Source: Trichaptum fuscoviolaceum
Lineage: Eukaryota > Basidiomycota > Agaricomycetes > Hymenochaetales > Trichaptaceae
Length of the DNA: 64,000 nt
Direction of reading: 5' to 3'
Assembly: GCA_910574455.1 (NCBI GenBank)
Contig: CAJSYZ010000004.1
Location: 248,001-312,000, forward strand
Shown: positions 1 to 64,000 of the stretch, piece after piece
How the letters are laid out: each line of letters begins with the position of its first letter
Numbering within the stretch: position 1 is the first letter of the stretch
Translations under genes and position numbers: made by a program
The notes under the pieces: generated by a model
Database searches by the model: none
Told to the model about the DNA's origin: nothing
What the model saw: the letters and a program-made list of their open reading frames with translations, nothing else

Positions 1-596
1 TCTTCTTCTGTCGGTAAGTCCATAAAACGATCTATTTGAGGATTGTATCGCTCAATGGCCCTTAGAACTCGTTGAGACGTCGTCAGTTGGTGATCTTCGC
101 CTTCCTCCTCCTCTTCGCTTTCCTCTTGGTCCTCCCCCTCTCCCTCATCACTCACTCGCTCCCTCCTTCGGCGTCCAGTGCCTCTAACACTCGCATCTCC
201 TTCCTTAGCTAGAACAGCCTGCATCAATTCGTCCTTCAACCTGCCTTCTACCCTCCCCGCTTCCGCAACCATCTCGCCCTTCGAAATGCGCGACACACCT
301 CGAGCAAAGACACCATGAGGCCGCAATATATTTGCAAGCTCGCCCTTCGTAAGTGTATTCAATCGTTTAATCCACTCATTCTCCTCACTCCGCTGGGGCA
401 GCACTCCGGTCTCCTTAACACGAACAGCATTCTCAAGTTTCGATCGCAAGTCTCCCTGCAATCCCGCAGCTTCTGCAAGCAAGACTTGCTTTTTTCGTTT
501 TGCTTTACTAGTGAATGTGAAAGGGAAAATGGCGTTCTGGATCTCTTCCATAGTCAAGCGACCGAGTCTCTTCCTCCATTCATCGTCTTCGTTCAT
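1..596 (-). CDS. Partial acidic protein of unknown function, N-terminal part
   Basis: An open frame of about 198 codons starts at an ATG at 596 on the minus strand and runs off the left edge without a stop. The protein begins MNEDDEWRKRLGRL. It is rich in charged residues and likely helical, and has a basic patch KAKRKK near residue 38. Two short segments look alike, with an EW-K/R-RL-x-T-ME/KGE pattern near residues 6-17 and again near 75-85, which suggests an internal repeat. Near residues 155-170 there is a dense Glu/Asp stretch with Ser. No signal peptide or membrane segment is visible. I recognise no domain; a nuclear or chromatin-type protein is possible but only guessed from composition. 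It is divergently arranged with the gene starting at 1092. Confidence 0.6.
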   Translation of the reverse strand, partial: MNEDDEWRKRLGRLTMEEIQNAIFPFTFTSKAKRKKQVLLAEAAGLQGDLRSKLENAVRVKETGVLPQRSEENEWIKRLNTLTKGELANILRPHGVFARGVSRISKGEMVAEAGRVEGRLKDELMQAVLAKEGDASVRGTGRRRRERVSDEGEGEDQEESEEEEEGEDHQLTTSQRVLRAIERYNPQIDRFMDLPTEE

Positions 597-1091
597 GTCG
601 AATGTAAGTCAATATCTAGAGTTGAAAGCTGCTTTCACTGATGACCTTCCCTTCTTCCAGACCACTCGACTTACAAGTCGCGTCACTGCCGGCCACACAT
701 GGTACCGCGAAAACTTTCAACTCACATCCCTTACAACAGCATGACCGCCATGATCTCACAACCAATAGTTTTCATTCTATTCTGCATCATCCCAGTCTGC
801 CAATGTCATTCACTAATCATTCACTTGTCATATAGGACTTATGAGAACAATCCTTGTTAATAATGTAAGAAATTATCATACGAGTTCGTTATTCTGCTCA
901 CGGACGATCCGGGATTCTTATTCAGCCACAGCAAGACACACATGGACAACACTGTATTGCGCTGACAGACGCATGTTGCACGTCGGACAGCGGGCTCCCG
1001 CACCCCCCACGAAACGTATTTAAACACAGATGCAGGTATGCAGTTACAATCAACGCATTTCCTGCCCATCGCTCTAACCCACTCCCTCATC

Positions 1092-2105
1092 ATGGTCTCC
1101 TCTTTGGCAGTTCTTAACCTCCTCATCGATCTTCGCAAACCCGACGCCGAGTCCTACTACCTCGCTCGTCATGGCGTGTTAGAAGACGTCTGCTTCCGCG
1201 ACACTGACAAGAACTCGCAGATTGTGGTCTTGAAGACCGACCCGAAGGATGCTGATCTCGTGCCCACCGTATTCACGATAGTTGGACAGGTTAATCCCGT
1301 CGGCAGTTACCTTCAAACCGTCGCGTCGTACAATCGAGACAGCAAGTATAACAACAAAGACGACTTTCGATCTGCGAAGGTCAAAATTGTACTTTCACCC
1401 ATCACGAACCCCTCGTACGTCGGCGACCTTGGTGACGACTGGGAGAAGATTACGGAATTTGTGAAGGCTGTCCATCCCCTTGCGTTCGACGATGAAGAGA
1501 AAAAGGAGCCGGCAGTGATGACTACTCCCCTCCGTACACATGGTGGTTTGCTTTTCCAGCACACACTCCTCGTGGTAAGTTCTAAAAAATCTACGTAATC
1601 ACATTTTACCTTATTCTCATTGCGCTTTACCTTTCTAGCCTCGCGACGGTAATGGTACGTCGTCACACATGGCTCAGTCTTCAGACAGGCTAACAAGATT
1701 GTTTCAGATACCGATGTCGATCTCGAACCCCAGTTCACGATTGAGGGCTATCCCGTTCCCGGCGAATACCGCTCTGAACTCGATCAGTTTGTTTCGACTC
1801 ACAAACTTGAGGCCCTCCCAGCCGTAAGCGTAGACGGAAAAGCTATCCACCCCTTGCAGTATGCGAGTCAACTCACGGGCGCTATAGTAAGGATGGATTT
1901 CACTCTCGAGAACTGGAACATTAAACCAGCAAACAAAGCTTCGCTCGTTGCAAACATTGAATGTGTTACTGTACTAGTTCCTCCTCCTGTAACCCCCGCA
2001 TCCCCTTCGAAGAAAAGGTTCAGAGACTTGGCCTCTCGAAAGGACTTGCCTGAAAGCCCCACAAAAAAGGGCAAGTCTTCGACTGTAGGCAACTTATTTA
2101 AGTAG
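1092..2105 (+). CDS. Hypothetical protein, three exons
   Basis: Exons 1092-1574, 1639-1654 (16 nt) and 1708-2105 join in frame through introns with GTAAGT...TAG and GTACGT...CAG ends, giving about 310 aa. I prefer the ATG at 1092 (MVSSLAVLNL, G at +4) over the in-frame ATG at 1038, because a TATA-like GTATTTAAAC at about 1015 leaves little 5' leader for 1038. The body contains many beta-type segments and no membrane span. The C-terminus is basic and Ser/Pro-rich with SPSKKRF and SPTKKGK motifs, compatible with a nuclear localisation signal. No family is recognised. The stop TAG at 2103-2105 is followed by repeat-derived DNA belonging to the neighbouring paralogue unit. Confidence 0.7.
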
Positions 2106-2393
2106 ACTTACCCTCCTGTAATGATCCGAAGAGCCAATGCTCAAAATATGAATACTCTATTCACTCAAACACTGAACTAATGTCTGCAACAATGAGTGAT
2201 TAAATTTTCAACGACGAACTCTAAGTGCCTAACTTATATACAATGCATTTTCGGATACAAGATCCCACGCTCATACTAGTACTACTGGCAGGCTGAGAAT
2301 GGTAAATATTAAAGCGGAGAACCAAATGCAAGTAATGGAGGAGTAAGGGATCTGCCGGCGAAGCTCGGCCCGTTATCTAGTTGAAGAAAGACG

Positions 2394-2745
2394 CGTGGCT
2401 GTGGCAGTGTCCGTCGAAAGGACAAATCCGACGTCACCGTCGGTTTTTTCCCACACCAGAACTTTTCCTTCGTTTATCGAGTCGACTTGAAGGTCGTGCA
2501 TCATACCTTTGATCTTCGTCCCTTTACAATGGAATACACAATACCTGTTCTAAGGTCTCATATTCTATCGGAACCTAAGGATTGCGAATACAGACGCGAC
2601 TAGAAACTCGCGCCGCCAAAAGCATGTTGGAGAGAGGATCTACCGCGATATTTTGCTTCGGAGTCTGGAACGATGATTCCTCGGGAGGATATAACCAAGC
2701 CATTCGTGGTATTTTCTTGACCCGAATCATGATAGGAATCACTTC
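2394..2745. repeat. 3'-flank repeat unit, copy 1 (paired with 11335-11695)
   Basis: This non-coding stretch lies beyond the 3' end of copy A. It aligns by eye over about 350 bp with 11335-11695, which lies beyond the 3' end of copy C. Shared blocks include GTCGGTTTTTTCCCACAC, TTTGATCTTCGTCC, GAGAGAGGATCTACCGCGA and ATTTTGCTTC. The shared flank shows that the duplicated unit extended past the coding part. The rest of 2106-3085 shows no gene. Confidence 0.75.
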
Positions 2746-3085
2746 AGTTTTTCGAAGTCTCAAATGCGTATTGGATTGGCCTACTCAAACAACCCATGCG
2801 AAGAGCCTTGGAATAAAGGTTCCTTCATAGCGAATGGTGTATAACTTCACCTCCAATGACTGTACGGAGATCGGCACTTCAAATACTGTAGATGCGTGCG
2901 ACTAGTTAGCAGACCATTTGAATCTGCGTCTGCGGATGTCTGTACTTTCAACAATAGTCCGGAGCCAAGTCGTCAACCAAACAGATTACCATCAAGATAT
3001 CAGACGCAATACTTGCAGGCGTCATGTTATATAGATTACAAAACATTCCTTGCTTGCGGAGGGAGGTGTAGTACATGTATGCTAC

Positions 3086-5138
3086 TTAAAGGTGAGGAAC
3101 AAACTCGACCCAGTTAACGGTATCAAATGCGGAATGAGGAAGGGAACGAAGAGAAGTTATAGCGAGAACAAGGAGGGTGATACGGGCCACTGGATAGATG
3201 AAGGAAGCCAAACCACTCAATAGAAAACCAAGCCTCACAAAAACTTGCATGACAGTTTCCCAAAATCCTTTCGAACTTCCATAAAAATCCCAACAGAGAA
3301 TGGTTTGAAATGTCACAACACACGATCCAACTATCCCCAAAGACGCAGTTCTCCACAAGATCTGCTCAGCGTGCGATGGGAAGATGAAATGCCACGCAAG
3401 GCAGTGGACTGCGCCAAACAGTGCGCCTGCGATAGAGGAAGTGCTGAGTAGCGACTTGGCATCTGCATCCTCGCTGTAGAATATCTTTGTAAATGTTTCC
3501 AACTTTGCTGAAGTATCATATGTAGTAAAGAAAGAAAGAGTTCCAGTGCTTGGATCAGAGTCTACGATTACTTTTTTGGAATGAATAGCATTAGATCGAC
3601 CAAATAGACCAGGGTGTAAAAAGGGAGCAAAGCAAATCCCAATGTTGATTTTACACCATCAATGATGGTGCGGACAATAGACTATATCACGGAATTAAAG
3701 CATAAGTAGAATAGTTATGATTGCAATTCTTACTTTCTTATGAGCATGATTACTGTTTGGAGCAGGACTCGTGGCTTGCGCGCTGTCTGAGATCTCTGAG
3801 TTGATAAGCTCCTGACCTTCGTTAAAACTGACACGTCTGTCATTGAGGCCTTTTCTCGCATTACGCTTCTGACTCTCATCTGTACCAGCCCCACCGATTT
3901 GTGCAGAGTATCGACGCATCTGAGAGAAAGAGCGGCTGATACTGTGAGGGATGGCCTTAAGAACCTTGAAGAAACTCGATAGTGCATCGCTAACGGTTTT
4001 GGGTAGCTTGTGTAGTGATGTAAAGGTCTGAGCGATAGCACCGATTGTCGTGGAAATTGACATCCAGAGATATTTTCGAATGTCAAACGTGTCATTCGTG
4101 AAACTCCACGCATCTCGAACGTCCTCGGTTCTCCTCGCCAGCAGTTCCTCCACACCCTTGGTCCGAATCACCACCGGAAACCGGACATCGCGAGGCTTGC
4201 TCCACCAGAAGATGTACATGACGCTGTTCAGCCCAGCGAGAGCGGCCGTGGTGAGTTCGAGCTCGGTGATGGCTAAGCCCTGCGCTGCGCGTGTGATGAT
4301 TTGGATGAGGAACCACGTGAGCTGTAAAAGGGCGATCCCTTTGGAGAGCGCGTCGCCTTTGCTCCGGTCGTTGATCTCGTCCTCGGTGATGGTCGGGAAG
4401 GTGATGAGGTTTTCGGAGAGAAGCTGTTTGAGAGTATCGATGGTAAGAACACCTTCCCATATGTCATCCGTAGGTCTATAGTCTGGGTTGTAATTGGTGG
4501 TCCAAGACCCTTCTGATAACTCGTGCCGATAGTGAAATTGCTCGGGAATAAGAGCCAATTCCTCATGGAATCTCCCCAATTTGAAATCGTATATGTCTAT
4601 CCGTGATCCCATCTCACGCCAAGTTGCACTGACTCTAAAGCCACCCATCTGTAACAGATGTCCGTGCGTCGTAGTCCAAGGATCCGGCGTCATCTTCTCT
4701 ATAGTTCAGTCAGAATATCATTGAATGGCTACTTTAGTCCTGCGTACGTGAATCCGGGAATGCCTTCTTAATAGCGTCATTAACAGCCACTCTGATCATC
4801 ACAGCGCCTCTCCACTGCTTGAACGCCCACATGATCATGAACTCCGGTGCGAGTATGGAGAAGAACATGAGAAAGATGCGTCGCCGAAGGAGCGTCCACT
4901 TTCCCTCTCCTTTGAAAGGCACGTTTGGATGCACGGAGACCCATGTGCACGCGAAAGTCGTGGCGAGACAGGACCACAAAATATCGAGGACCGTGCGGCT
5001 ATGACATCCGTCGGATGGGTTATCGCGAGCGAAGATAGGCGTTTCGAACGACGCGGATGTCGGGGATGGCGCGGGAAGTGGTATAGCCTGGGTTCCGTAG
5101 CGCTTGAGAAGGAACGCAACAGCGATGAGTAAAAGCAT
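3086..5138 (-). pseudogene. Copy A of the clustered membrane-protein family, one frameshift
   Basis: Three exons are readable: 5138-4748, 4698-3734 and 3681-3086. Exon 1 encodes a hydrophobic N-terminus (MLLLIAVAFLLKRYGTQA), a conserved segment ending ACTWVSVHPNVPF and a membrane segment FLMFFSILAPEFMIMWAF. Exon 2 carries WTTTHGHLLQMGGF, a variable stretch, then WEGVLT, GDALSKGIALLQLTWF and FWWSKPRDVRFPVV. Exon 3 encodes three or four membrane spans and ends FDTVNWVEFVPHL. Exon 3 is 596 nt, not a multiple of three: the frame breaks at a run of six A at about 3571-3578, just after LFIP, and the right sequence resumes in another frame. Compared with copies D to H a few bases are missing there. 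A sequencing error in the run is possible. No experimentally defined function of the family is known to me. Confidence 0.85.
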
Positions 5139-6035
5139 AGCGAGAACACGGAGGTTGAGCAGTCAGAAGTCGGTGGGCACAGAAACAACCGGAAGTAGGA
5201 CGACAAAGCCCCTTAAATAACAGGTGGGTGGCGGCGGCCAAGCGTTAGACACATTGTGAGTGCACGGGTTGGATGAGGGTAGATTGTTGCAAAGAAGAGG
5301 TCTGGAGTCCCTAAGCGTGTTTCTCGTTCTGCAGACTCGTTTGAAGGCGATTCGGCGTCTATCTATCTATGAATGGAAGGACGAAGAATTGATGGACAGT
5401 TAATTGATCGATGAACGCACGCGATTGCTCTTTCGATTTGACAAGTATACTTATGTCTGCGGTAGCAAATCATAACACAGAAGCTGGTCGAGACCTGCAG
5501 GCAAGGAGCCCTGAGCGGCGTGGCCAAACCATTATTAATGAGGAGCGGTGTGCCAAGAGCGATAATGAGAATTGGTCCAGAGGCAATGTGCAACGGTAAA
5601 GGATCAATCCAGCCGCAACAAATAGTTTCATGATAGTTTCAAGACAGACAGAGGTGCTTGGCTGTCCGAGTTAGGAGAGAGAGAGAAGCGAAAGCGAGAA
5701 GTTCAATCGCTCCGAGTACTGCCAGTGGCAGTGCAATGGTCAAACTCCGACACTGGCACACTGGCAGTAACGATCATGACGTACTAACGACATTTCGATT
5801 TGTCGGTACTGCTCTGGTATCGAAGTAGTCGACATGGCTAACCACCGTAAAGTAAAGTCGTGATGCCGCTATCTATGGATATATAATGTGAGTCAGAAGA
5901 ACCTCTATCTTGCCACTTACAGTTGAATGGCACTCACAGTTAACTGTAGACAACCCAAGCACACACGGACGTTATTTATACTGTCGACCATGGATAAGGA
6001 GCCTCGAGATGCGATAACGCCTAAAGTACGTCCAA
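5139..6035. other. Divergent intergenic region between copy A and the carboxylase fragment
   Basis: No gene is seen. A TTAAATA box (about 5212) lies about 70 bp upstream of the copy A start. Positions 5155-5275 match the 5' flank of copy C (13310-13410), including GTCGGTGGGCACAGAAAC and GTTAGAC...TTGTGAGTGC. At about 5720-5770 several CACTGCCAGTG-type words occur, also found upstream of other family members. Confidence 0.6.
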
Positions 6036-6635
6036 ATGTCACCCAGAGAATACAAGTTACTTGTTTCCAACCATGGAGAGATAGTTGTTCGCATTCTTCG
6101 CACCGCACGTCGTCTAGGCCTACGCACGGTCTCGGTATACACCCAAGTAGACGCAACAGCGCCGCACGTCGTCCTCGCAGATGAATCTGTAACTTTATTC
6201 CCCAACAACAGCAAACCCGCAGCGAATGCGAAAGGCTACACCGACATCGACGAAATCTTGCGCGTGTGTAGCGAGCAAGATGTTACGCTCGTCCATCCGG
6301 GATATGGATTCCTCTCGGAGAGCGCTGAGTTCGCGCGAAGGTTGGAGGAGGCTGGTGTGAAGTTACTCGGACCAAGTATGCAGGTGATTGAGGATAAGGG
6401 CTTGAAGCACCGTGCGGGAGAACTGGCGGCGAAGGCGGGCGTACCCGTTGTTCCAGGTTCTGACCCCAGTCGACTTGTCGAAGGCGTAGAGAAGGCAGTT
6501 GCGGTGGCTGAGAGGATTGGGTACCCGGTCATACTGAATGCGATGGCCGGAGAAGGTAGAATGGGCTTCGTTGTTTGCAAAGATAAGGCGAAGTTGAAGG
6601 CGACCTTTGTGTCAACCCAACAGCGGCTGAGGTGA
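6036..6635 (+). pseudogene. Biotin-carboxylase N-terminal fragment of a urea carboxylase/amidolyase-like gene
   Basis: The frame starts MSPREYKLLVSNHGEIVVR and continues for about 199 codons. It matches the N-terminal half of a biotin carboxylase domain: NHGEI replaces the usual NRGEI, then HPGYGFLSESAEFARRL, GVKLLGPS, GLKHRAGELA and GVPVVPGS. The GLKHRARELA-type motif is characteristic of urea carboxylase/amidolyase-type enzymes. The ATP-grasp glycine loop, normally like KSTAGGGG, reads NAMAGEGRMG, so the Lys and glycines are altered. Homology ends at about 6630, and within 40 bp the sequence becomes a P450-reductase fragment. The rest of the ATP-grasp domain, the carboxyltransferase and the biotin domain are absent. 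It is either a dead fragment or the 5' part of a chimeric gene. The second duplication unit has the matching relic at 13921-14140. Confidence 0.85.
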
Positions 6636-6671
6636 GCATTCCCTGTTTAAATCCCCGTTACATTCATCTTA

Positions 6672-8417
6672 TAGACCATTGCAGACAGCCTTCCACACAA
6701 AGGCGTGCGCTACGTGGTCTTCGGGTGCGAAAGCCGTGGGTGGGTGCACACGTTCCAGCGTGTCGCGGCGCTCGTGGACACGCTGCTCGAGGCGAACGGC
6801 GCAGAGCTGTTGGTGAGCAGGGGGGAGGCGGATGCGAGCAGTGTAGTGTTCTTCCCAGGACTTTGAAGAGCTTAAGGGGCGGATGTGGGGCGTGCTGCGT
6901 GAGGTTGGTTTCGTTCCTGCTCCTAAGCTGTTGGATTGCTAAGGGTGATTTTGTGGATGTAGAAATATGGATCCAAAGGCGCGGATGGGCCTGTTTCTGC
7001 CGCTAGAAAGGTAGAGAAGCTCAGCGTCGAGATCGTCGATGCGGGCACGACACTTGCGAAAAAAAATCACCGCCAGCCGGATGCGGCGATGGTCGTCGAG
7101 AATAGGCTGCCGACGAAGCCGGGGAAACCAGAGAAGAGTCATGTCGGTGAGTATGAAGACTAAAACGAATCACGAGCTGATGTTTTATTTCTTCATCACC
7201 TGCATTTGGGTATACAAAGATTGAGCTGCTGGAAGGTATGGTGTACCGGGCAGGTGATTATCTGGAAATGTGAGTCCTTTCGCGTTGAGATAAACTATTG
7301 TTGAGCTCGTCGAGAATGTCTGCTAATATTATCTAACAAGCCATCATTAAATCAGAAGGACCGACCACTTTCCCGGTCCATACGCCCACACCTGTACACA
7401 CCATCGTCAACGGCTTCGTCGAGCTGACGCAACCAGATACGACGCGCGACCTGCTTACTATCCAGACAAGCGCAAAAACCGACGCGATCATCGCAGCTAT
7501 CGTATACCTGGGGGACAATTACCAAGAGGAGATCGTGCCCAAGTGGCTCGGCGTCCTCGACATCCAGCGCACCAACATCGCGCTCGACTTCGCGACCTTC
7601 CTGCACCTGCTCATGCGCGTCCGGCAGTATTCCATCTTATTCTCGCCTTTGGCCAACCCGCAGAACGTCACGCACGCTGATAATCGGCGTCCTCGTCGCC
7701 CCCTCCCTCTCCTGGTCGGGCGGGACACTCTTGGACGTCGCATCCACGCTGTACATTAGCTTACTTCGGCCAGGGGACCGCCTCCCGCTCGCCGTGGTGC
7801 CCCCGAACGCGGCGTTCCACTTCCCCAATGACCCCTTGGTGCCGCTTGTCATGTTCTGCGCGGGCTCGTGGCTCGCGTCATTCAGGGGCTTCGTGCAGGA
7901 GTGCGCGGCGCAGAAGAAGGCGGGGCGGGAGGTGGGGAAGATGTTGTTCTTTGAATGTAGGGACCCCGAAGTGGATTATTTGTATGCGGGGGAGGAAGTG
8001 GGTGTGTGGGCGAGGGAAGGGGTCGTTGCTGTGAGACCGGCGTCTTCGAGGAGGGAGGATATGTTGGAGGGGTGTAGGTATGTGCAGGAGTGAGTATAGC
8101 TTTTACCCTTTTTTCTTGCGATCTCTGTTGTTGAACGTTTATCTTTACAGTCGGGTCTGGCACGACCGCAAAGAAGTGGACGAGTATTTCCGCGCTAACG
8201 CAAAGTTATTTGACAAACAACATTTCTTTCGTTTCTTGTTCGCGAGCTGATGATTGTCTCCGTAGTTCTATACATGCGGATCGCGGAAGCGGCAAATGGG
8301 ATCAAAAAGGTATGTGAGTACACGATCAAGAGTAAAAAGAACCTCTCAGAGGGAGAAGCTGTCGCATTGTTTGTGAAGGTCCAGAAGGAGAGATATGCGA
8401 CGGACGTGTTTGACTGA
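6672..8417 (+). pseudogene. Reductase part of a CYP505 (P450 BM3-type) fusion monooxygenase, fragment
   Basis: The segment begins inside the FMN-binding flavodoxin domain (GVRYVVFGCESRGWVHTFQR, then GEADASS), which resembles the BM3/CYP505 type more than stand-alone reductases. It continues through the linker (VSVEIVDAG near 7025-7060, KNHRQPD), the FAD part (GMVYRAGDYLEM near 7230-7270, ALDFATFLHLL, MRVRQYSILFSPLANPQNVT) and the NADPH part (VPLVMFCAG..., RDPEVDYLY, RVWHDRKEVDEYFR), ending KERYATDVFD with TGA at 8415-8417. The haem domain and the first half of the flavodoxin domain are missing. There is a stop after VVFFPGL (about 6865) and a frame change near 7660-7680, and the usual CAGSGLAP reads CAGSWLAS. 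Several introns are still recognisable. It is very likely non-functional. Confidence 0.85.
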
Positions 8418-8727
8418 TTGGTATGAGCTTTGCAATAGAGGAGGAGGCATGAAATGCTTTCCTGTATTACGGTCATTGCTGTGTAGATTGATACAGATTT
8501 CAAAGTGGCCGGAACTGAGTTATCAAGTGATGCACTGTAGTCTCTAGTCAATCAATGTTAATACATCTACCGTCCGAGGCCTTCTATATAGTGACAGATG
8601 ATGTTCAGCATAAGTTCATCCAGTCCGAATCATTGTGCCATAGAAATGAGGGAATCGGACCAGCCTATCTCTAAAGACCTAACATATGTATATAGTGAGC
8701 ACAAACGAAATGGAAAGAGTACATAAT

Positions 8728-8854
8728 TCAAATATGGGGAACAAACTCGACCCATTGGGCAGTGCTGAATGCGGAATGAGGAAGAGTATGAAGACAAGTT
8801 AGAGTATGAATAAGGAGGGTAGTACGGGCTGTAGGGTTGATGAAGGAAGCCAGT
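8728..8854 (-). pseudogene. 3'-end relic of the membrane-protein family
   Basis: Reading the minus strand from 8854 gives an uninterrupted 41-codon stretch that begins ALASFINPTARTTLL and ends AQWVEFVPHI plus TGA. This is the C-terminal end of the clustered membrane-protein family (compare ...DTVEWVEFFPHI in copy B). No other part of a copy lies next to it. It may be debris from an older duplication between the reductase fragment and copy B. Confidence 0.75.
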
Positions 8855-9075
8855 GCTAATGTATGTTAGGCAGCTGTATATTTCTCAGATGTAGGTCTGG
8901 ATTGCGTAGATGTTGTTTTTGTATTTCTTTCATAGACCTTTCATCAACTGATACTAAGCAGTACATCCGGAAACTCAATTACATCTCTTATTGGCCTATC
9001 TTGCGCTCATCAAGACCGGTTACTGCCTCATGCTGAGGTCTCTTTAAAATGAACTAAATATTACATATATGCTAT

Positions 9076-11076
9076 CTAAATATGAGGGAAAAACTCGACC
9101 CATTCAACAGTATCAAGTGCAGAAGAAGGAAGGGAACGAAGGGACGTTATAGCGAGGACAAGAAGGGTGATACGGGATATTGGATAGACGAAGGAGGCTA
9201 AAGCACCTGATGGCAGACAAAAGAGTAGCAATATGCCTCTCTTGAGGCGGTCTATGAGATCAAAGTACAGAACGATTAGGAATATCACACGATCCAACTA
9301 TCCCCAAAAACGCAGTTCTCCACAAGATCTGCTCAGCGTGCGACGGAAAGCTAAAATGCCACGCGAGGCAGTGGACTGCGCCAAACAGTGCGCCTGCGAC
9401 AGAGGAAGTATTGAATAGCGACTTGGGACCTGCATCCACGCTATAGAATATCATTGTGAATATCTTGCCCTCGGAAACGACATCGAAACTGTCAAATTTA
9501 TCAAGCAAATCACCAGAAATTGATGTATCTTCGTTGGATTCTAAGATTCTTGTTATGGGAATGAATAGCACTACATCAATGGTGTAGATCAAGCAGAAAA
9601 ATGGGACGAAAGCGGGTTTCGTCGCCATTTTAGTACCGTGGACCAACGTTTGGGGATTTCTCTCGTCTTTATTTTCAACCATTGTTGGCTTCCTGGACCT
9701 CAACAGTAAGCTTCTTACTCGAGATAAGAGAAGAATGAGTCGATGAGGGAGGGTCTTGGCTGTCTTGACAGATTTCAAGAGAATAGAGATGAGTTGAAAT
9801 GGCAAGGAAACCACGAAATAGCCTGGAGCGAGGAAGAGCGCCCTAATCCATGTGGCCACGGACGTCCAGAGATGTTCTCGAATGTGAAATTCCTGGACAG
9901 GGAAACTCCACTTAACGTCCCCGGGGAGTCTCTTCGCCAGCAGCTCCTCCACACCCTTAGTCCGAATCACCACCGGAAATCGCACATCGCGAGGCTTGCT
10001 CCACCAGAAGATGTACATGATGCTGTTCAATCCAGCGAGAGCGGTCGTGGTGAGTTCAAGCTCGGTGATCGCTAAGCCCCGCACTGCACGTGTGATGATT
10101 TGGACGGTGAACCAGGTGAGCTGTAAGAGAGCGAACCCTTTGGAGAGTGCATCGCCTTTACTCCGGTCGCTTATCTCATCCTCGGTTATGGTCGGAAACT
10201 GGACGAGGTTCTCGGCGAGGAGATATTTGAGAGCTTCAATTGTGAGGACTCCTTCCCAAATCCTATCTGAGGAGGTGATTCCCGAGGCATCTTCTTCCGA
10301 GATATTTTTGCAACCCAAGAGCTTTTCGTTGTCTCGTGTCGATAATGGAAATTATTTGGAATGAGATTACTGTTCTCTGATACGATTCTTGCAACGCGAT
10401 TGTCTTCTCCTGGTGGAAGTTCGTCACAGCGCGTCTGGTCGCCAAGGCAAAGTGCAGCAATGTTGTCATTTTCGTAACAAGCGAGTGCGGTGATAGCCTT
10501 TCTTCTTCGGAGATCCAGATCTGGGGAACCCTTCACGTAGAAATTCTCGCACGCGAGGGTTTGTAATCTGAATCCGCCCATTTGCATGAAATGCCCGTGT
10601 GCTGTAGTCCACGGCTCTTGCACAGGCTTTTCTACAAACAGAACGTTGGCGTAATCTTGCAGAATATCTTCATAATGCTACGTACCTTTGTCCAGAGATA
10701 CCAGCTTTATAGCTTCATTAACAGCCTCCTTAATCATCACAGCCCCTCTCCACTGCTTGAACGCCGACATGATCATGAACTCCGGCGCGAGGATCGAGAA
10801 GAACATGAGGAAGATGCGTCGCCGAAGGAGCGTCCACTGTCCTTCTCCTCTGAAAGGCACGTTCGGATGTACCGAGACCCAGGTGCATGCAAAAGTCGTA
10901 GCAAGACAGCTCCATAATATATCAAGGACAGTGCGGCCTTGACAACCATCGGATGCGCCATCGCGAGTGAAGATGGGCGCTTCGAACGCGGCGGACGATG
11001 AATTGGGCGCGAGAAGTGGCACAGCCTGGGTTCCGTAGCGCTTGAGCAGGAGCGCGGCTGTGATGAGGAGGAGCAT
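9076..11076 (-). pseudogene. Copy B of the membrane-protein family, two frameshifts and a fused exon 2/3
   Basis: Exon 1 is 11076-10686 (MLLLITAALLLKRYGTQA). Exon 2 starts at 10631 (EKPVQEPWTTAHGHFMQMGG). The frame breaks at the A run at 10305-10309 just before SDRIWEGVLTIE; one extra A would restore it. The frame then reads on to LRSRKPTMVENKDERNPQT and straight into the exon 3 sequence (ATKPAFVPFFCLIY), with no intron between. Compared with copy D, about 100 bp covering the end of exon 2 and intron 2 have been lost in frame. A second break at about 9285-9297, after LGIVGSC, shifts the last part (SGALASFVYP...EWVEFFPHI). A TATATA box is at about 11144. It is probably a pseudogene, most similar to copy D in body and 5' flank. 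Confidence 0.85.
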
Positions 11077-11334
11077 GACGGACACAAGCTAGTCGAGAAG
11101 ATGGAGGAGGGGGCACAAGAATGGGTAGAGGATTCCATCGCCTCATATATAGGAGGTGAGCAAGGCGCCTATCGTGTGTATGGGATGCAGTGCACATCAG
11201 AGAAGACTAAAGTGTGCTGTGCGGAGCTTGAATGAATTGGATGTCAACTTATCAAGACACAAAATGGGCAGTCTGGGTGGCAGCATCTGAGTTCGCTTGT
11301 TAATACTGTGCGAGAGAGAGGAGGAAACGCGCCT

Positions 11335-11695
11335 CAGGCTGTGGCAGTGTCAGACGAGACGACAATATCACCCGGGCCGTCGGTTTTTTCCCACACCTAA
11401 ACTTTTCCTTCATTCGTCGAGTCTCGACTTGAAAGTCGTGCATCGTACCTTTGATCTTCGTCCTTCTTCAATGGAATATCTGATACGTCCTCCATGGTCT
11501 CCTATACTTTCGAAAAAATAAGGACTGCGAGCATAGACGCGATCGGCAACCCCGCCGCTGAAAGCACGATGGAGAGAGGATCTACCGCGAATATTTTGCT
11601 TCAGAGTCTTGATTTACAATTCTTCGAAGAACTAATCAAGCTATTTGTGGTATTTCTCTTACCTCGAATCATGACAGGAAGCGCTTTTTGATTAT
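11335..11695. repeat. 3'-flank repeat unit, copy 2 (paired with 2394-2745)
   Basis: It lies beyond the 3' side of copy C and matches the flank beyond copy A (see 2394-2745) in the same orientation, with several indels and substitutions. Shared blocks include TTTTTTCCCACACC, TTTGATCTTCGTCC and GGAGAGAGGATCTACCGCGA. The remainder, 11696-12052, holds no gene; the expected exon 3 of copy C is not found there. Confidence 0.75.
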
Positions 11696-12052
11696 TTTCC
11701 TAACGTTTTGTGGAATATCAATGGATCAGCTTTCTAGCTCCAACTTTCACATCTCGCCCTCACCCGTCGGCCTCTTCGCTCCTCATTACAGGTATATTCT
11801 CCCGTAGATCACTACCGGCAGGTAACCATCGCCCCGTAGACCACGATGATAGACACGGAGAAAATCTGTGTTATGGGTAAGAAGAGCCCCCAGTTTATGA
11901 TGTAGGCAGGAAGTGACCACAGATACATTGGACAGTATGTAAGGACCTTTAGAGCCCCTGAGATAACTTCCATTAATTGCTACGTTAATTGTACGTATAA
12001 GTTAAGAATATCCGACTGATTTTTTTTGTTTGATAATGGTAGGTTTGCTTAC

Positions 12053-13290
12053 TTGTATGCGCGGCATATGTCCTTTTGCACTATGAGTCTCCGGTGCAGA
12101 GGAATTATTGTCCTGTTTGGCACTAGTTGGTTCTTTGTGCTTGCTCCCCTTCACATATGCACGGGACATCACAAAGTATGAATAGATTCCGCAGAGACAG
12201 AATTGCAGATGGCGAGGGAGGGCTCGAATCTCGCTGCCGATCTCAGAGAGCACATCCTTGCTCCCTGTAGACGATACGAGAGATGTGCGCAGGGTGCTGA
12301 ATACATCTCTCATTGGTGTGGTCATAGAAGTCCAGAGGTGTTTGCGAACGTGAAATTCCTGATCCGAGAAACACCATGTAGCGTCCTCGGTAAGTCTCTT
12401 TGCCATTAGCTCATCCACAACTTTGGTCTGAACTACCACCGGAAAGTGCGTCACGGGGCTTACTCCACCAGAATATGTACATAGCTCTGTTCAATCCAGC
12501 GTGAGCGGTAGTGGTTAGTTCCAGCTCGCTGACTGCTAAGCCCTGCGCTGCTCGCGTGATGATTTGAACGATGAATCAGGTGAGCTATAAGAGGGCTATT
12601 CCTTTGCAGAGCGCATCGCCCTTGCTTTTGTCGTTGATCTCGCCTTCGGTGATGGTTGGTAATTGGATGAGGTGCTCGATGAGAATACATTTGAGGCTTT
12701 CGATTGTAAAGACACCTTCCCAGATGTTATCCGTAAGCTCATTGTCCGGGTTGTAATCAGTAGACCAGGATCCTTCTGATGTCTCGTATCGATAATAACA
12801 TACACCTTGGATGAGGTCCTCATCGCGTGAGCTGCTAATCTCAGCGATAAACTCGGGCTCATATATTGGCCCCCACGGATATTCCTCTCTTGTCGTCAAA
12901 GTACGAAGAATAGGACCCAAGCCTTTGTAAAAGAAGTTCTCGCGCTGAAGGGTACGAAGTCGGGTTCCGCCCATCTGTAGAAAGGGACCATGTGTTGTTG
13001 TCCAGGGTTCACAGATCGGATTCTCTGAAATTTAATTAGCATTGTAGAATTGCAAGATATTAATTGTCACGTACGTGGATTTGGAGACGCCTTCTTTATC
13101 GCATCATTGACAGCTTAATCATCACAGCACCCCTCCATTGCTTAAATGCCCACATAATCATAAGCTCCGGCGCGAGGATCGAGAAGAACATTAGGTAGAC
13201 ACGCCGTCCGAGAAGCGTCCACTTTCCCTCTTCTTTGAATGGCACATTCGGATGCACCGACACCCATGTGCAAGCGATGAGTAGGAGCAT
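12053..13290 (-). pseudogene. Copy C of the membrane-protein family, heavily degraded
   Basis: The start codon context is kept (MLLLIA), but the next codon reads CTWVSVHPNVPF, so about 57 residues of exon 1 are deleted. A few bases are also lost near MIK..VNDAIKK. Exon 2 begins after an acceptor near 13018 (NPICEPWTTTHGPFLQMGG) and is readable to SKGDALCKGIALL. There CTC-TTA-TAG-CTC-ACC-TGA puts stops where the family has Gln and Trp (LLQLTWF). A further frame break occurs at SKPRDA (about 12455). The distal part of exon 2 is readable from THFPVVVQTK to the donor at 12053. Exon 3 is absent. It is the counterpart of copy A in the segmental duplication and is clearly a pseudogene. Confidence 0.9.
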
Positions 13291-13920
13291 AGCAAGGAGG
13301 CGAGTGGTGAGCAGTCAGACGTCGGTGGGCACAGAAACGGCTGGGAGGATAAAGTACGCCCCCTAGTAACTGGTGGGCGGTGACTCGCAGGCGTTAGACG
13401 CTTTGTGAGTGCCTGTGGTGCGATTTACTGCGGTACTCGTATCCATCTTTGTAGGTTCATATACTAAAGTGGGGTCAGTCTGGCGTCAATCTTTGAATGT
13501 AAGGACCGAGAACTGATGGAACGAGTGATGACCAAAAAAAACGTACCTGAGTGTGTCTATTATCTTGGGACTCCAGGACTCGTTATGAATCATGATCCTT
13601 CAATGAAGTTCGACAGACAAGGTTCCTGAAGTGGCAATACTGCGGAGTTGGTCCAGAGGCAATGTGCGACATCAGCAAAGAGTCTCATGTTCGATACAAC
13701 TGTATCGCTTGTAAGGTCGCCCAAGCTGAGATGGTGAGAGACGTGGAAGAAAAGCGAGAAGAAATTGGCAAACGTTCAACAGTGGCACTGTGGCAGTGCT
13801 TCCAGTGTAACTCCGGCGGGCTACTAAAGGTTAGTACGTCATCCAGTGCCAGTGAGTAACTTGAATCTGAGGCTGTGTCTGAGTAACCGTTCGCATCTGC
13901 TTTACACTCTACTGTCGAAC
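13291..13920. other. 5' flank of copy C, degenerate counterpart of the copy A flank
   Basis: No gene is seen. The flank retains GTCGGTGGGCACAGAAAC, GGTCCAGAGGCAATGTGC and the TGGCAGTG word (about 13793), all shared with the copy A flank, in the same order and orientation. Confidence 0.6.
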
Positions 13921-14140
13921 GTGACCGAACCAGCAGATAATGCGAAAGGCTACAAATACGAAATCTTACTGCGAGAATACGGTTACGATTATTCATCCGG
14001 GGTATGTATTCCTTTCCGAAAACGCTGAGTTTGCACGCCGGCTGGTGGGTTCGGGCTGACAGGGTTGACTGGAAGAAGGTGTGGTCTGAAGTGCTGAGCA
14101 CGAGAGCTTGCGGAAATGGAGGGTCTGTCTATCGTTTCGG
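13921..14140 (+). pseudogene. Biotin-carboxylase relic, duplicate of the 6036-6635 fragment
   Basis: The stretch aligns with the carboxylase fragment at 6215-6440. Shared features are AATGCGAAAGGCTACA, a GAAATCTTACTGCGAG part, then HPGYVFLSENAEFARRL in one frame, and further on RELAEMEGLSIV matching RAGELAAKAGVPVV. Frames change repeatedly and stops are present. Its position, 3' of copy C's 5' flank, mirrors the intact arrangement next to copy A and fixes the limits of the segmental duplication. Confidence 0.75.
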
Positions 14141-14649
14141 AATGTATGTGAGTGCGATGCATGGGTGAGCATATCATCTTCATTTTCTTGCCTGCCATTA
14201 TAGAGTATCTTTTGACCGAGAGTCAGCAGGTTTCAACAGGAACAACCTTCTCACATTGTTCCCTTGAGGAAGAAACTATCAACGGTTTGTGGATGACAAG
14301 CTGGTAATCCAACGCCCACCGGTAATCACGCAGAACTTTCCTATGAATAACTCAACACGAGAATATGTTCTGGAAAGGAAGGGCGACGACTGAGTAGTTA
14401 GAATAGCAGAGGCCATTCGTCTTAAGGTCCGTACTAAAGCACTTGCGAGATGGGGATTCAATCTGACATATACATATGCGAAGTGCCTTCACCATCCATA
14501 CTCCTAGCTCATTCTCTACCCTTGCGGCTGATGGGTATTGGAAATACCACCCAGCAGCAGGCCCCAACGACCCTATAGCGTTGAAAGCTGGGAGATTCTG
14601 TTGTATCTTAGGACCTCGATTGTGAGGGGCTGGTGGTGACTGTTCCTCC

Positions 14650-14943
14650 TCACTAAGAGTAAAGAAAAATGAGGTTACCGATGTCACACTGGCACCCCGT
14701 GCACCGCGTCATCATGGTCACTGGCGCGTCTACGAGCGTCACGATCGGCGGGTGCCCTTGGTCATTGCTGCGGGCGAGAAGCTCGCCATTGGCGGACCTC
14801 GGAACAAATACAATCCGAGAAGCTTGAGAGCGTACCACGCCATTTTAGGCAAATTCTTGTCCATACCATTGTACCTGGGCTCAAAATCAATGTCAAGGCC
14901 TGGCGCTCCAGCCTGAGACGGGTGGCGTCATTGAAGTTTGGGA
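14650..14943 (+). pseudogene. Carboxyltransferase (AHS2-type) relic of a urea carboxylase/amidolyase
   Basis: In shifting frames the sequence gives VMVTGASTSVTIGG, AGEKLAIGG, RAYHAILGKFLSIPLYLGSK and GGVIEVWERN. These match the biotin-dependent carboxyltransferase domain of urea amidolyase (DUR1,2 type), where TG....V..DG, the RAYLAI.GG segment and the PLYLGSRSTF signature occur in the same order. Stops and frame changes show it is dead. With the biotin-carboxylase relic 500 bp upstream, it indicates that a whole urea carboxylase-like gene once sat between family copies C and D. Confidence 0.7.
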
Positions 14944-15249
14944 GAGGAACTTAGACCTTCTGTGGCTATGAGACGCTTCCCGAAGACCGTTATAACGCGT
15001 AGGGCATTGATTAGCTCTATGCGAGACATTGGCGTGTATGTGGGTAGTGCATGATGCTTAGCTTCACCTCCATTCATTTTCCAAATCAATGCGTGTAATT
15101 AGTTAGCAGAAGACCAAGGTCTTCCCCATGAAATACTAATAGAGAGTGCCATTAAACATATTAGAGGCAATCACTTAGTGCAGCAACAGTCAGGCTGAAT
15201 CATTTACAAAACATGGATTAGTCGCAAACGAAGTAGTAATAGACACTAT

Positions 15250-17372
15250 CTAGATATGCGGAACAAGTTCGACCCAGTCGACGGTATCAAACGCGGAAGA
15301 TGGAAGGGAACGAAGAGTAGTTATAGAAAGAACAAGTAGGGTGATACGGGCTACTGTGTATATGAAGGAAGCCATTCCACATAATATTCCACTCAACAAT
15401 GCCAAATAAATCGCAATAGTTTTCCAAACCCCACGTAATTTATCTGCAAGATAGTAATTATGGATAACTGTTTGAAATGTCACAGAACAAGATCCAACTA
15501 TCCCCATAGATGCAGTTTTCCACAAGATCTGCTCAGCGTGTGACGGAAAGCTGAAATGCCACGCGAGGCAGTGGAGTGCTCCAAACAGCGCGCCTGCAAT
15601 AGAAGAAGTGCCTAAAAGCTGATTAACACCTGCATCCTCGCTGTAAAATATTTTTGAGAGAATCTCGTCCTCGGTATGAGTGTTAAAACTTCCAACGCTA
15701 TCAAAAAGGTCCCTGGAAAGAGATTCATTGTAGTCGGATCTTACGATTTTTGCTATGGGAATGAATAGTACTACATCAATGATGTAGAGCAAGCAGAAAA
15801 ATGGGGCGAAAGCGGATCTCGTCGCGATCTTCACAACACGGAGCAATGGCAACGTATATCTCTAGGTCACAGACATTAGATTTAAGTCTTCATTATGCGG
15901 AACGAAAAGCGGTACAACTACCTTTTTGCGACTCTTGAATTTGCGTCGAGGTTTATCATCCACTGCGAGCGGCATCTCGCCTTCGTTTTCACTCATCGTT
16001 GGTTTTCTTGTCATCAACAATAACCTTCTTATTCGAGAGAAGAAATGAGTGAATCGATGAAGAAATGTCTTGGCTGTTTCGACAGATTTTAGGAGAATAG
16101 AGATGAGTCGAAATGGAAAGGAAACCACGAAATAGCCCGGGACGACGAAGAGCACCTTAATCCACGCAGCCACACACGCCCAGAGATGTTCTCGAATATC
16201 AAACTCCCGGTCCGAGAAACTCCACGTAGCTCTTACGTCCGCGGTCCTTTTCGCCAGCAGCTCTTCCACACCCTTGGTACGAATGACCACCGGGAAACGC
16301 ACATCGCGAGGCTTGTTCCACCAGAAGACGTACATGACGCTGTTCAGACCAGCGAGAGCGGCCGTCGTGAGTTCGAGCTCCGTGATCGCCAAGCCCTGCA
16401 CTGCGCGTGTGATGATTTGGACGATGAACCAGGTGAGCTGTAAGAGGGCAATCCCTTTGGAAAGCGCATCGCCTTTGCTCCGGTCGTTGATCTCGTCCTC
16501 GGTGATGGTCGGAAGATAGATCAGGTTTTCGGAGAGAAGCTGTTTGAGGGTATCGATGGTAAGGACACCTTCCCATATGTCATCCGTAAGTTCAGCGTCC
16601 GGGGAATATTCGGTGGTCCACGACCCACTGGATGTTTCGTGCCGATAAAATCCGGTCTCGGACACAAGATCACGCAGAATTCTCTTTTCTGTTTCCAAGC
16701 ACTCTTCTGATCCGAGCTTTTGTGCATCGGCCACCTTTCTTCGTACACGAGATATGTAGGCGAAAAGTGGATGATCGGAATTGACAACTGGAGGGCATTT
16801 GAAACGTCTTCCAAGGTCGATAGACCCTCCCCAGAAGAAGTTCTCGAGCGCAGTGGCGCTTAGTCGGAATCCGCCCATTTGCAACAGATGACCGTGTGTC
16901 GTAGTCCATAGTTCTCGAACGGGATTCCCTTGAGAACAGTCAATGATTCACCATCGTGAAGTTTAACAAACTGATACGTACCTTTGTCCGTAGACAGCTC
17001 CATTATAGCTTCGTTAACGGCCTCTCTGATCATCACGGCGCCCCTCCACTGCTTTAACGCCCAAACGATCATGAACTCCGGTGCGAGGATTGAGAATAAC
17101 ATAAGGAACACACGCCGAAATCGTAGCGTCCATTCGCCCTCTCCTTTGAACGGTACATTCGGATGCACGGAAACCCATGTGCAAGCAAACGTGATTGCAA
17201 GACAGCTCCATAAGATATCGAGGACTGTGCGGCCCTGGCACCCACCAGAAGGGTCATCGCGAGCGGATATTGGCGCTTCAAACACAGCGGATGTCAAATT
17301 TGGCACGGGGAGTGGGACAGCCTGAGTACCGTAGTGCTTGAGCAGGAACGCAGCTGTGATGAGGAGGATCAT
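15250..17372 (-). CDS. Copy D, multi-pass membrane protein of the clustered family, intact
   Basis: Exons 17372-16982, 16928-15922 and 15861-15250 join in frame (intron phases 1 and 0) to about 669 aa. Residues 1-20 (MILLITAAFLLKHYG) form a signal-anchor or first membrane segment. A conserved segment with one likely span (TVLDILWSCLAITFACTW) follows at about residues 47-75, then RRVFLMLFSILAPEFMIVWA. Exon 2 holds WTTTHGHLLQMGGF, a variable charged region, DDIWEGVLTIDTLKQLL, DRSKGDALSKGIALLQLTWF and MYVFWWNKPRDVRFPVV (two spans). Exon 3 contributes about four spans (LLYIIDVVLFIPI, AGALFGALHCLAWHFSFP, ITLLVLSITTLRSLP) and ends DTVDWVELVPHI. I place it in an uncharacterised, expanded fungal membrane-protein family; function unknown. 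ATG 17372 matches the starts of its paralogues. Confidence 0.9.
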
Positions 17373-17453
17373 GACAGACACCCGTTGGTTAAGCAAATGG
17401 AGGAGGACGGTATGGTGAGATTGGGCTCAGAGATAGAGGAATAGATCCCTTCG

Positions 17454-17463
17454 ATTTATATAT
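17454..17463 (-). promoter_or_regulatory. TATA box of copy D
   Basis: On the minus strand the sequence reads CATATATAAATC, about 85 bp upstream of the copy D start codon. Comparable boxes lie upstream of copies B (about 11144) and G (about 41626). Confidence 0.5.
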
Positions 17464-19085
17464 GTAGAGAAGGTGAGCGGGGCGCCAATCAATACAAAGG
17501 GCGCGTGTATGAGATGCAGAGCACATCAAAGAGAAGACTGGAGTACGCTCAGGCATGTGCTGAATGAATTGGGAGTGAATTCAGACAGAGAATGGGCGGT
17601 ATGAGGTGGCAGTGTCAACACAGTACTAGTCGTCAAGGAGAGTCTTAGAATGTATTGGGTTCAATGCAATTGTGCGTGTGAGAGAGAGAAGCAGAAAGCC
17701 TGAGGCGCGTGGCCATAGCAGACGGTAAATCAACGATTAGTATGAGGCTTTAAACTCCGCTCAAATTTGCCACAGTTTGTACTTATTAGCATCAGCATAA
17801 CAACCTCTATATATCAAGAACTTGAACACGGACATATCCTTACCATCATTACCGTTTGCGAGGGAATTTTCTGCATATCGACGCTAGCTTACATTTTCAG
17901 ACGATGTATGTATTTTACCCTCTACCAAATAATTGTGAGTTTCTCATGGTCCACAACGCTCACCCGCTTACCTCTGTGTCGGATGTCTTACTCCTCGTCG
18001 AGCACAGCTCTGTTCCGTCCCTCGAAATCCTTGAATTGGCTTTAGGAACTCAGAGCAGCATCCATCCACAGTGCGGTTCACAATGTACAAGTTGGAATGG
18101 TGACGTACACCATGTTACTCGGGCATGTCGAGAAACCTGAGTATTCCAAAAATCTGCGACTGCTCGATGCCAATCTCGTATTGACAAGAGGAGAGAGTGA
18201 TGCCCTGGAGATACTCATAGCGTCTGTGAAAATAAGGGGCAAGAGAAGGAAGGAGAGGTCGGAAAATGGCTTGGATACAAGCCATCACTGACGGCCCCGG
18301 ACATCCCCCAAGCGTGAGGAACTGGGAGAAGAATGAGAGCCTCAACGAGCCTGCCAACGTGGACAGTACTATTAGCAGGATCTCACGGAACGGGATTAAA
18401 GGGCCGGGTCTTGGGTAAATTATCTTTGCCAAACAGGTGGGTGATCAACAGTGAAGGGACCAGAGGTACGGCACCGGGTTTTTCCTGACCGGCAGGTCAG
18501 ATCAGATCGGAGCACACTCCATGGTCTTGAGTAATGCACCGTATAGACTGGCATAGTTATGATCTCAGAGACTTCCCAGGAGGAGGTTCAAGTTGCACTT
18601 CCAGGACAGAATTTTACTACAGTTCTACGTGGTCTTGAGTTATCCCCTGACCCGGGCATTGGACATCGGCTCCTTTCGCCCGAACGTGACCCATGATTTA
18701 TGATCCATTTGCATTACCCAACCACCCGCCCTGTGACTACAAGTAGCCTCTCCATTCATGATAATAGCCGGCTGTGCTACTGACATTCTTTGCAGTTCAG
18801 TACAAGTAATGATCAGCCAGGTTCGTAGGCATACAAGGATTTTGCCGCTTAATGTGATCGTCCGGGCAAAGCTTGTAGATTTCAGAACATGCACACCATT
18901 GGCTGCCTCATCAACCTTTGATATGCCCCGCCAGACTTACCTCCAATTACCTTAAGCACCTCTCTCAAAAGGAGGGGCAAAGCCACAACGTTCTTCAATA
19001 TAGAAAAGGTCTCTTTCTCATTCATTTCGATTTTGACTGTTTTGTTTTAAACGCGGACAAGCCGCCGTAAACAGAAAATAAGCTA
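17464..19085. other. Intergenic region, no gene recognised
   Basis: Positions 17464-17610 match the 5' flank of copy B (11150-11345), including a TGGCAGTGTC word at about 17607. The remainder contains only short open frames (for example 17767-18045 and 18115-18432) with no family motif or convincing splice pattern. Confidence 0.5.
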
Positions 19086-20540
19086 TTACGATGCAGTGTA
19101 TGACTTTCCGCTAAACGCATCAGCAATCGCGTAGAATGCCGGTTTGGGCTGCTTCTCTGCGTTCCAGGGTAGCACCTCTCCATTCGGAATCCACGAATGG
19201 TCGTCCGAAACACCCCAAACGCTCTGAATGGGAAGGCAAAGTGTATTAATAAAGAGAGATGCTTGATGAGAACATTGAAGTCACTGACCACGCTCACACA
19301 CCGACCCGTCTTCACGCACGCATCAACCACTGTCCAGTAGTTGTCTGCCTGCTGTTGCAACGCAGTTGCGTTCCCCGGCCCATCCAAGTTAATATCGAGC
19401 TCCGTGATGGCCACGTCCAGACCGAGGTCTGCGAAGCGCTGAAGGTTTTGCTGGAGCGTATCGGGAATTTGGTTGAGTGTGAAATGGCACTGGAAGCCGA
19501 TGGCGTCGACGGGCACGCCATCTGCGATGAAGGACTTCACAACGCTGTAGAGCGTGTCGGACTTGGAGTTGATTCCTTCGATGCCGTAGTCATTTATGCT
19601 ATTATTAAAACTGTCAGATTTGCCTGCTGGATTAAGGAGCAGAGGTAGCTTACTACAGTTTCGGTTGCTTATCCACCGCGCGCGCGTATGTTAACGCCTT
19701 TGGCATTGCCTCCTCTCCAAACTTCTGCGTCCAAATATTATCCTTGAACGTCTCGTTCGGGGTGCTATCCGAGATCATTTCATTCTGCAAAGCAAACCAT
19801 CATTGTTTGCCGCTTTTCTCATGTGAAAGATAGTGTAGGCTTACAATGACGTCAATAGCGTAAAGCTTTCCTCGATAATGCTCCATGATCGTCGTGATAT
19901 GATTCTTCAGCGCCCGGTCCAATTCCGTTGCAGTCAAGCTAGAATTGACCCACGGTGGAAGCTGATTACCCCTAATGAAGGTTTGTTCGTTTAATCTGGA
20001 GCGTCAGTTTCCAATCGGTTTCAAATTTAGAGCATGGTGCAACTGACCACATGAAATTGTGAGCACGCATACGAGCATTGACGCTCTCCGCAAATGACAC
20101 GATCTCGTCTGGAGCCGTGAATTTGAACTCGTTCTGCTCAGGCTCAATGTTCTCCCACTTCACTATTCGGAGGTGGAATAAGATTCACGACTGTTTAGCG
20201 GTGCGAGGAAGGAAGCTTACTCTCATTCTCCGGCGTGAATATCGAGAACTAAAGAGGGAGAAGGCATTCACGAGAAATCCCAGCATAGTTAGTAACTCGA
20301 AATATCGAGGAGTATACGTCTTCACACCTGCGTAGAGATAACCTTCGTGTAGTTCACATCGTGAAATAAGAAGGTCGTGTTTGCTGCTGCGCCAAAAAAT
20401 CGCGGCTGCGCGAGGTTTCGAAGGATGATCTGGTCTGATTTCGAGTCCGTAATCGGTGAAGTCGAGGAAGGCGATGTCGTTGCGGCGTTGGCTGCTCCAA
20501 GGATGGCGAGAAAGAGGGTGATGGCGTATAGCCTGGTCAT
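19086..20540 (-). CDS. Secreted GH10 endo-1,4-beta-xylanase
   Basis: Seven exons join in frame: 20540-20328, 20248-20221, 20162-20048, 19971-19845, 19784-19654, 19598-19289 and 19223-19086, giving about 353 aa. The N-terminus MTRLYAITLFLAILGAANA is a clear signal peptide. GH10 landmarks follow in order: FSIFTPENEMKWENIEP (substrate-site Lys/Trp strand), RAHNFMWGNQLPPWV, AIDVINE (acid/base Glu, split by intron 4), YINDYGIEG, VDAIGFQCHF, VAITELDI (nucleophile Glu) and SVWGVSDDHSWIP. Both catalytic glutamates are present, so activity is expected against xylan backbones outside the cell. There is no CBM1 domain. The usual WDVVNE reads AIDVINE and the common ...HSQLP reads WGNQLPPW. A TATAAAT is at about 20615-20622, 75 bp before the start. 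Confidence 0.93.
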
Positions 20541-23222
20541 AGCGAGAATATCGCTTCCGAGAAGGATGGCAGATCTTACAAGAAGAGCCAAAGCCTGCTG
20601 GAGCGTCCTTTTGGATTTATATGAAAGCGAGAACGTGGAAGGATGCCGAGGTACATTCGAAAGCACCATAACACGCCTCCACTTCGAAGAAGAACTCCAG
20701 CCAAAACATCAAGTGATCGCTAGTATCTGCTAAAAAGAAACCGGAAAGCATCCACGCCAATCAGCAGGTCATTAAGACAAAGACTGCATTCCAGCGGTTG
20801 CCTCATTATCACCTCGTCCAGGCGGCACCGATGTCAAATGAGATCCGCAGAATGGGCGACTGAGTTTATGCTAAACGATTGAACCGCTGGCTAAGTCAAA
20901 TGGTGCATGGGAGGTCTGTTCGTGATGCTGGAGCGTGACAGCGCGAATCAGCAGTGCAAGGCTTCGCGACGTTCATGGAGAAGTCGGCGTGCAAGAGAAG
21001 GCCATTAGATCACCGTTGCGCAATATATCAGATCACGAGGGAAGTGGTTCTGGTGGAGGAGGCGGACCGGTGTACTTCAAGGAAAGGGGAATTGTCGGTT
21101 TTTGCTTTGAAGAAGAGCTATTTTGGTTTGAGGCTAACAATATCTCAACATAATATTAGTGATAAAATGCATTACATCACATTCAGATTATTTCACCTTG
21201 CATAGCATCTTCACTTCCTATCGTTGATCTTCATGCGCAGTTATCTAGCAGCGGAAAATGCGCGCATACCCTGTTCACAAGTATGGTACGTTATCTCATG
21301 AGCATGGCAGTTAACGAAGCGAGAGAAACTGACGAACAGTAGATACAGTCTCATCAATCTTCCTTCCTACAGACTCGGTACACATTGATTATTGGTAGGG
21401 AAAAGGTTCCCTGCGAATGAAGGCGTTAACTAACTAAGTTTATGCGAAGGTACCAATCAAATAAGATGTACATGCCGTACCTCTTCACCCGGTCTTGAAG
21501 TGTGACCTGGATCTTCCTTATTTTTTGTTACGGATGGCACGAAAGACGGCAAAGATGGATATCGCACGCAATCACTTTGATACTATGTATGAGCGTTCGT
21601 CAACTCAATTATTGAAAGAGATCAGCTGCGTCCTAAATACTTTTCATAATTAGAGAAGACCAAAGACGGGACTAACAGTTTCTCGCCTTCTAAATCTTTG
21701 TATTTAGGTACGTACCAACCTCTGAATCTTCCAGTCGCGCGAAGCTCATGAATGACGGATATTTATCATAAGACTTGACATACAAGTGAGGCCATGTTTT
21801 ACGCCCCAAGCGTCACCGGTCGTTGCCAGTCATAGTCCATATGTTCGGCTAGCAATGTTATAGGAGTTTCAAGTTAGATAATTACATACCGTATATAATT
21901 TGTCGACACTTACGAGGGTAAGGACAGTGACAGTCCGAGTCAAAAGTGCAAGGAGCCTTGCATCAACTTTGTCGGGCAGGGTGTCCCACCCTGAACTTAG
22001 GGCCGGCTTCACCGGCTTCAAGTTCTTCCGACCCCCGGCGAGTCGGAACAACTTGAGGCTGTAAGCCGGTAGTAACAAAACTAAAGATTACGTTATATTG
22101 ACGCACAGTCAGCGGTATCGATTTTCACCCAGACTCCAGAAACTCTTCTCTTCCTTCGTCTATCAACACTATAAAAAGGGCTCTCCTCGAAAACATCATC
22201 CGACTCCGACTAAGAAAGGAGACGAGATCAAGAACAAGAGCAAACGCAATGCACGTTCCTAAGAAGTAGCCCTCTTACGACTTACCTAGTTCATCGTCCA
22301 AGTTACTGGAACTCTCCCAGTCCTCCGCGAGACTCTGGGTTGTTGATGAGAAGGAAACTACATAGATGCGGTAGCAAGGACGATTGAGGTCTCGGAAGAG
22401 CTCCATGTTCAATCATATCCCCGGAATGTCAAGATTCGCCGCTCTCGCGCGCCAGTTAACCGACTCAACTGTTTCCGAGCCTTTCACACTGCTCTCCCTC
22501 TCAGATTGGAAACATTCTCGACAGATCTCAAGGTAAATCTCCTTACGTCAGAAAATTCGTCCTTGCATACCAAGACGCCCCTACTGTTCGCTGCGCAGCT
22601 CTATCGACAGTCTCCTGCCAGACACCCATCATCGTGCTGCATGCTGGTCTCCGGGACAAGTTCAAAGGTTCACAAGCGTTCTGGTGCGCATTAATGCACT
22701 ATTATACTACCTGCTACTTCACACTTATCACAAATTTGTATTGAGGTGCAGGTAACACAGAATCATTCATGCGCAGTAAGCGCCCGTCAAATTCAACGCG
22801 CGAAGATCGCTCATCAAAAGGAATGCGAATGTGGTTTACTCCGGAAAAGATACAGAATAAAAACCACACATTAGGCATGGTATTAGTGGTTTATTGTACT
22901 AGAACCGGTTAACAAGGTAATGAAGCTTCAGGCGGGCAATAGAGAGATCCGACTGTCAGAAATATTGACATTAGGACAGAAACAGGTCACTGTATTCGGC
23001 ATCTTTACGAAGCCACCAAGGGTCGCGCTGCATGGTTCCACTTTATATTGAACATGATGGACTTACATTCAATCCAGCACGCGATAGACAGACCCCTCTA
23101 GCCTCTCTTGGATACCATTTGAAATACGTGTTGGTATTATCCGCATTTGCAACGTGTTTAGCGCCGGACACCGCAAGAACGTATATACCCTGCCGTCTAT
23201 CCTGGACCACGTCTTTGTCGTC
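20541..23222. other. Gene-poor region between the xylanase and copy E
   Basis: No gene is recognised. A TATA-like CTATAAAAAGGG at about 22171 is followed only by a tiny frame. Frames at 20935-21205 and 22506-22694 show no motif or splice support. A hairpin lies at 22011-22070. A GTATATACCC box (about 23180) may serve copy E. Confidence 0.5.
22011..22070. repeat. Short imperfect inverted repeat
   Basis: The arms ACCGGCTTCAAGTTCTTCC and, inverted, ACCGGCTT...CAAGTTGTTCC pair around a GC-rich loop, forming a hairpin of about 60 nt. No target-site duplication was found. It could be the remnant of a small transposon or a structured RNA; nothing else supports either. Confidence 0.5.
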
Positions 23223-25185
23223 ATGCTCCTGCTCATCACCGCTGTGTTTCTGTTCAAACGCTACGGCACTCATGCTGTGCCACTACCCACTCACTTTTCG
23301 ACATCTCCTGTGTTCGACGCGCCCGTCTTCGCCCGCGATGACTCTTCCAGCGGATGCACAACTCGGACCGTCCTGGATATTCTATGGAGCTGTCTGGCGA
23401 CAACGTTTGCGTGCACCTGGTTGTCCGTGCACCCGAACGTGCCATGGCGCAATGAAGGCAGATGGACGTTACTAGGCCGACGTATCTTTCTCATGTTCTT
23501 TTCGATTCTCGCGCCGGAGTTTATGATCATGTGGGCGTTCAAGCAATGGAGAGGGGCAGTGCTAATTAGGGAGACTGTGAATAAATCGATTTCGGGTATG
23601 TGGCCCGGTTGATCGCTCGAAACGTCATGCTAATGGTTGTAGGCAAGCGTTGGACCACAGTACATGGCCATTTCTTGCAGATGGGTGGGTTCCGGCTGCA
23701 GTCTACTGCATGCGAGAACATGTTCACGAAGGCGTCGAGTGTCTTTCGACTGCGCGATAGGGAACTTATACCCGAAACATTCCTGTGTCGACCTGTCGAT
23801 GGCGCCGGGATCAAGTCGAAGATACTTGTCCAGATTAAGCAGATCGAAGGAGTCCCGAGAGGAGATATATGGTCCGGGGAGCTTTCCGAAGCAAACGCTA
23901 TGCAAATCGATTTCGGGGATGATATCTGGGAAGGCGTTCTTTCATACGATGTCCTCAAAGAACTTCTCTCCGAGAATCTTATTTGCTTTCCGGACATCAC
24001 CGAGAACGAGATCAACGACAAAAGCAAGGGTGACGCTCTCTCCAAAAGCATCGCCCTCTTGCAGCTCACTTGGTTCATCATCCAAATCATCGCACGGGCG
24101 GCACAAGGCTTAGATATCACCGAGCTGGAGCTTACCACGGCTGCTCTCGCTGGATTGAACAGCGTAATGTACATCTTCTGGTGGAGCAAGCCTTGTGACG
24201 TCCGTTTCCCGGTGGTGATACGGACCAAGGGTGCGGAACAACTACTAGCAAAGACGTCTGAAGCCACCACATGGAGGTGTACTGACCCGGAACCGGACTT
24301 TGACTTTCGTGTGCATCTCTGGGCGGCAATCATCACGCCAATCCGTACGGTACTTGACACCCTCAGCCGGCTCATAAAGGCACAGAAGCCTTACAGGTTC
24401 GGAGGCCGCAACGCGGGACCGGACAACTCGAATGAAGGCCAGGAACTTATCGGTTCAATGATTTCAGATGATGCGCAAGCTACAAGTGGTGTCTCTACAG
24501 ACGGGGTTAACTCTCACGAGAAAGTCGGTATAAATTCCACCTTTCTCCACCGAAACTGCCTGCTTACCTTTCGACTATGCAGCTAAGCTTACACACTATT
24601 AATAATTGTGGCATATCCGCGCTACAACTCGCTGCGCTCCTACTTTATAGTCCGATCCTCGTGATTGATCTGGTTCTATTCATTCCTATAGAGATGATAT
24701 TACACTTCGGTCCAGAGAATGGGTCGCTTTCTAATTTCGTAGACTCCATCTATGACACCTCGGTAGTGGAGGAAACATTCTCAATGATGTTTTATAGCGA
24801 AAATGCAGACATCAAGTCAGTTCTCGGCACCTCGTCTCTCGCAGGTGTTCTGTTCGGAGCAGTCCATTGTCTCGCGTGGAACTTCAGCTTTCCGTCGCAC
24901 GTTGAGCAGATTATGTGGAGAGCTGCGTCTTTGGGAGTTATTGCGTCGTGCGCTGCGGCATTGCTTACCGCGCTATGTTTCCATTTCAATCATGACCCAA
25001 ACCGACTTTGGGAAGTGCTCGTAGCACTTCTAGCGCGAGTAGGTGTAGTATTGTCTGGCTTGGCTGCCTTCATCTACCCAGTTGCTCGAATCATCCTTCT
25101 TGTTCTTGGTATAACTTCACTGCGTTCACTACCTTCTTCCGCCTTTGACACTATCAATTGGATCGATCTCGTTCCTCACATTTGA
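23223..25185 (+). CDS. Copy E, multi-pass membrane protein of the clustered family, intact, plus strand
   Basis: Exons 23223-23595, 23643-24523 and 24583-25185 join in frame to about 618 aa. Exon 1 gives MLLLITAVFLFKRYGTHAVPL, then TVLDILWSCLATTFACTWL and FLMFFSILAPEFMIMWAF. Exon 2 gives WTTVHGHFLQMGGF, DDIWEGVLSYDVLKELL, KSKGDALSKSIALLQLTWF and MYIFWWSKPCDVRFPVV. Exon 3 starts LSLHTINNCG and ends FDTINWIDLVPHI after about four spans. The exon 2 donor (AAA|GTCGGT) is weak; the nearby GTATAA would change phase. Exon 1 is 18 nt shorter than in most copies. It is the only family member on the plus strand and has no partner flank in the window. Function unknown. Confidence 0.88.
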
Positions 25186-25988
25186 TTTGTGTTCGCGTAC
25201 TACATCTTTTGCTTGCACTCATTCTATGTTTTGATACAGTATCTACAGTATGTACATATATATTCATTCGTTCATTGATAGAAACTTCGTCCATGAGCTG
25301 CATTTGGATTCATATTCCATTCAGTAGAGTCAGCCATGATCTCTGGGCCTCAAAAAGAGCTGGTGACCAGAAAAAACAAATCAAAGAACAATCCTTGTTG
25401 GAAGTATTTGTACAACGAAAAGTTATTTATTAGAGGGCGTAGGAGTATTGCACTCACTGAGTGTACTCTCTGGACCATTTCTACCATAGCTCTCCCTCCC
25501 AGATCTGGAAATACTCAGATGATGTGTATGCCAAGTGTGAGGTACAGGCTCGACTCGTTCGGCTGAGCGATGCCCTCGATGAGGACAGTCATTCTGGAGT
25601 ACGAGGAAGACGAGCTTGCTGGGGTTGTGCACGAGTCGGCGGGATGGTCAAAGCTGCCTTGAACTTAATGTGGTGCTTCCGCCGTCTTTCATTGCGCGAG
25701 CCGAGGCGCCTGAACGGGACAGCATGAAGTGATGTGCTATTTCAGTAGCAACTGGGCCCGTCGCGTCGACCGGCAGCACTAAGCCTGGCACGCAGCTGCT
25801 CGGCAGTTATAATATTGACGTCAGACTTCAGGGGGAACTTGGTCCGACGAAAAAGGAGCTGCTATGGACAAACGCCACGGCCCACGGGAGCAAATGGTAT
25901 ATTTTAAAGCTAAGACGGACAATGAAGTCTGTGAGGATAGGGTTTGGAATATGTATGTACTTTGATATTCCATGTATACTATCGTAGA
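25186..25988. other. Intergenic region, no gene recognised
   Basis: Short frames at 25158-25727 have no recognisable motif. I see no repeats or RNA genes here. Confidence 0.5.
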
Positions 25989-27624
25989 TCATTGATCGTA
26001 ACTACTTGAGTCGACGAAGAATTTCGAGCATCCATCAGGTTCATCCTGACGAGCTTTTAACAAGACCGTCTTCCGAAGCTCCTCGTGCACTAAACCGGGT
26101 GATAAAATAGCGATCAATAGCCGCGAGAACTCCAGTGTCTCTTCCCGGCCATTTCGTTCCACAGAACGGAAACCGGCGATAACACATGTGAGTGCTACTA
26201 CTATAGCTGGAACGTAGGCTAGTAGGAGATGGTACTGATCGTAGACGTAGACAAGTTTGGAATAGACGCATTGCGTTTCGAGGTTTGATAGCGGAGCGTT
26301 GACCGGGTTCGAAAGGAGGCTGATGCTGATGTTCGCCATGAGCTGGGGAAACGCGTCAAGCATGTCCCAATTCCATTCCCATGTCATGCTGTTCTGCGGC
26401 CCCGGTTGGCCCAATGAGGAGAATATGAAATATGGATTGTAAGCATGTGGATTATTCCCAAATATTTTGTTCTGCATCAACCTCATATCGACCTGACCAA
26501 GACCTGAGAGAATCTCAGCTGTCGCCATTGCGGTCGTGTATGTTGACATGTAATCCGCAGCATCGACCTGCAACTTGTGGACAGGCTGATGAATATCGAT
26601 GTTCTTGACGTCCACTATCGCCAAAGTGACATTGTGAGTAATGTCGACAGAATATGTCGCGTTGTATATAGTACAATTCGCAGCCTCCATCCGCACGTCA
26701 TTGGCCTCCATTGTCGCAACGGTTATCGAGTTCCCGTATGGCCCGATGTCGTTCGTAACGTTCCAGATAACAGGGGTCTCCCGACGCATATTCGTGAAGT
26801 TGAATTGGCTTGTGATGTTGGTGCAGTTCATGGCCGGAGCATTGAACACCATGCTGTAGGTACACGGTAGGTCTCCGCAATAGTTCGGCGGCGCAGTATA
26901 CGAGCCAGATACAAGGTTTTGGACGACCATTCGGTTCAACTTGGGCGAGGGCGTCAATGTGGGATTGCCTTCGCTGTCCGGCCATATCACGCCGTAATTC
27001 CCATTGCTGAAGTCGACCTTTTGAATAGTGCATGTCTTTTGGATTGAGGCTGTCTCCGAGCGGAGAGCACCAGGAGCAAAGATGGTGACCAAACGCATAC
27101 CCGAACCTAGAGCGGCGACAGCCGAGAGAAGCCAGGCGGCTCTCCAAGCGCGCATGGCAGAAGGGGAGAAAGGCCTTGAAGGACACGAAAGCATGGCCTC
27201 AATATTCTGAATTGAGTATGAATTCCTGTGCAGGTAAGTCCATAGTAATTGCACAACTGCGATCCCAACCGCCATTCCTAGAACGAAGGTGGCAAAAGAC
27301 GCTATGGCGTTTCCCATGGCACTGACGATGACCTGTTGTGTAAGCTTTAGGCCAAGGATCCGCCCCGTGTTGACCTCATGTCCGCTCAAGTAAGTGCAGA
27401 ACGCAGCATGGCAGATCATTGCGACTACGCCGACCAAAATGAGTGCGCCCATTTGAAATCGAGAGCCATACCAGCGGCTCTTTCGGATTAACTTGTTCGT
27501 GTTGCTCATTGATGTTGATATATCGTCGTCGACAACATCGTATTTATCCATGTCAAGCTGCATTGCAGGTTAGAGATATCACGAGAGAAGAAAGCGAAAG
27601 ACGAACACTCACATCCTTCACCAT
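25989..27624 (-). CDS. Large fungal plasma-membrane-type protein with Cys-rich extracellular loop (DUF3176-like)
   Basis: A 524-codon frame runs from 27563 to 25989. A preferable start adds a tiny first exon 27624-27613 (ATG GTG AAG GAT), spliced through GTGAGT...TGCAG to 27557, giving MVKDLDMDKYDVV. Membrane segments are seen near residues 38-60 (GALILVGVVAMICHAAF), 85-115 (AIASFATFVLGMAVGIAVVQLL) and 145-165 (AAWLLSAVAALGSGM). A roughly 280-residue outward domain with Cys and many N-glycosylation sequons (NCTNIT, NFTN, NATY, NVT) follows. A last span (YVPAIVVALTCVIAGF) and a short cytoplasmic tail close the protein. This layout resembles fungal DUF3176-type proteins; that label is from memory and not tested. 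Function unknown. Confidence 0.8.
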
Positions 27625-30600
27625 ACTTCAATAAGAACTTGGGAGAAAGGGGAAAGTGCTTTACCCATTGAAGAGGTTCGACATGTCTTATACCTGCACT
27701 GACCCTGAGCTACGGAGATTTGGTCATCACAGCGGGCGAGCTAGGTCCTAGGAAATCATGATTGATGCAGAGCATCAAGTCTGTTGCAAATGCTCCGACA
27801 GCCCCTTTGTTCGAGATCAGCAACTTTACAACAAAGCTGAGCGGTTTGCCAGACCTTCCTCTCGCACATGCCGTAGGCAGAGCCCAGAATACCGGGAAGT
27901 ACTACTGCCGTACGGGGGCTGTCCTGACTTCTGTATACGAGCAATCTCATTCTCATCAAGAAGATTGCAATGCATCATCTTCCGATATAAACGGTGATGA
28001 CAACAGCATAGAGGGAATACCGCGTCTTCGTTTTGGGCGCTCGGCGCCAGAAGCTATAGCTTCAAGGCGTCTAATCTTGCTGGGCGCAATTTCTGCAGTT
28101 TCAAGTTGTCAGTTTATCTAGACCAGTTTGCTACAATCAATCACACGTTCAAGTTGAATTGTTGATGAAAAGCCCCTTCCGTCCTGGACACATTTCTTTT
28201 CTCACTGCGTTCTGAGTATTGTGCCATTCCACGAGCCATCCGATGGGAATCAGTGTAAAAACAATGTGCCTCTTTAGTTAACTAGGTCGAAAATCACCGA
28301 ATCGAAAAGAGCTTACAAAAATAATGCCATGGGCATTCATGGACAACCGCACGTTGTCCATCTATCATTGCGATGGAGCCTTTATTGGGTTTGCCGTCCA
28401 TTTTCACACACATAAGATCGGATAGCCTGGGGCACGTCAAAGTTTCAGTCGAACTGAAGAAATGGAGGTGAAAAGTCGAGTAGTGAAAAGGCTTCGAACG
28501 ACTCATCCCACCGTGGCACCGCGACGTGACCATAACCGTGACGTGACTCATACTATGATGTGACGTGACGTGCCAATGGCAATGTCTGCAGTGCTAACAA
28601 CCAGTGTGCTCTGAAAAATTGACGAGCTGTCGCTACCAGTAAGCTTATCTTCACTCCGAGTATGTGATAACATTAATGTTCTCATTCAGTCGATAAACGA
28701 GAAAAATCGTATAGTCGATTTTAAGTTTGAGAGCCTGTTCTTCTCCGGAACTTCAAAAGCCAAAGACAAGCACCGAGATCGATTTTTTCTTCCTTTTTCC
28801 AGAGCCCGCCGGATCCCCAACACTACCACATCTTATGATCAAGCTGTACGCGGCTGAACGCTCTCGGTTAATCACAGCCTCCGATGAGCTGATGCATCGC
28901 CTCGGCTGCAGACATCGACCAGCGTGCCAGGCGATTTCGGAGACGCTTTTGGCATGGCGCTAGCTTCCATTTAGCGCTCTCATGCACGACTGTGGAAGGT
29001 GGCTTCATTGAGACTGGGCGCTTCGGAAGGGACTTGCGGATGCTGGGTGGTGGAAGGAGAGATTGTCTAATGCGGGTAGTCACTGGTATGTCCATGATTT
29101 TTGCGACTGAGAGACAACACGGCTTAACTCTCTTGAAACCCGCAGTTACATACCTCTCTCTAGTGCATGGTTACGACCGTCAAGGCTCGAGTTATGGCTG
29201 AGCTCAACGGTCTTTGAACCAGATGAAGAAGGTGGGACGACGATCGCGGAATCACGGTAAAACCAGCGCTAAACTCGCATCCTTTCCCCGTATGGCATGT
29301 GACTCACCGCCTCCGACTCTCCAACGATATCAATGGCTTTCAAGTAGCTGTCCTCAGATTGTATAGGCCATCATGACAGAAGGCGATGCAACTTATAGTT
29401 TGTGGTGATCGAGTCTATTGCGGGCAGTCCGCGGCTGAGGAAGTGTGGCGGTTCCGGTGACAGATCTTTTTCCGAGGTTCGATCTGGGGAGTCTTTATCC
29501 TGGTACGTTGTTTGTCGACATTCCTTTCCTTACTTTGGGGCTACACATCTAATATTCTGGACTTCGGAGGAGCCAAGGCGACAACGTGATCGAATGAAAA
29601 ATGTGCATGGATCAGGTGCAAAGCTTTGCGGTACTGTAGCTATATACCACTCTGGCGTAGATTGTCGGGTATGATACTCATTCGTAATTGTGATCAAATT
29701 CTTACTGAATTTCGAAGTTGAGGAAGCTGATGGTGCTCTCCTATAAACCGAAAGCCCACTTTTCAGTGTTCACACCTCTTAGCGATTGAAGCACATTTCT
29801 GCTGCAAGATTCGCAGCTTCATCCCCGTCAGAGGACTATTTCGGCTTGTACGACTCCCGAAAATGGGATTTTGACTTGATTAGTGGGTGGTTGATATCTT
29901 TATCGATTTTGTTCGAGGAGCTCATCATTCATGCTGGGACAGACGAATCAAAAACGTAGCAGGTGTAATTACCCTACTCTGCCGAAGGCAAACCATAAAT
30001 CGTCCGTACCTCGTCTACCTCTTCGGACTTAACCAGGTCGTCGGACGTGAAGCTGTCGTCGATGAGTCGGAAACCCGAGGATAACTTCGAAAGCTGTGCA
30101 TGGCCTGGAAGGTGTTTGTACCATATTTTACTGCGCAACATTTCATCATTCCTTGCATCCCCCTAAGGTGCTCTGGTATTTCTCGATGAAGTCTATTGGT
30201 TAGAGGCTTTTTTACTCAATTAAATACAGGCTGTTCTTGTAATTTGGGTCGTTACGAGCAACCTTATCGATTAAAGATCTGATCGGACCGGATTTGAACG
30301 TCTTTGACACCTAGTATGGAAGGTCGAAGGTTAGATGGGAAACCTCTGCCTCTGCAGATGAGCGCATCATTAATGGAGCCGGGCGATTTACACGATTACA
30401 GATAAGTGTAGATCAACAAGCAAACGTCTATACATATACACCTATTCTTTAATGATCTTACGATACCTGGCGATCTCATCCGCACTCGTCGGACAATTGT
30501 TGTACTCATCCTCAGGCTGAAGTACACTGGGAGTTAGGGCGTGGTCGGTCTCCCTCATTCGGAATTGAGTGTGAACGCCTTGTGTTCAAGCTTCAATATA

Positions 30601-30686
30601 AGCTGGGAACGACAATACGCTACCGAAACTTGACTCCTACCATCACCATCTACGTCCTGGCAGGAAAAAACGCACATCTTCCTTTC
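27625..30686. other. 3-kb region without a recognised gene
   Basis: Several short frames (27762-28121, 28294-28551, 28727-28963, 29402-29674, 29887-30084) carry no domain motif and show no coherent splicing. At about 30460-30535 on the minus strand there is an acceptor-like CTTCAG followed by an open stretch ending in a stop. It might be an orphan last exon, but nothing upstream supports it. Confidence 0.4.
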
Positions 30687-32627
30687 ATGGCTTCTTTCCT
30701 CGAGGACATTAGGTACTTCTCCGGGCGTAAGCAAGGCTTCGAAGACAGCTACCGGGATGAATTCCTCCAAACGCTGTGCGATCCCACTGCATCGATGAAC
30801 AGATGGGTAAACGCTATCACCACCTTCTTATGCTTGGAGGCGAACGTAACTGTAAGTAATACATTCGGATTACTACCAACATTGGCTAAACCCTTCCATA
30901 TCACGTTTGCTAGGACTCATCCCTTGCCTTCGACTTTGACTACGTGAGTGACAACTGTATTCAGAACCTTGGAGATTGTAGCTTTCGCGATGGCTAACGA
31001 GACTCGCAGCTGTTCCTCAATCGTGTCGTTAATATGGAACACCTCCTGAAGGCTATTGGTTGCTTAGGGAAATTGGAACATGTTGATAGATGGGATAACT
31101 ACGGGACCATCTTATCCGACTTGATGGATGCCTCCAATGCTGTTGCCGAGCTATCGCAGCTAATGTGAGTAATAAGAGAGAAGATGTACTTCCAGTGTTC
31201 ACGAGTCTACCTTGTTGTCCAGAGACGAGCTTGCGTATCTTGCAGTGACTGAGATTCATCACAAAGTTCGACAGCTGCGCAATATGGCATGCGCTACACA
31301 GAAAGATACAAAACGAACCGGAGTCGGAGAGCTCATACGTACTGTGGATCAGATTGATCAGGTACGGCGTAGGCTCTTCTCCAAATGAATAGTTTGCTAA
31401 GGGGTTTCGTCATCCAAAAGGCTCTACTCTCTGTCAGCGAGAGTCACGGAGACAATTTCGACGCCAGCAGCATCCAGACGCTACTCCATGATTCTATCTA
31501 CAACACGGCCAGCTGTTGCTCGATCCTACCGTCAAGGCTGCATATGGAGGAAGTCGAGAGCTTATCAACAACTCGTGTGAATGGTGGCGGGTTCGCGGAC
31601 ATCTACAATGGGAAATTAAGCGATGGCCGTGTTGTTGCGCTGAAAGTACCAAGATGTTTCGGGAAAGCTGAAGAGATCAAAAAGGTCTATGCGGTGAGCC
31701 GTAATTATAATCTTGTTCTCTGTTGGTAGATCTCTAATTAAGGCTTGCATATATGTAGGAGATATCGAAGGAGGCGTTCGTGTGGCACTTTTCTAAGCAC
31801 AAGAATATTCTTCCTTTGCTTGGAATAGGCTACAAGAAATTCGAAGATGGCAAACCAGATATGCTAATATTAGCAACGCCATGGATGGCCAACGGAAGTT
31901 TAAGACACTTTCTTAGAGATCAACCTGATGCAGATAGGAGAGATATAGTAAGTCACTCATTGAATAATACAATTACGGCCTCCGATTTACATCCGTGCGC
32001 TCAGATAAAAGGGGTTGCCTTCGGCTTGCTATACCTGCACACGTGGAGGACACCTCCGGTAGTGCATGGCGATTTGCGGTGCGTGAGTGACCCTCATCCA
32101 TCTTTAATATCATTATTCTCAACATTGGCGTCTTAAGGATAATATTCTTGTGGACGAAGATGGAACGCCTAAGATAGCAGATTTTGGGCTATCACGGGTC
32201 AAGGATGTACAGGCCAGCCTTACCGGGTCATCGTCCGCCGGAGGGAGAGGATCACTTCGATGGCAGGCACCGGAGCTTCTGTCACCTGAGACATTTGACG
32301 GATCAGGGAAGCAAACGTTCGCTACCGATATCTACGCGTTTGGGATGACATGCTTGGAGGTAAGTATCAATGCTAGAGTTGTGTGCGTCGGGTGACTAAC
32401 CATCCGTACAGATCATAACCGGTCAGGTTCCATATTTTGGATTCAACGACGTACAAGTGATTACAGTCGTATGGCACGGAAAGCCGCCTGCGGTAGCCGA
32501 GGATGTGGCGTATCAGAAAGGGCTGAACGAGAGGGAGTGGGATATAATAAAGGATTGCTGGAGGACCGATGCGCAAGAAAGGCCCTCAGCCACTACGTTA
32601 TGGAGGATGCTCCGTTATGGCTTCTGA
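30687..32627 (+). CDS. Protein kinase (TKL-like), nine exons
   Basis: Exons 30687-30851, 30914-30943, 31010-31164, 31223-31361, 31421-31693, 31759-31947, 32005-32082, 32138-32359 and 32412-32627 join in phase to about 488 aa. The N-terminal 240 residues are helical and unrecognised. The kinase domain follows: glycine loop GGGFADIYNG, VALKVPR (ATP Lys), HKNILPLLG, a hinge with ATPWMANGSLRHFL, catalytic loop HGDLRCDNIL (split by an intron), IADFGLSR, SLRWQAPELL, TDIYAFGMTCLEIITG and a C-terminal CWRTDAQERPSA. The catalytic Asp, Asn and DFG are present, with HGD in place of HRD, as in many agaricomycete TKL kinases. It should be active on Ser/Thr or Tyr. The frame is open upstream to at least 30582, so a further 5' exon is possible. 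Confidence 0.88.
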
Positions 32628-33734
32628 GATATATATTATCTTTCCTCCAGGCATGTTAATGGTCTTGTTTCTTTGAAAACTACCATGCCATTTAAGTTAC
32701 ATGTCAATCTTATGTATGTACGTCCTCACAACACTGTCACGAGGTTCTAGGGCTGGAAGGCGAATTCAGAACGTGTATGATACTGTTGGCTTTTACAAGA
32801 CTATATTGAAAGTCCGAGAATCTGTGCATTCAATGTTGTAAATATAAGTAGCTGGTCTATGAAGCTATGTTACGGTTTAGACGTACTAGTACATATGGAT
32901 TGACGTCATTATGTTAGTAGATTTCCCACGCATCCCATCCTGTTCGTCGCGACCGATAAAAAATCCTTGTACTCTACCTCGACTGACGATACGTCGTGCT
33001 GCAGCCCCTTTGCTATGATTCTAACCCATCCGTATTCACAGTTAACGCGAATCATCTCGTAATCAAGACTATCCGGGCATTTGAGGCAAATAATGGAGAG
33101 AGAAGCATTTAAGAAACATTTTGTCATGAAGTTACACTAGACGACCTCCCTCAGTTTCTGATCGCTACTGTGATTTACGCATTTGATTGACTAATGAAGG
33201 GCACTGACGAGAATATTGCTGACTATTCAACTAGGCGCTGCGAAGATACGGAGTGACAGACTCATCATGTGTTCTTCAGCGTTTACGGCACCACTCTCAG
33301 AATAAAACTCAAGTTTTCGACGCATCATGGCCCTCTCGATTTGCTTCTTTAGATGTACGCCTTTCTACCACTGTACTTTCTATAGGCAGCTGATGATAAT
33401 TATGCTAGCAAGGACGTGGCTGGGAGTGCTTTCTGACTGAAGTAAACAATGCTGGACTAGTTTCCTTTCTTCAGCCGCATAGCCAAGTCCGAAAGTGGTT
33501 TACACAAAGTCTACAGTCCATTATCACAGATCGCTGTGCTTCCGATGCTCAATTGACGAAGATAGCGTACATCCGAAGGGCTGGACGGCGAACGAGTGTT
33601 CTATGACTAATTGAGGGCGCCGGGGCAAACTAGCATATTACATCGGGTTGAGCGGCGGTCGGTAATGGGAAATAGCTGATAATAGCCTTGAGGCTTAGAA
33701 GTGATGGCTCTGATTATTACTGCCTCGGTCACGG
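32628..33734. other. Intergenic region, no gene recognised
   Basis: No motif-bearing frame, repeat or RNA gene was seen. The only frame over 60 codons (32909-33127, minus) lacks support. Confidence 0.5.
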
Positions 33735-33741
33735 TATAAAG
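33735..33741 (+). promoter_or_regulatory. TATA box of the small secreted protein gene
   Basis: TATAAAG lies about 100 bp upstream of the ATG at 33837, a normal fungal spacing. Confidence 0.55.
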
Positions 33742-33836
33742 TCAGAGATATAATGACCTCAATCTTCAGTCACCTAAACTAATACCTTCGCCACTTTGCT
33801 AACGACCAGTATCTTCCCTCACCTTTGCCTGCCGGT

Positions 33837-34316
33837 ATGCTCCGTGACGTCCTTGCCTTCTACATTCTCTTACTCGCTTGCGCTACGGCTACATCTGCCG
33901 GGAATCAGAAGAGAAGTGGTACGTTCGCTTGCCTAAATCAGGCTCCAAGTAATTACGGACGATCGTAGCTAAGGTTGATCCTCTCTAGTTACTTATACCA
34001 GCTCAGCGGGAAGCACCACATCATCTGATGTAGGGTGTGCACCTACAAGCGATGCAGAAACTATTATCACGGAGGTAACTAGTGAGTGAACGACATATAT
34101 CAAACGCAGACCCGGGACATATGTTGACTAAAGCTGCCAGCCATTAGCGGAACCGTCTTCACGATCATCACAGCCGAGGACGGCGAAAGCTTTACGTTGG
34201 CCTCGAGTGGAATGGGTGTTGTGACTAGCGTCGATGGCGAGGGATTCACTATAGTTACCAGTGCCGCTGGCTATGCTGCAACTGCTAATGCCCTCGTGCC
34301 TGGTGCGGGGAAGTAG
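33837..34316 (+). CDS. Small secreted Ser/Thr-rich protein, three short exons
   Basis: No long open frame covers this gene; it appears only after splicing. Exons 33837-33918, 33989-34081 and 34141-34316 join in phase through GTACGT...CTAG and GTGAGT...CCAG introns, giving 116 aa. The start MLRDVLAFYILLLACATATS is a good signal peptide with a cleavage region around ATSAG, and QKR follows it, a possible Kex2-type site. The mature part is rich in Ser, Thr, Ala and Gly (TSSAGSTTSSDVGCAPTS) with a single Cys. It ends AANALVPGAGK, without a clear GPI tail. It may be a cell-wall-associated or apoplastic protein. No known family is recognised. Confidence 0.72.
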
Positions 34317-34705
34317 GGACAGATCACTTCTGATGTTTGTTCTGCTACTTCTTGCTTGCGGAGATCCCCATCTGCGTATATCTCGACCCCTACTTCCATT
34401 AGCTTGCTGTTGAATCTTTCTCCATTCCCAGTAGCTTTACAAGTAGTCCAGCCTAATCGGGACTCTTTAGAGTCAATATCTATTACCACTTGAACTGGCT
34501 TTTAAACTATCTACTCTGATACCCTTCTTGTAGGTTTATATCCGCCAATCACCAGATGCATTCAGAGAAAACAGAATGTTATTGCACTGACAATGAGTAT
34601 AACGAATACAGGACAAAAGTATAGCTTACAAGTTGCTTAACTCATCATACTAGAAACATTTGAAATATCGAAAGCAAAAAAGATATTCAGTGGAATATCT
34701 ACAGA

Positions 34706-34808
34706 TGACGAAAGTGGGATTCGAACCCACGCCCGTTAAGACTAGATATGGCAAGTTTCCTTAACTTAAACCTGATTCTAGCGCCTTAGACCACTCGGCC
34801 ATTTCGCC
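34706..34808 (-). tRNA. tRNA-Leu (anticodon CAG) with intron
   Basis: The minus strand folds as a class II tRNA. The acceptor GGCGAAA pairs with TTTCGTC, followed by discriminator A at 34706. The D arm is TGGCCGAGTGGTCTAAGGC. The anticodon stem CTAGA/TCTAG carries loop AT-CAG-G with anticodon CAG at 34774-34772. There is a long variable arm, and the T arm contains GGGTTCGAACCC. An intron of about 23 nt sits in the canonical position one base after the anticodon. CCA is not encoded, as expected for a nuclear gene. Confidence 0.95.
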
Positions 34809-35211
34809 ATAACATCCAAAAAGTGTCTAAGTATTAATGGACCTCTGCGGAATCTATCTTGAAATCTCCCGAGTTGAATCTGTTTTAATCAAAAGGAGCC
34901 AATGTCGGCGTTACGGCGTTAGCAAGTGATGGCTACGTATTTTGGTTCACATTGATTGAAGCACTTCCACGACTTCTTTGGCAGCTCTATCCTTAATGAG
35001 CAGCGTATGAGTCGCAGACCCGAATATCAGCTTTCTGTCAAAGTCGACAGTCGAGGCGAATGAGACATGTTCAGTGATGATTGAAAGGTAGTTAGACTGA
35101 GTGGAAGGATTCGGCACAGCTGGGAAGCAGTGACACAAGGTGGAGGTTTCTGGTCAACCATATGGGAATCGTGACAGGACTACTGAAGATAAACACAGGT
35201 GATACCGTAAA

Positions 35212-37077
35212 TTAAATGTGAGGTACAAGCTCAACCCAGTCAACCGTATCCAACGCAGCTGGAGGAAGGGAGCGAAGAGAAGTTACAGCAAGAACAAGAA
35301 GAATTATACGGGCCAATGGGTACACTAGCGCGGCCAAAAAACACAATAGCATACCTAAGTACGCGAAAACATTGAGAAGTACACAAAGTCCACCCTCAAT
35401 ATTCAAGCCATGCCATGAAATGGTAGTATGAAATGCCGTAGCACAAGATGCGATGATTCCTAAACACGCGGCTCTCCACATGAGCTGCTCCGGGCGCGAC
35501 GGAAAGCTGAAGTTCCACGCTAGGCAGTGGACTACTCCGAACACCGCTCCTGCCATAGTGGAGTTCAGCAGAAGGAATGTGCGATCGCCCTCCTCGCTGT
35601 AGTATACCGTCGAGAGCATCTCTTCGTGCATTGTACTTTCACTCAATTTAGCGATTATAGTTATGGGGCTTAATAGGAACAGATCGATGAGATTGACCAG
35701 GGATAAAAAGATGACTACGGGAAGCTTCAGCGTGAATTCTATGCAACTGCCAAAAGAGACAGCACTCGGCTAGATCGTCAAAATACAGATAATGAGAGTT
35801 AAATCAATGAATAAGAGCACCAATACTTACTTTGAAGCAAGTTAAAAGATGCGATATCGCAAGCCGCTCGTCCATAACCTCATGTACTGCTGCAGATAGA
35901 GTCTCGGGTCCCGCATTACCCTCATCGACCCTCTGCGGTGCAATCTCGGACGTCTTAGCCAGCAGCTCTTCTGCACCTTTAGTCCAAATCACCACCGGGA
36001 AGCGCACGACACGTGGCTTGCTCCACCAGAAGATGTACATCAGACTGTTTAGTCCAGCGAGAGCCGCAGTAGAGAGCTCAAGCTCGGTGATGGCCAATCC
36101 CTGCCCTGCGCGCGTGATAATTTGGACGACGAACCAGGTCAGCTGTAAGAAGGCAATCCCTTTAGAGAGCGCGTCGCCCTTGCTTTTGTCATTGATCTCG
36201 TCTTCGGTGATGGTTGGAAAGCGGACAAGGTTCTCGGGGATAAGTCGTTTCAGAGCGTCAATGGAGAGAACTCCTTCCCAGATGCTATCTTCCAGCCCGA
36301 TGTCGCGAGTATAGTTATGGGTCCACAGCCCTCCTGGCGCTTCGCGTCGATAGAAAAACTTCTCGGGAATGTGAGGTCGTTCAAGATTCGCAATTGCTTT
36401 AGTCATGTCATGCCGACTGAGTCTCATTGCGTCGTCAAATCGTGCTCTAACGTCAGATATGTATGAGGAAAGAGGATGATCATCATTGACGGATCGAGGC
36501 CTATCGAAGCGACTTCCAAGGTCGGAAGAACCGCCCCAGAAGAATTGTTCACGTGCAGTGGTGCTAAGCCTGAAACCACCCATCTGTAGTAAATGTCCAT
36601 GCGCAGTAGTCCATGAATTTCGCCTGGGATCTTCTATAGATCAACTGTTAGTGGATATCTTGGTAATTATGACCGTACAAACTCACGCGGATTCGGAAAT
36701 GCTTTCTTTGAAGCTTCATTCACTGCGTCCCTGATCATCACAGCCCCTATCCATTGCTTGAGTGCCCACATAATCATGAACTCCGGCGTGAGAATCGAGA
36801 AGATCATGAGGAAGATGCGTCGGGCCAGTAGTATCCATTTGCCCTCATTACGCAATGGCACGTTTGGGTGCACAGAGACCCATGTGCAAGCGAACGTCGT
36901 TGCGAGGCAGCTCCATACTACATCGAGGACAGTACAACTATGGCATCCAGCAGAAGGGTCCTCGCGAGCGAAGATAGGCGCATCGAACGTGGAGGACGTC
37001 GAACTGGGTGCGTAAAGGGGTACAGCCTGCGTGCCGTAGCGTTTGAGCAGGAGCGTGGCGGAGATGAGGAGGAGCAT
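35212..37077 (-). CDS. Copy F, multi-pass membrane protein of the clustered family, intact, short variant
   Basis: Exons 37077-36687, 36633-35831 and 35769-35212 join in frame to about 583 aa. Exon 1 begins MLLLISATLLLKRYGTQA and has CTVLDVVWSCLATTFACTW and FLMIFSILTPEFMIMWAL. Exon 2 has WTTAHGHLLQMGGF, a long variable region, DSIWEGVLSIDALKRLI, KSKGDALSKGIAFLQLTWF and MYIFWWSKPRVVRFPVV. Its linker after LLAKTS is roughly 90 residues shorter than in copies D, G and H, which accounts for the reduced length. Exon 3 starts PSAVSFGSC and ends LDTVDWVELVPHI. Its 5' flank (37190-37290) matches that of copy G (41660-41750), so F and G are sister duplicates. Function unknown. Confidence 0.9.
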
Positions 37078-37491
37078 AACCAATCGCAATTGATTGCGCA
37101 CATAGACGAAGGTGGGCACAGAGTAGATCGGGTAGATCTCGTTGCCTTTTAATAGGAGATGAGCGGTGGAGGCGCCGATGAACAACACATTGTGAATGCG
37201 TGCAAGGTACGGACACATTTAACATGTCCTGGAGATGCTCGGAAGAATAAAACGTGTTGTGTGCCCTGCAGAATGATAGATTGTTAGTTCGGCGCTTAGT
37301 ATCGAAAATACTAATCTTGATAGACGCTGAGTTGCCTGTTATCGATAGAGTAGGCCCACGGTCTGATGAAGCTCCCATAGTGTAGCGATGTATTCGTTGA
37401 CTCAGGTTCATTGGTTATAACAATGTACAAGGCTGTTCGCTGTTTGACGGGCGAGCGTGGTCACCGTGGTGCACTGGCAAAGTGAGACTAA

Positions 37492-38653
37492 GGGTGCGCT
37501 CGGATCCAGTGCTTGCGTAGCAGTGCCAGTTAGAAATAGCCTTTTAAGGCAACAGTACTACTCACGGCAAACATAGGTAGCTGTCTGAAGTGAAGACAGG
37601 GCGTGTGAAGCTGTGTCCCTTCTTTAGAACGATGTTATTGCGCGTGACAGGTATTCAAGCCAGATTAGGTGTTTAATAGTTAAAAAGGTAACCCGTGAGA
37701 AATAAAGTCAGTCTGGCTTTGTTCAAGGGAAACAGCTGTCTGAAACAGCCACTTGAGCCAGCCTTTCTGTGCTGCAGCGACACAGCTTTGTCACACAGTT
37801 TATCTGTCTACTTTGATGTCAGAAAGGCTGTCTTAATGGGCTGTCACACGCTGTGTCAGCCAATCTGTCTCATTGTAAGTCAGACACACGTGACAGCATA
37901 ACTGTCTTCTTTGACTGACTCGCATTTGGACACCTGTGTTAGTCACTTCAGCTGACTTTATTAGAAACAACAAGGCTACCTTTACTGCCTGTCTTTCTTA
38001 CAGATAGTCTGTCCAGACAGCCCAGCTGTTTTACTTTCAGACAGCAGTAGCCTGCTTATTGTCCCGCTCAGTACTCCACTTGATAGCCCACTCTTAACAA
38101 TTGAAACAGCTGGGCTGTCTGGACAGACTATCTGTAAGAAAGACAGGCAGTAAAGGTAGCCTTGTTGTTTCTAATAAAGTCAGCTGAAGTGACTAACACA
38201 GGTGTCCAAATGCGAGTCAGTCAAAGAAGACAGTTATGCTGTCACGTGTGTCTGACTTACAATGAGACAGTTTGGCTGACACAGCGTGTGACAGCCCATT
38301 AAGACAGCCTTTCTGACATCAAAGTAGACAGATAAACTGTGTGACAAAGCTGTGTCGCTGCAGCACAGAAAGGCTGGCTCAAGTGGCTGTTTCAGACAGC
38401 TGTTTCCCTTGAACAAAGCCAGACTGACTTTATTTCTCACGGGTTACCTTTTTAACTATTAAACACCTAATCTGGCTTGAATACCTGTCACGCGCAATAA
38501 CAACGTTCTAAAGAAGGGACACAGCTTCACACGCCCTGTCTTCACTTCAGACAGCTACCTATGTTTGCCGTGACTGCTTTTGCTTCAAACCCTGTAGCAC
38601 TGTTGCCTTAAAAGGCTAGCAACGCTATACAAGCACCGGATCCGAGCGCACCC
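37492..38653. mobile_element. Near-perfect 1.16-kb palindromic DNA transposon (Harbinger-like MITE)
   Basis: The element starts GGGTGCGCTCGGATCC and ends with its inverse complement. It is flanked by TAA on both sides (37489-37491 and 38654-38656), a 3-bp target duplication typical of PIF/Harbinger elements. The whole element is one inverted repeat: inner arms of about 480 bp (about 37553-38031 and 38104-38582) are almost identical around a roughly 72-bp loop. Outer parts pair with a few indels. Mirror-image 68-codon frames occur in both arms, differing at one residue, and reflect the palindrome and not a gene. No transposase is present. It sits between copies F and G, in the 5' flank of copy F. 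Confidence 0.85.
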
Positions 38654-38656
38654 TAA

Positions 38657-39439
38657 AAGTTCAACTTCAAGTTGGGTGGCAGTGCGGCACAGCCTGGCAT
38701 CATTCAATTTCAACCTCAAGATTATGTCATGCAGTGCCAGTTTCGGCACCGTGCCACTGGCAGCTTGACCATGACATCGCTTTTTTCCTCACCGTTTCCG
38801 AGACTCTGCCATCATCTGTACACCTCTGATCTGTGACCTTCTGAGGTTGACTTCTCCAACAGCTCTTCCGTACATCTTCTATGGTTAATCTGCTCAAGAA
38901 ATTGAGGTCCGAAAATACTTATGATGAAAACGCACTGCGGAAAACATTTGTACCGATGCTGTAATAGCTGTCGTGGCTTAATAGGTCTTACAGACAGTGA
39001 ATCAACTACGGAATTGAGCTCTCTGGAGGTACTGGCGCTGACAGACCATCAGCTTAATCCGTGTCTCTGGCTATACCCGCGCTAGAGACCGGTGCGAAGA
39101 GTGACATTCCTGGCTTATTTAAACACCGCCTGGCGCTTCTCCCTGCTTTTATTGCTAGTCACCAGACGGGCCATTTTCCACCTTGCAGAGATTTGATTGA
39201 CATTAGAATGATGGCCTGAGCTCGAATAATTCCTCGATGTTACTCTGTTAGCGTATAAACGGAAACTCGTGCGTGTCTGCGTCCACCCCTATTGCAAAGG
39301 CTTCCACAGCTTTCGGCTACCGACTTAACTCTATTGTCACAGATCAAAACTCGAATATACACTACTACGGTCGAATTACACTAGTACTTGTAACCAGATA
39401 CTGTATTCATTGCTCACAGGAGACTTGGGCGTATACGAT
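38657..39439. other. Displaced 5' flank of copy F and 3' flank of copy G
   Basis: No gene is seen. TGGCAGTG/CACTGCCA-type words recur at 38689-38765, as in other family 5' flanks. The palindromic element separates them from copy F. Confidence 0.5.
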
Positions 39440-41564
39440 TTAAATGTGAGGAACAAGCTCAACCCAATCGACGGTATCGAATGCGGAAGATGGAAGAGAT
39501 CGAAGAGTAGTGACAGCGAGGACGAAAAGAGTGATGCGGGATACGGGGTATACGAAGACCGCCAGGACAAAAGGCACCGAACCTAACACTATAAAAATTA
39601 AAATGATAAATCCTTTAAGGTCCCCTGGTTTCGCATCCCCTATATGAAACAAAAAGCTGGTATAAAAGAACGCAGCACAAGATCCAACTATTCCCAAAGA
39701 CGCAGTTCTCCACAAGATCTGCTCGCCGTGCGATGGAAAGCTAAAATGCCATGCGAGGCAGTGCACTGCTCCAAACAGTACGCCTGCGATAGAGCAAGTA
39801 CCCAGCATCGGTTTAAAGTCCGCATCCTCGCTGAAGAATATCATAAAATATGTTTCTTGCTTTGATTTGGAATCAAAGCCGGATTTGTGAGAAATCCGTA
39901 TGCTGTCTGGTTCCGAGCTTAGGACCATAGTTATGGGAATGAACAAGAAGATATCAATGAGATATAGCAAGGAAAAGATTGGGAGTGCAGCTAGTTTTAT
40001 CACGGTTTTTGCGACATTTTTGATAACGCGGATATTGGGCTATGTGGTCGAGATGTAATTATACTGTGACACGAAATCCAGAGCAAGACTTACTTTTATA
40101 CGAGCACCACGCCTAACCGACAGAACCGGATCTGAAGGGTGCGCCTCGTCTGAAACCTCCAGGTCGATAAGCCTCAGGCCGTTGCTTAAACCGTCCTGAC
40201 CAACATCTTGGAATTCGTGTCTGTCTCGCCATTGACCCCCATCTTTCTCCTTTTTTGATCTGCCTCCGAACCTTACAGAATATCGCCAGATACGGGAGAC
40301 TGAAAGGGTGGCATTTTGAGAGAAGGCTTTGACCCCCCTGCAGAAACTTGAGAGCGCCTGCTTGACTCTTCCAGTGAATGATACAAAGAACCGGGCGAGG
40401 GCGCGGAGTAACCATTTGATGGATGTCGTCGTTGCCGACCAGAGATGCCTTCGGAAGTCAAATTCCTGGTACGGGAAACTCCACGTAACATCTTCGGTCT
40501 TCGTCGCTAGAAGCTCCTCCACTCCCTTAGTCCGAATCACCACCGGAAAACGTACATCGCGGGGCTTGCTCCACCAGAAGATGTACATGATGCTGTTCAG
40601 TCCGGCGAGGGCAGCGGTAGTGAGTTCGAGTTCGCTAATCGCTAAGCCCTGCGCTGCGCGCGTGATGATTTGGGCGATGAACCAAGTGAGCTGTAAAAGG
40701 GCGATCCCTTTGGAAAGAGCGTCGCCTTTGCTCCGATCGTTGATCTCGTCCTCTGTGATGGTCGGAAAAGCAATGAGGTTTTCAATGAGAAGTTGTTTGA
40801 GAGAATCGATCGTTAGGACGCCTTCCCAGATGTCATCCGTAAGTTCATTGTCCGGGTTGTAATCGGTGGACCAGGACCCTTCTGAATTCTTGTGTCGATA
40901 GTGAAAAGGCTTGCGAATGAGATCCTCACTGCGCGAACTACTGATCCTTGCGACCATCGCGATCTGATTTATCTCCCAATAGTTTTCCTCGACAACATTC
41001 AGACTGCGAAGCATAGGACCCAAGCCTTTGAAGAAGAAGTTCTCGCGCTGAGTCGTATTTAGTCGAAATCCGCCCATCTGTAGAAAATGTCCGTGTGTTG
41101 TAGTCCATGGGCCCCTGATCGGATTTTCTAATGCTCAATCAGTATTATATAAAGTATCGATATTAGTCGTGCGTACGTGGATCGGGAGACGCCTCCTTTA
41201 TAGCTTCATTAACGGCTTCCCTTATTTTTACCGCACATCGCCATTGCTTGAATGCCCACATGATCATAAATTCCGGCGCGAGGATCGAGAAGAACATGAG
41301 AAAGAGGCGTCGCTTAAGTAACGTCCCACTACCCTCCCCTTTAAAGGGCACATTCGGATGTACGGAGACCCACGTACAAGCGAAGGTTGTGGCGAGACAG
41401 CTCCATATGATATCGAGGACCGTGCGCTGACACCCGTTGGAAGGGCTATCGCGAGCGAAGTTAGGCACTTCGAACGTGGAGGATGTGAGATTTGGTGCGG
41501 GAAGGGGTGCAGCCTGAGTTCCGTAGCGCTTGAGCAGGAACGCGGCAGTGAGGAGGAGTAGCAT
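39440..41564 (-). CDS. Copy G, multi-pass membrane protein of the clustered family, intact
   Basis: Exons 41564-41177, 41127-40094 and 40039-39440 join in frame to about 673 aa. Exon 1 begins MLLLLTAAFLLKRYGTQA, then RTVLDIIWSCLATTFACTW (one residue shorter before RTV than the others) and FLMFFSILAPEFMIMWAF. Exon 2 has WTTTHGHFLQMGGF, TTQRENFFFKGLGP, DDIWEGVLTIDSLKQLL, DRSKGDALSKGIALLQLTWF and MYIFWWSKPRDVRFPVV, then a long basic/Ser-rich linker. Exon 3 begins PNIRVIKNV and ends FDTVDWVELVPHI after about four spans. The relic at 42700-42818 resembles this copy most. Function unknown. Confidence 0.9.
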
Positions 41565-41623
41565 GTCAGATTCCGGTAGGCCGCTCAGAAGGAAAACGGT
41601 GCTGAGTAGATCTCATCGCCTCC

Positions 41624-41630
41624 TTTATAA
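41624..41630 (-). promoter_or_regulatory. TATA box of copy G
   Basis: TTATAAAGG on the minus strand, about 60 bp upstream of the start codon at 41564. Confidence 0.5.
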
Positions 41631-41770
41631 GAGGTACAGGCACAGATTAACACACAGTAGGCGCGTGTATGGTATGGACACATTCAAAATGTCCTTGAAA
41701 TGCTCGGAGGAATAAAACGTGGTGTGCGCCCTGCAAAATGATTGGATGTCAGTCTAGTCACAGTGTCACG

Positions 41771-42699
41771 AGGGGCCCGAGACGGTATTGTCGCTTGAGT
41801 AGGTCTACGGCGCAAGTAGAGTTTGAAGATTGCTGTGTCGCGCCTGATGAGATTGCATCCTTTGTGATATCTCCGGAGGTTGTTCGTAGGTGAGCGTGTA
41901 AAAGAGAGAGTTGGCTGAGTCTGAGTGGCAGTGTCGGCCACTGGCAAAACTTCGGCATCGGCACTCATTGGCAGCCTGAGCCTGCTGAGTCAGCATTAAA
42001 TTTTCTTCGGAATGTTCCCGAGACTCTCTTCTTTGGTGCAGGCTGAAAGCCATCATTTGATCTACAGCCTTCAGCATCTCACTAGTCACTACCCTCAAAT
42101 ATCTTTTTTTGCTCCTAATTCTCTCGAGTCTAAGGGCTGGAGGTACCTGCACAACGCAAGAGCACGCACGATGCCCCCACTGCGGAGAGTAAGGAATCTA
42201 CAGTGAATGCCACTCTTCCGAGTCTTAAGTGCTAGCCATTTACTTTGTAGACTTCCCTTCCTTAGCTTATCCAAGCGGGAATTGCTTTGCAACATTTATC
42301 GTCGATATCTTATATGTAGATTATCAAGATCTGCATCCTAACTGCAACTATCCCATCCCGTTTTTACCCTTCTGCCTCTTCATCCTCATAGATGTTTCTT
42401 CCTTCGACTAACAAAATCTTTGATCGATGGGTGGATGTCGTTCCGTAGATCATGCTGAAATCAAAGCATCAAATTGTGAAATACAAAGGAATGTATCGCA
42501 CGCTCGGCTGACTCAGTACCCCGATGCATTCCCTGATCACTGCCTTACCGTCCATGACTCCATCGTAGGCAAGGATCTCAAATAAAAAAGGTTGGAGGTT
42601 GTTATCTCACCTCGCGGCTGGGGCGCAGGGTTGAAGTTCACGGTGATTTTCAACGTTAAAGGTTCCAGAATTGTCGATCTGGTTACGGAGCACTTGCTG
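41771..42699. other. Intergenic region upstream of copy G
   Basis: No gene is recognised. A TGGCAGTGTC word followed by CCACTGGC lies at about 41936. The frames at 42229-42411 and 42012-42206 show no motif. Confidence 0.45.
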
Positions 42700-42818
42700 T
42701 TGGTCTTTCCGAAAATAGAGGTTCACGCTCTGAGTAGTACAAAGACCAAATCCACCCATCTACAGGACACGATCGTGCGTTGTTGTCCATGGCTCACGTA
42801 TTGGATTATCTGCCCACG
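42700..42818 (-). pseudogene. Exon 2 start relic of the membrane-protein family
   Basis: After an acceptor-like GCAG on the minus strand the sequence reads NPIREPWTTTHDRVL, then a stop, then MGGFGLCTTQSVNLYF. This aligns with NPIRGPWTTTHGHFLQMGGF...TTQRENFFF of copy G, with Gln mutated to a stop (TAG). A GTACGTACG donor-like site lies about 70 bp further upstream, but no exon 1 homology follows. Downstream similarity fades after about 40 codons. It is an isolated dead fragment. Confidence 0.75.
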
Positions 42819-43328
42819 CATCCAAAGGTATTCATACTAATTACCCTGCTGATTTGGTGTTTTTATTTTAGGCCATACGTACGTACGTGTTCGTCATCCT
42901 TGCATTTTCGATTGAAACAACCAATAACCCGCTCCTTAGACCTATCCCCTTGCGTTTCTGCTGGAAGATGTCTCATCTTTCTTTTTTACAGAGTCACAAA
43001 TACACTCCCATATTCTCAGGTAACTTCACCCAAGATGTTTCACGAAATCCTCCCGTCCTAAATCCAGATCAGTTGCTTTTTGAACGACCTTTCAGAGATG
43101 TCTATCCGGATATGAAGACTTTGTACATATTTCCACAAAAAACTCCGGGATTACTGAGATATATCTATTGAGGCTGCCGACTTGAAGTATTCACGGGGAT
43201 TGTGATTTCAGATCTAATATAGCACTCCTTCTACTTTAACCGGATAATCAAATACGGGCTCAGGACATGAGCAATACAAATCATACATTGGCCTTCAGCT
43301 ATGTGCATATGTATCACCTGTAGACAAC
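42819..43328. other. Intergenic region 3' of copy H, no gene recognised
   Basis: Frames at 42780-43171 on the plus strand lack any motif. The AT-rich sequence is probably the 3' flank of copy H. Confidence 0.4.
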
Positions 43329-45469
43329 TCAAATGTGAGGAACAAGCTCAATCCAGTCAACGGAATCAAATGCGGAGGGTGGAAGGGAGCGGAGTGAAGT
43401 GATGGCGACGGCGAGAAGGGTGATCCGGGACATTGGGTATACAATGATGGCTAGAATACTAAGATACAAAGTTGTTTGATAGTAACGGTGTCTAAAACGA
43501 CTCCAGAACCCATTCGCGCATTTATCTACGTCGTAACAAACAACACTTTGGAATGTTGCAATACATGAAACAACTATGCCCAAAGACGCAGCCCTCCACA
43601 TGATCTGCTCGACGCGTGACGAAAAGCTGAAATGCCACGCGAGGCAGTGGACTGCTCCAAAGACTGCACCTGCGACGGAAGAGGTGCCGAGAAGAGGCTT
43701 AGCATCTGCTTTCTCGCTGTAGAACATCATGGAGAACACCCTGATCTGCTCATCTATGTCGAATTTAATCGGTATCTCATATTCGTCCCCCTCATCCTTG
43801 GCCAGAATCATGGATATGGGTATGTAGAAAGCAAAGTTTATGACGTAGAGCGGTAATGACCAAAGTAACGAAAGAAAATAATCGGCAAATTGAGCAGCGC
43901 AAATAAAGATTGTGTAGAGTAGTTTCTATTTTAAATTGTGTAAGCCAAGGATTTTCGACGTGAATAAAGATACAAGGGCCGCTCACTTGCGTGGGAGACA
44001 TCTCGTCTTCTTCATAATATGAGCTAAAAGAATGTGTTTCCTCAGAAGACTCTAGGTCGACAACCTCAGAAGAGACATTGCTTTCTTCGTCTGCGGCCAA
44101 GTCATGCTTCGATTTTGTACTGTGATCTCCCTTCAAGCCTCCGATTCTTGAGAGATGGGCATACAGATAGTGAGGGACGACTCCAGCTGCACCAACGAGC
44201 TTGAGAGTTGCGCGTAAGATTTTTGCTGGTATGGATACGAGGAACGTCAAGCGGTAATTGGCCATCTCTTTCCAGAGGTACTTCCGAAAGTCGAAGTCAG
44301 CATCCGAGTCCGGGAGTCTAAACATAGTATCGTCGGATTTCTTTGCCATGCACTCCTCCACACCCTTCGTCCAAATAATTATCGGGATACGCACGTCGCG
44401 AGGCTTGTTCCACCAGAAGACGTACATAACGCTGTTTAGACCAGCGAGAGCGGCTGTAGTGAGTTCAAGCTCGGTAATTGCCAAGCCTTGCACTGCGCGG
44501 GTGATAATCTGCACGACGAACCAAGTGAGCTGTAGCAAAGCGAAACCTTTGGAGAGTGCATCGCCTTTGCTCTTGTCGTTGATCTCATCCTCGGTGATGG
44601 TAGGAAAGCGGATGAGATTTTCCTTGAGGAGTGTTTTCAGAGTATCGAATGTCAGGACGCCTTCCCACTCAAGTTCCAGATGCGACCCGGGTTCAGAGGA
44701 TTGTGAAGCACCAATTTCTCTTGAATCTTCATATTTCATCAAACGGTGACCGGGGATCAGATTATGAGCAAGCACACGGTGCATTCTCTGTTTTTCATCT
44801 CTTCTGAGTGAAGGAAAGATGTCGTACTGCTTTTTTAGGAGCGATACGCGATCATCAATGTCGACCGGAGGCGATTGTCCGTCTAGAATGGGTTGAGTGC
44901 GAAATCCAAATGCGGTAGACCCCTTCCAGAAGAAATTCTCGCGAGCCGTAGCTTTCAGTCGAAATCCGCCCATTTGCAAGAGATGGCCGTGAGTCGTTGT
45001 CCATATCTCTTGAACAGGACTCTCTTTGGATCAAAATGAGCACGCCGCATCCGATTAAGTAGTATCAATGACGCTGACCTTTGTCCGAGGATGACTTCAT
45101 GATAGCTTCATTAACAGCCTCCTTAACCATCACAGCGCCCCTCCACTGCTTGAACGCCCACATAACCATAAACTCTGGAGCGAGAATCGAGAAGAACATG
45201 AGAAAGATGCGTCGCCCCATAATTGTCCATTTTCCCTCTCCTTTGAATGGCATATTTGGATGCACCGATACCCATGTGCACGCGAACGTTGTAGCGAGGC
45301 AACTCCATAATATATCGAGGACCGTGCGGCCTTGGCACCCGTCGGATGGGTCATCGCGAGCGACGATAGGCGCCTCGAACACGGCGGATATCGGAACGGG
45401 GGCGTGAAGTGGTACAGCCTGGGTACTGTAGCGCTTGAGAAAGAATGCGAAGACAATGAGCAGAAACAT
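43329..45469 (-). CDS. Copy H, multi-pass membrane protein of the clustered family, intact
   Basis: Exons 45469-45079, 45023-43987 and 43925-43329 join in frame to about 674 aa. Exon 1 begins MFLLIVFAFFLKRYSTQA, then RTVLDILWSCLATTFACTW and FLMFFSILAPEFMVMWAF. Exon 2 has WTTTHGHLLQMGGF, ENFFWKGS, a variable region, EWEGVLTFDTLKTLL, KSKGDALSKGFALLQLTWF and MYVFWWNKPRDVRIPII, then an acidic linker. Exon 3 begins KLLYTIFICA and includes VINFAFYIPISMIL, AGAVFGAVHCLAWHFSF, ITLLAVAITSLRSLP and DSVDWIELVPHI. I chose ATG 45469 because it matches the paralogue starts. It is the most divergent of the F-G-H block. Function unknown. Confidence 0.9.
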
Positions 45470-46644
45470 AGCGAACTTGCGGCGGCTGAGCACTCAGAAG
45501 TCGGTGGATGCAGCGACGGCAAGGAAGTGGGTGACAGCTAACAAGAGAGTTATCGCCATTCGCATTGTTATCGTACGGATGATGTACGGCTGAAAAGCTG
45601 TACTTGAGAATATCGGAGTTCCAGATCATGCTTCTTGTCCTACGGGTCCATTGAAAGTCAGTTCTTCGTCTAAATTTGAATGGAACGTGTATTAGCTGAC
45701 AAACGTACCTGTGTGGCGCTGTGGGCGTACCAATTATATATCTATCGCTTGTTGATCATTATGCTCAGCCTATTAAGGTGTACGACGAAGAGGAGGTGGT
45801 GGTTTACGGTGAAGTTGAAGGCATCATGATTGCAAAAAGGTGAATTCTGTGCCGTAGTAATGACTCAGGCTTCAACTTGAAGTTGAAGTTGAAGCAATTT
45901 GTTCCCACGAATGCCAACTCCGAGAATACTCCGTCTCGGAGTCGGAGTCGTTGACACGCGACAGCAACTTTTACTATCCGTCTTATAGATGACCATACCA
46001 GTAGGTACTCTGAAAAAATCTCCACAACCATCGGTAACCCTCTCAGACTTACTGTAGATAAAATTGAGAAGATAAGCAAGACCACGTCACTGTCATAATT
46101 GATAAACTCCATTCTTCGTATTCTTCAACAGTCATTCACCATTTAACTTAACTTACTGCATTGACTGAAGTAAATCAATCAACATATGCACAGCCGTTGT
46201 GCATGTCAAAATTGCTCCGTCGTCAACTTGCTCTCGCCTCGTAGTTTTCTTCAGCGCCTTCAACGTGTCCGGGCCCGGTCTCAACTTAGAAAGTGGACCG
46301 GCCATTTACTGTAGGTACCTCGGTTGCTGTGGTCATAGTAAATAAGGGCCAATGGCATCAGCAGATTATTTAACAAATTTGTAGTTGCCCTGAGCTTGAA
46401 ACACTTTGGATTCTTGTATATAGAAAAGTTAGCGTCTTTTGAATAAAATACATTGACTTGCCCGCAAGAACTTCCCTCATTTTCAAGTTACTGTACACAG
46501 TTGCGCTGTTTCTAATACGGGCATCAATAACACTATCAAATTTGTTAGATGTTATGATAAGTTGCGAAATTCATACGGGCATATATAAATAACAAGTATG
46601 TAAGGAAGGAGAACATTTGCAACTCGCTTCTACACAAGGTTCAG
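45470..46644. other. Intergenic region, no gene recognised
   Basis: The frame 45804-46112 (minus) lacks motif or splice support. Near 45885 there are short GAAGTTGAAGTTGAAG-type simple repeats and a GTCGGAGTCG repeat at about 45938. Nothing else is seen. Confidence 0.5.
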
Positions 46645-48443
46645 CTAAAGGACTCCCGCAACCTGCAGTACAATTCTTGCTCTCGCTTCTTCCTTCTGAA
46701 GCTCTTTAATTTCATCCCCCCATTCCCTTCCATCCTCTTCATCATCCTCACCTTCTCCATAATTTTCATCCCCGGCGGCGTTTTCACTTTCTCCATCACT
46801 CTCATCTTCTTCATCGCTTTCATCCATGATGAAACCTTGACTTAGTTTATCGTCCGGCTTGATTCTAAACCACTCCAGCTTGACACCCAGTCTTTTAAGG
46901 ACACTTGACAGCCTCGAAAAGAAGTGCTCATCAGAGGTCAACTTTGAACTGGACTTCTTGATGATCAACTCCTTGAGGTTCGGCAACGTATATTCACGAT
47001 AGTCGTACTGACTGTCGTCGTAGAAGTCTATGTTCTGGAGTGTCACCTTCTTTATTGTCTTTGGTAATTGCCAGAATATATCGCCGGGGAAGAACTTCAT
47101 CAAGTGATAGCCAGACGGAGGAACGCTATCTCCCGGCTGGGGTCCACCGGCATTACTGTCATCGGAGAAACGTGGATGAATAGGGTCCACCTCCAAAGTG
47201 AATGTCTCAAGGTCAGGAAATTGATGGTCTCGTAAATGCTGGGCCATTTCACGGAACGCCGCGCGGGCGCGGTTGCGCTTAACTTGTCCGACGCAGTCGA
47301 AAGCCAAGGAGAAACACAGCTCTTCGAGACTCGGGCATGAGATGGCGTTGAGGAGCTTTCGGAGGGTATGAACGTCGATGGTGTGCAGCTCCAGCATAAG
47401 ATAGCTGAGCTCAGGAAGCACTACATTTGATAGCTCGAAGTTGGTGTTTATAAGCGGTAATGAGGATAAATCAAAGAGGCCGAAGTCCACAATCACCAGC
47501 ATGTACAGCCTGGGCGTGGATGATAAAAAACGTAGCAATCTAGAGATAGCGCAGCCGCCTAACTCCAAAATGCACTCACTCAGTATCGAGGACGAGATCA
47601 AGTGGGGTGGGGGAGTGCGTGCAGAGCAGAATAGATACTCCAGGTTCGGTATATCCCATTCTTTACCGAGCCATAAGGTCCATGTGCAGACGTCGGAGTT
47701 GGATCCATCCAAGCGCTCGAACATCACATTGTGTGTGCGAGGAAGGTTTAGGTTCGGGTAGTGCGCGTGGATGAATTTCACAGTGATTTCCGAGATATAG
47801 AACTTCACAGTCTCCCACCTGTGGCTGCATGAGAACAGCGCATGCACGATGCCTGCGTACTTGGAGTCAATCAACGGATAGCAGTCCGGGTTGCCTATAG
47901 TGACTTCAAGGCTGAGGGTGCCGCTCCTCCGCACAACAGTCTCGATGGTCCGCTGGCTCATGAAGGTGCCCAGGTCGACTTGTGCCCATATTCGCGGTGC
48001 GTTCAACACGATGTACGCAAGTCTGCGGCAGATGAGCATGAGGGAGTATAGTCGGCGTAAGGGCTTCGACGATGAGCCAACAGCGTATTGCACGGAACGG
48101 GCAATGAGCTCATCCGGAAGGTCTTTGAAGGTGGCTCGAGGAGGAATGGTGGTGGTAATCGGAGTGGAATTAGAGGGTGCACTTGCGGTAGGTGCGGAAT
48201 CTTGGCCACTGGAAAGCTCTCTCGAGCGTGTCGTCGTCATTAGAGCCAAATCTCTACTCCTATGCTTGCCCAGATCCGCATCGCTGTTACGCAGTCTTAG
48301 TATTGGAATATCACTAAACAGAGAGACATGAAAGGAAGTACTCACCCTCTGTAATTGTCCTTCCGCTCATCTACACGAACGGTTTTGAGACTGATATTGT
48401 CATGATCTAAATCATCGGTGGTCGAAATGAGAGATCCGGACAT
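46645..48443 (-). CDS. F-box protein with C-terminal acidic region, two exons
   Basis: Exon 1 is 48443-48346 (MSGSLISTTDDLDHDN...) and exon 2 is 48283-46645. They join through GTGAGT...AACAG in phase to about 578 aa. The long frame reading through the intron (MSTSFHV...) is not the real start. An F-box-like segment lies at about residues 85-130 (FKDLPDELIARS, LMLICRRLAYIVLNAPRIWAQV). Leucine-rich, repeat-like segments follow (LPELSYLMLELHTI, CPSLEELCF, LPNLKELIIKK), as in agaricomycete F-box proteins that choose substrates for SCF ubiquitin ligases. A strongly acidic tract (DESDEEDESDGES and following) is near the end, before a helical Glu/Arg-rich tail. The substrate is unknown. Confidence 0.82.
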
Positions 48444-49224
48444 ATTATTCTTGAAAGTATGAGAATGTGAACGTTTAAAAGTTGTTGCTTCAATGTACCT
48501 AAGCGCGTCTCTTGTCGGCGTTCCTTTTAACTGAAGGTATCTGGGGGGAACAAAGGATGGGTGACAAGTGGCTCAGAGCCACCGCAGCGATTTCATTCAT
48601 GCTTTACTTAAAGCAACACTGCATAGTTTTTGTTGGCGTTTCTTCATTGTCCATGCTGCCGTGCACCGTACCGTCACGGTAATAGGTATACGAACCCGGC
48701 CGTCTTTACGGCTTGTAAAGAGAAAAAGCAGGTTCTTACACGTGGGATATCATACGGGAGCAGATTGTGAGCGAGCGCAACCGTTAAGTGATGTGTTCCG
48801 GAAGATATTGAGGTTATGTTGCGTCAATACTGTCATTAAGCTCGAAGTTGTCCTTCGATGAACGCTCGCTTGACGCCGTTGAGTTAAATATCGCAGTGGC
48901 GAGTAGCCTGAGTGATCCATGACTATTGCTGCATTGCAGAACTTGAAGACTTCTAGTATGGATCCATCGCGAGGTAATGAATGCATTCAGAGCACTGGTC
49001 CGATGGACAGAGCAGGTGGGCAAGTTTAGTGGACGCTGCAAGCTTTTGGAAAAAATTACACCGTGAGAAACATTGAAGCCTGAGCTTGTGTTGACTGCCA
49101 GTGGCAACACTGGCAGTGCACAAACTTTGTACCTGACAGCGATGTAGTCGATACCGACAATGCTCGGGATGAAACTCCAGCACACTTTACACTTCAATGC
49201 ACCAACGTTAACTCACTTTATCTA
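48444..49224. other. Intergenic region, no gene recognised
   Basis: Short frames only. ACTGCCAGTGGCAACACTGGCAGTG, an imperfect palindrome given here in part (ACTGCCAGTG), lies at about 49096 and resembles the words upstream of the membrane-protein genes. Confidence 0.4.
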
Positions 49225-50220
49225 CCTTTTCGTCGTCGTCATCGACACCCTCGCCTCCGACATCCTCATCTCCTCATAGTCTGTCCGCAGTACACCAGTT
49301 CCTTTTGACGCACAACGGCGATGACATTGTCTAGGTTGTGAGTCTTCCACTTCGCTATACTGTGGTTAAGATTCCTAATGAACGACGTGGTCCAGTTCGT
49401 GGTCTCAAGAATCGTCGGTTGGAAATGTGCTTGGAGTTGACGAGAATGCCGAAGATGCGCATCGCAACGGGAACGGATGATCTGTCAAAGGTATGTCCTT
49501 TGCTGTTCCACTGAAAACTCCAATGCATCTGGCTGATAGCTGTCTGTAATGCTCACGGGCAGGTCGAGCACACGTTCATCGAGGAGGAGTTTCGTCGCTC
49601 ATGCGCCATCGCGTTTCCGTCGCTGTCAAAGGTGTCTCGTCGGTAGGGTTGGAATGCACCAGGTATGTCGTCGTCTTCTACTGCAGTCTTACTTATGCTT
49701 ATTGAAATACGAAAGCGTTCTCTTCCGCACTGCCATCCTCGACACTGTCAGAGTTATCCGTTTCACAAAGAGATTTCTCTTCAGATCCATACGCACGTGC
49801 TGTTATTCCCCCCATGCCATCGCTCTCAACTCATGTTCCTCTAGCGCATAATCCTCTCCACGTACTCCCCCTGCTCACCTTTCTCGGGTTCACCGCTCGC
49901 ACAGTACGTACACGTCCAAAATGGCACGATATGAATGGCAGCGCAGGTGACGATGGATATTTAAACGAGAATGGCCGGGCCGTTAACTTTTGGTGCTGTA
50001 CGGTTGCGGTTGAGCTGGCGAAGTATTGCAAGCAGGAGTTGTCATAAGAGGAGCTCGAAGGCGCGCTGGAGGTGGCTATGGTGTTGAAGGGGATGTGAGT
50101 GTCCTGTTCGTTTCTGTATGGTTCACTGCATATCTGACGATGGTCTTCAGGTACACCGGCGATCGGCCCCAATGGATGCCAGAGTCGACATGGATCTGGC
50201 AAACAAGACGATGATTTTGC
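49225..50220. repeat. Degenerate gene relic, paired with 62830-63745
   Basis: This 1-kb block aligns in the same orientation with 62830-63745. Shared runs include TCGTCGTC near the start, CGACGGGAACGG-like sequence before GGTATGTCCT, GCGCCAT near 49600, and ATACGGTTGCGGTTGAGCTGG-like sequence near 50000. One reading near the end of both gives VELAKYC-QE and a DALEVA segment. Intron-like GT...AG signals sit at matching places, so an unknown spliced gene was duplicated and both copies decayed. I cannot name the gene. Confidence 0.55.
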
Positions 50221-50485
50221 TCTGTGTTTCCGCTGTGTGGGGACTGGAATGCCTACATTCATCTTCCGGTTGTTCGTCACCTTCCCAGTAACTGCCATTC
50301 AAGTTATTACAGACTTCTCACGGCCAAGGATGGACTCGGTTTTCGCCGTCGGTCCGCCGTCTATCGCTGACCGAGACTCGTCCTTGTCTCAAAGCTCTTT
50401 CTCTTGATTGTGCTATGCAAACATTCACACGCCGTACTCTCAGTCTTATCTGATCTATAATATTTCGCATTTCGTCCATCGCCAT

Positions 50486-50720
50486 AGTCTTGCGTATGCG
50501 TCGAGAGAAAACATTACAGTACCGTTCGTTTAACCAATCCCGGGATATGGCTACCTATGGCCACCTCTGCAAAACTCCGAGCTCACGCGAAGATGGAGGA
50601 TGTTGGAGTGAAGATATTAGGAGCGATCACACAGGCGATCTAATTCAAGCCTCAAGTGATGTGCGCGAAAGCTTGCGCCGAGGGCGGGTATCTGTACCTG
50701 TTGTTGTGGGTTTAGCCCCG
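50486..50720 (+). pseudogene. Third biotin-carboxylase relic
   Basis: In shifting plus-strand frames I read a VLRMRREK segment, then NPGYGYL, NSELTRRW, EDVGVKILG and TQAI. These correspond in order to ILRVCSEQ, HPGYGFL, SAEFARRL, EAGVKLLGPS and MQVI of the fragment at 6036-6635. Stops and indels are frequent. It is another dead piece of the urea carboxylase-like gene, 35 kb or more from the first two. Confidence 0.6.
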
Positions 50721-51123
50721 GTTGACTTACAGAAGGCTAACTCATCGCTGGCATCCTGGACGTCAGCAGTAGACTTCTGACCAGAGAGCAGATAATAGTA
50801 GATGGTTCGAAGAACCGGAGTAGTATTGAGTTGTTCCCATGTATTCCGAAAATAATTGTTAATATCGCCTTGTAAATGTTATAGAAAAACTAGCTTGAAT
50901 TCAGGCTGTCGCGGGACTACGAAGTACAGAGCCAAAAACATCTTACAAAAGTACACATACAAAACTGAGCTGTCGGCAACGTGTCTTCAGAACATTATGT
51001 AATTCGAGCCTCCCAAACTTCAAACCGCAAACGAAACTGCCTAATATCTGGAGCTTGTAAGTCTTCCCCTGTCATGCGCAAAGCTCGGACAACATACCTT
51101 AACCATATCTCTTTGTGTGCTCA

Positions 51124-51343
51124 TCAATACTTATAACGAAAGCTGGATGCTGTGTGATATGTAGTCGTGCTATCAGCATAACTCACTTCATCAGTGTCCC
51201 GGTATTGGTTGTGATCGAAGTTTTGCACAAGTTCGGCAGTTTGGACCTGTTCTTCTCTTTCCTTGCTGTCCGGGTTGGATCCATAAGCAACATCACGGTT
51301 GTCACTGGATTGACCTTCCGAGATACGTGCCAGAGTGTCTTCG
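51124..51343 (-). pseudogene. Severed 3' coding end of the gene at 51937-54344
   Basis: Directly beyond the left target duplication the minus strand reads EDTLARISEGQSSDN and continues open for about 73 codons to a stop at 51124. The intact site would have run ...GEDYS followed by EDTLARIS. A GTGAGT donor-like site (about 51190) suggests a further intron before the true end. This part is now cut off from its gene by the 664-bp insertion. Confidence 0.7.
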
Positions 51344-51351
51344 CTATAGTC

Positions 51352-52015
51352 CTCAATGGGTCGGGCCAACCCTCATTGGCCCGGGGTCGGCCTTGACCCG
51401 ACCCCGTGGGCCGGGTCAGTAAAGGGCCGGGTCATGGAAGGTCAAGGGTGGGCCGGGTCGAGGGTCAGGCAATGTAGAGAAACACCTGACCCTCTGTGAC
51501 CCGGGTCGACCCGACCCGACCCCCGACCCTTAGTAATACCCATTTCGGTAGTTAACAGTAAACTTTTAACTAAACTTAGGCCAGAAAGAGCGACTAAGGT
51601 AACTTCTGTAATAGTATCTGTTTTACTTACTTAAAACCGCTTTATATTGGTAATATACCGGTCAAAAAGGTAGCATGCGTCTTTTAAGCACCGTGAGAAA
51701 TCAATGAAAGTAAAAGTCGGTGCTTCATATCTCTTCACAGACTGTATCTAATAAAGTATTGTTGACATATGCATATATTTAGTTGTTATAGTACTTAAAA
51801 ATCATCTTATTATAATGATATTTATGCTTACTACATTTAATAGGGCCGACCCGGGGCCGACCCTTGGTTGACCTTGACCCGACCCCCAATGACCCGACCC
51901 GGAGGGTCAAAGAGGGTCAGGGTCAGGGTCGGGCACTTACCTCAAAATGCTGACCCGGCCGGGTCGGGGGTCAGCCAAAAGATGCCCTGACCCGGCCCGG
52001 CCCGGCCTTTGAGGA
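51352..52015. mobile_element. 664-bp non-autonomous DNA transposon with 8-bp target duplication, inside a coding exon
   Basis: CTATAGTC occurs at 51344-51351 and again at 52016-52023. The ends are inverted (CTCAATGGGTCGGGCC on the left; CTCAAAGGCCGGGCC read from the right). About 180 bp on the left and 170 bp on the right are built from GGGTCGGG/CCCGACCC words in opposing orientation, around an AT-rich core of about 300 bp (51540-51840). The 8-bp duplication fits the hAT superfamily, though the family is not certain. No transposase is encoded. Confidence 0.82.
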
Positions 52016-54344
52016 CTATAGTCTTCGCCTTCCTCATAGTCCAAATCCATGGGGCTGTCGTGAAGTCCTGGTACATCCGACGCGTCCGAGAATAAATTCG
52101 TGAAGGCTTCAGACAAGTCATCGAAAGAAGCAAGCGTTCCGATTGCATTGTTTGGCGTTGTCGTGCTGTGCTCCTCCTCCGAAGGTCCGCTTGAGATAGA
52201 CACCCAGGATGTGTTAGGTGCAAAGGTTATGTTCTCGAGCGAAGACGTGAGCGATCCATTCGGCATATGCGAAAGCGGATGCTCTGCCGCCGTTGGGAGG
52301 TATTCGATGGATGATTCGGGCGCAGGATAGTATGTCTTGTACCGCTTCCTCTCATATTCGTCTCTATACGGAACGCGTATTGCTTCTGGCATAGTCTCCC
52401 GAGCCCCTCCGATTTCGATTTGTAACAGATCCATGTCTTGTACCTGTTCGGACGCATCGTCATACGCCGCCAATGGTGTGTTGCCGCGTGCGGAAAGAGG
52501 CTTTTCTATCTTGAACAGATTCCTCAAGCAACTCCCAGTATCCCAGTCCCATTCCATGTTCGAACGACAATACTCTGACCATTGGTGACGTAGGTGACGG
52601 CCTACGTTGTACGCTCTCCAGTTTTTGTATAGCTTACCCCACGTGAAGCTTCCATGGGGATCGTCCCGGGCGTCGATAAACTCTCTGGTCAACTCGTTTT
52701 CATCGACTTTGACCTTTTGTGCACGCCTAAGGCTACGCTCTAGCTCGTTAGATGACCAGCTAGTATGAAAAAAATCCCACAATCCCGTATATTGATTATT
52801 GGGCTTGATCTCTCGAACCGCTTGCCTGAGTCGATCCATAGACATCAGCAGTCGAAGCGATTGTATCATGTGGGTCGTGATGGGAACGTGAAACAAAGAC
52901 CACCATTGCCCTTGGCAATTTCGCGGAAGCCAACGCTCCTGATATCGTAGATCTACCCAGCGCCCTCTCCTCATGGTGACACATTCTCTTTCAAATACAT
53001 GGTGATAAATTCTCCGCAGTAATATTCCAATTTCGGGATTTAGACACATGTATCTGTGGCAAACGTCAGCAAACCTACTAGTATATCTAGTGTGAGCATT
53101 TGAGTTGAACGTACGTCAGGAATGGGCTGTGTAATTGGAGCAGGAATTGAAAGACCCGCGATCCCGACAATGAGGATAGTACTGTCTTTGCATGACGGTC
53201 AAAACGGTCGATACTCTTCATCAGTATGAAGTGTTCCATCTTTCCGGGGTCATCAATCCACCTGAGTGCTTCATCGAGATGAATGAGGCTGAGAATGAAG
53301 AGGTGGTAGACTATTTCTGCCAAGAGATCGACAGACGAATAATGACTTGGGTCCTCACTTTTGACCTCATGTGCAATACGAGATATGAAATGACATGAAT
53401 AAGTGAGACCGCAGAGAGATCCATACGGCGAGACTCTGGAAATATATTATCATCCATGAGTCAGAGATAAGAAGAAGTGAATGCGCACTGGAATGATTCA
53501 GTCATTTCAATAAGGTGTCTTTGGTATGCATAGGTATTCCCATACTCAGAAGAGCTATACTTCTCCGGATTGATTTCAGTCCTTCCTAACTTGACCAAAG
53601 AGAGGAAAAGCTGTTTTTTGGGACTTTCGTGTAAGTCCTGGAGAGCCTTCATCTTCTCCAGTTGGAATATTGGTTCCGCAAACGAGACTAAGTGAAAGAA
53701 CCGTCTGAATGTTGGACATGAGCAGAGACGTATAAGAGCAGCGAGAGCAGCCGCAGAGCGATAGATTGAGTTCGACCTATATAAGCCAATGTTAATCTCT
53801 CTAAAGATGGACTGATAACTCGCACTTGTACTCACTGTGCTTGATGAACGAGACTTTTGAGCCCGGTGACGGCTACAGATCCTTTACGACGTCCAATTGT
53901 CTTTATCACGTTACTTAATGGGCCGCGCAAGCCGTAGTCTACCATTTTTGGCGTTGGGAACACTTCATGCTTTCGGCGAACGTAATCATATTCTCCATCG
54001 TCTTCATCGTGTTCATCGTATTCGTCGTCGTTAATGCTGGCTAAAAGGATGTGCAATATCCTATTGGGGTGCAGGGAGGACACGGACGTGCGAAGAATCC
54101 ACCATTCAACTTTTCGTCCAAGGAACTGATAGAGCTTGTCGAGAATTCGACCCGGCCCGATGTTATTGTCCATTGTAGCAGTCGTTGAGTAAGAGCTGAC
54201 GGATGCGGAGGTCAACGAACCCTCTGTCAGATCATCGATCGGCCTGGAAATCTTCCAGTCGCCTTCAAGATGCTCTTGGGCTTTGTCGCGAGACTTTGAC
54301 TGCTTTTTTCCGGGCGCAAGCAGAAGTCGTATGCCCTTTGCCAT
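51937..54344 (-). CDS. Hypothetical protein, four exons, C-terminus replaced by transposon sequence
   Basis: Exons 54344-53836, 53776-53489, 53435-53115 and 53053-51937 join in phase (509, 288, 321 and 1117 nt) to about 744 aa. The start MAKGIRLLLAPGKKQSKS is preceded by GC-rich transposon DNA further upstream. The protein has basic and acidic tracts (DDEYDEHDEDDGEYD), helical middle parts (FLSLVKLGRTEINPEKY, IVYHLFILSLIHLDEALRW) and a C-terminal Ser/Thr-rich acidic region. No domain is recognised. The gene now reads from GEDYS into the inserted element for 25 residues and stops at 51937, so the native end (51124-51343) is lost. Whether the truncated product is made is unknown. Confidence 0.72.
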
Positions 54345-54470
54345 ATCGGAAGCAAGAGAGTTGCGTAGAAAAGCAGGTGAGATAGTAGGTAATGATGAAG
54401 TAGTGGTCAAATGTATACCTTTACCTTTATACAAGTTCCTGCGTCCGAAGAATCTATATGGTGTTGGCTG

Positions 54471-55447
54471 CGGCCTGACGAAAAGGCCGCCTACAAGTGC
54501 CGCCGCTGCCGCATGCAGCCGCCTACAAGTATCGCCGCTGCCGCATGCAAGACTGCAGACACGGAACCAATGATAAATAAGATAAAATACTGTAGAAATT
54601 AATGAAGTCATTGCATGTGCCACAGCTGTCAAAACTGCCGCATGCAGTGCCGCCTACCTGTCAAAACTACCGCATGCAGTGCCGCCTACCTGTCAAACTA
54701 CCGCATGCAGTGCCGCCTACCTGTCAAAACTGCCGCATACACTGCCGCATACAGGCTTGAAGACTGCAGTCAAGCCGCATGCAGAGTTGCAACGGGGTCC
54801 CGAACCTTCCCAAAGCGTACTAGACTCAGGTACAAACACAGCCATGCATTCAGTTTCCCACAGCCACTCATCAAATTGTAGATCTTGCATACGACAATAT
54901 GATTACTTGCATAGCAGAAGTGGTTTAGATATAAAACAATCACAGTACTGTCTATTGTAATGTACTAATAAGATATAAAATAAATGATAATTAACTACGA
55001 GAAATAGAGACCAAAATGGCACATGTCTTCGTAAAACTTGTCAATGCCCGTTACCCGGTTTTCGGTAATCCTTCAAGTTGTCCGCTTGTCCCCTCAGGCT
55101 GTTCTCGGACACCAAGTCACACAGTATATTTGTCCTGATTTTAACTTAACAACACTTAATATCATACTTTCAACTAACTTAATACACCCAATATTGACTT
55201 AAGCAAATTGTATGAGAATATATTTACTAAAGAGTGACCCTGACCATAATCTCGTGACATTTATTTGGTCTTCGATAGATCTGAGATATTATCGGGGCTC
55301 TTGCCCCCGGTCACTTACGAGACCGTAGGCGGCACTTTGTACAATGACCGCCTACGCCTATTAGTACTGCATGCGGTCCTGTATAGAAAGTGCCGCCTAC
55401 TGCATGCGGCAGCGGCGGCACTTGTAGGCGGCCTTTTCGTACAGCCG
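54471..55447. mobile_element. 977-bp non-autonomous transposon (Mutator-like?) with 10-bp target duplication
   Basis: GTGTTGGCTG flanks the element at 54461-54470 and 55448-55457. The ends read CGGCCTGACGAAAAGGCCGC and, inverted on the right, CGGCTGTACGAAAAGGCCGC. The inverted repeat continues through GCCGCCTACAAGTGCCGC to CGCATGCAG. The interior is AT-rich after a tandem repeat block. A 9-11-bp duplication fits Mutator-like elements; this assignment is tentative. The insertion sits about 130 bp upstream of the start codon at 54344. No transposase is seen. Confidence 0.78.
54622..54750. repeat. Tandem repeat, about four units of 31-33 bp
   Basis: Units of the form CTGTCAAAACTACCGCATGC followed by AGTGCCGCCTAC repeat with small changes. 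They lie inside the left part of the 977-bp transposon and share the GCCGCCTAC and CGCATGCAG words with its ends. Confidence 0.85.
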
Positions 55448-55457
55448 GTGTTGGCTG

Positions 55458-57422
55458 TGAGGACGTCTTGTGTTTGAGCCGCGATTCCTACTTCACCATG
55501 GCCCCCCTTTGCAACGCAGCTATTGCAACAATCAATCAGCACATCATAAATCGAAGGATCATTGATTGCTGTGAGACTAAGAAGAATCATATAGTGATCC
55601 ACGTGCCACTTGGCAATTGATAATTTCAAATATTGTGCGCTCAACAACTACCCATTGTCATATTCCAAGAACGGAAATAGCCTACGCATAGCCATAACCC
55701 CGAAATGGAGGCTCAATGTCACTAGATACTACATGGTATCGTTAAATTTGCACACGTTCGACTCCGTAGTGCTCACCTGTCATATTATCCACAAGCACTC
55801 TTCTGATCGTCCATATGTGTTCATCCAAAAGGTCCGCACATCCGAAAAGATGTCAGGAATTGACGCTTTATCGATGTGCATCTCGTTCACGTTGTTCTGG
55901 GTTCGCAATGATGATGGAACGGTTAAGCGAGGACAATGTGGTCGCGTACGATTATGAGAGTCTCAAGATACGACCTCCATATATTAAGAGCGCTTTCAAG
56001 TTAACTGGCGAATTTGGATTAATCGAGGATCAAGAGACCTAATGAGTAGGCGAAGAACAGTTCCTCGGTTTTGGAGGCAAGGAAAGCAGAGCTATTTCTT
56101 CCAGCGCGTCTCATTTTGAGAGAAAGACACTTTTAGCAGTATGAAGATAATGTAGGCGTCGCATGAATGGCGATGGCTTGAAGTGCCATGTCATATGATA
56201 GGCGCTATGTTATACGAAGTAATCAGCTTCTTCGTGCATTATGTGAAGCACAGCAACCACTTACAGCGCCACAGCAAATCAGACATTTCTAATGAGAACA
56301 GACACGCACTGGATCTTCTGAGAGAACCGAAGAAGAGAGGTGCTCGCATGCTATGGAATCAGTAAATCACCGAGTTTCCCATTAGTCTCGGGGTCGAAAC
56401 ACAGCCAGTAGGGCGGCCTTTCCATGATGTTTCCTAGGTTAGTATCTCAGGATCAGCTAGAAATACAGCAAGAACGTATCCACATTGCTGTACCGGAAGA
56501 TGAGACACATAGCAGCCGTGATGAGCGCTAGAACACGTGTAACGACCCTCTTATTCCATCAGAAAACCTCGCAAGCGCAGAGCTGGCCTTCTGCGTTGAA
56601 TGGGATTCCGGAGTCAACAATCGAAGATTGCAACAGTACACAACTGGAGTTTAAACGGCAATGCATAGCGTGAATATCTTCTGCGCAGTCTCCGAACAAG
56701 GTGAGATATGAGAAAGGTCAGACGCTTGAGTCAACACAAGCATTGTCTTCAACAGAGCGGCAATAGTTCAAAGAGTAGCACTACTAAGGAGCTTGTGCTT
56801 GGAAAGATACTTGATACGTGAGCTGGATGCATCCGAATCATAGATCTCTTATCGTCTACTCACTATCTTTGGTGGTTGTACAGGCACTGAATTGTGTCTG
56901 CAGTGGTCGCGGTAAGAAATTAGAACGGGATTTAGAGCTCCGATTGCGTGTGAAGGCTCTCGTGCCAGTGCGCATCACAATACCCTTGCAGTATTTCCGC
57001 CTATTCCGTGATGCGGTGATATTCAATAGTTCCTCAACGGACAAGAGAAAGTTCCTAGCATTCATCAACGAGAACTTTAATGCAAGTGCATTCTGAGGAG
57101 TAAAAAACGTAGGAGAATAGAGAACTTGAAGAAGGTGAGTCGGGACTTGCGTGGATTCAAGATTAGTACGTGCATTAAGTAGATGCGACGTGTCCCCCGA
57201 TACACCTGCTTGTCTTGTATATCTTTCAGGATCAGCACTACCTGCGCGAAACAAAAAGACTGGAAAGGATTCATCTCGAGTCATTCTGAGTGGTGATGAG
57301 GGTAATAGATACAATTGTAATGATCATGGTCAGCTGCCAGTGGACAAATTCATAGCGTGAGAACTTCAGGTTGAAGTTGCGGAGAACGGCGAGCACTTCG
57401 ACTTTCACTTTTCTACGTACGA
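55458..57422. other. 2-kb region without a recognised gene
   Basis: Frames at 55610-55957, 56818-57096 and 56856-57314 show no motif and no splice support. The region lies between two transposons and may be old relic DNA. Confidence 0.45.
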
Positions 57423-57445
57423 CAATATCTCACCTGCTCTGCCCA

Positions 57446-57510
57446 GCCAACGCTATCTCTAGAGATAGGCTCCTAGGCCCCAGGAGCCTATCTCTAGAGA
57501 TAGCGTTGGC
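57446..57510. repeat. Perfect hairpin in the left terminal repeat of the 5.3-kb element
   Basis: GCCAACGCTATCTCTAGAGA continues to AGGCTCCT, and the same sequence follows inverted after a short GC loop. The arms are about 29 bp. Confidence 0.9.
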
Positions 57511-58084
57511 ACTATTTCTCTAAGCTAGCGGTAATCCGAGCATTAATTTGACTCGGGTGACCGTAGCCACCAGTGGTCACCGGTAACGTGGTGACGCGTT
57601 CAAGTTACCGGTGGCCACGGTTACTGAAGTGACCGAGGCCGGTGCCTGGCAGGACCCTTGATATCGGAGCCAGGCCCCGCACGCTCTCGCCGCTGTTCGC
57701 AGTGAGCAAGAGTCTGTGCTTGCTGTGCACAACAGCGAGCAAAGCTATCTCACTCAATTTTGATGCAATCAAGCTGTTTTTTTCACCCTTGTATATTAGA
57801 TTTCTTGTACGGTATTTTTGCTTATTTTTCTTCATTTCTCAAACTCATTTTGAGGCAGAATTAAATAGGAATAAATTATATTGCTATAAATCATTATTTT
57901 ACACACAGTATGCACTTGACTATCGGCGCGAGAGTGGTGCGGGTTTATGGCAGGTGTGCGACCATTCACGCAAGCAGATTTGCCATGTATCCTCTTGGTC
58001 AAGCGGTCATTGCTTTGGCAACAAGAGCAAGTCACCATGGCCCGGGTTCTGAGGAACAACAAGTGAGGGATCAGCCCTGTTGAC

Positions 58085-59480
58085 AGGACATAGGCCGAGT
58101 CATTTGCAAATGATGGCTGCAAGATTGCCAGATCCAGACCAAGAAATCTACACGAAAAGCCAAGGAAATTTAACTATAGCCAACATGGAAAGAGAGCACT
58201 TACGGTCTTAGCATCTGTGTCAACCCTGCGCACGATCTCGCCAGGCTCCCAGTCCCAGAAGACAACAAAACCACTTCCACAAGTACCTAGGAGAGGGCCA
58301 CCATGCAGTCCTTCAACTGGCCACGATCCAGCACCCTTCATTGCTAGAATACTCCTCTCCTGGAAGTCCTTGTACACCCGCACCCTCGTCCGCCCCTCCA
58401 GCACAGTGTACGTGTCGAGTCTGTTGCCCATGCGAAGGAAGGGCCGCTGCCGGACGCCTTGTTCGCCATGCCAGCACAGTGTAGTTGATATACTCTCCTT
58501 CTCCGACCACAGTGATAAAGCGCAGAAATTTCAGTCGTACCGAGTTCTTGCACAGACAGTGGTATGCCTTGTCCTTCAGGCATCTCGTCTTCCGCAGCGG
58601 CTTGGAGGTCGACAGGCAAGACTTCTGTGTTGCGGGTGTACACCAGTTCGCCTGATGGGTCCATGCTGTGGGAAGGCTCGTCACGGCCAAGTTTGACCAT
58701 GAATACACATATGTCGTCTCCTACGGCAACCTCATTCCCTGCGGTCGGATGGCAATGCACCATGCACGTTCAAGAGCATTGTACTTCCAGGCGGTATATG
58801 CCCGAGTTCCAGATCTCAATCGTACCATCCTTCGAACCGCCGACGACCAAGGGAAGACCAGAAGACTGGGGTGGAATATGGCAAATGAGACGTTGTTGGT
58901 GTGTCCCTCTATCGTCTGTACACTACTTTTGCTGAGGTAGTCCCAGATATTGATAGTTCGGTTGTCACCGCTCGTGACAAGATACAGCTTGTCATCGGAA
59001 TAGAATTCAACATAGTTTATGCCGCCCTTCTCATGTACCTCGAGGGTAAAATTCGGTGTCAAGGAGCCGAGCGACAACATCTTCACGGTGCAACCAAGAC
59101 AAGAGGAGGCGAAGGTGTTGGTGTCCTTGGCATTGAATAAAAGGTTCATGATGAGTGCGTGTGTCCTTCTACCTTCAGAGATAATTAGACGAAGTCAAAT
59201 TTTGAAGCAGTGGATGTACGCACCTGAATACACGTCCACCGTTTGTCCCAGTCCTAAGCCTTGATTGTCATATCATCGCAGCCCGTCAGCACAATGCTAA
59301 GTTTTGGGTGGACAACAAGGAACTGAATGCAGTCAGGATGGGCCTCGAATGCGGTCACTTTCTCGTGAGTGTTGTGATTGAAGACCCGTAGCAGGAAATC
59401 GTCCAAATTGGTGATGAACCAGTAACTTCGAGAGATGAATTGCATGCATCGGACAGGAACTTCAGCGATTTCGAAGGATT
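58085..59480 (-). pseudogene. Captured fragment of the coatomer beta' subunit gene (WD40 COPI component)
   Basis: Read on the minus strand, the fragment begins IAEVPVRCMQFISRSYW and follows the WD40 propeller of coatomer beta': RVFNHNTHEKVTAFEAHPD, VLTGCDDMTIKA, FNAKDTNTFASSCL, GGINYVEFYSDDKLYLVTSG, NIWDYLSKSSVQTIEGHTNN, ALERAWC, VKLGRDEPSHSMDPSG, YTRNTEVLPVDLQ, IPLSVQELGTTEI, MKGAGSWPVEGLHGG and GFVVFWDWEPGEIVRR. The Trp after TIKA is a stop (TAG), and several frameshifts occur (for example near 59130, 58850 and 58480). Typical introns remain (GTGCGT...CTGAAG after TCIQ; GTAAGT...GTGTAG before SWSGSGNLAAI), so the copy was made from DNA, not mRNA. It lacks the start and the C-terminal solenoid. 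Confidence 0.9.
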
Positions 59481-60738
59481 AGCGTGTCCGTGGTGTCCGT
59501 CGACAAAGTGTATCCACAGTGCTACCTAGTAGACGTGTCTGTGGTATCTGTCAAGGCTATACAAGCATCTATAGTATATTATTAGCATGATGTAAATGAT
59601 AGCATAAAAAAAGATAACTTACAACATTAATTTGATGCCTGGAGGCCATCCGTGATGGACACGGACGACGTTGAACGCAGAAAAGACGACGTCCACGCGC
59701 GTTCAACATCGTCCGGAAGTTGCCGGAAGTTGCAATCAAAGCATCTCCGAGCACATTTTGTGCCCAGGAACACTTCAGCAGCACGTATAATACTCAGGCA
59801 CACTTTGTTATACACAACTTCTATATGATACACATTGCATCTGATTTTATTGGTATTTATTGTTTAGTCTGATATGATTTTGTGAAGCAAACATTGATTC
59901 TACAAGTGATCATTTCACTGTTTTTGGAATAGAATATTTATTTGATCTCGTAAATTTGTGGTCTCTTTTGCATTCAAGAGTACTAGTAATATGGAAGCAA
60001 ATTCAGAAAGAATTACAGTTTCAGGTGAGCTAGAATATAGTGATCTCGATTTCGTGCACTCGAATGCATGAGATCAAGCTAAACTCACCTGAAACCCACG
60101 GAACTCAACTACATTCGAGCACTGACAACAAGTCCAGTTAGTGGATTTTTGTCAAAATTTCTAAAAAGGTACTTATATATCTCTTCTTGAATGTTACATA
60201 TCTTTCAGAATTTATTAGTGAGGGTAATGCATATCTATTCAGTGAAGAACATGCAATGTTCATGATTTTATGCAAAAAGTACCAGTTTTGAGCAATGTTT
60301 AGATATTATCCGAGTACCACAGAGCTCAAACACTATGTTAAATTTAAGGCATGCTCTAACATAGCTATACAATATCTCCAGAAAGTTTCAGAGTGATCAG
60401 AGCATGCATAATTGTTCAACAAATGAAATACATCTGCTGTAACATGCATATATGTTGCACATCAGCACTTGTAGCTTATTTGCAAGCCTATTTTATATTT
60501 TATCTCCTTACAATTTCGTATTTACACTCCCTTGTATATATTACAGAGTACTACCGTATGTGCCTGATACGAAGTGCAATAGGAGAACGGGCAAACAATA
60601 TGTTTGTTATGTGTTCAGAAACGAAAAAAGTAAAACATACCTAATTAGGAGTGCGTTCCCACGTTTGGCGACGACGCGTGGCCTCGTCGCCGTCGTCGTT
60701 TGAGCCTTGCTCACTGTTTGACACCCCTCCTCCACCCC

Positions 60739-60895
60739 ATGAAAGAGCTTCGTATGAACCAGCTCATTGAAGGTATGTTTTAAAAAGTTTATCTACTCTT
60801 AAATGTACTAATATCCATCTTTTGTAGGCGCTATAGTGGCCGATAGGCTCAATCGTGCACCCAAGGTGCTGGAACAACTCATTCAACGACGATGA
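60739..60895 (+). other. Small spliced open frame inside the 5.3-kb element
   Basis: ATG at 60739, a GTATGT donor at 60773 and a TTTTGTAG acceptor near 60828 give a 33-residue frame (MKELRMNQLIEG, then AIVADRLNRAP...) that ends TGA at 60893-60895 and overlaps the next ATG. It may be a third captured gene piece or chance. I do not recognise it. Confidence 0.3.
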
Positions 60896-61770
60896 GTTTG
60901 CACACAATGCACACACCTACCCACTCTCTCCTTCCCCTCCGCCGTGTCAGCTCACTGTTGAAACAGACAGATATCAATGAATCAACAACCAAGAACTACG
61001 AAACTACGCAGACACCTGCAACTTCTTCGATAAGAAAGCAGTTGGTTGAAACGACCCGCACGTCGCTACACAGAACCGTCCGCGGTGACACAGACGACAT
61101 TGAGGAACAACAACCCGAAGAAGAACCGTGCTCTCTGTCGCTATCACCCCATGGTCCTCAACCCTCCCTTCGCCTCCTGTTCTCTCTCATCTTACGAAGG
61201 GATGTGTACACACTTCTCCTGCCCACTGCTGGGAAGTTCGTCAAGGCCGGCGGTGTCGCCCCTTCATGACACTCGTTATCGGACAAGTCTTTGATGCCTT
61301 TGATTGGTTCCCCCTTTCGGACGCAACATCTCAGGACAAGTCTGCGTTCAGACATGATGTTGGTATCACAGCTGCAGAACTGGTCGCCTTCGCTGCCGGT
61401 GCCTTTACACTCGGAAGTATCACGAGTGCGTACAGGCGAGCGAAACGTTATGCGCCTTCGCAAGAAAGTCTACGAAGCTGCGACAACATGCAAGTTGGAA
61501 TGGTTTGACACGAAGATGGGTGCTGAAGATGCTGTGATGACTACTGAGGGCGATGGCCCTGTCGGTGCTGGCGGTCTTATGGCAGAGTTTGCAAAGTACG
61601 TCTGATTCAAATGTTTTTATTAGTTTTTTTTTCTCTAATCTGTTCACAAGGGTTCGGACGATGTTCGTACCGTATCGTCTCTTGCTTCAGGCATGCTTTT
61701 GCATTACCTCGTAACTTGCATTGCATGGCTGGAGTTCCAGGCTGTCCTGGGCTCTCACTCCCCTTTCCAA
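60892..61770 (+). pseudogene. Captured fragment of a Ste6-like ABC transporter gene
   Basis: The frame begins MSLHTMHTPTHSLLPLRR and gives the N-terminal region and first transmembrane part of a basidiomycete Ste6/ABCB-type exporter (pheromone-export relatives): SLRLLFSLILRRDVYTLLLP, GGVAP, a one-base break, then MTLVIGQVFDAFDWFPLSD, GITAAELVAFAAGAFTLGSI and TSA. A second break follows with loss of the expected LWIW, then TGERNVMRLRKKVYEA, LEWFDTKMGAEDAV, EGDGPVGAGGLMAEFAK, an intron (GTACGT...CACAAG), VRTVSSLASGMLLHYLVTC and IAWLEFQAV. Similarity ends at about 61770. No nucleotide-binding domain is present. Frameshifts and truncation make it non-functional as a transporter. Confidence 0.85.
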
Positions 61771-61779
61771 TTCCTGGCT

Positions 61780-62110
61780 GAGGCCACTGGGACGCAGTCT
61801 GAGGACAGTGTCCATCCGCCTTCCCCCATCTAGCTGCGGCCGCCTGGGACGCATCTGCAGATGTGTCCCTTCCCCTCCCCTCTGGCTGAGGCCATCTCGG
61901 ACACAGTCTTAGGACAGTGTCCATCCCCCTTCCCTCTCTGGCTGAGGCCATCCAGGATGCCGTCCGTGGACAGTGTCCTTCCCTACCTCCTGGCTGCGGC
62001 CACCCGGGACACATCTGCGGAAGTGTCCCTTCCCTCCCCCTTCTCTGGTTGAGGCCACCCCGGATGCAGTCTGTTGACAGCATCCTTCCCTTCCCTGGCT
62101 GATACAGAGG
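61780..62110. repeat. Minisatellite-like block, roughly 60-75-bp units
   Basis: Degenerate units contain CTGGCTGAGGCCA (or CTGGCTGCGGCCA), then GGGACACATCTGC- or GGACACAGTC-like sequence and GACAGTGTCC, followed by CCTTCCC tracts. They repeat about five times within the 5.3-kb element. The 158-codon antisense frame across it is a by-product of the repeats. Confidence 0.7.
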
Positions 62111-62661
62111 CCTTTGTTGGCAAGGTCCCCATGGCTTGCATCACAGGCTCTGGTAACTGAGCTGAGCCAATTTGCATGCATGGCTTTTTTGTGCATATGG
62201 CTTTTGCTGTGATTCTTCCCCTCCTCCCCCTCTCCTTTCTCTTTATTTTAATAGTAGATTAATAGCTACAGCATGTAGCACTGTTTATTGAAATAAAATA
62301 AAATAATTTTCCACAGCAAATTTTAATGTGGTGGGCTGACTGCTGTTGGCATTTCCGAAATCAGGATAAGGCTATAATATTATACAAGAAATCTAAGTTA
62401 CAGTGGTGAAGAAACTAAAGAAATTGAGTGCGAAATGAGCAAGCAAGCTCCGTTCGCAGATGCGCACAGCGAGCAAGGGTACTTGCTCACCGCGCGCGGT
62501 GGTGAAGCAAGACCCTGAGAGTCACGCGAAGCAAGCGCGTGGCATCAAGGGTCTAGGCACCGGGCCCCGGTAACGTGGTGACGCGTTACCAGTGGCCACC
62601 GGTGGCTATGGTCACCCGAGTCAAATTAATGCTCGGATTACCGCTAGCTTAGAGAAATAGT

Positions 62662-62726
62662 GCCAACGCTATCTCTAGAGATAGGCTCCTGGGGCCCAGG
62701 AGCCTATCTCTAGAGATAGCGTTGGC
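62662..62726. repeat. Perfect hairpin in the right terminal repeat of the 5.3-kb element
   Basis: Same arms as at 57446-57510 with loop GGGGCCC in place of AGGCCCC. Confidence 0.9.
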
Positions 62727-62829
62727 TGGGCAGAGCAGGTGCAATATCTTCGCTGCTGGCGATGCTTAGAACGAATCCAACGTCCGCTGCGCATTTCAAC
62801 CCAACGGCCTTCACACGTAAATTCTCTGC

Positions 62830-63745
62830 ATCCTCATCGTCGTCAACACCGGCCTTGCCCTCGTCTCCGACATTTGCATCTTCTCACAGGTCGTCCGCAC
62901 AGCTTCAAACAAAAACCCGACGATCAACGGCAATGTCATCGGTGCAGCTTATGTGCTAGTTGTAAGTCCTCTACATTCTTCGCTACGCTGTATCCAAAGC
63001 TACTAATGCACTACGTGGGCCAGCTCGTTATCTCATTCGCTTTCCTCAAACGTCGCGCTTGAAGTTGGCGAAGATACCGAAAAGGTGCACTGCGACGGGA
63101 ACGGGCGATCTTCTGAAGGTATGTCCTATGCAGATAGACTCGAAAATAGACATGCATTTGGCTGATGTGATGCTCAAGGACAGGTGTCGCACACTTTCAA
63201 TGAGCACATGCGCCATTGCGCTTGCCTAAGGCGTCTGTCTCATCGAGAAGGCTGGGGTGCCGTCTACTACTGCTGTCTTACCATTGCTCATTTGAATTAA
63301 GGGAAGGGATGGTGTACGAAGGCGCTCGCTTCCGCACTGTTTCGTCGACACCGTCAGAGCCTTCGTGCAAATTTGTTCGACCAAGATATTCCCTTCAGAC
63401 ACCGCCTCACGCGCCGTCATCCTTCGCTCTCATCACACGCTCCTTTAGCGCACACACCCTCTTCGAGACGTCCGCCATGCACAACAAGTACACCCCAGGA
63501 ATTGACATGCACGTTGCATTTATCTTGAATACGATTGGCGACGTCGGTGATGAAGGAGAGGCAAGCGTGAATAGAGCCCGAGGTTCCAGCGCTATACGGA
63601 TGCGGTTGAGCTGGCCAAGTACTGCGAGCAAGAGATGATGGAGGTGGAATACGAAGACGCGCTGGAGGTGGCGGGGGTTCTGTAGGGAATGTGAGTGTCT
63701 TTCCGTTCTCTCTACCTTGTATGGATCTAAATTCTTTCATGGCAG
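62830..63745. repeat. Degenerate gene relic, paired with 49225-50220
   Basis: See 49225-50220 for the shared blocks. This copy is slightly better preserved near its end, where one frame gives AVELAKYCEQEMMEVEYEDA and then LEVAGVL. No protein family is recognised, and stops and frame changes exclude a working gene. Confidence 0.55.
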
Positions 63746-63794
63746 TTTGGATGCGTATAAAGCAGAAGTCACCAGAGACTCCGCGTTAGTGTTT

Positions 63795-64000
63795 TGCACG
63801 AGGATGATGGTGCTACAGCAGTAAAGATCGTCGGGTGGCTCTAGACCCTCTCCCGCGTACACATCCGCAACCCCAGGCGCAGCTCCAGCAGAATGAAAAT
63901 CAACAACGGCTGCTGAAAGGCCTGTGCTACGCGGTCTTCGGGTGCGACAACGGCGAGTGGGCTCGCACCTGCGCGGGCCGGCGCTGCTAGATACGCTTCT
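63795..64000 (+). pseudogene. CYP505-type reductase relic (flavodoxin domain), runs off the right edge
   Basis: In changing frames the sequence gives DDGATAVKIVGWL and then LLKGLCYAVFGCDNGEWART. This matches the flavodoxin-domain motif VRYAVFGCG-REW-RT of CYP505 fusions and the same part of the fragment at 6672 (GVRYVVFGCESRGWVHTFQR). The next codons are out of frame. More may continue beyond the window. Confidence 0.65.

Follow-up and report, generated by a model that had tools for sequence, protein, structure and literature searches.

Between positions 57431 and 62741 of the window (the whole stretch analysed, 64,000 nucleotides of Trichaptum fuscoviolaceum, contig CAJSYZ010000004.1, positions 248,001 to 312,000) lies a transposon of 5,311 bp, with termini of the form CACCT..AGGTG (CA..TG type) on 158-bp inverted ends, and with fragments of two unrelated host genes in opposite orientation around a non-coding segment. 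Its features are as follows (window coordinates; a dot stands for features given without strand):

57423..57430 (.): left target-site duplication CAATATCT, exact 8 bp
57431..57588 (+): inverted repeat of the left end, 158 bp, with 96.8% identity to the right repeat
57446..57510 (.): near-perfect 65-bp palindrome of the left end, element positions 16-80
58084..59481 (-): COPB2/Sec27 (coatomer beta') gene fragment with frameshifts and stops, matching the host gene (C3:4997033-4998458) at 82%
59173..59223 (-): retained COPB2 intron, 51 nt, of which 45 nt are identical to the host gene
59483..60947 (.): segment B, 1.46 kb of AT-rich non-coding cargo, also found in other families of KDZ (Kyakuja-Dileera-Zisupton) type
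60948..61760 (+): 5' part of a gene for a STE6-like ABC transporter, matching the host gene on C6 (L061) at 83%
61600..61649 (+): STE6 intron, still present in the fragment, with approximate limits from the host-gene alignment
61755..62097 (.): degenerate minisatellite-like repeats (families D1-D6) that follow the STE6 fragment at intervals of about 54-56 bp or multiples of this
62584..62741 (-): inverted repeat of the right end
62662..62726 (.): 65-bp palindrome of the right end
62742..62749 (.): right target-site duplication CAATATCT, exact 8 bp

A sequence-only reading of the window had described an exact 8-bp target duplication, perfect outer inverted ends and fragments of two unrelated, oppositely oriented genes with introns retained, all of which are seen: CAATATCT stands at 57423-57430 and again at 62742-62749, and the outermost ends are CACCTGCTCTGCCCAGCCAACGC and its reverse complement, matching perfectly. 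The terminal repeats of about 300 bp that it had proposed shrink to a collinear inverted repeat of 158 bp (96.8%), inward of which the left and right ends show only patchy similarity. The left-end palindrome is computed to fold as a DNA hairpin of -35.8 kcal/mol (z -11.75). Known RNA families gave 0 matches in the element at the gathering threshold. A diverged paralogue on C4 was first scored as a single match spanning the insertion point (67%); on re-alignment BLAST retains a match to the right of the site alone (70%), with weak similarity on the left.

Copies of the element and their transposase

A genome search with the terminal repeats, as the sequence-only reading had suggested, found the same ends at six full-length places (E1-E6, family F1). 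All six are flanked by an exact 8-bp duplication, each of different sequence, and the observation is therefore more than chance; a single unique copy is ruled out by these genome-wide matches. Five of the six carry the same cargo, each insertion with its own duplication, which bears out the claim of a mobilised element. A seventh match, E7 on C3, is a decayed single end that lacks a duplication.

The sixth full-length copy, E5 (C8:3962191-3971888), encodes a KDZ transposase and is the only one of the six F1 members with KDZ matches (PF18758, E values 4.8e-7 and 2.8e-46). Its KDZ gene is spread over several frames; of six ORF pieces scanned, two match KDZ and none matches a further family, the zinc-binding CxC domain that may accompany the transposase core included, at E<=0.01, a threshold for which the exon pieces may be too short. 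No inner pair of inverted repeats, which would have pointed to nesting of the KDZ gene, was found in E5. Inside the cargo-bearing copies (E1-E4, E6) neither KDZ nor hAT matches occur. The element is a non-autonomous DNA transposon, as had been claimed, and a copy of the E5 type, a transposase-bearing partner with the same ends, is the likely source of the transposase that was expected to be supplied from elsewhere.

The earlier assignment to hAT-like elements does not hold. Inverted ends of hAT elements are short, typically under about 30 bp, which the 158-bp ends here, with their inner palindrome, far exceed, and none of the five genome-wide matches to the hAT dimerisation domain (PF05699) falls within the six family members. 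The 8-bp duplication fits a hAT element as well as a KDZ element and is not hAT-specific. Ascomycete hAT elements are also known to carry host-type genes (PMC6710886, PMC3538342, in their accessible parts), yet with a same-ended copy coding for KDZ we regard a non-autonomous hAT element as extremely improbable. CA..TG termini and long inverted ends are KDZ yardsticks drawn from the accessible text of PMC12810828 and PMC12730594; according to the latter excerpt long ends are not universal in KDZ, two Laccaria Kyakuja families having 7-bp duplications and no inverted ends. The hallmarks of a Pack-type element are found together: a host fragment with a source gene between the ends, cargo copies that contain no transposase, and mobilisation after capture. 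We class the window element as a KDZ element of "Pack" type, non-autonomous and carrying gene fragments.

Origin and condition of the captured fragments

Both presumed source genes, COPB2 on C3 and the STE6-like gene on C6, were located and look intact, in agreement with the claim of two captured host-gene fragments. Because introns are retained in both fragments, DNA rather than a transcript was copied; retro-copied cargo is thereby ruled out, and capture at the DNA level, as first proposed, is supported. Identification of the second fragment as STE6-like rests on the host gene, since direct searches gave little: the STE6 ORFs of the window had no match in Pfam, one of them had 0 matches in a PDB comparison, and a protein database gave one protein (72% identity over 43% of the query). 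Host COPB2 is most similar, in the best two of 2,899 matches, to Sanghuangporus sanghuang (87%) and Coniferiporia weirii (85%), genera whose placement points to Hymenochaetales. A host ORF of the window has 14 protein matches, mostly from environmental sources.

All four aligned non-host COPB2 copies (E1, E4, L060, L063) have TAG in place of a TGG codon, a nonsense change that the host gene lacks. Differences in COPB2 at codon positions 1/2/3 are 0.120/0.090/0.116 between E1 and E4 and 0.127/0.090/0.221 between the host gene and E1. Judged from these substitutions, the COPB2 part is without constraint within F1; its stops, its frameshifts and the flat codon-position differences led us to reject a functional COPB2 gene, and the cargo looks like a passenger rather than a working gene. 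The corresponding STE6 values between E1 and E4 are 0.149/0.107/0.198, a remaining third-position excess that counts against this view. The fragments also carry a caution for annotators: no more than two or so genes with the COPA/B second propeller would be expected in a basidiomycete, and the genome gave 107 matches to it, exon pieces included.

The same cargo between different ends

Segment B and the STE6 fragment also lie within two further KDZ-type families, F2 and F3. F2 shows the arrangement of F1 again, with a KDZ gene between its ends in the copy at C9:4689699-4698370 (duplication ATTTTTAT); the F3-like transposase was taken from a KDZ copy on C7, traced short of its outer limits, with ends only 75-78% similar to F3. 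Segment B is 80.9% identical between F1 and F2 and 80.5% between F1 and F3. The outer 185 bp of the F1 ends align with those of F2 and F3 no better than shuffled sequence (the outer ends of F2 and F3, compared with each other, score 29, slightly above the shuffle maximum of 27), and the transposase cores have a nucleotide identity of 64.5-65.6%, with third positions only 46.5% and 40.8% identical, i.e. silent sites are saturated. Altogether segment B occurs at no fewer than 29 genomic places, 19 of them between F1, F2 or F3 ends and 10 with no family assignment; of the 12 places counted as F2, one (C9:4875148-4877871) is assigned from end matches that are short, 75 and 91 bp. A family with related ends carries an HSP70 fragment, missed by Pfam and found by PDB comparison. 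Since the cargo is about 80% identical between families whose outer ends do not align and whose transposases are saturated at silent sites, it has probably passed between KDZ-type families. Counting against this reading are L057, which has other ends and a segment B that nests among F1 copies, and the HSP70-carrying copies, two of three of which lack a matching 8-bp duplication.

Starting from the observed ends, duplications, six insertions, same-ended KDZ gene, source genes, introns and cargo shared across very different ends, we consider it very probable that the window element is a non-autonomous KDZ cut-and-paste transposon holding DNA-level copies of COPB2 and STE6-like fragments around a non-coding segment, moved in trans by a same-ended KDZ copy such as E5. 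An active transposase from E5 or a relative would act in trans on same-ended copies; repair or replication of an element would copy an ectopic template (another element, or a gene of the host), and transposition of the product with its copied cargo would follow, the same route moving cargo between families. The KDZ genes here come as several exon pieces, and activity of the source is predicted.

A single old uptake followed by vertical descent of all families, with ends and transposase changing much faster than the interior, would account for the B/STE6 join common to several aligned copies (a composite that, from the alignments, probably arose once), for the partial relatedness of the ends, seen in the 49-bp inner stretch that F1 and F2 ends have at the same position (293-341 / 295-343; 82%, E 2e-9), for the 76 bp (75%) that F2 has in common with HSP70-family ends, and for the 78% likeness of F3 and HSP70-family ends. 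It predicts the opposite of what is seen, namely non-coding segment B at about 80% against silent-saturated coding transposase cores, and we hold it to be unlikely. Still less likely is that segment B with the STE6 fragment forms a mobile unit jumping into KDZ elements; the many places that hold segment B would suit such a unit, but its right limit varies (e.g. query positions 2852, 3188, 3253, 3380 and 3556), constant ends were not observed, and most of the places lie between known family ends. Element-into-element insertion with later loss of the inner ends, instead of repair-template switching, is a doubtful but more serious competitor: nesting is seen in this genome, with a gypsy-type retroelement inside E2 and an element with Plavaka-like ends and its own ORFs inside E6, whereas no obvious foreign-end relics were seen in E1 or E5, the copies looked at.

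Template switching as we propose it might be favoured by the ends themselves. Four end types whose sequences differ greatly have a palindrome at roughly the same position (element positions 16-80, 21-75, 24-72 and 17-79); one of the seven ends tested, that of the F2 copy on C4, failed the palindrome threshold, and the F2 copy on C9 passed. We suggest, as a speculation that is unlikely to be right, that the KDZ elements here form a cargo-sharing community in which the palindrome hairpin stalls replication or repair synthesis, which then takes a gene of the host or an element of another family as its template. On this view both gene capture and cargo exchange would result from the structure of the ends.

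Relation to known gene-carrying transposons

Capture of gene fragments by transposons with terminal inverted repeats (TIRs) is best known in plants and, for hAT elements, in animals and some ascomycetes. Here another superfamily, KDZ, captures fragments in a basidiomycete, with transposase-bearing partner, source genes and many copies in one genome. As the shared fragment is far less diverged than the ends and transposases of its families, this genome also offers a timing of cargo movement between transposon families.

The claim that such an element would be unusual for fungi must be tempered, because ascomycete hAT elements with histone H3-like genes are published. In those of Pseudocercospora (PMC6710886) and Pyrenophora (PMC3538342), as in our element, a TIR transposon amplifies a housekeeping-type gene in a fungus, and the Pseudocercospora hAT shares the 8-bp duplication. 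As far as the accessible parts of these papers describe them, they differ in superfamily and host (hAT in ascomycetes, KDZ in a basidiomycete here), and Pseudocercospora took an intron-less version (transcript or retrocopy), in contrast to the introns retained here. Plant Pack-TYPE elements (PMC8903248) and animal Pack-TIRs (PMC8277862) are likewise non-autonomous TIR elements or TIR-flanked segments with host sequence, some multi-copy; the superfamilies named in the available portions are MULE, hAT and TcMariner, and the word 'Zisupton' is absent from the animal paper. Gene-carrying Helitrons of Pleurotus (PMC4289320) are also basidiomycete transposons with extra genes, but are rolling-circle elements whose captured genes are, in the excerpt available, of unknown origin and function.

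The closest structural parallel is with Cryptococcus KDZ1-3 (PMC12810828), elements of about 9-11 kb with a KDZ transposase, long inverted ends (241, 139 and 169 bp) and target duplications of 8 bp in KDZ1 and 4-8 bp in KDZ2 and KDZ3; host-gene fragments in non-autonomous copies, as found here, are not mentioned in the accessible excerpt. Fungal Kyakuja, Dileera and Zisupton elements that carry TET/JBP (Kojima 2025, PMC12730594) resemble ours in being KDZ with an extra gene, which according to the available text seems passively transferred across transposon families; the cargo there is a dioxygenase gene, and here it consists of broken fragments and non-coding DNA in copies that have no transposase.

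Ends, copies and superfamily of the F1 family

The transposon at window 57431-62741 (E1) is flanked on both sides by an exact CAATATCT, has perfect outer ends (CACCTGCTCTGCCCAGCC...), and contains a collinear inverted repeat of 158 bp at 96.8% identity. Both ends were searched against all 12 contigs of the genome (59.1 Mb), and for each end every one of the 14 candidates was scored; this recovered six full-length copies, here family F1, and one decayed single end. The sequence-only reading was correct about the 8-bp duplication of E1, and an exact 8-bp duplication occurs at all six full-length copies.

Full-length F1 copies: location, length, duplication
E1, window 57431-62741, 5,311 bp, CAATATCT
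E2, C9:701663-717518, 15,856 bp, TCAAACGG
E3, C4:3617194-3622096, 4,903 bp, CATGATAC
E4, C5:5259766-5264662, 4,897 bp, CCGGAACT
E5, C8:3962191-3971888, 9,698 bp, ATGCATTA
E6, C8:2313566-2329724, 16,159 bp, TACTTGAC

Identity to E1 is 97.7-99.4% for the pieces of E2 and 98.9% for E6; E3 and E4 are 98.9% identical to one another, each ~86% to E1 across most of its length. The decayed solo F1-type end (L017, C3:4947921-4948319; 73-78% identical) is the leftover of an older copy. The joined flanks of E1 match diverged paralogues, of which C4:390529-390820 was first reported as spanning the insertion point (67%); re-aligned by BLAST, it kept only the part right of that point (70%), similarity to the left being weak, and a second paralogue likewise kept only its right-hand part (72%). 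This gives a hint of an empty site and not proof.

The great length of E2 and E6 is due to nested insertions. That in E6 (10.8 kb, C8:2318751-2329596, L015/L016) is bounded by CATCACGAAAGT..ACTTTCGTGATG next to a duplicated AC (2 bp), in agreement with the end pattern published for PlavakaB (CATCA..TGATG, 2-3 bp), and one of its ORFs has KOW-motif matches. That in E2 (C9:about 702751-712500, L009/L010) is an LTR retroelement, assigned to the gypsy type by eye from its ORFs, with 471 bp LTRs 99.6% identical and duplication TAAAG. Elsewhere in the window (3695-45030), a motif like ITEDEINDRSKGDALSKG is common to 7 of 12 ORFs of at least 250 aa, which form a putative, locally expanded family.

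The hAT-like identity first proposed for E1 did not hold. Similarity between E5 and E1 is confined to the leftmost ~400 bp (86%) and the rightmost ~370 bp (98%), and two of six scanned ORF pieces of E5 match the Kyakuja-Dileera-Zisupton (KDZ) transposase (PF18758; 4.8e-7 and 2.8e-46); the E5 interior has no inverted-repeat pair of the kind that would set the KDZ gene apart as an insert of its own. Of five genome-wide matches to the hAT dimerisation domain, none falls within the six F1 members, and we reject a hAT identity for F1. KDZ-domain matches number 115 genome-wide (exon pieces counted), making KDZ a large group in this genome.

Host-gene fragments captured as DNA

Five of the six F1 copies contain the same cargo, which spread after capture and in E1 comprises:

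58084-59481, minus strand, COPB2/Sec27 fragment
60948-61760, plus strand, 5' portion of a gene for a STE6-like ABC transporter
between these two, segment B, 1.46 kb, non-coding

The corresponding host genes are L059 on C3 for COPB2 (coatomer beta' match 5e-145), whose frames are unbroken in both exon pieces inspected, where the cargo copy has stops and frameshifts, and L061 on C6 for STE6 (ABC_membrane 3.4e-32, ABC_tran 4.7e-26). The COPB2 intron is kept in E1 (45 of 51 bases identical to the host gene) and the STE6 fragment is likewise intron-bearing; DNA was therefore copied rather than transcript, bearing out the earlier proposal that fragments of two host genes were captured at the DNA level.

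A nonsense change missing from the host gene is common to all four aligned non-host COPB2 copies (E1 and E4 from F1; L060 and L063, not tied to any carrier element), which therefore descend from one already broken copy. COPB2 differences across codon positions 1/2/3 are highest at the third between host and E1 (0.127/0.090/0.221) and flat between E1 and E4 (0.120/0.090/0.116), so that the COPB2 cargo gives no sign of constraint. For STE6, a third-position excess persists between E1 and E4 (0.149/0.107/0.198). PF04053 (COPA/B second propeller) has 107 matches genome-wide, exon pieces counted, the majority outside F1.

Segment B in several KDZ families

The cargo has at least 57 matches in the genome, a lower bound because 40 of 166 candidates were scored. 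The count was made on the 29 places in which the greater part of segment B is covered: recognised ends enclose 19 of them (5 F1, 12 F2, 2 F3), and 10 were not assigned to a family.

F2: ends CACCTAAGACTCCC, repeats ~373 bp, 97.6%; duplications (8 bp) CTAATATT and ATTTTTAT in two copies examined
F3: ends CACCTATAATGCCC, repeats 372 bp, 95%; duplications (8 bp) TCCAAAAC and TATCAGCC in two copies examined

Of the two F2 copies, that at C9:4689699-4698370 has a KDZ gene between its ends, and another KDZ gene, on C7, is flanked by F3-related ends (75-78%). The outer 185 bp of F1 align to F2 and F3 with scores of 16 and 18, no better than shuffles (300 each; means 16, maxima 28 and 24, respectively); F2 against F3 scores 29, versus a shuffle maximum of 27. 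These ends are not wholly unrelated, however: farther in, F1 293-341 and F2 295-343 have in common 49 bp (82%) that lie equally far from the terminus and may have been conserved as a promoter or as a site for transposase binding.

Plain descent of ends, transposase and cargo together predicts that non-coding segment B should be more diverged than the transposase, and the reverse was found. KDZ core identity is 67% in protein and 65.6% in nucleotides between F1 and F2, and ~70% and 64.5% between F1 and an F3-like copy; identity at third codon positions falls to 46.5% and 40.8%, respectively, with saturation at silent sites (dS 2.2 for F1-F2, not computable for the F3-like copy). Segment B is nonetheless 80.9% identical between F1 and F2 and 80.5% between F1 and F3, probably because the cargo passed from one family to another.

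A fourth end type (CACCTGGGGTACCC), 77-78% similar to F3 ends over ~315 bp, bears an HSP70 C-terminal fragment (PDB HSP70 match 3.7e-19), a further case of capture; among three copies read, one has an exact duplication (CCGCTATC) and two have none. HSP70-carrying L067 (C3:1295000-1300250) at 2352-2663 is 95% identical to L057 (C9:3936500-3943500) at 1-314, a stretch belonging to an extra 0.8 kb in L067 and adjoining the L057 element.

An imperfect palindrome lies just inside the ends of each family:

F1, 16-80
F2, 21-75
F3, 24-72
HSP70 family, 17-79

Six of seven ends tested passed the palindrome threshold, as did almost none of 200 shuffles per end; folded as DNA, that of F1 has -35.8 kcal/mol (z -11.75). 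The transposase-bearing copies, E5 and that on C9, also have it, so it is a trait of these KDZ ends and not of cargo-bearing copies alone.

Possible mechanism and comparison with known elements

KDZ transposase supplied in trans would move the cargo-bearing copies. Capture and exchange may have occurred by template switching in repair or replication, likewise proposed for animal Pack-TIRs (PMC8277862), or alternatively by nested insertion followed by loss of the inner ends. Among the matches listed in a search of open-access literature, no KDZ element with host gene fragments was found, TET/JBP excepted. The anatomy of F1 is that of published fungal KDZ elements such as Cryptococcus KDZ1, which has ~11 kb, 241-bp ends and 8-bp duplications (PMC12810828). 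Passage of cargo across families, as proposed here, would be of the same kind as that in Kojima 2025, which draws a similar conclusion for TET/JBP genes of fungal transposons (PMC12730594).
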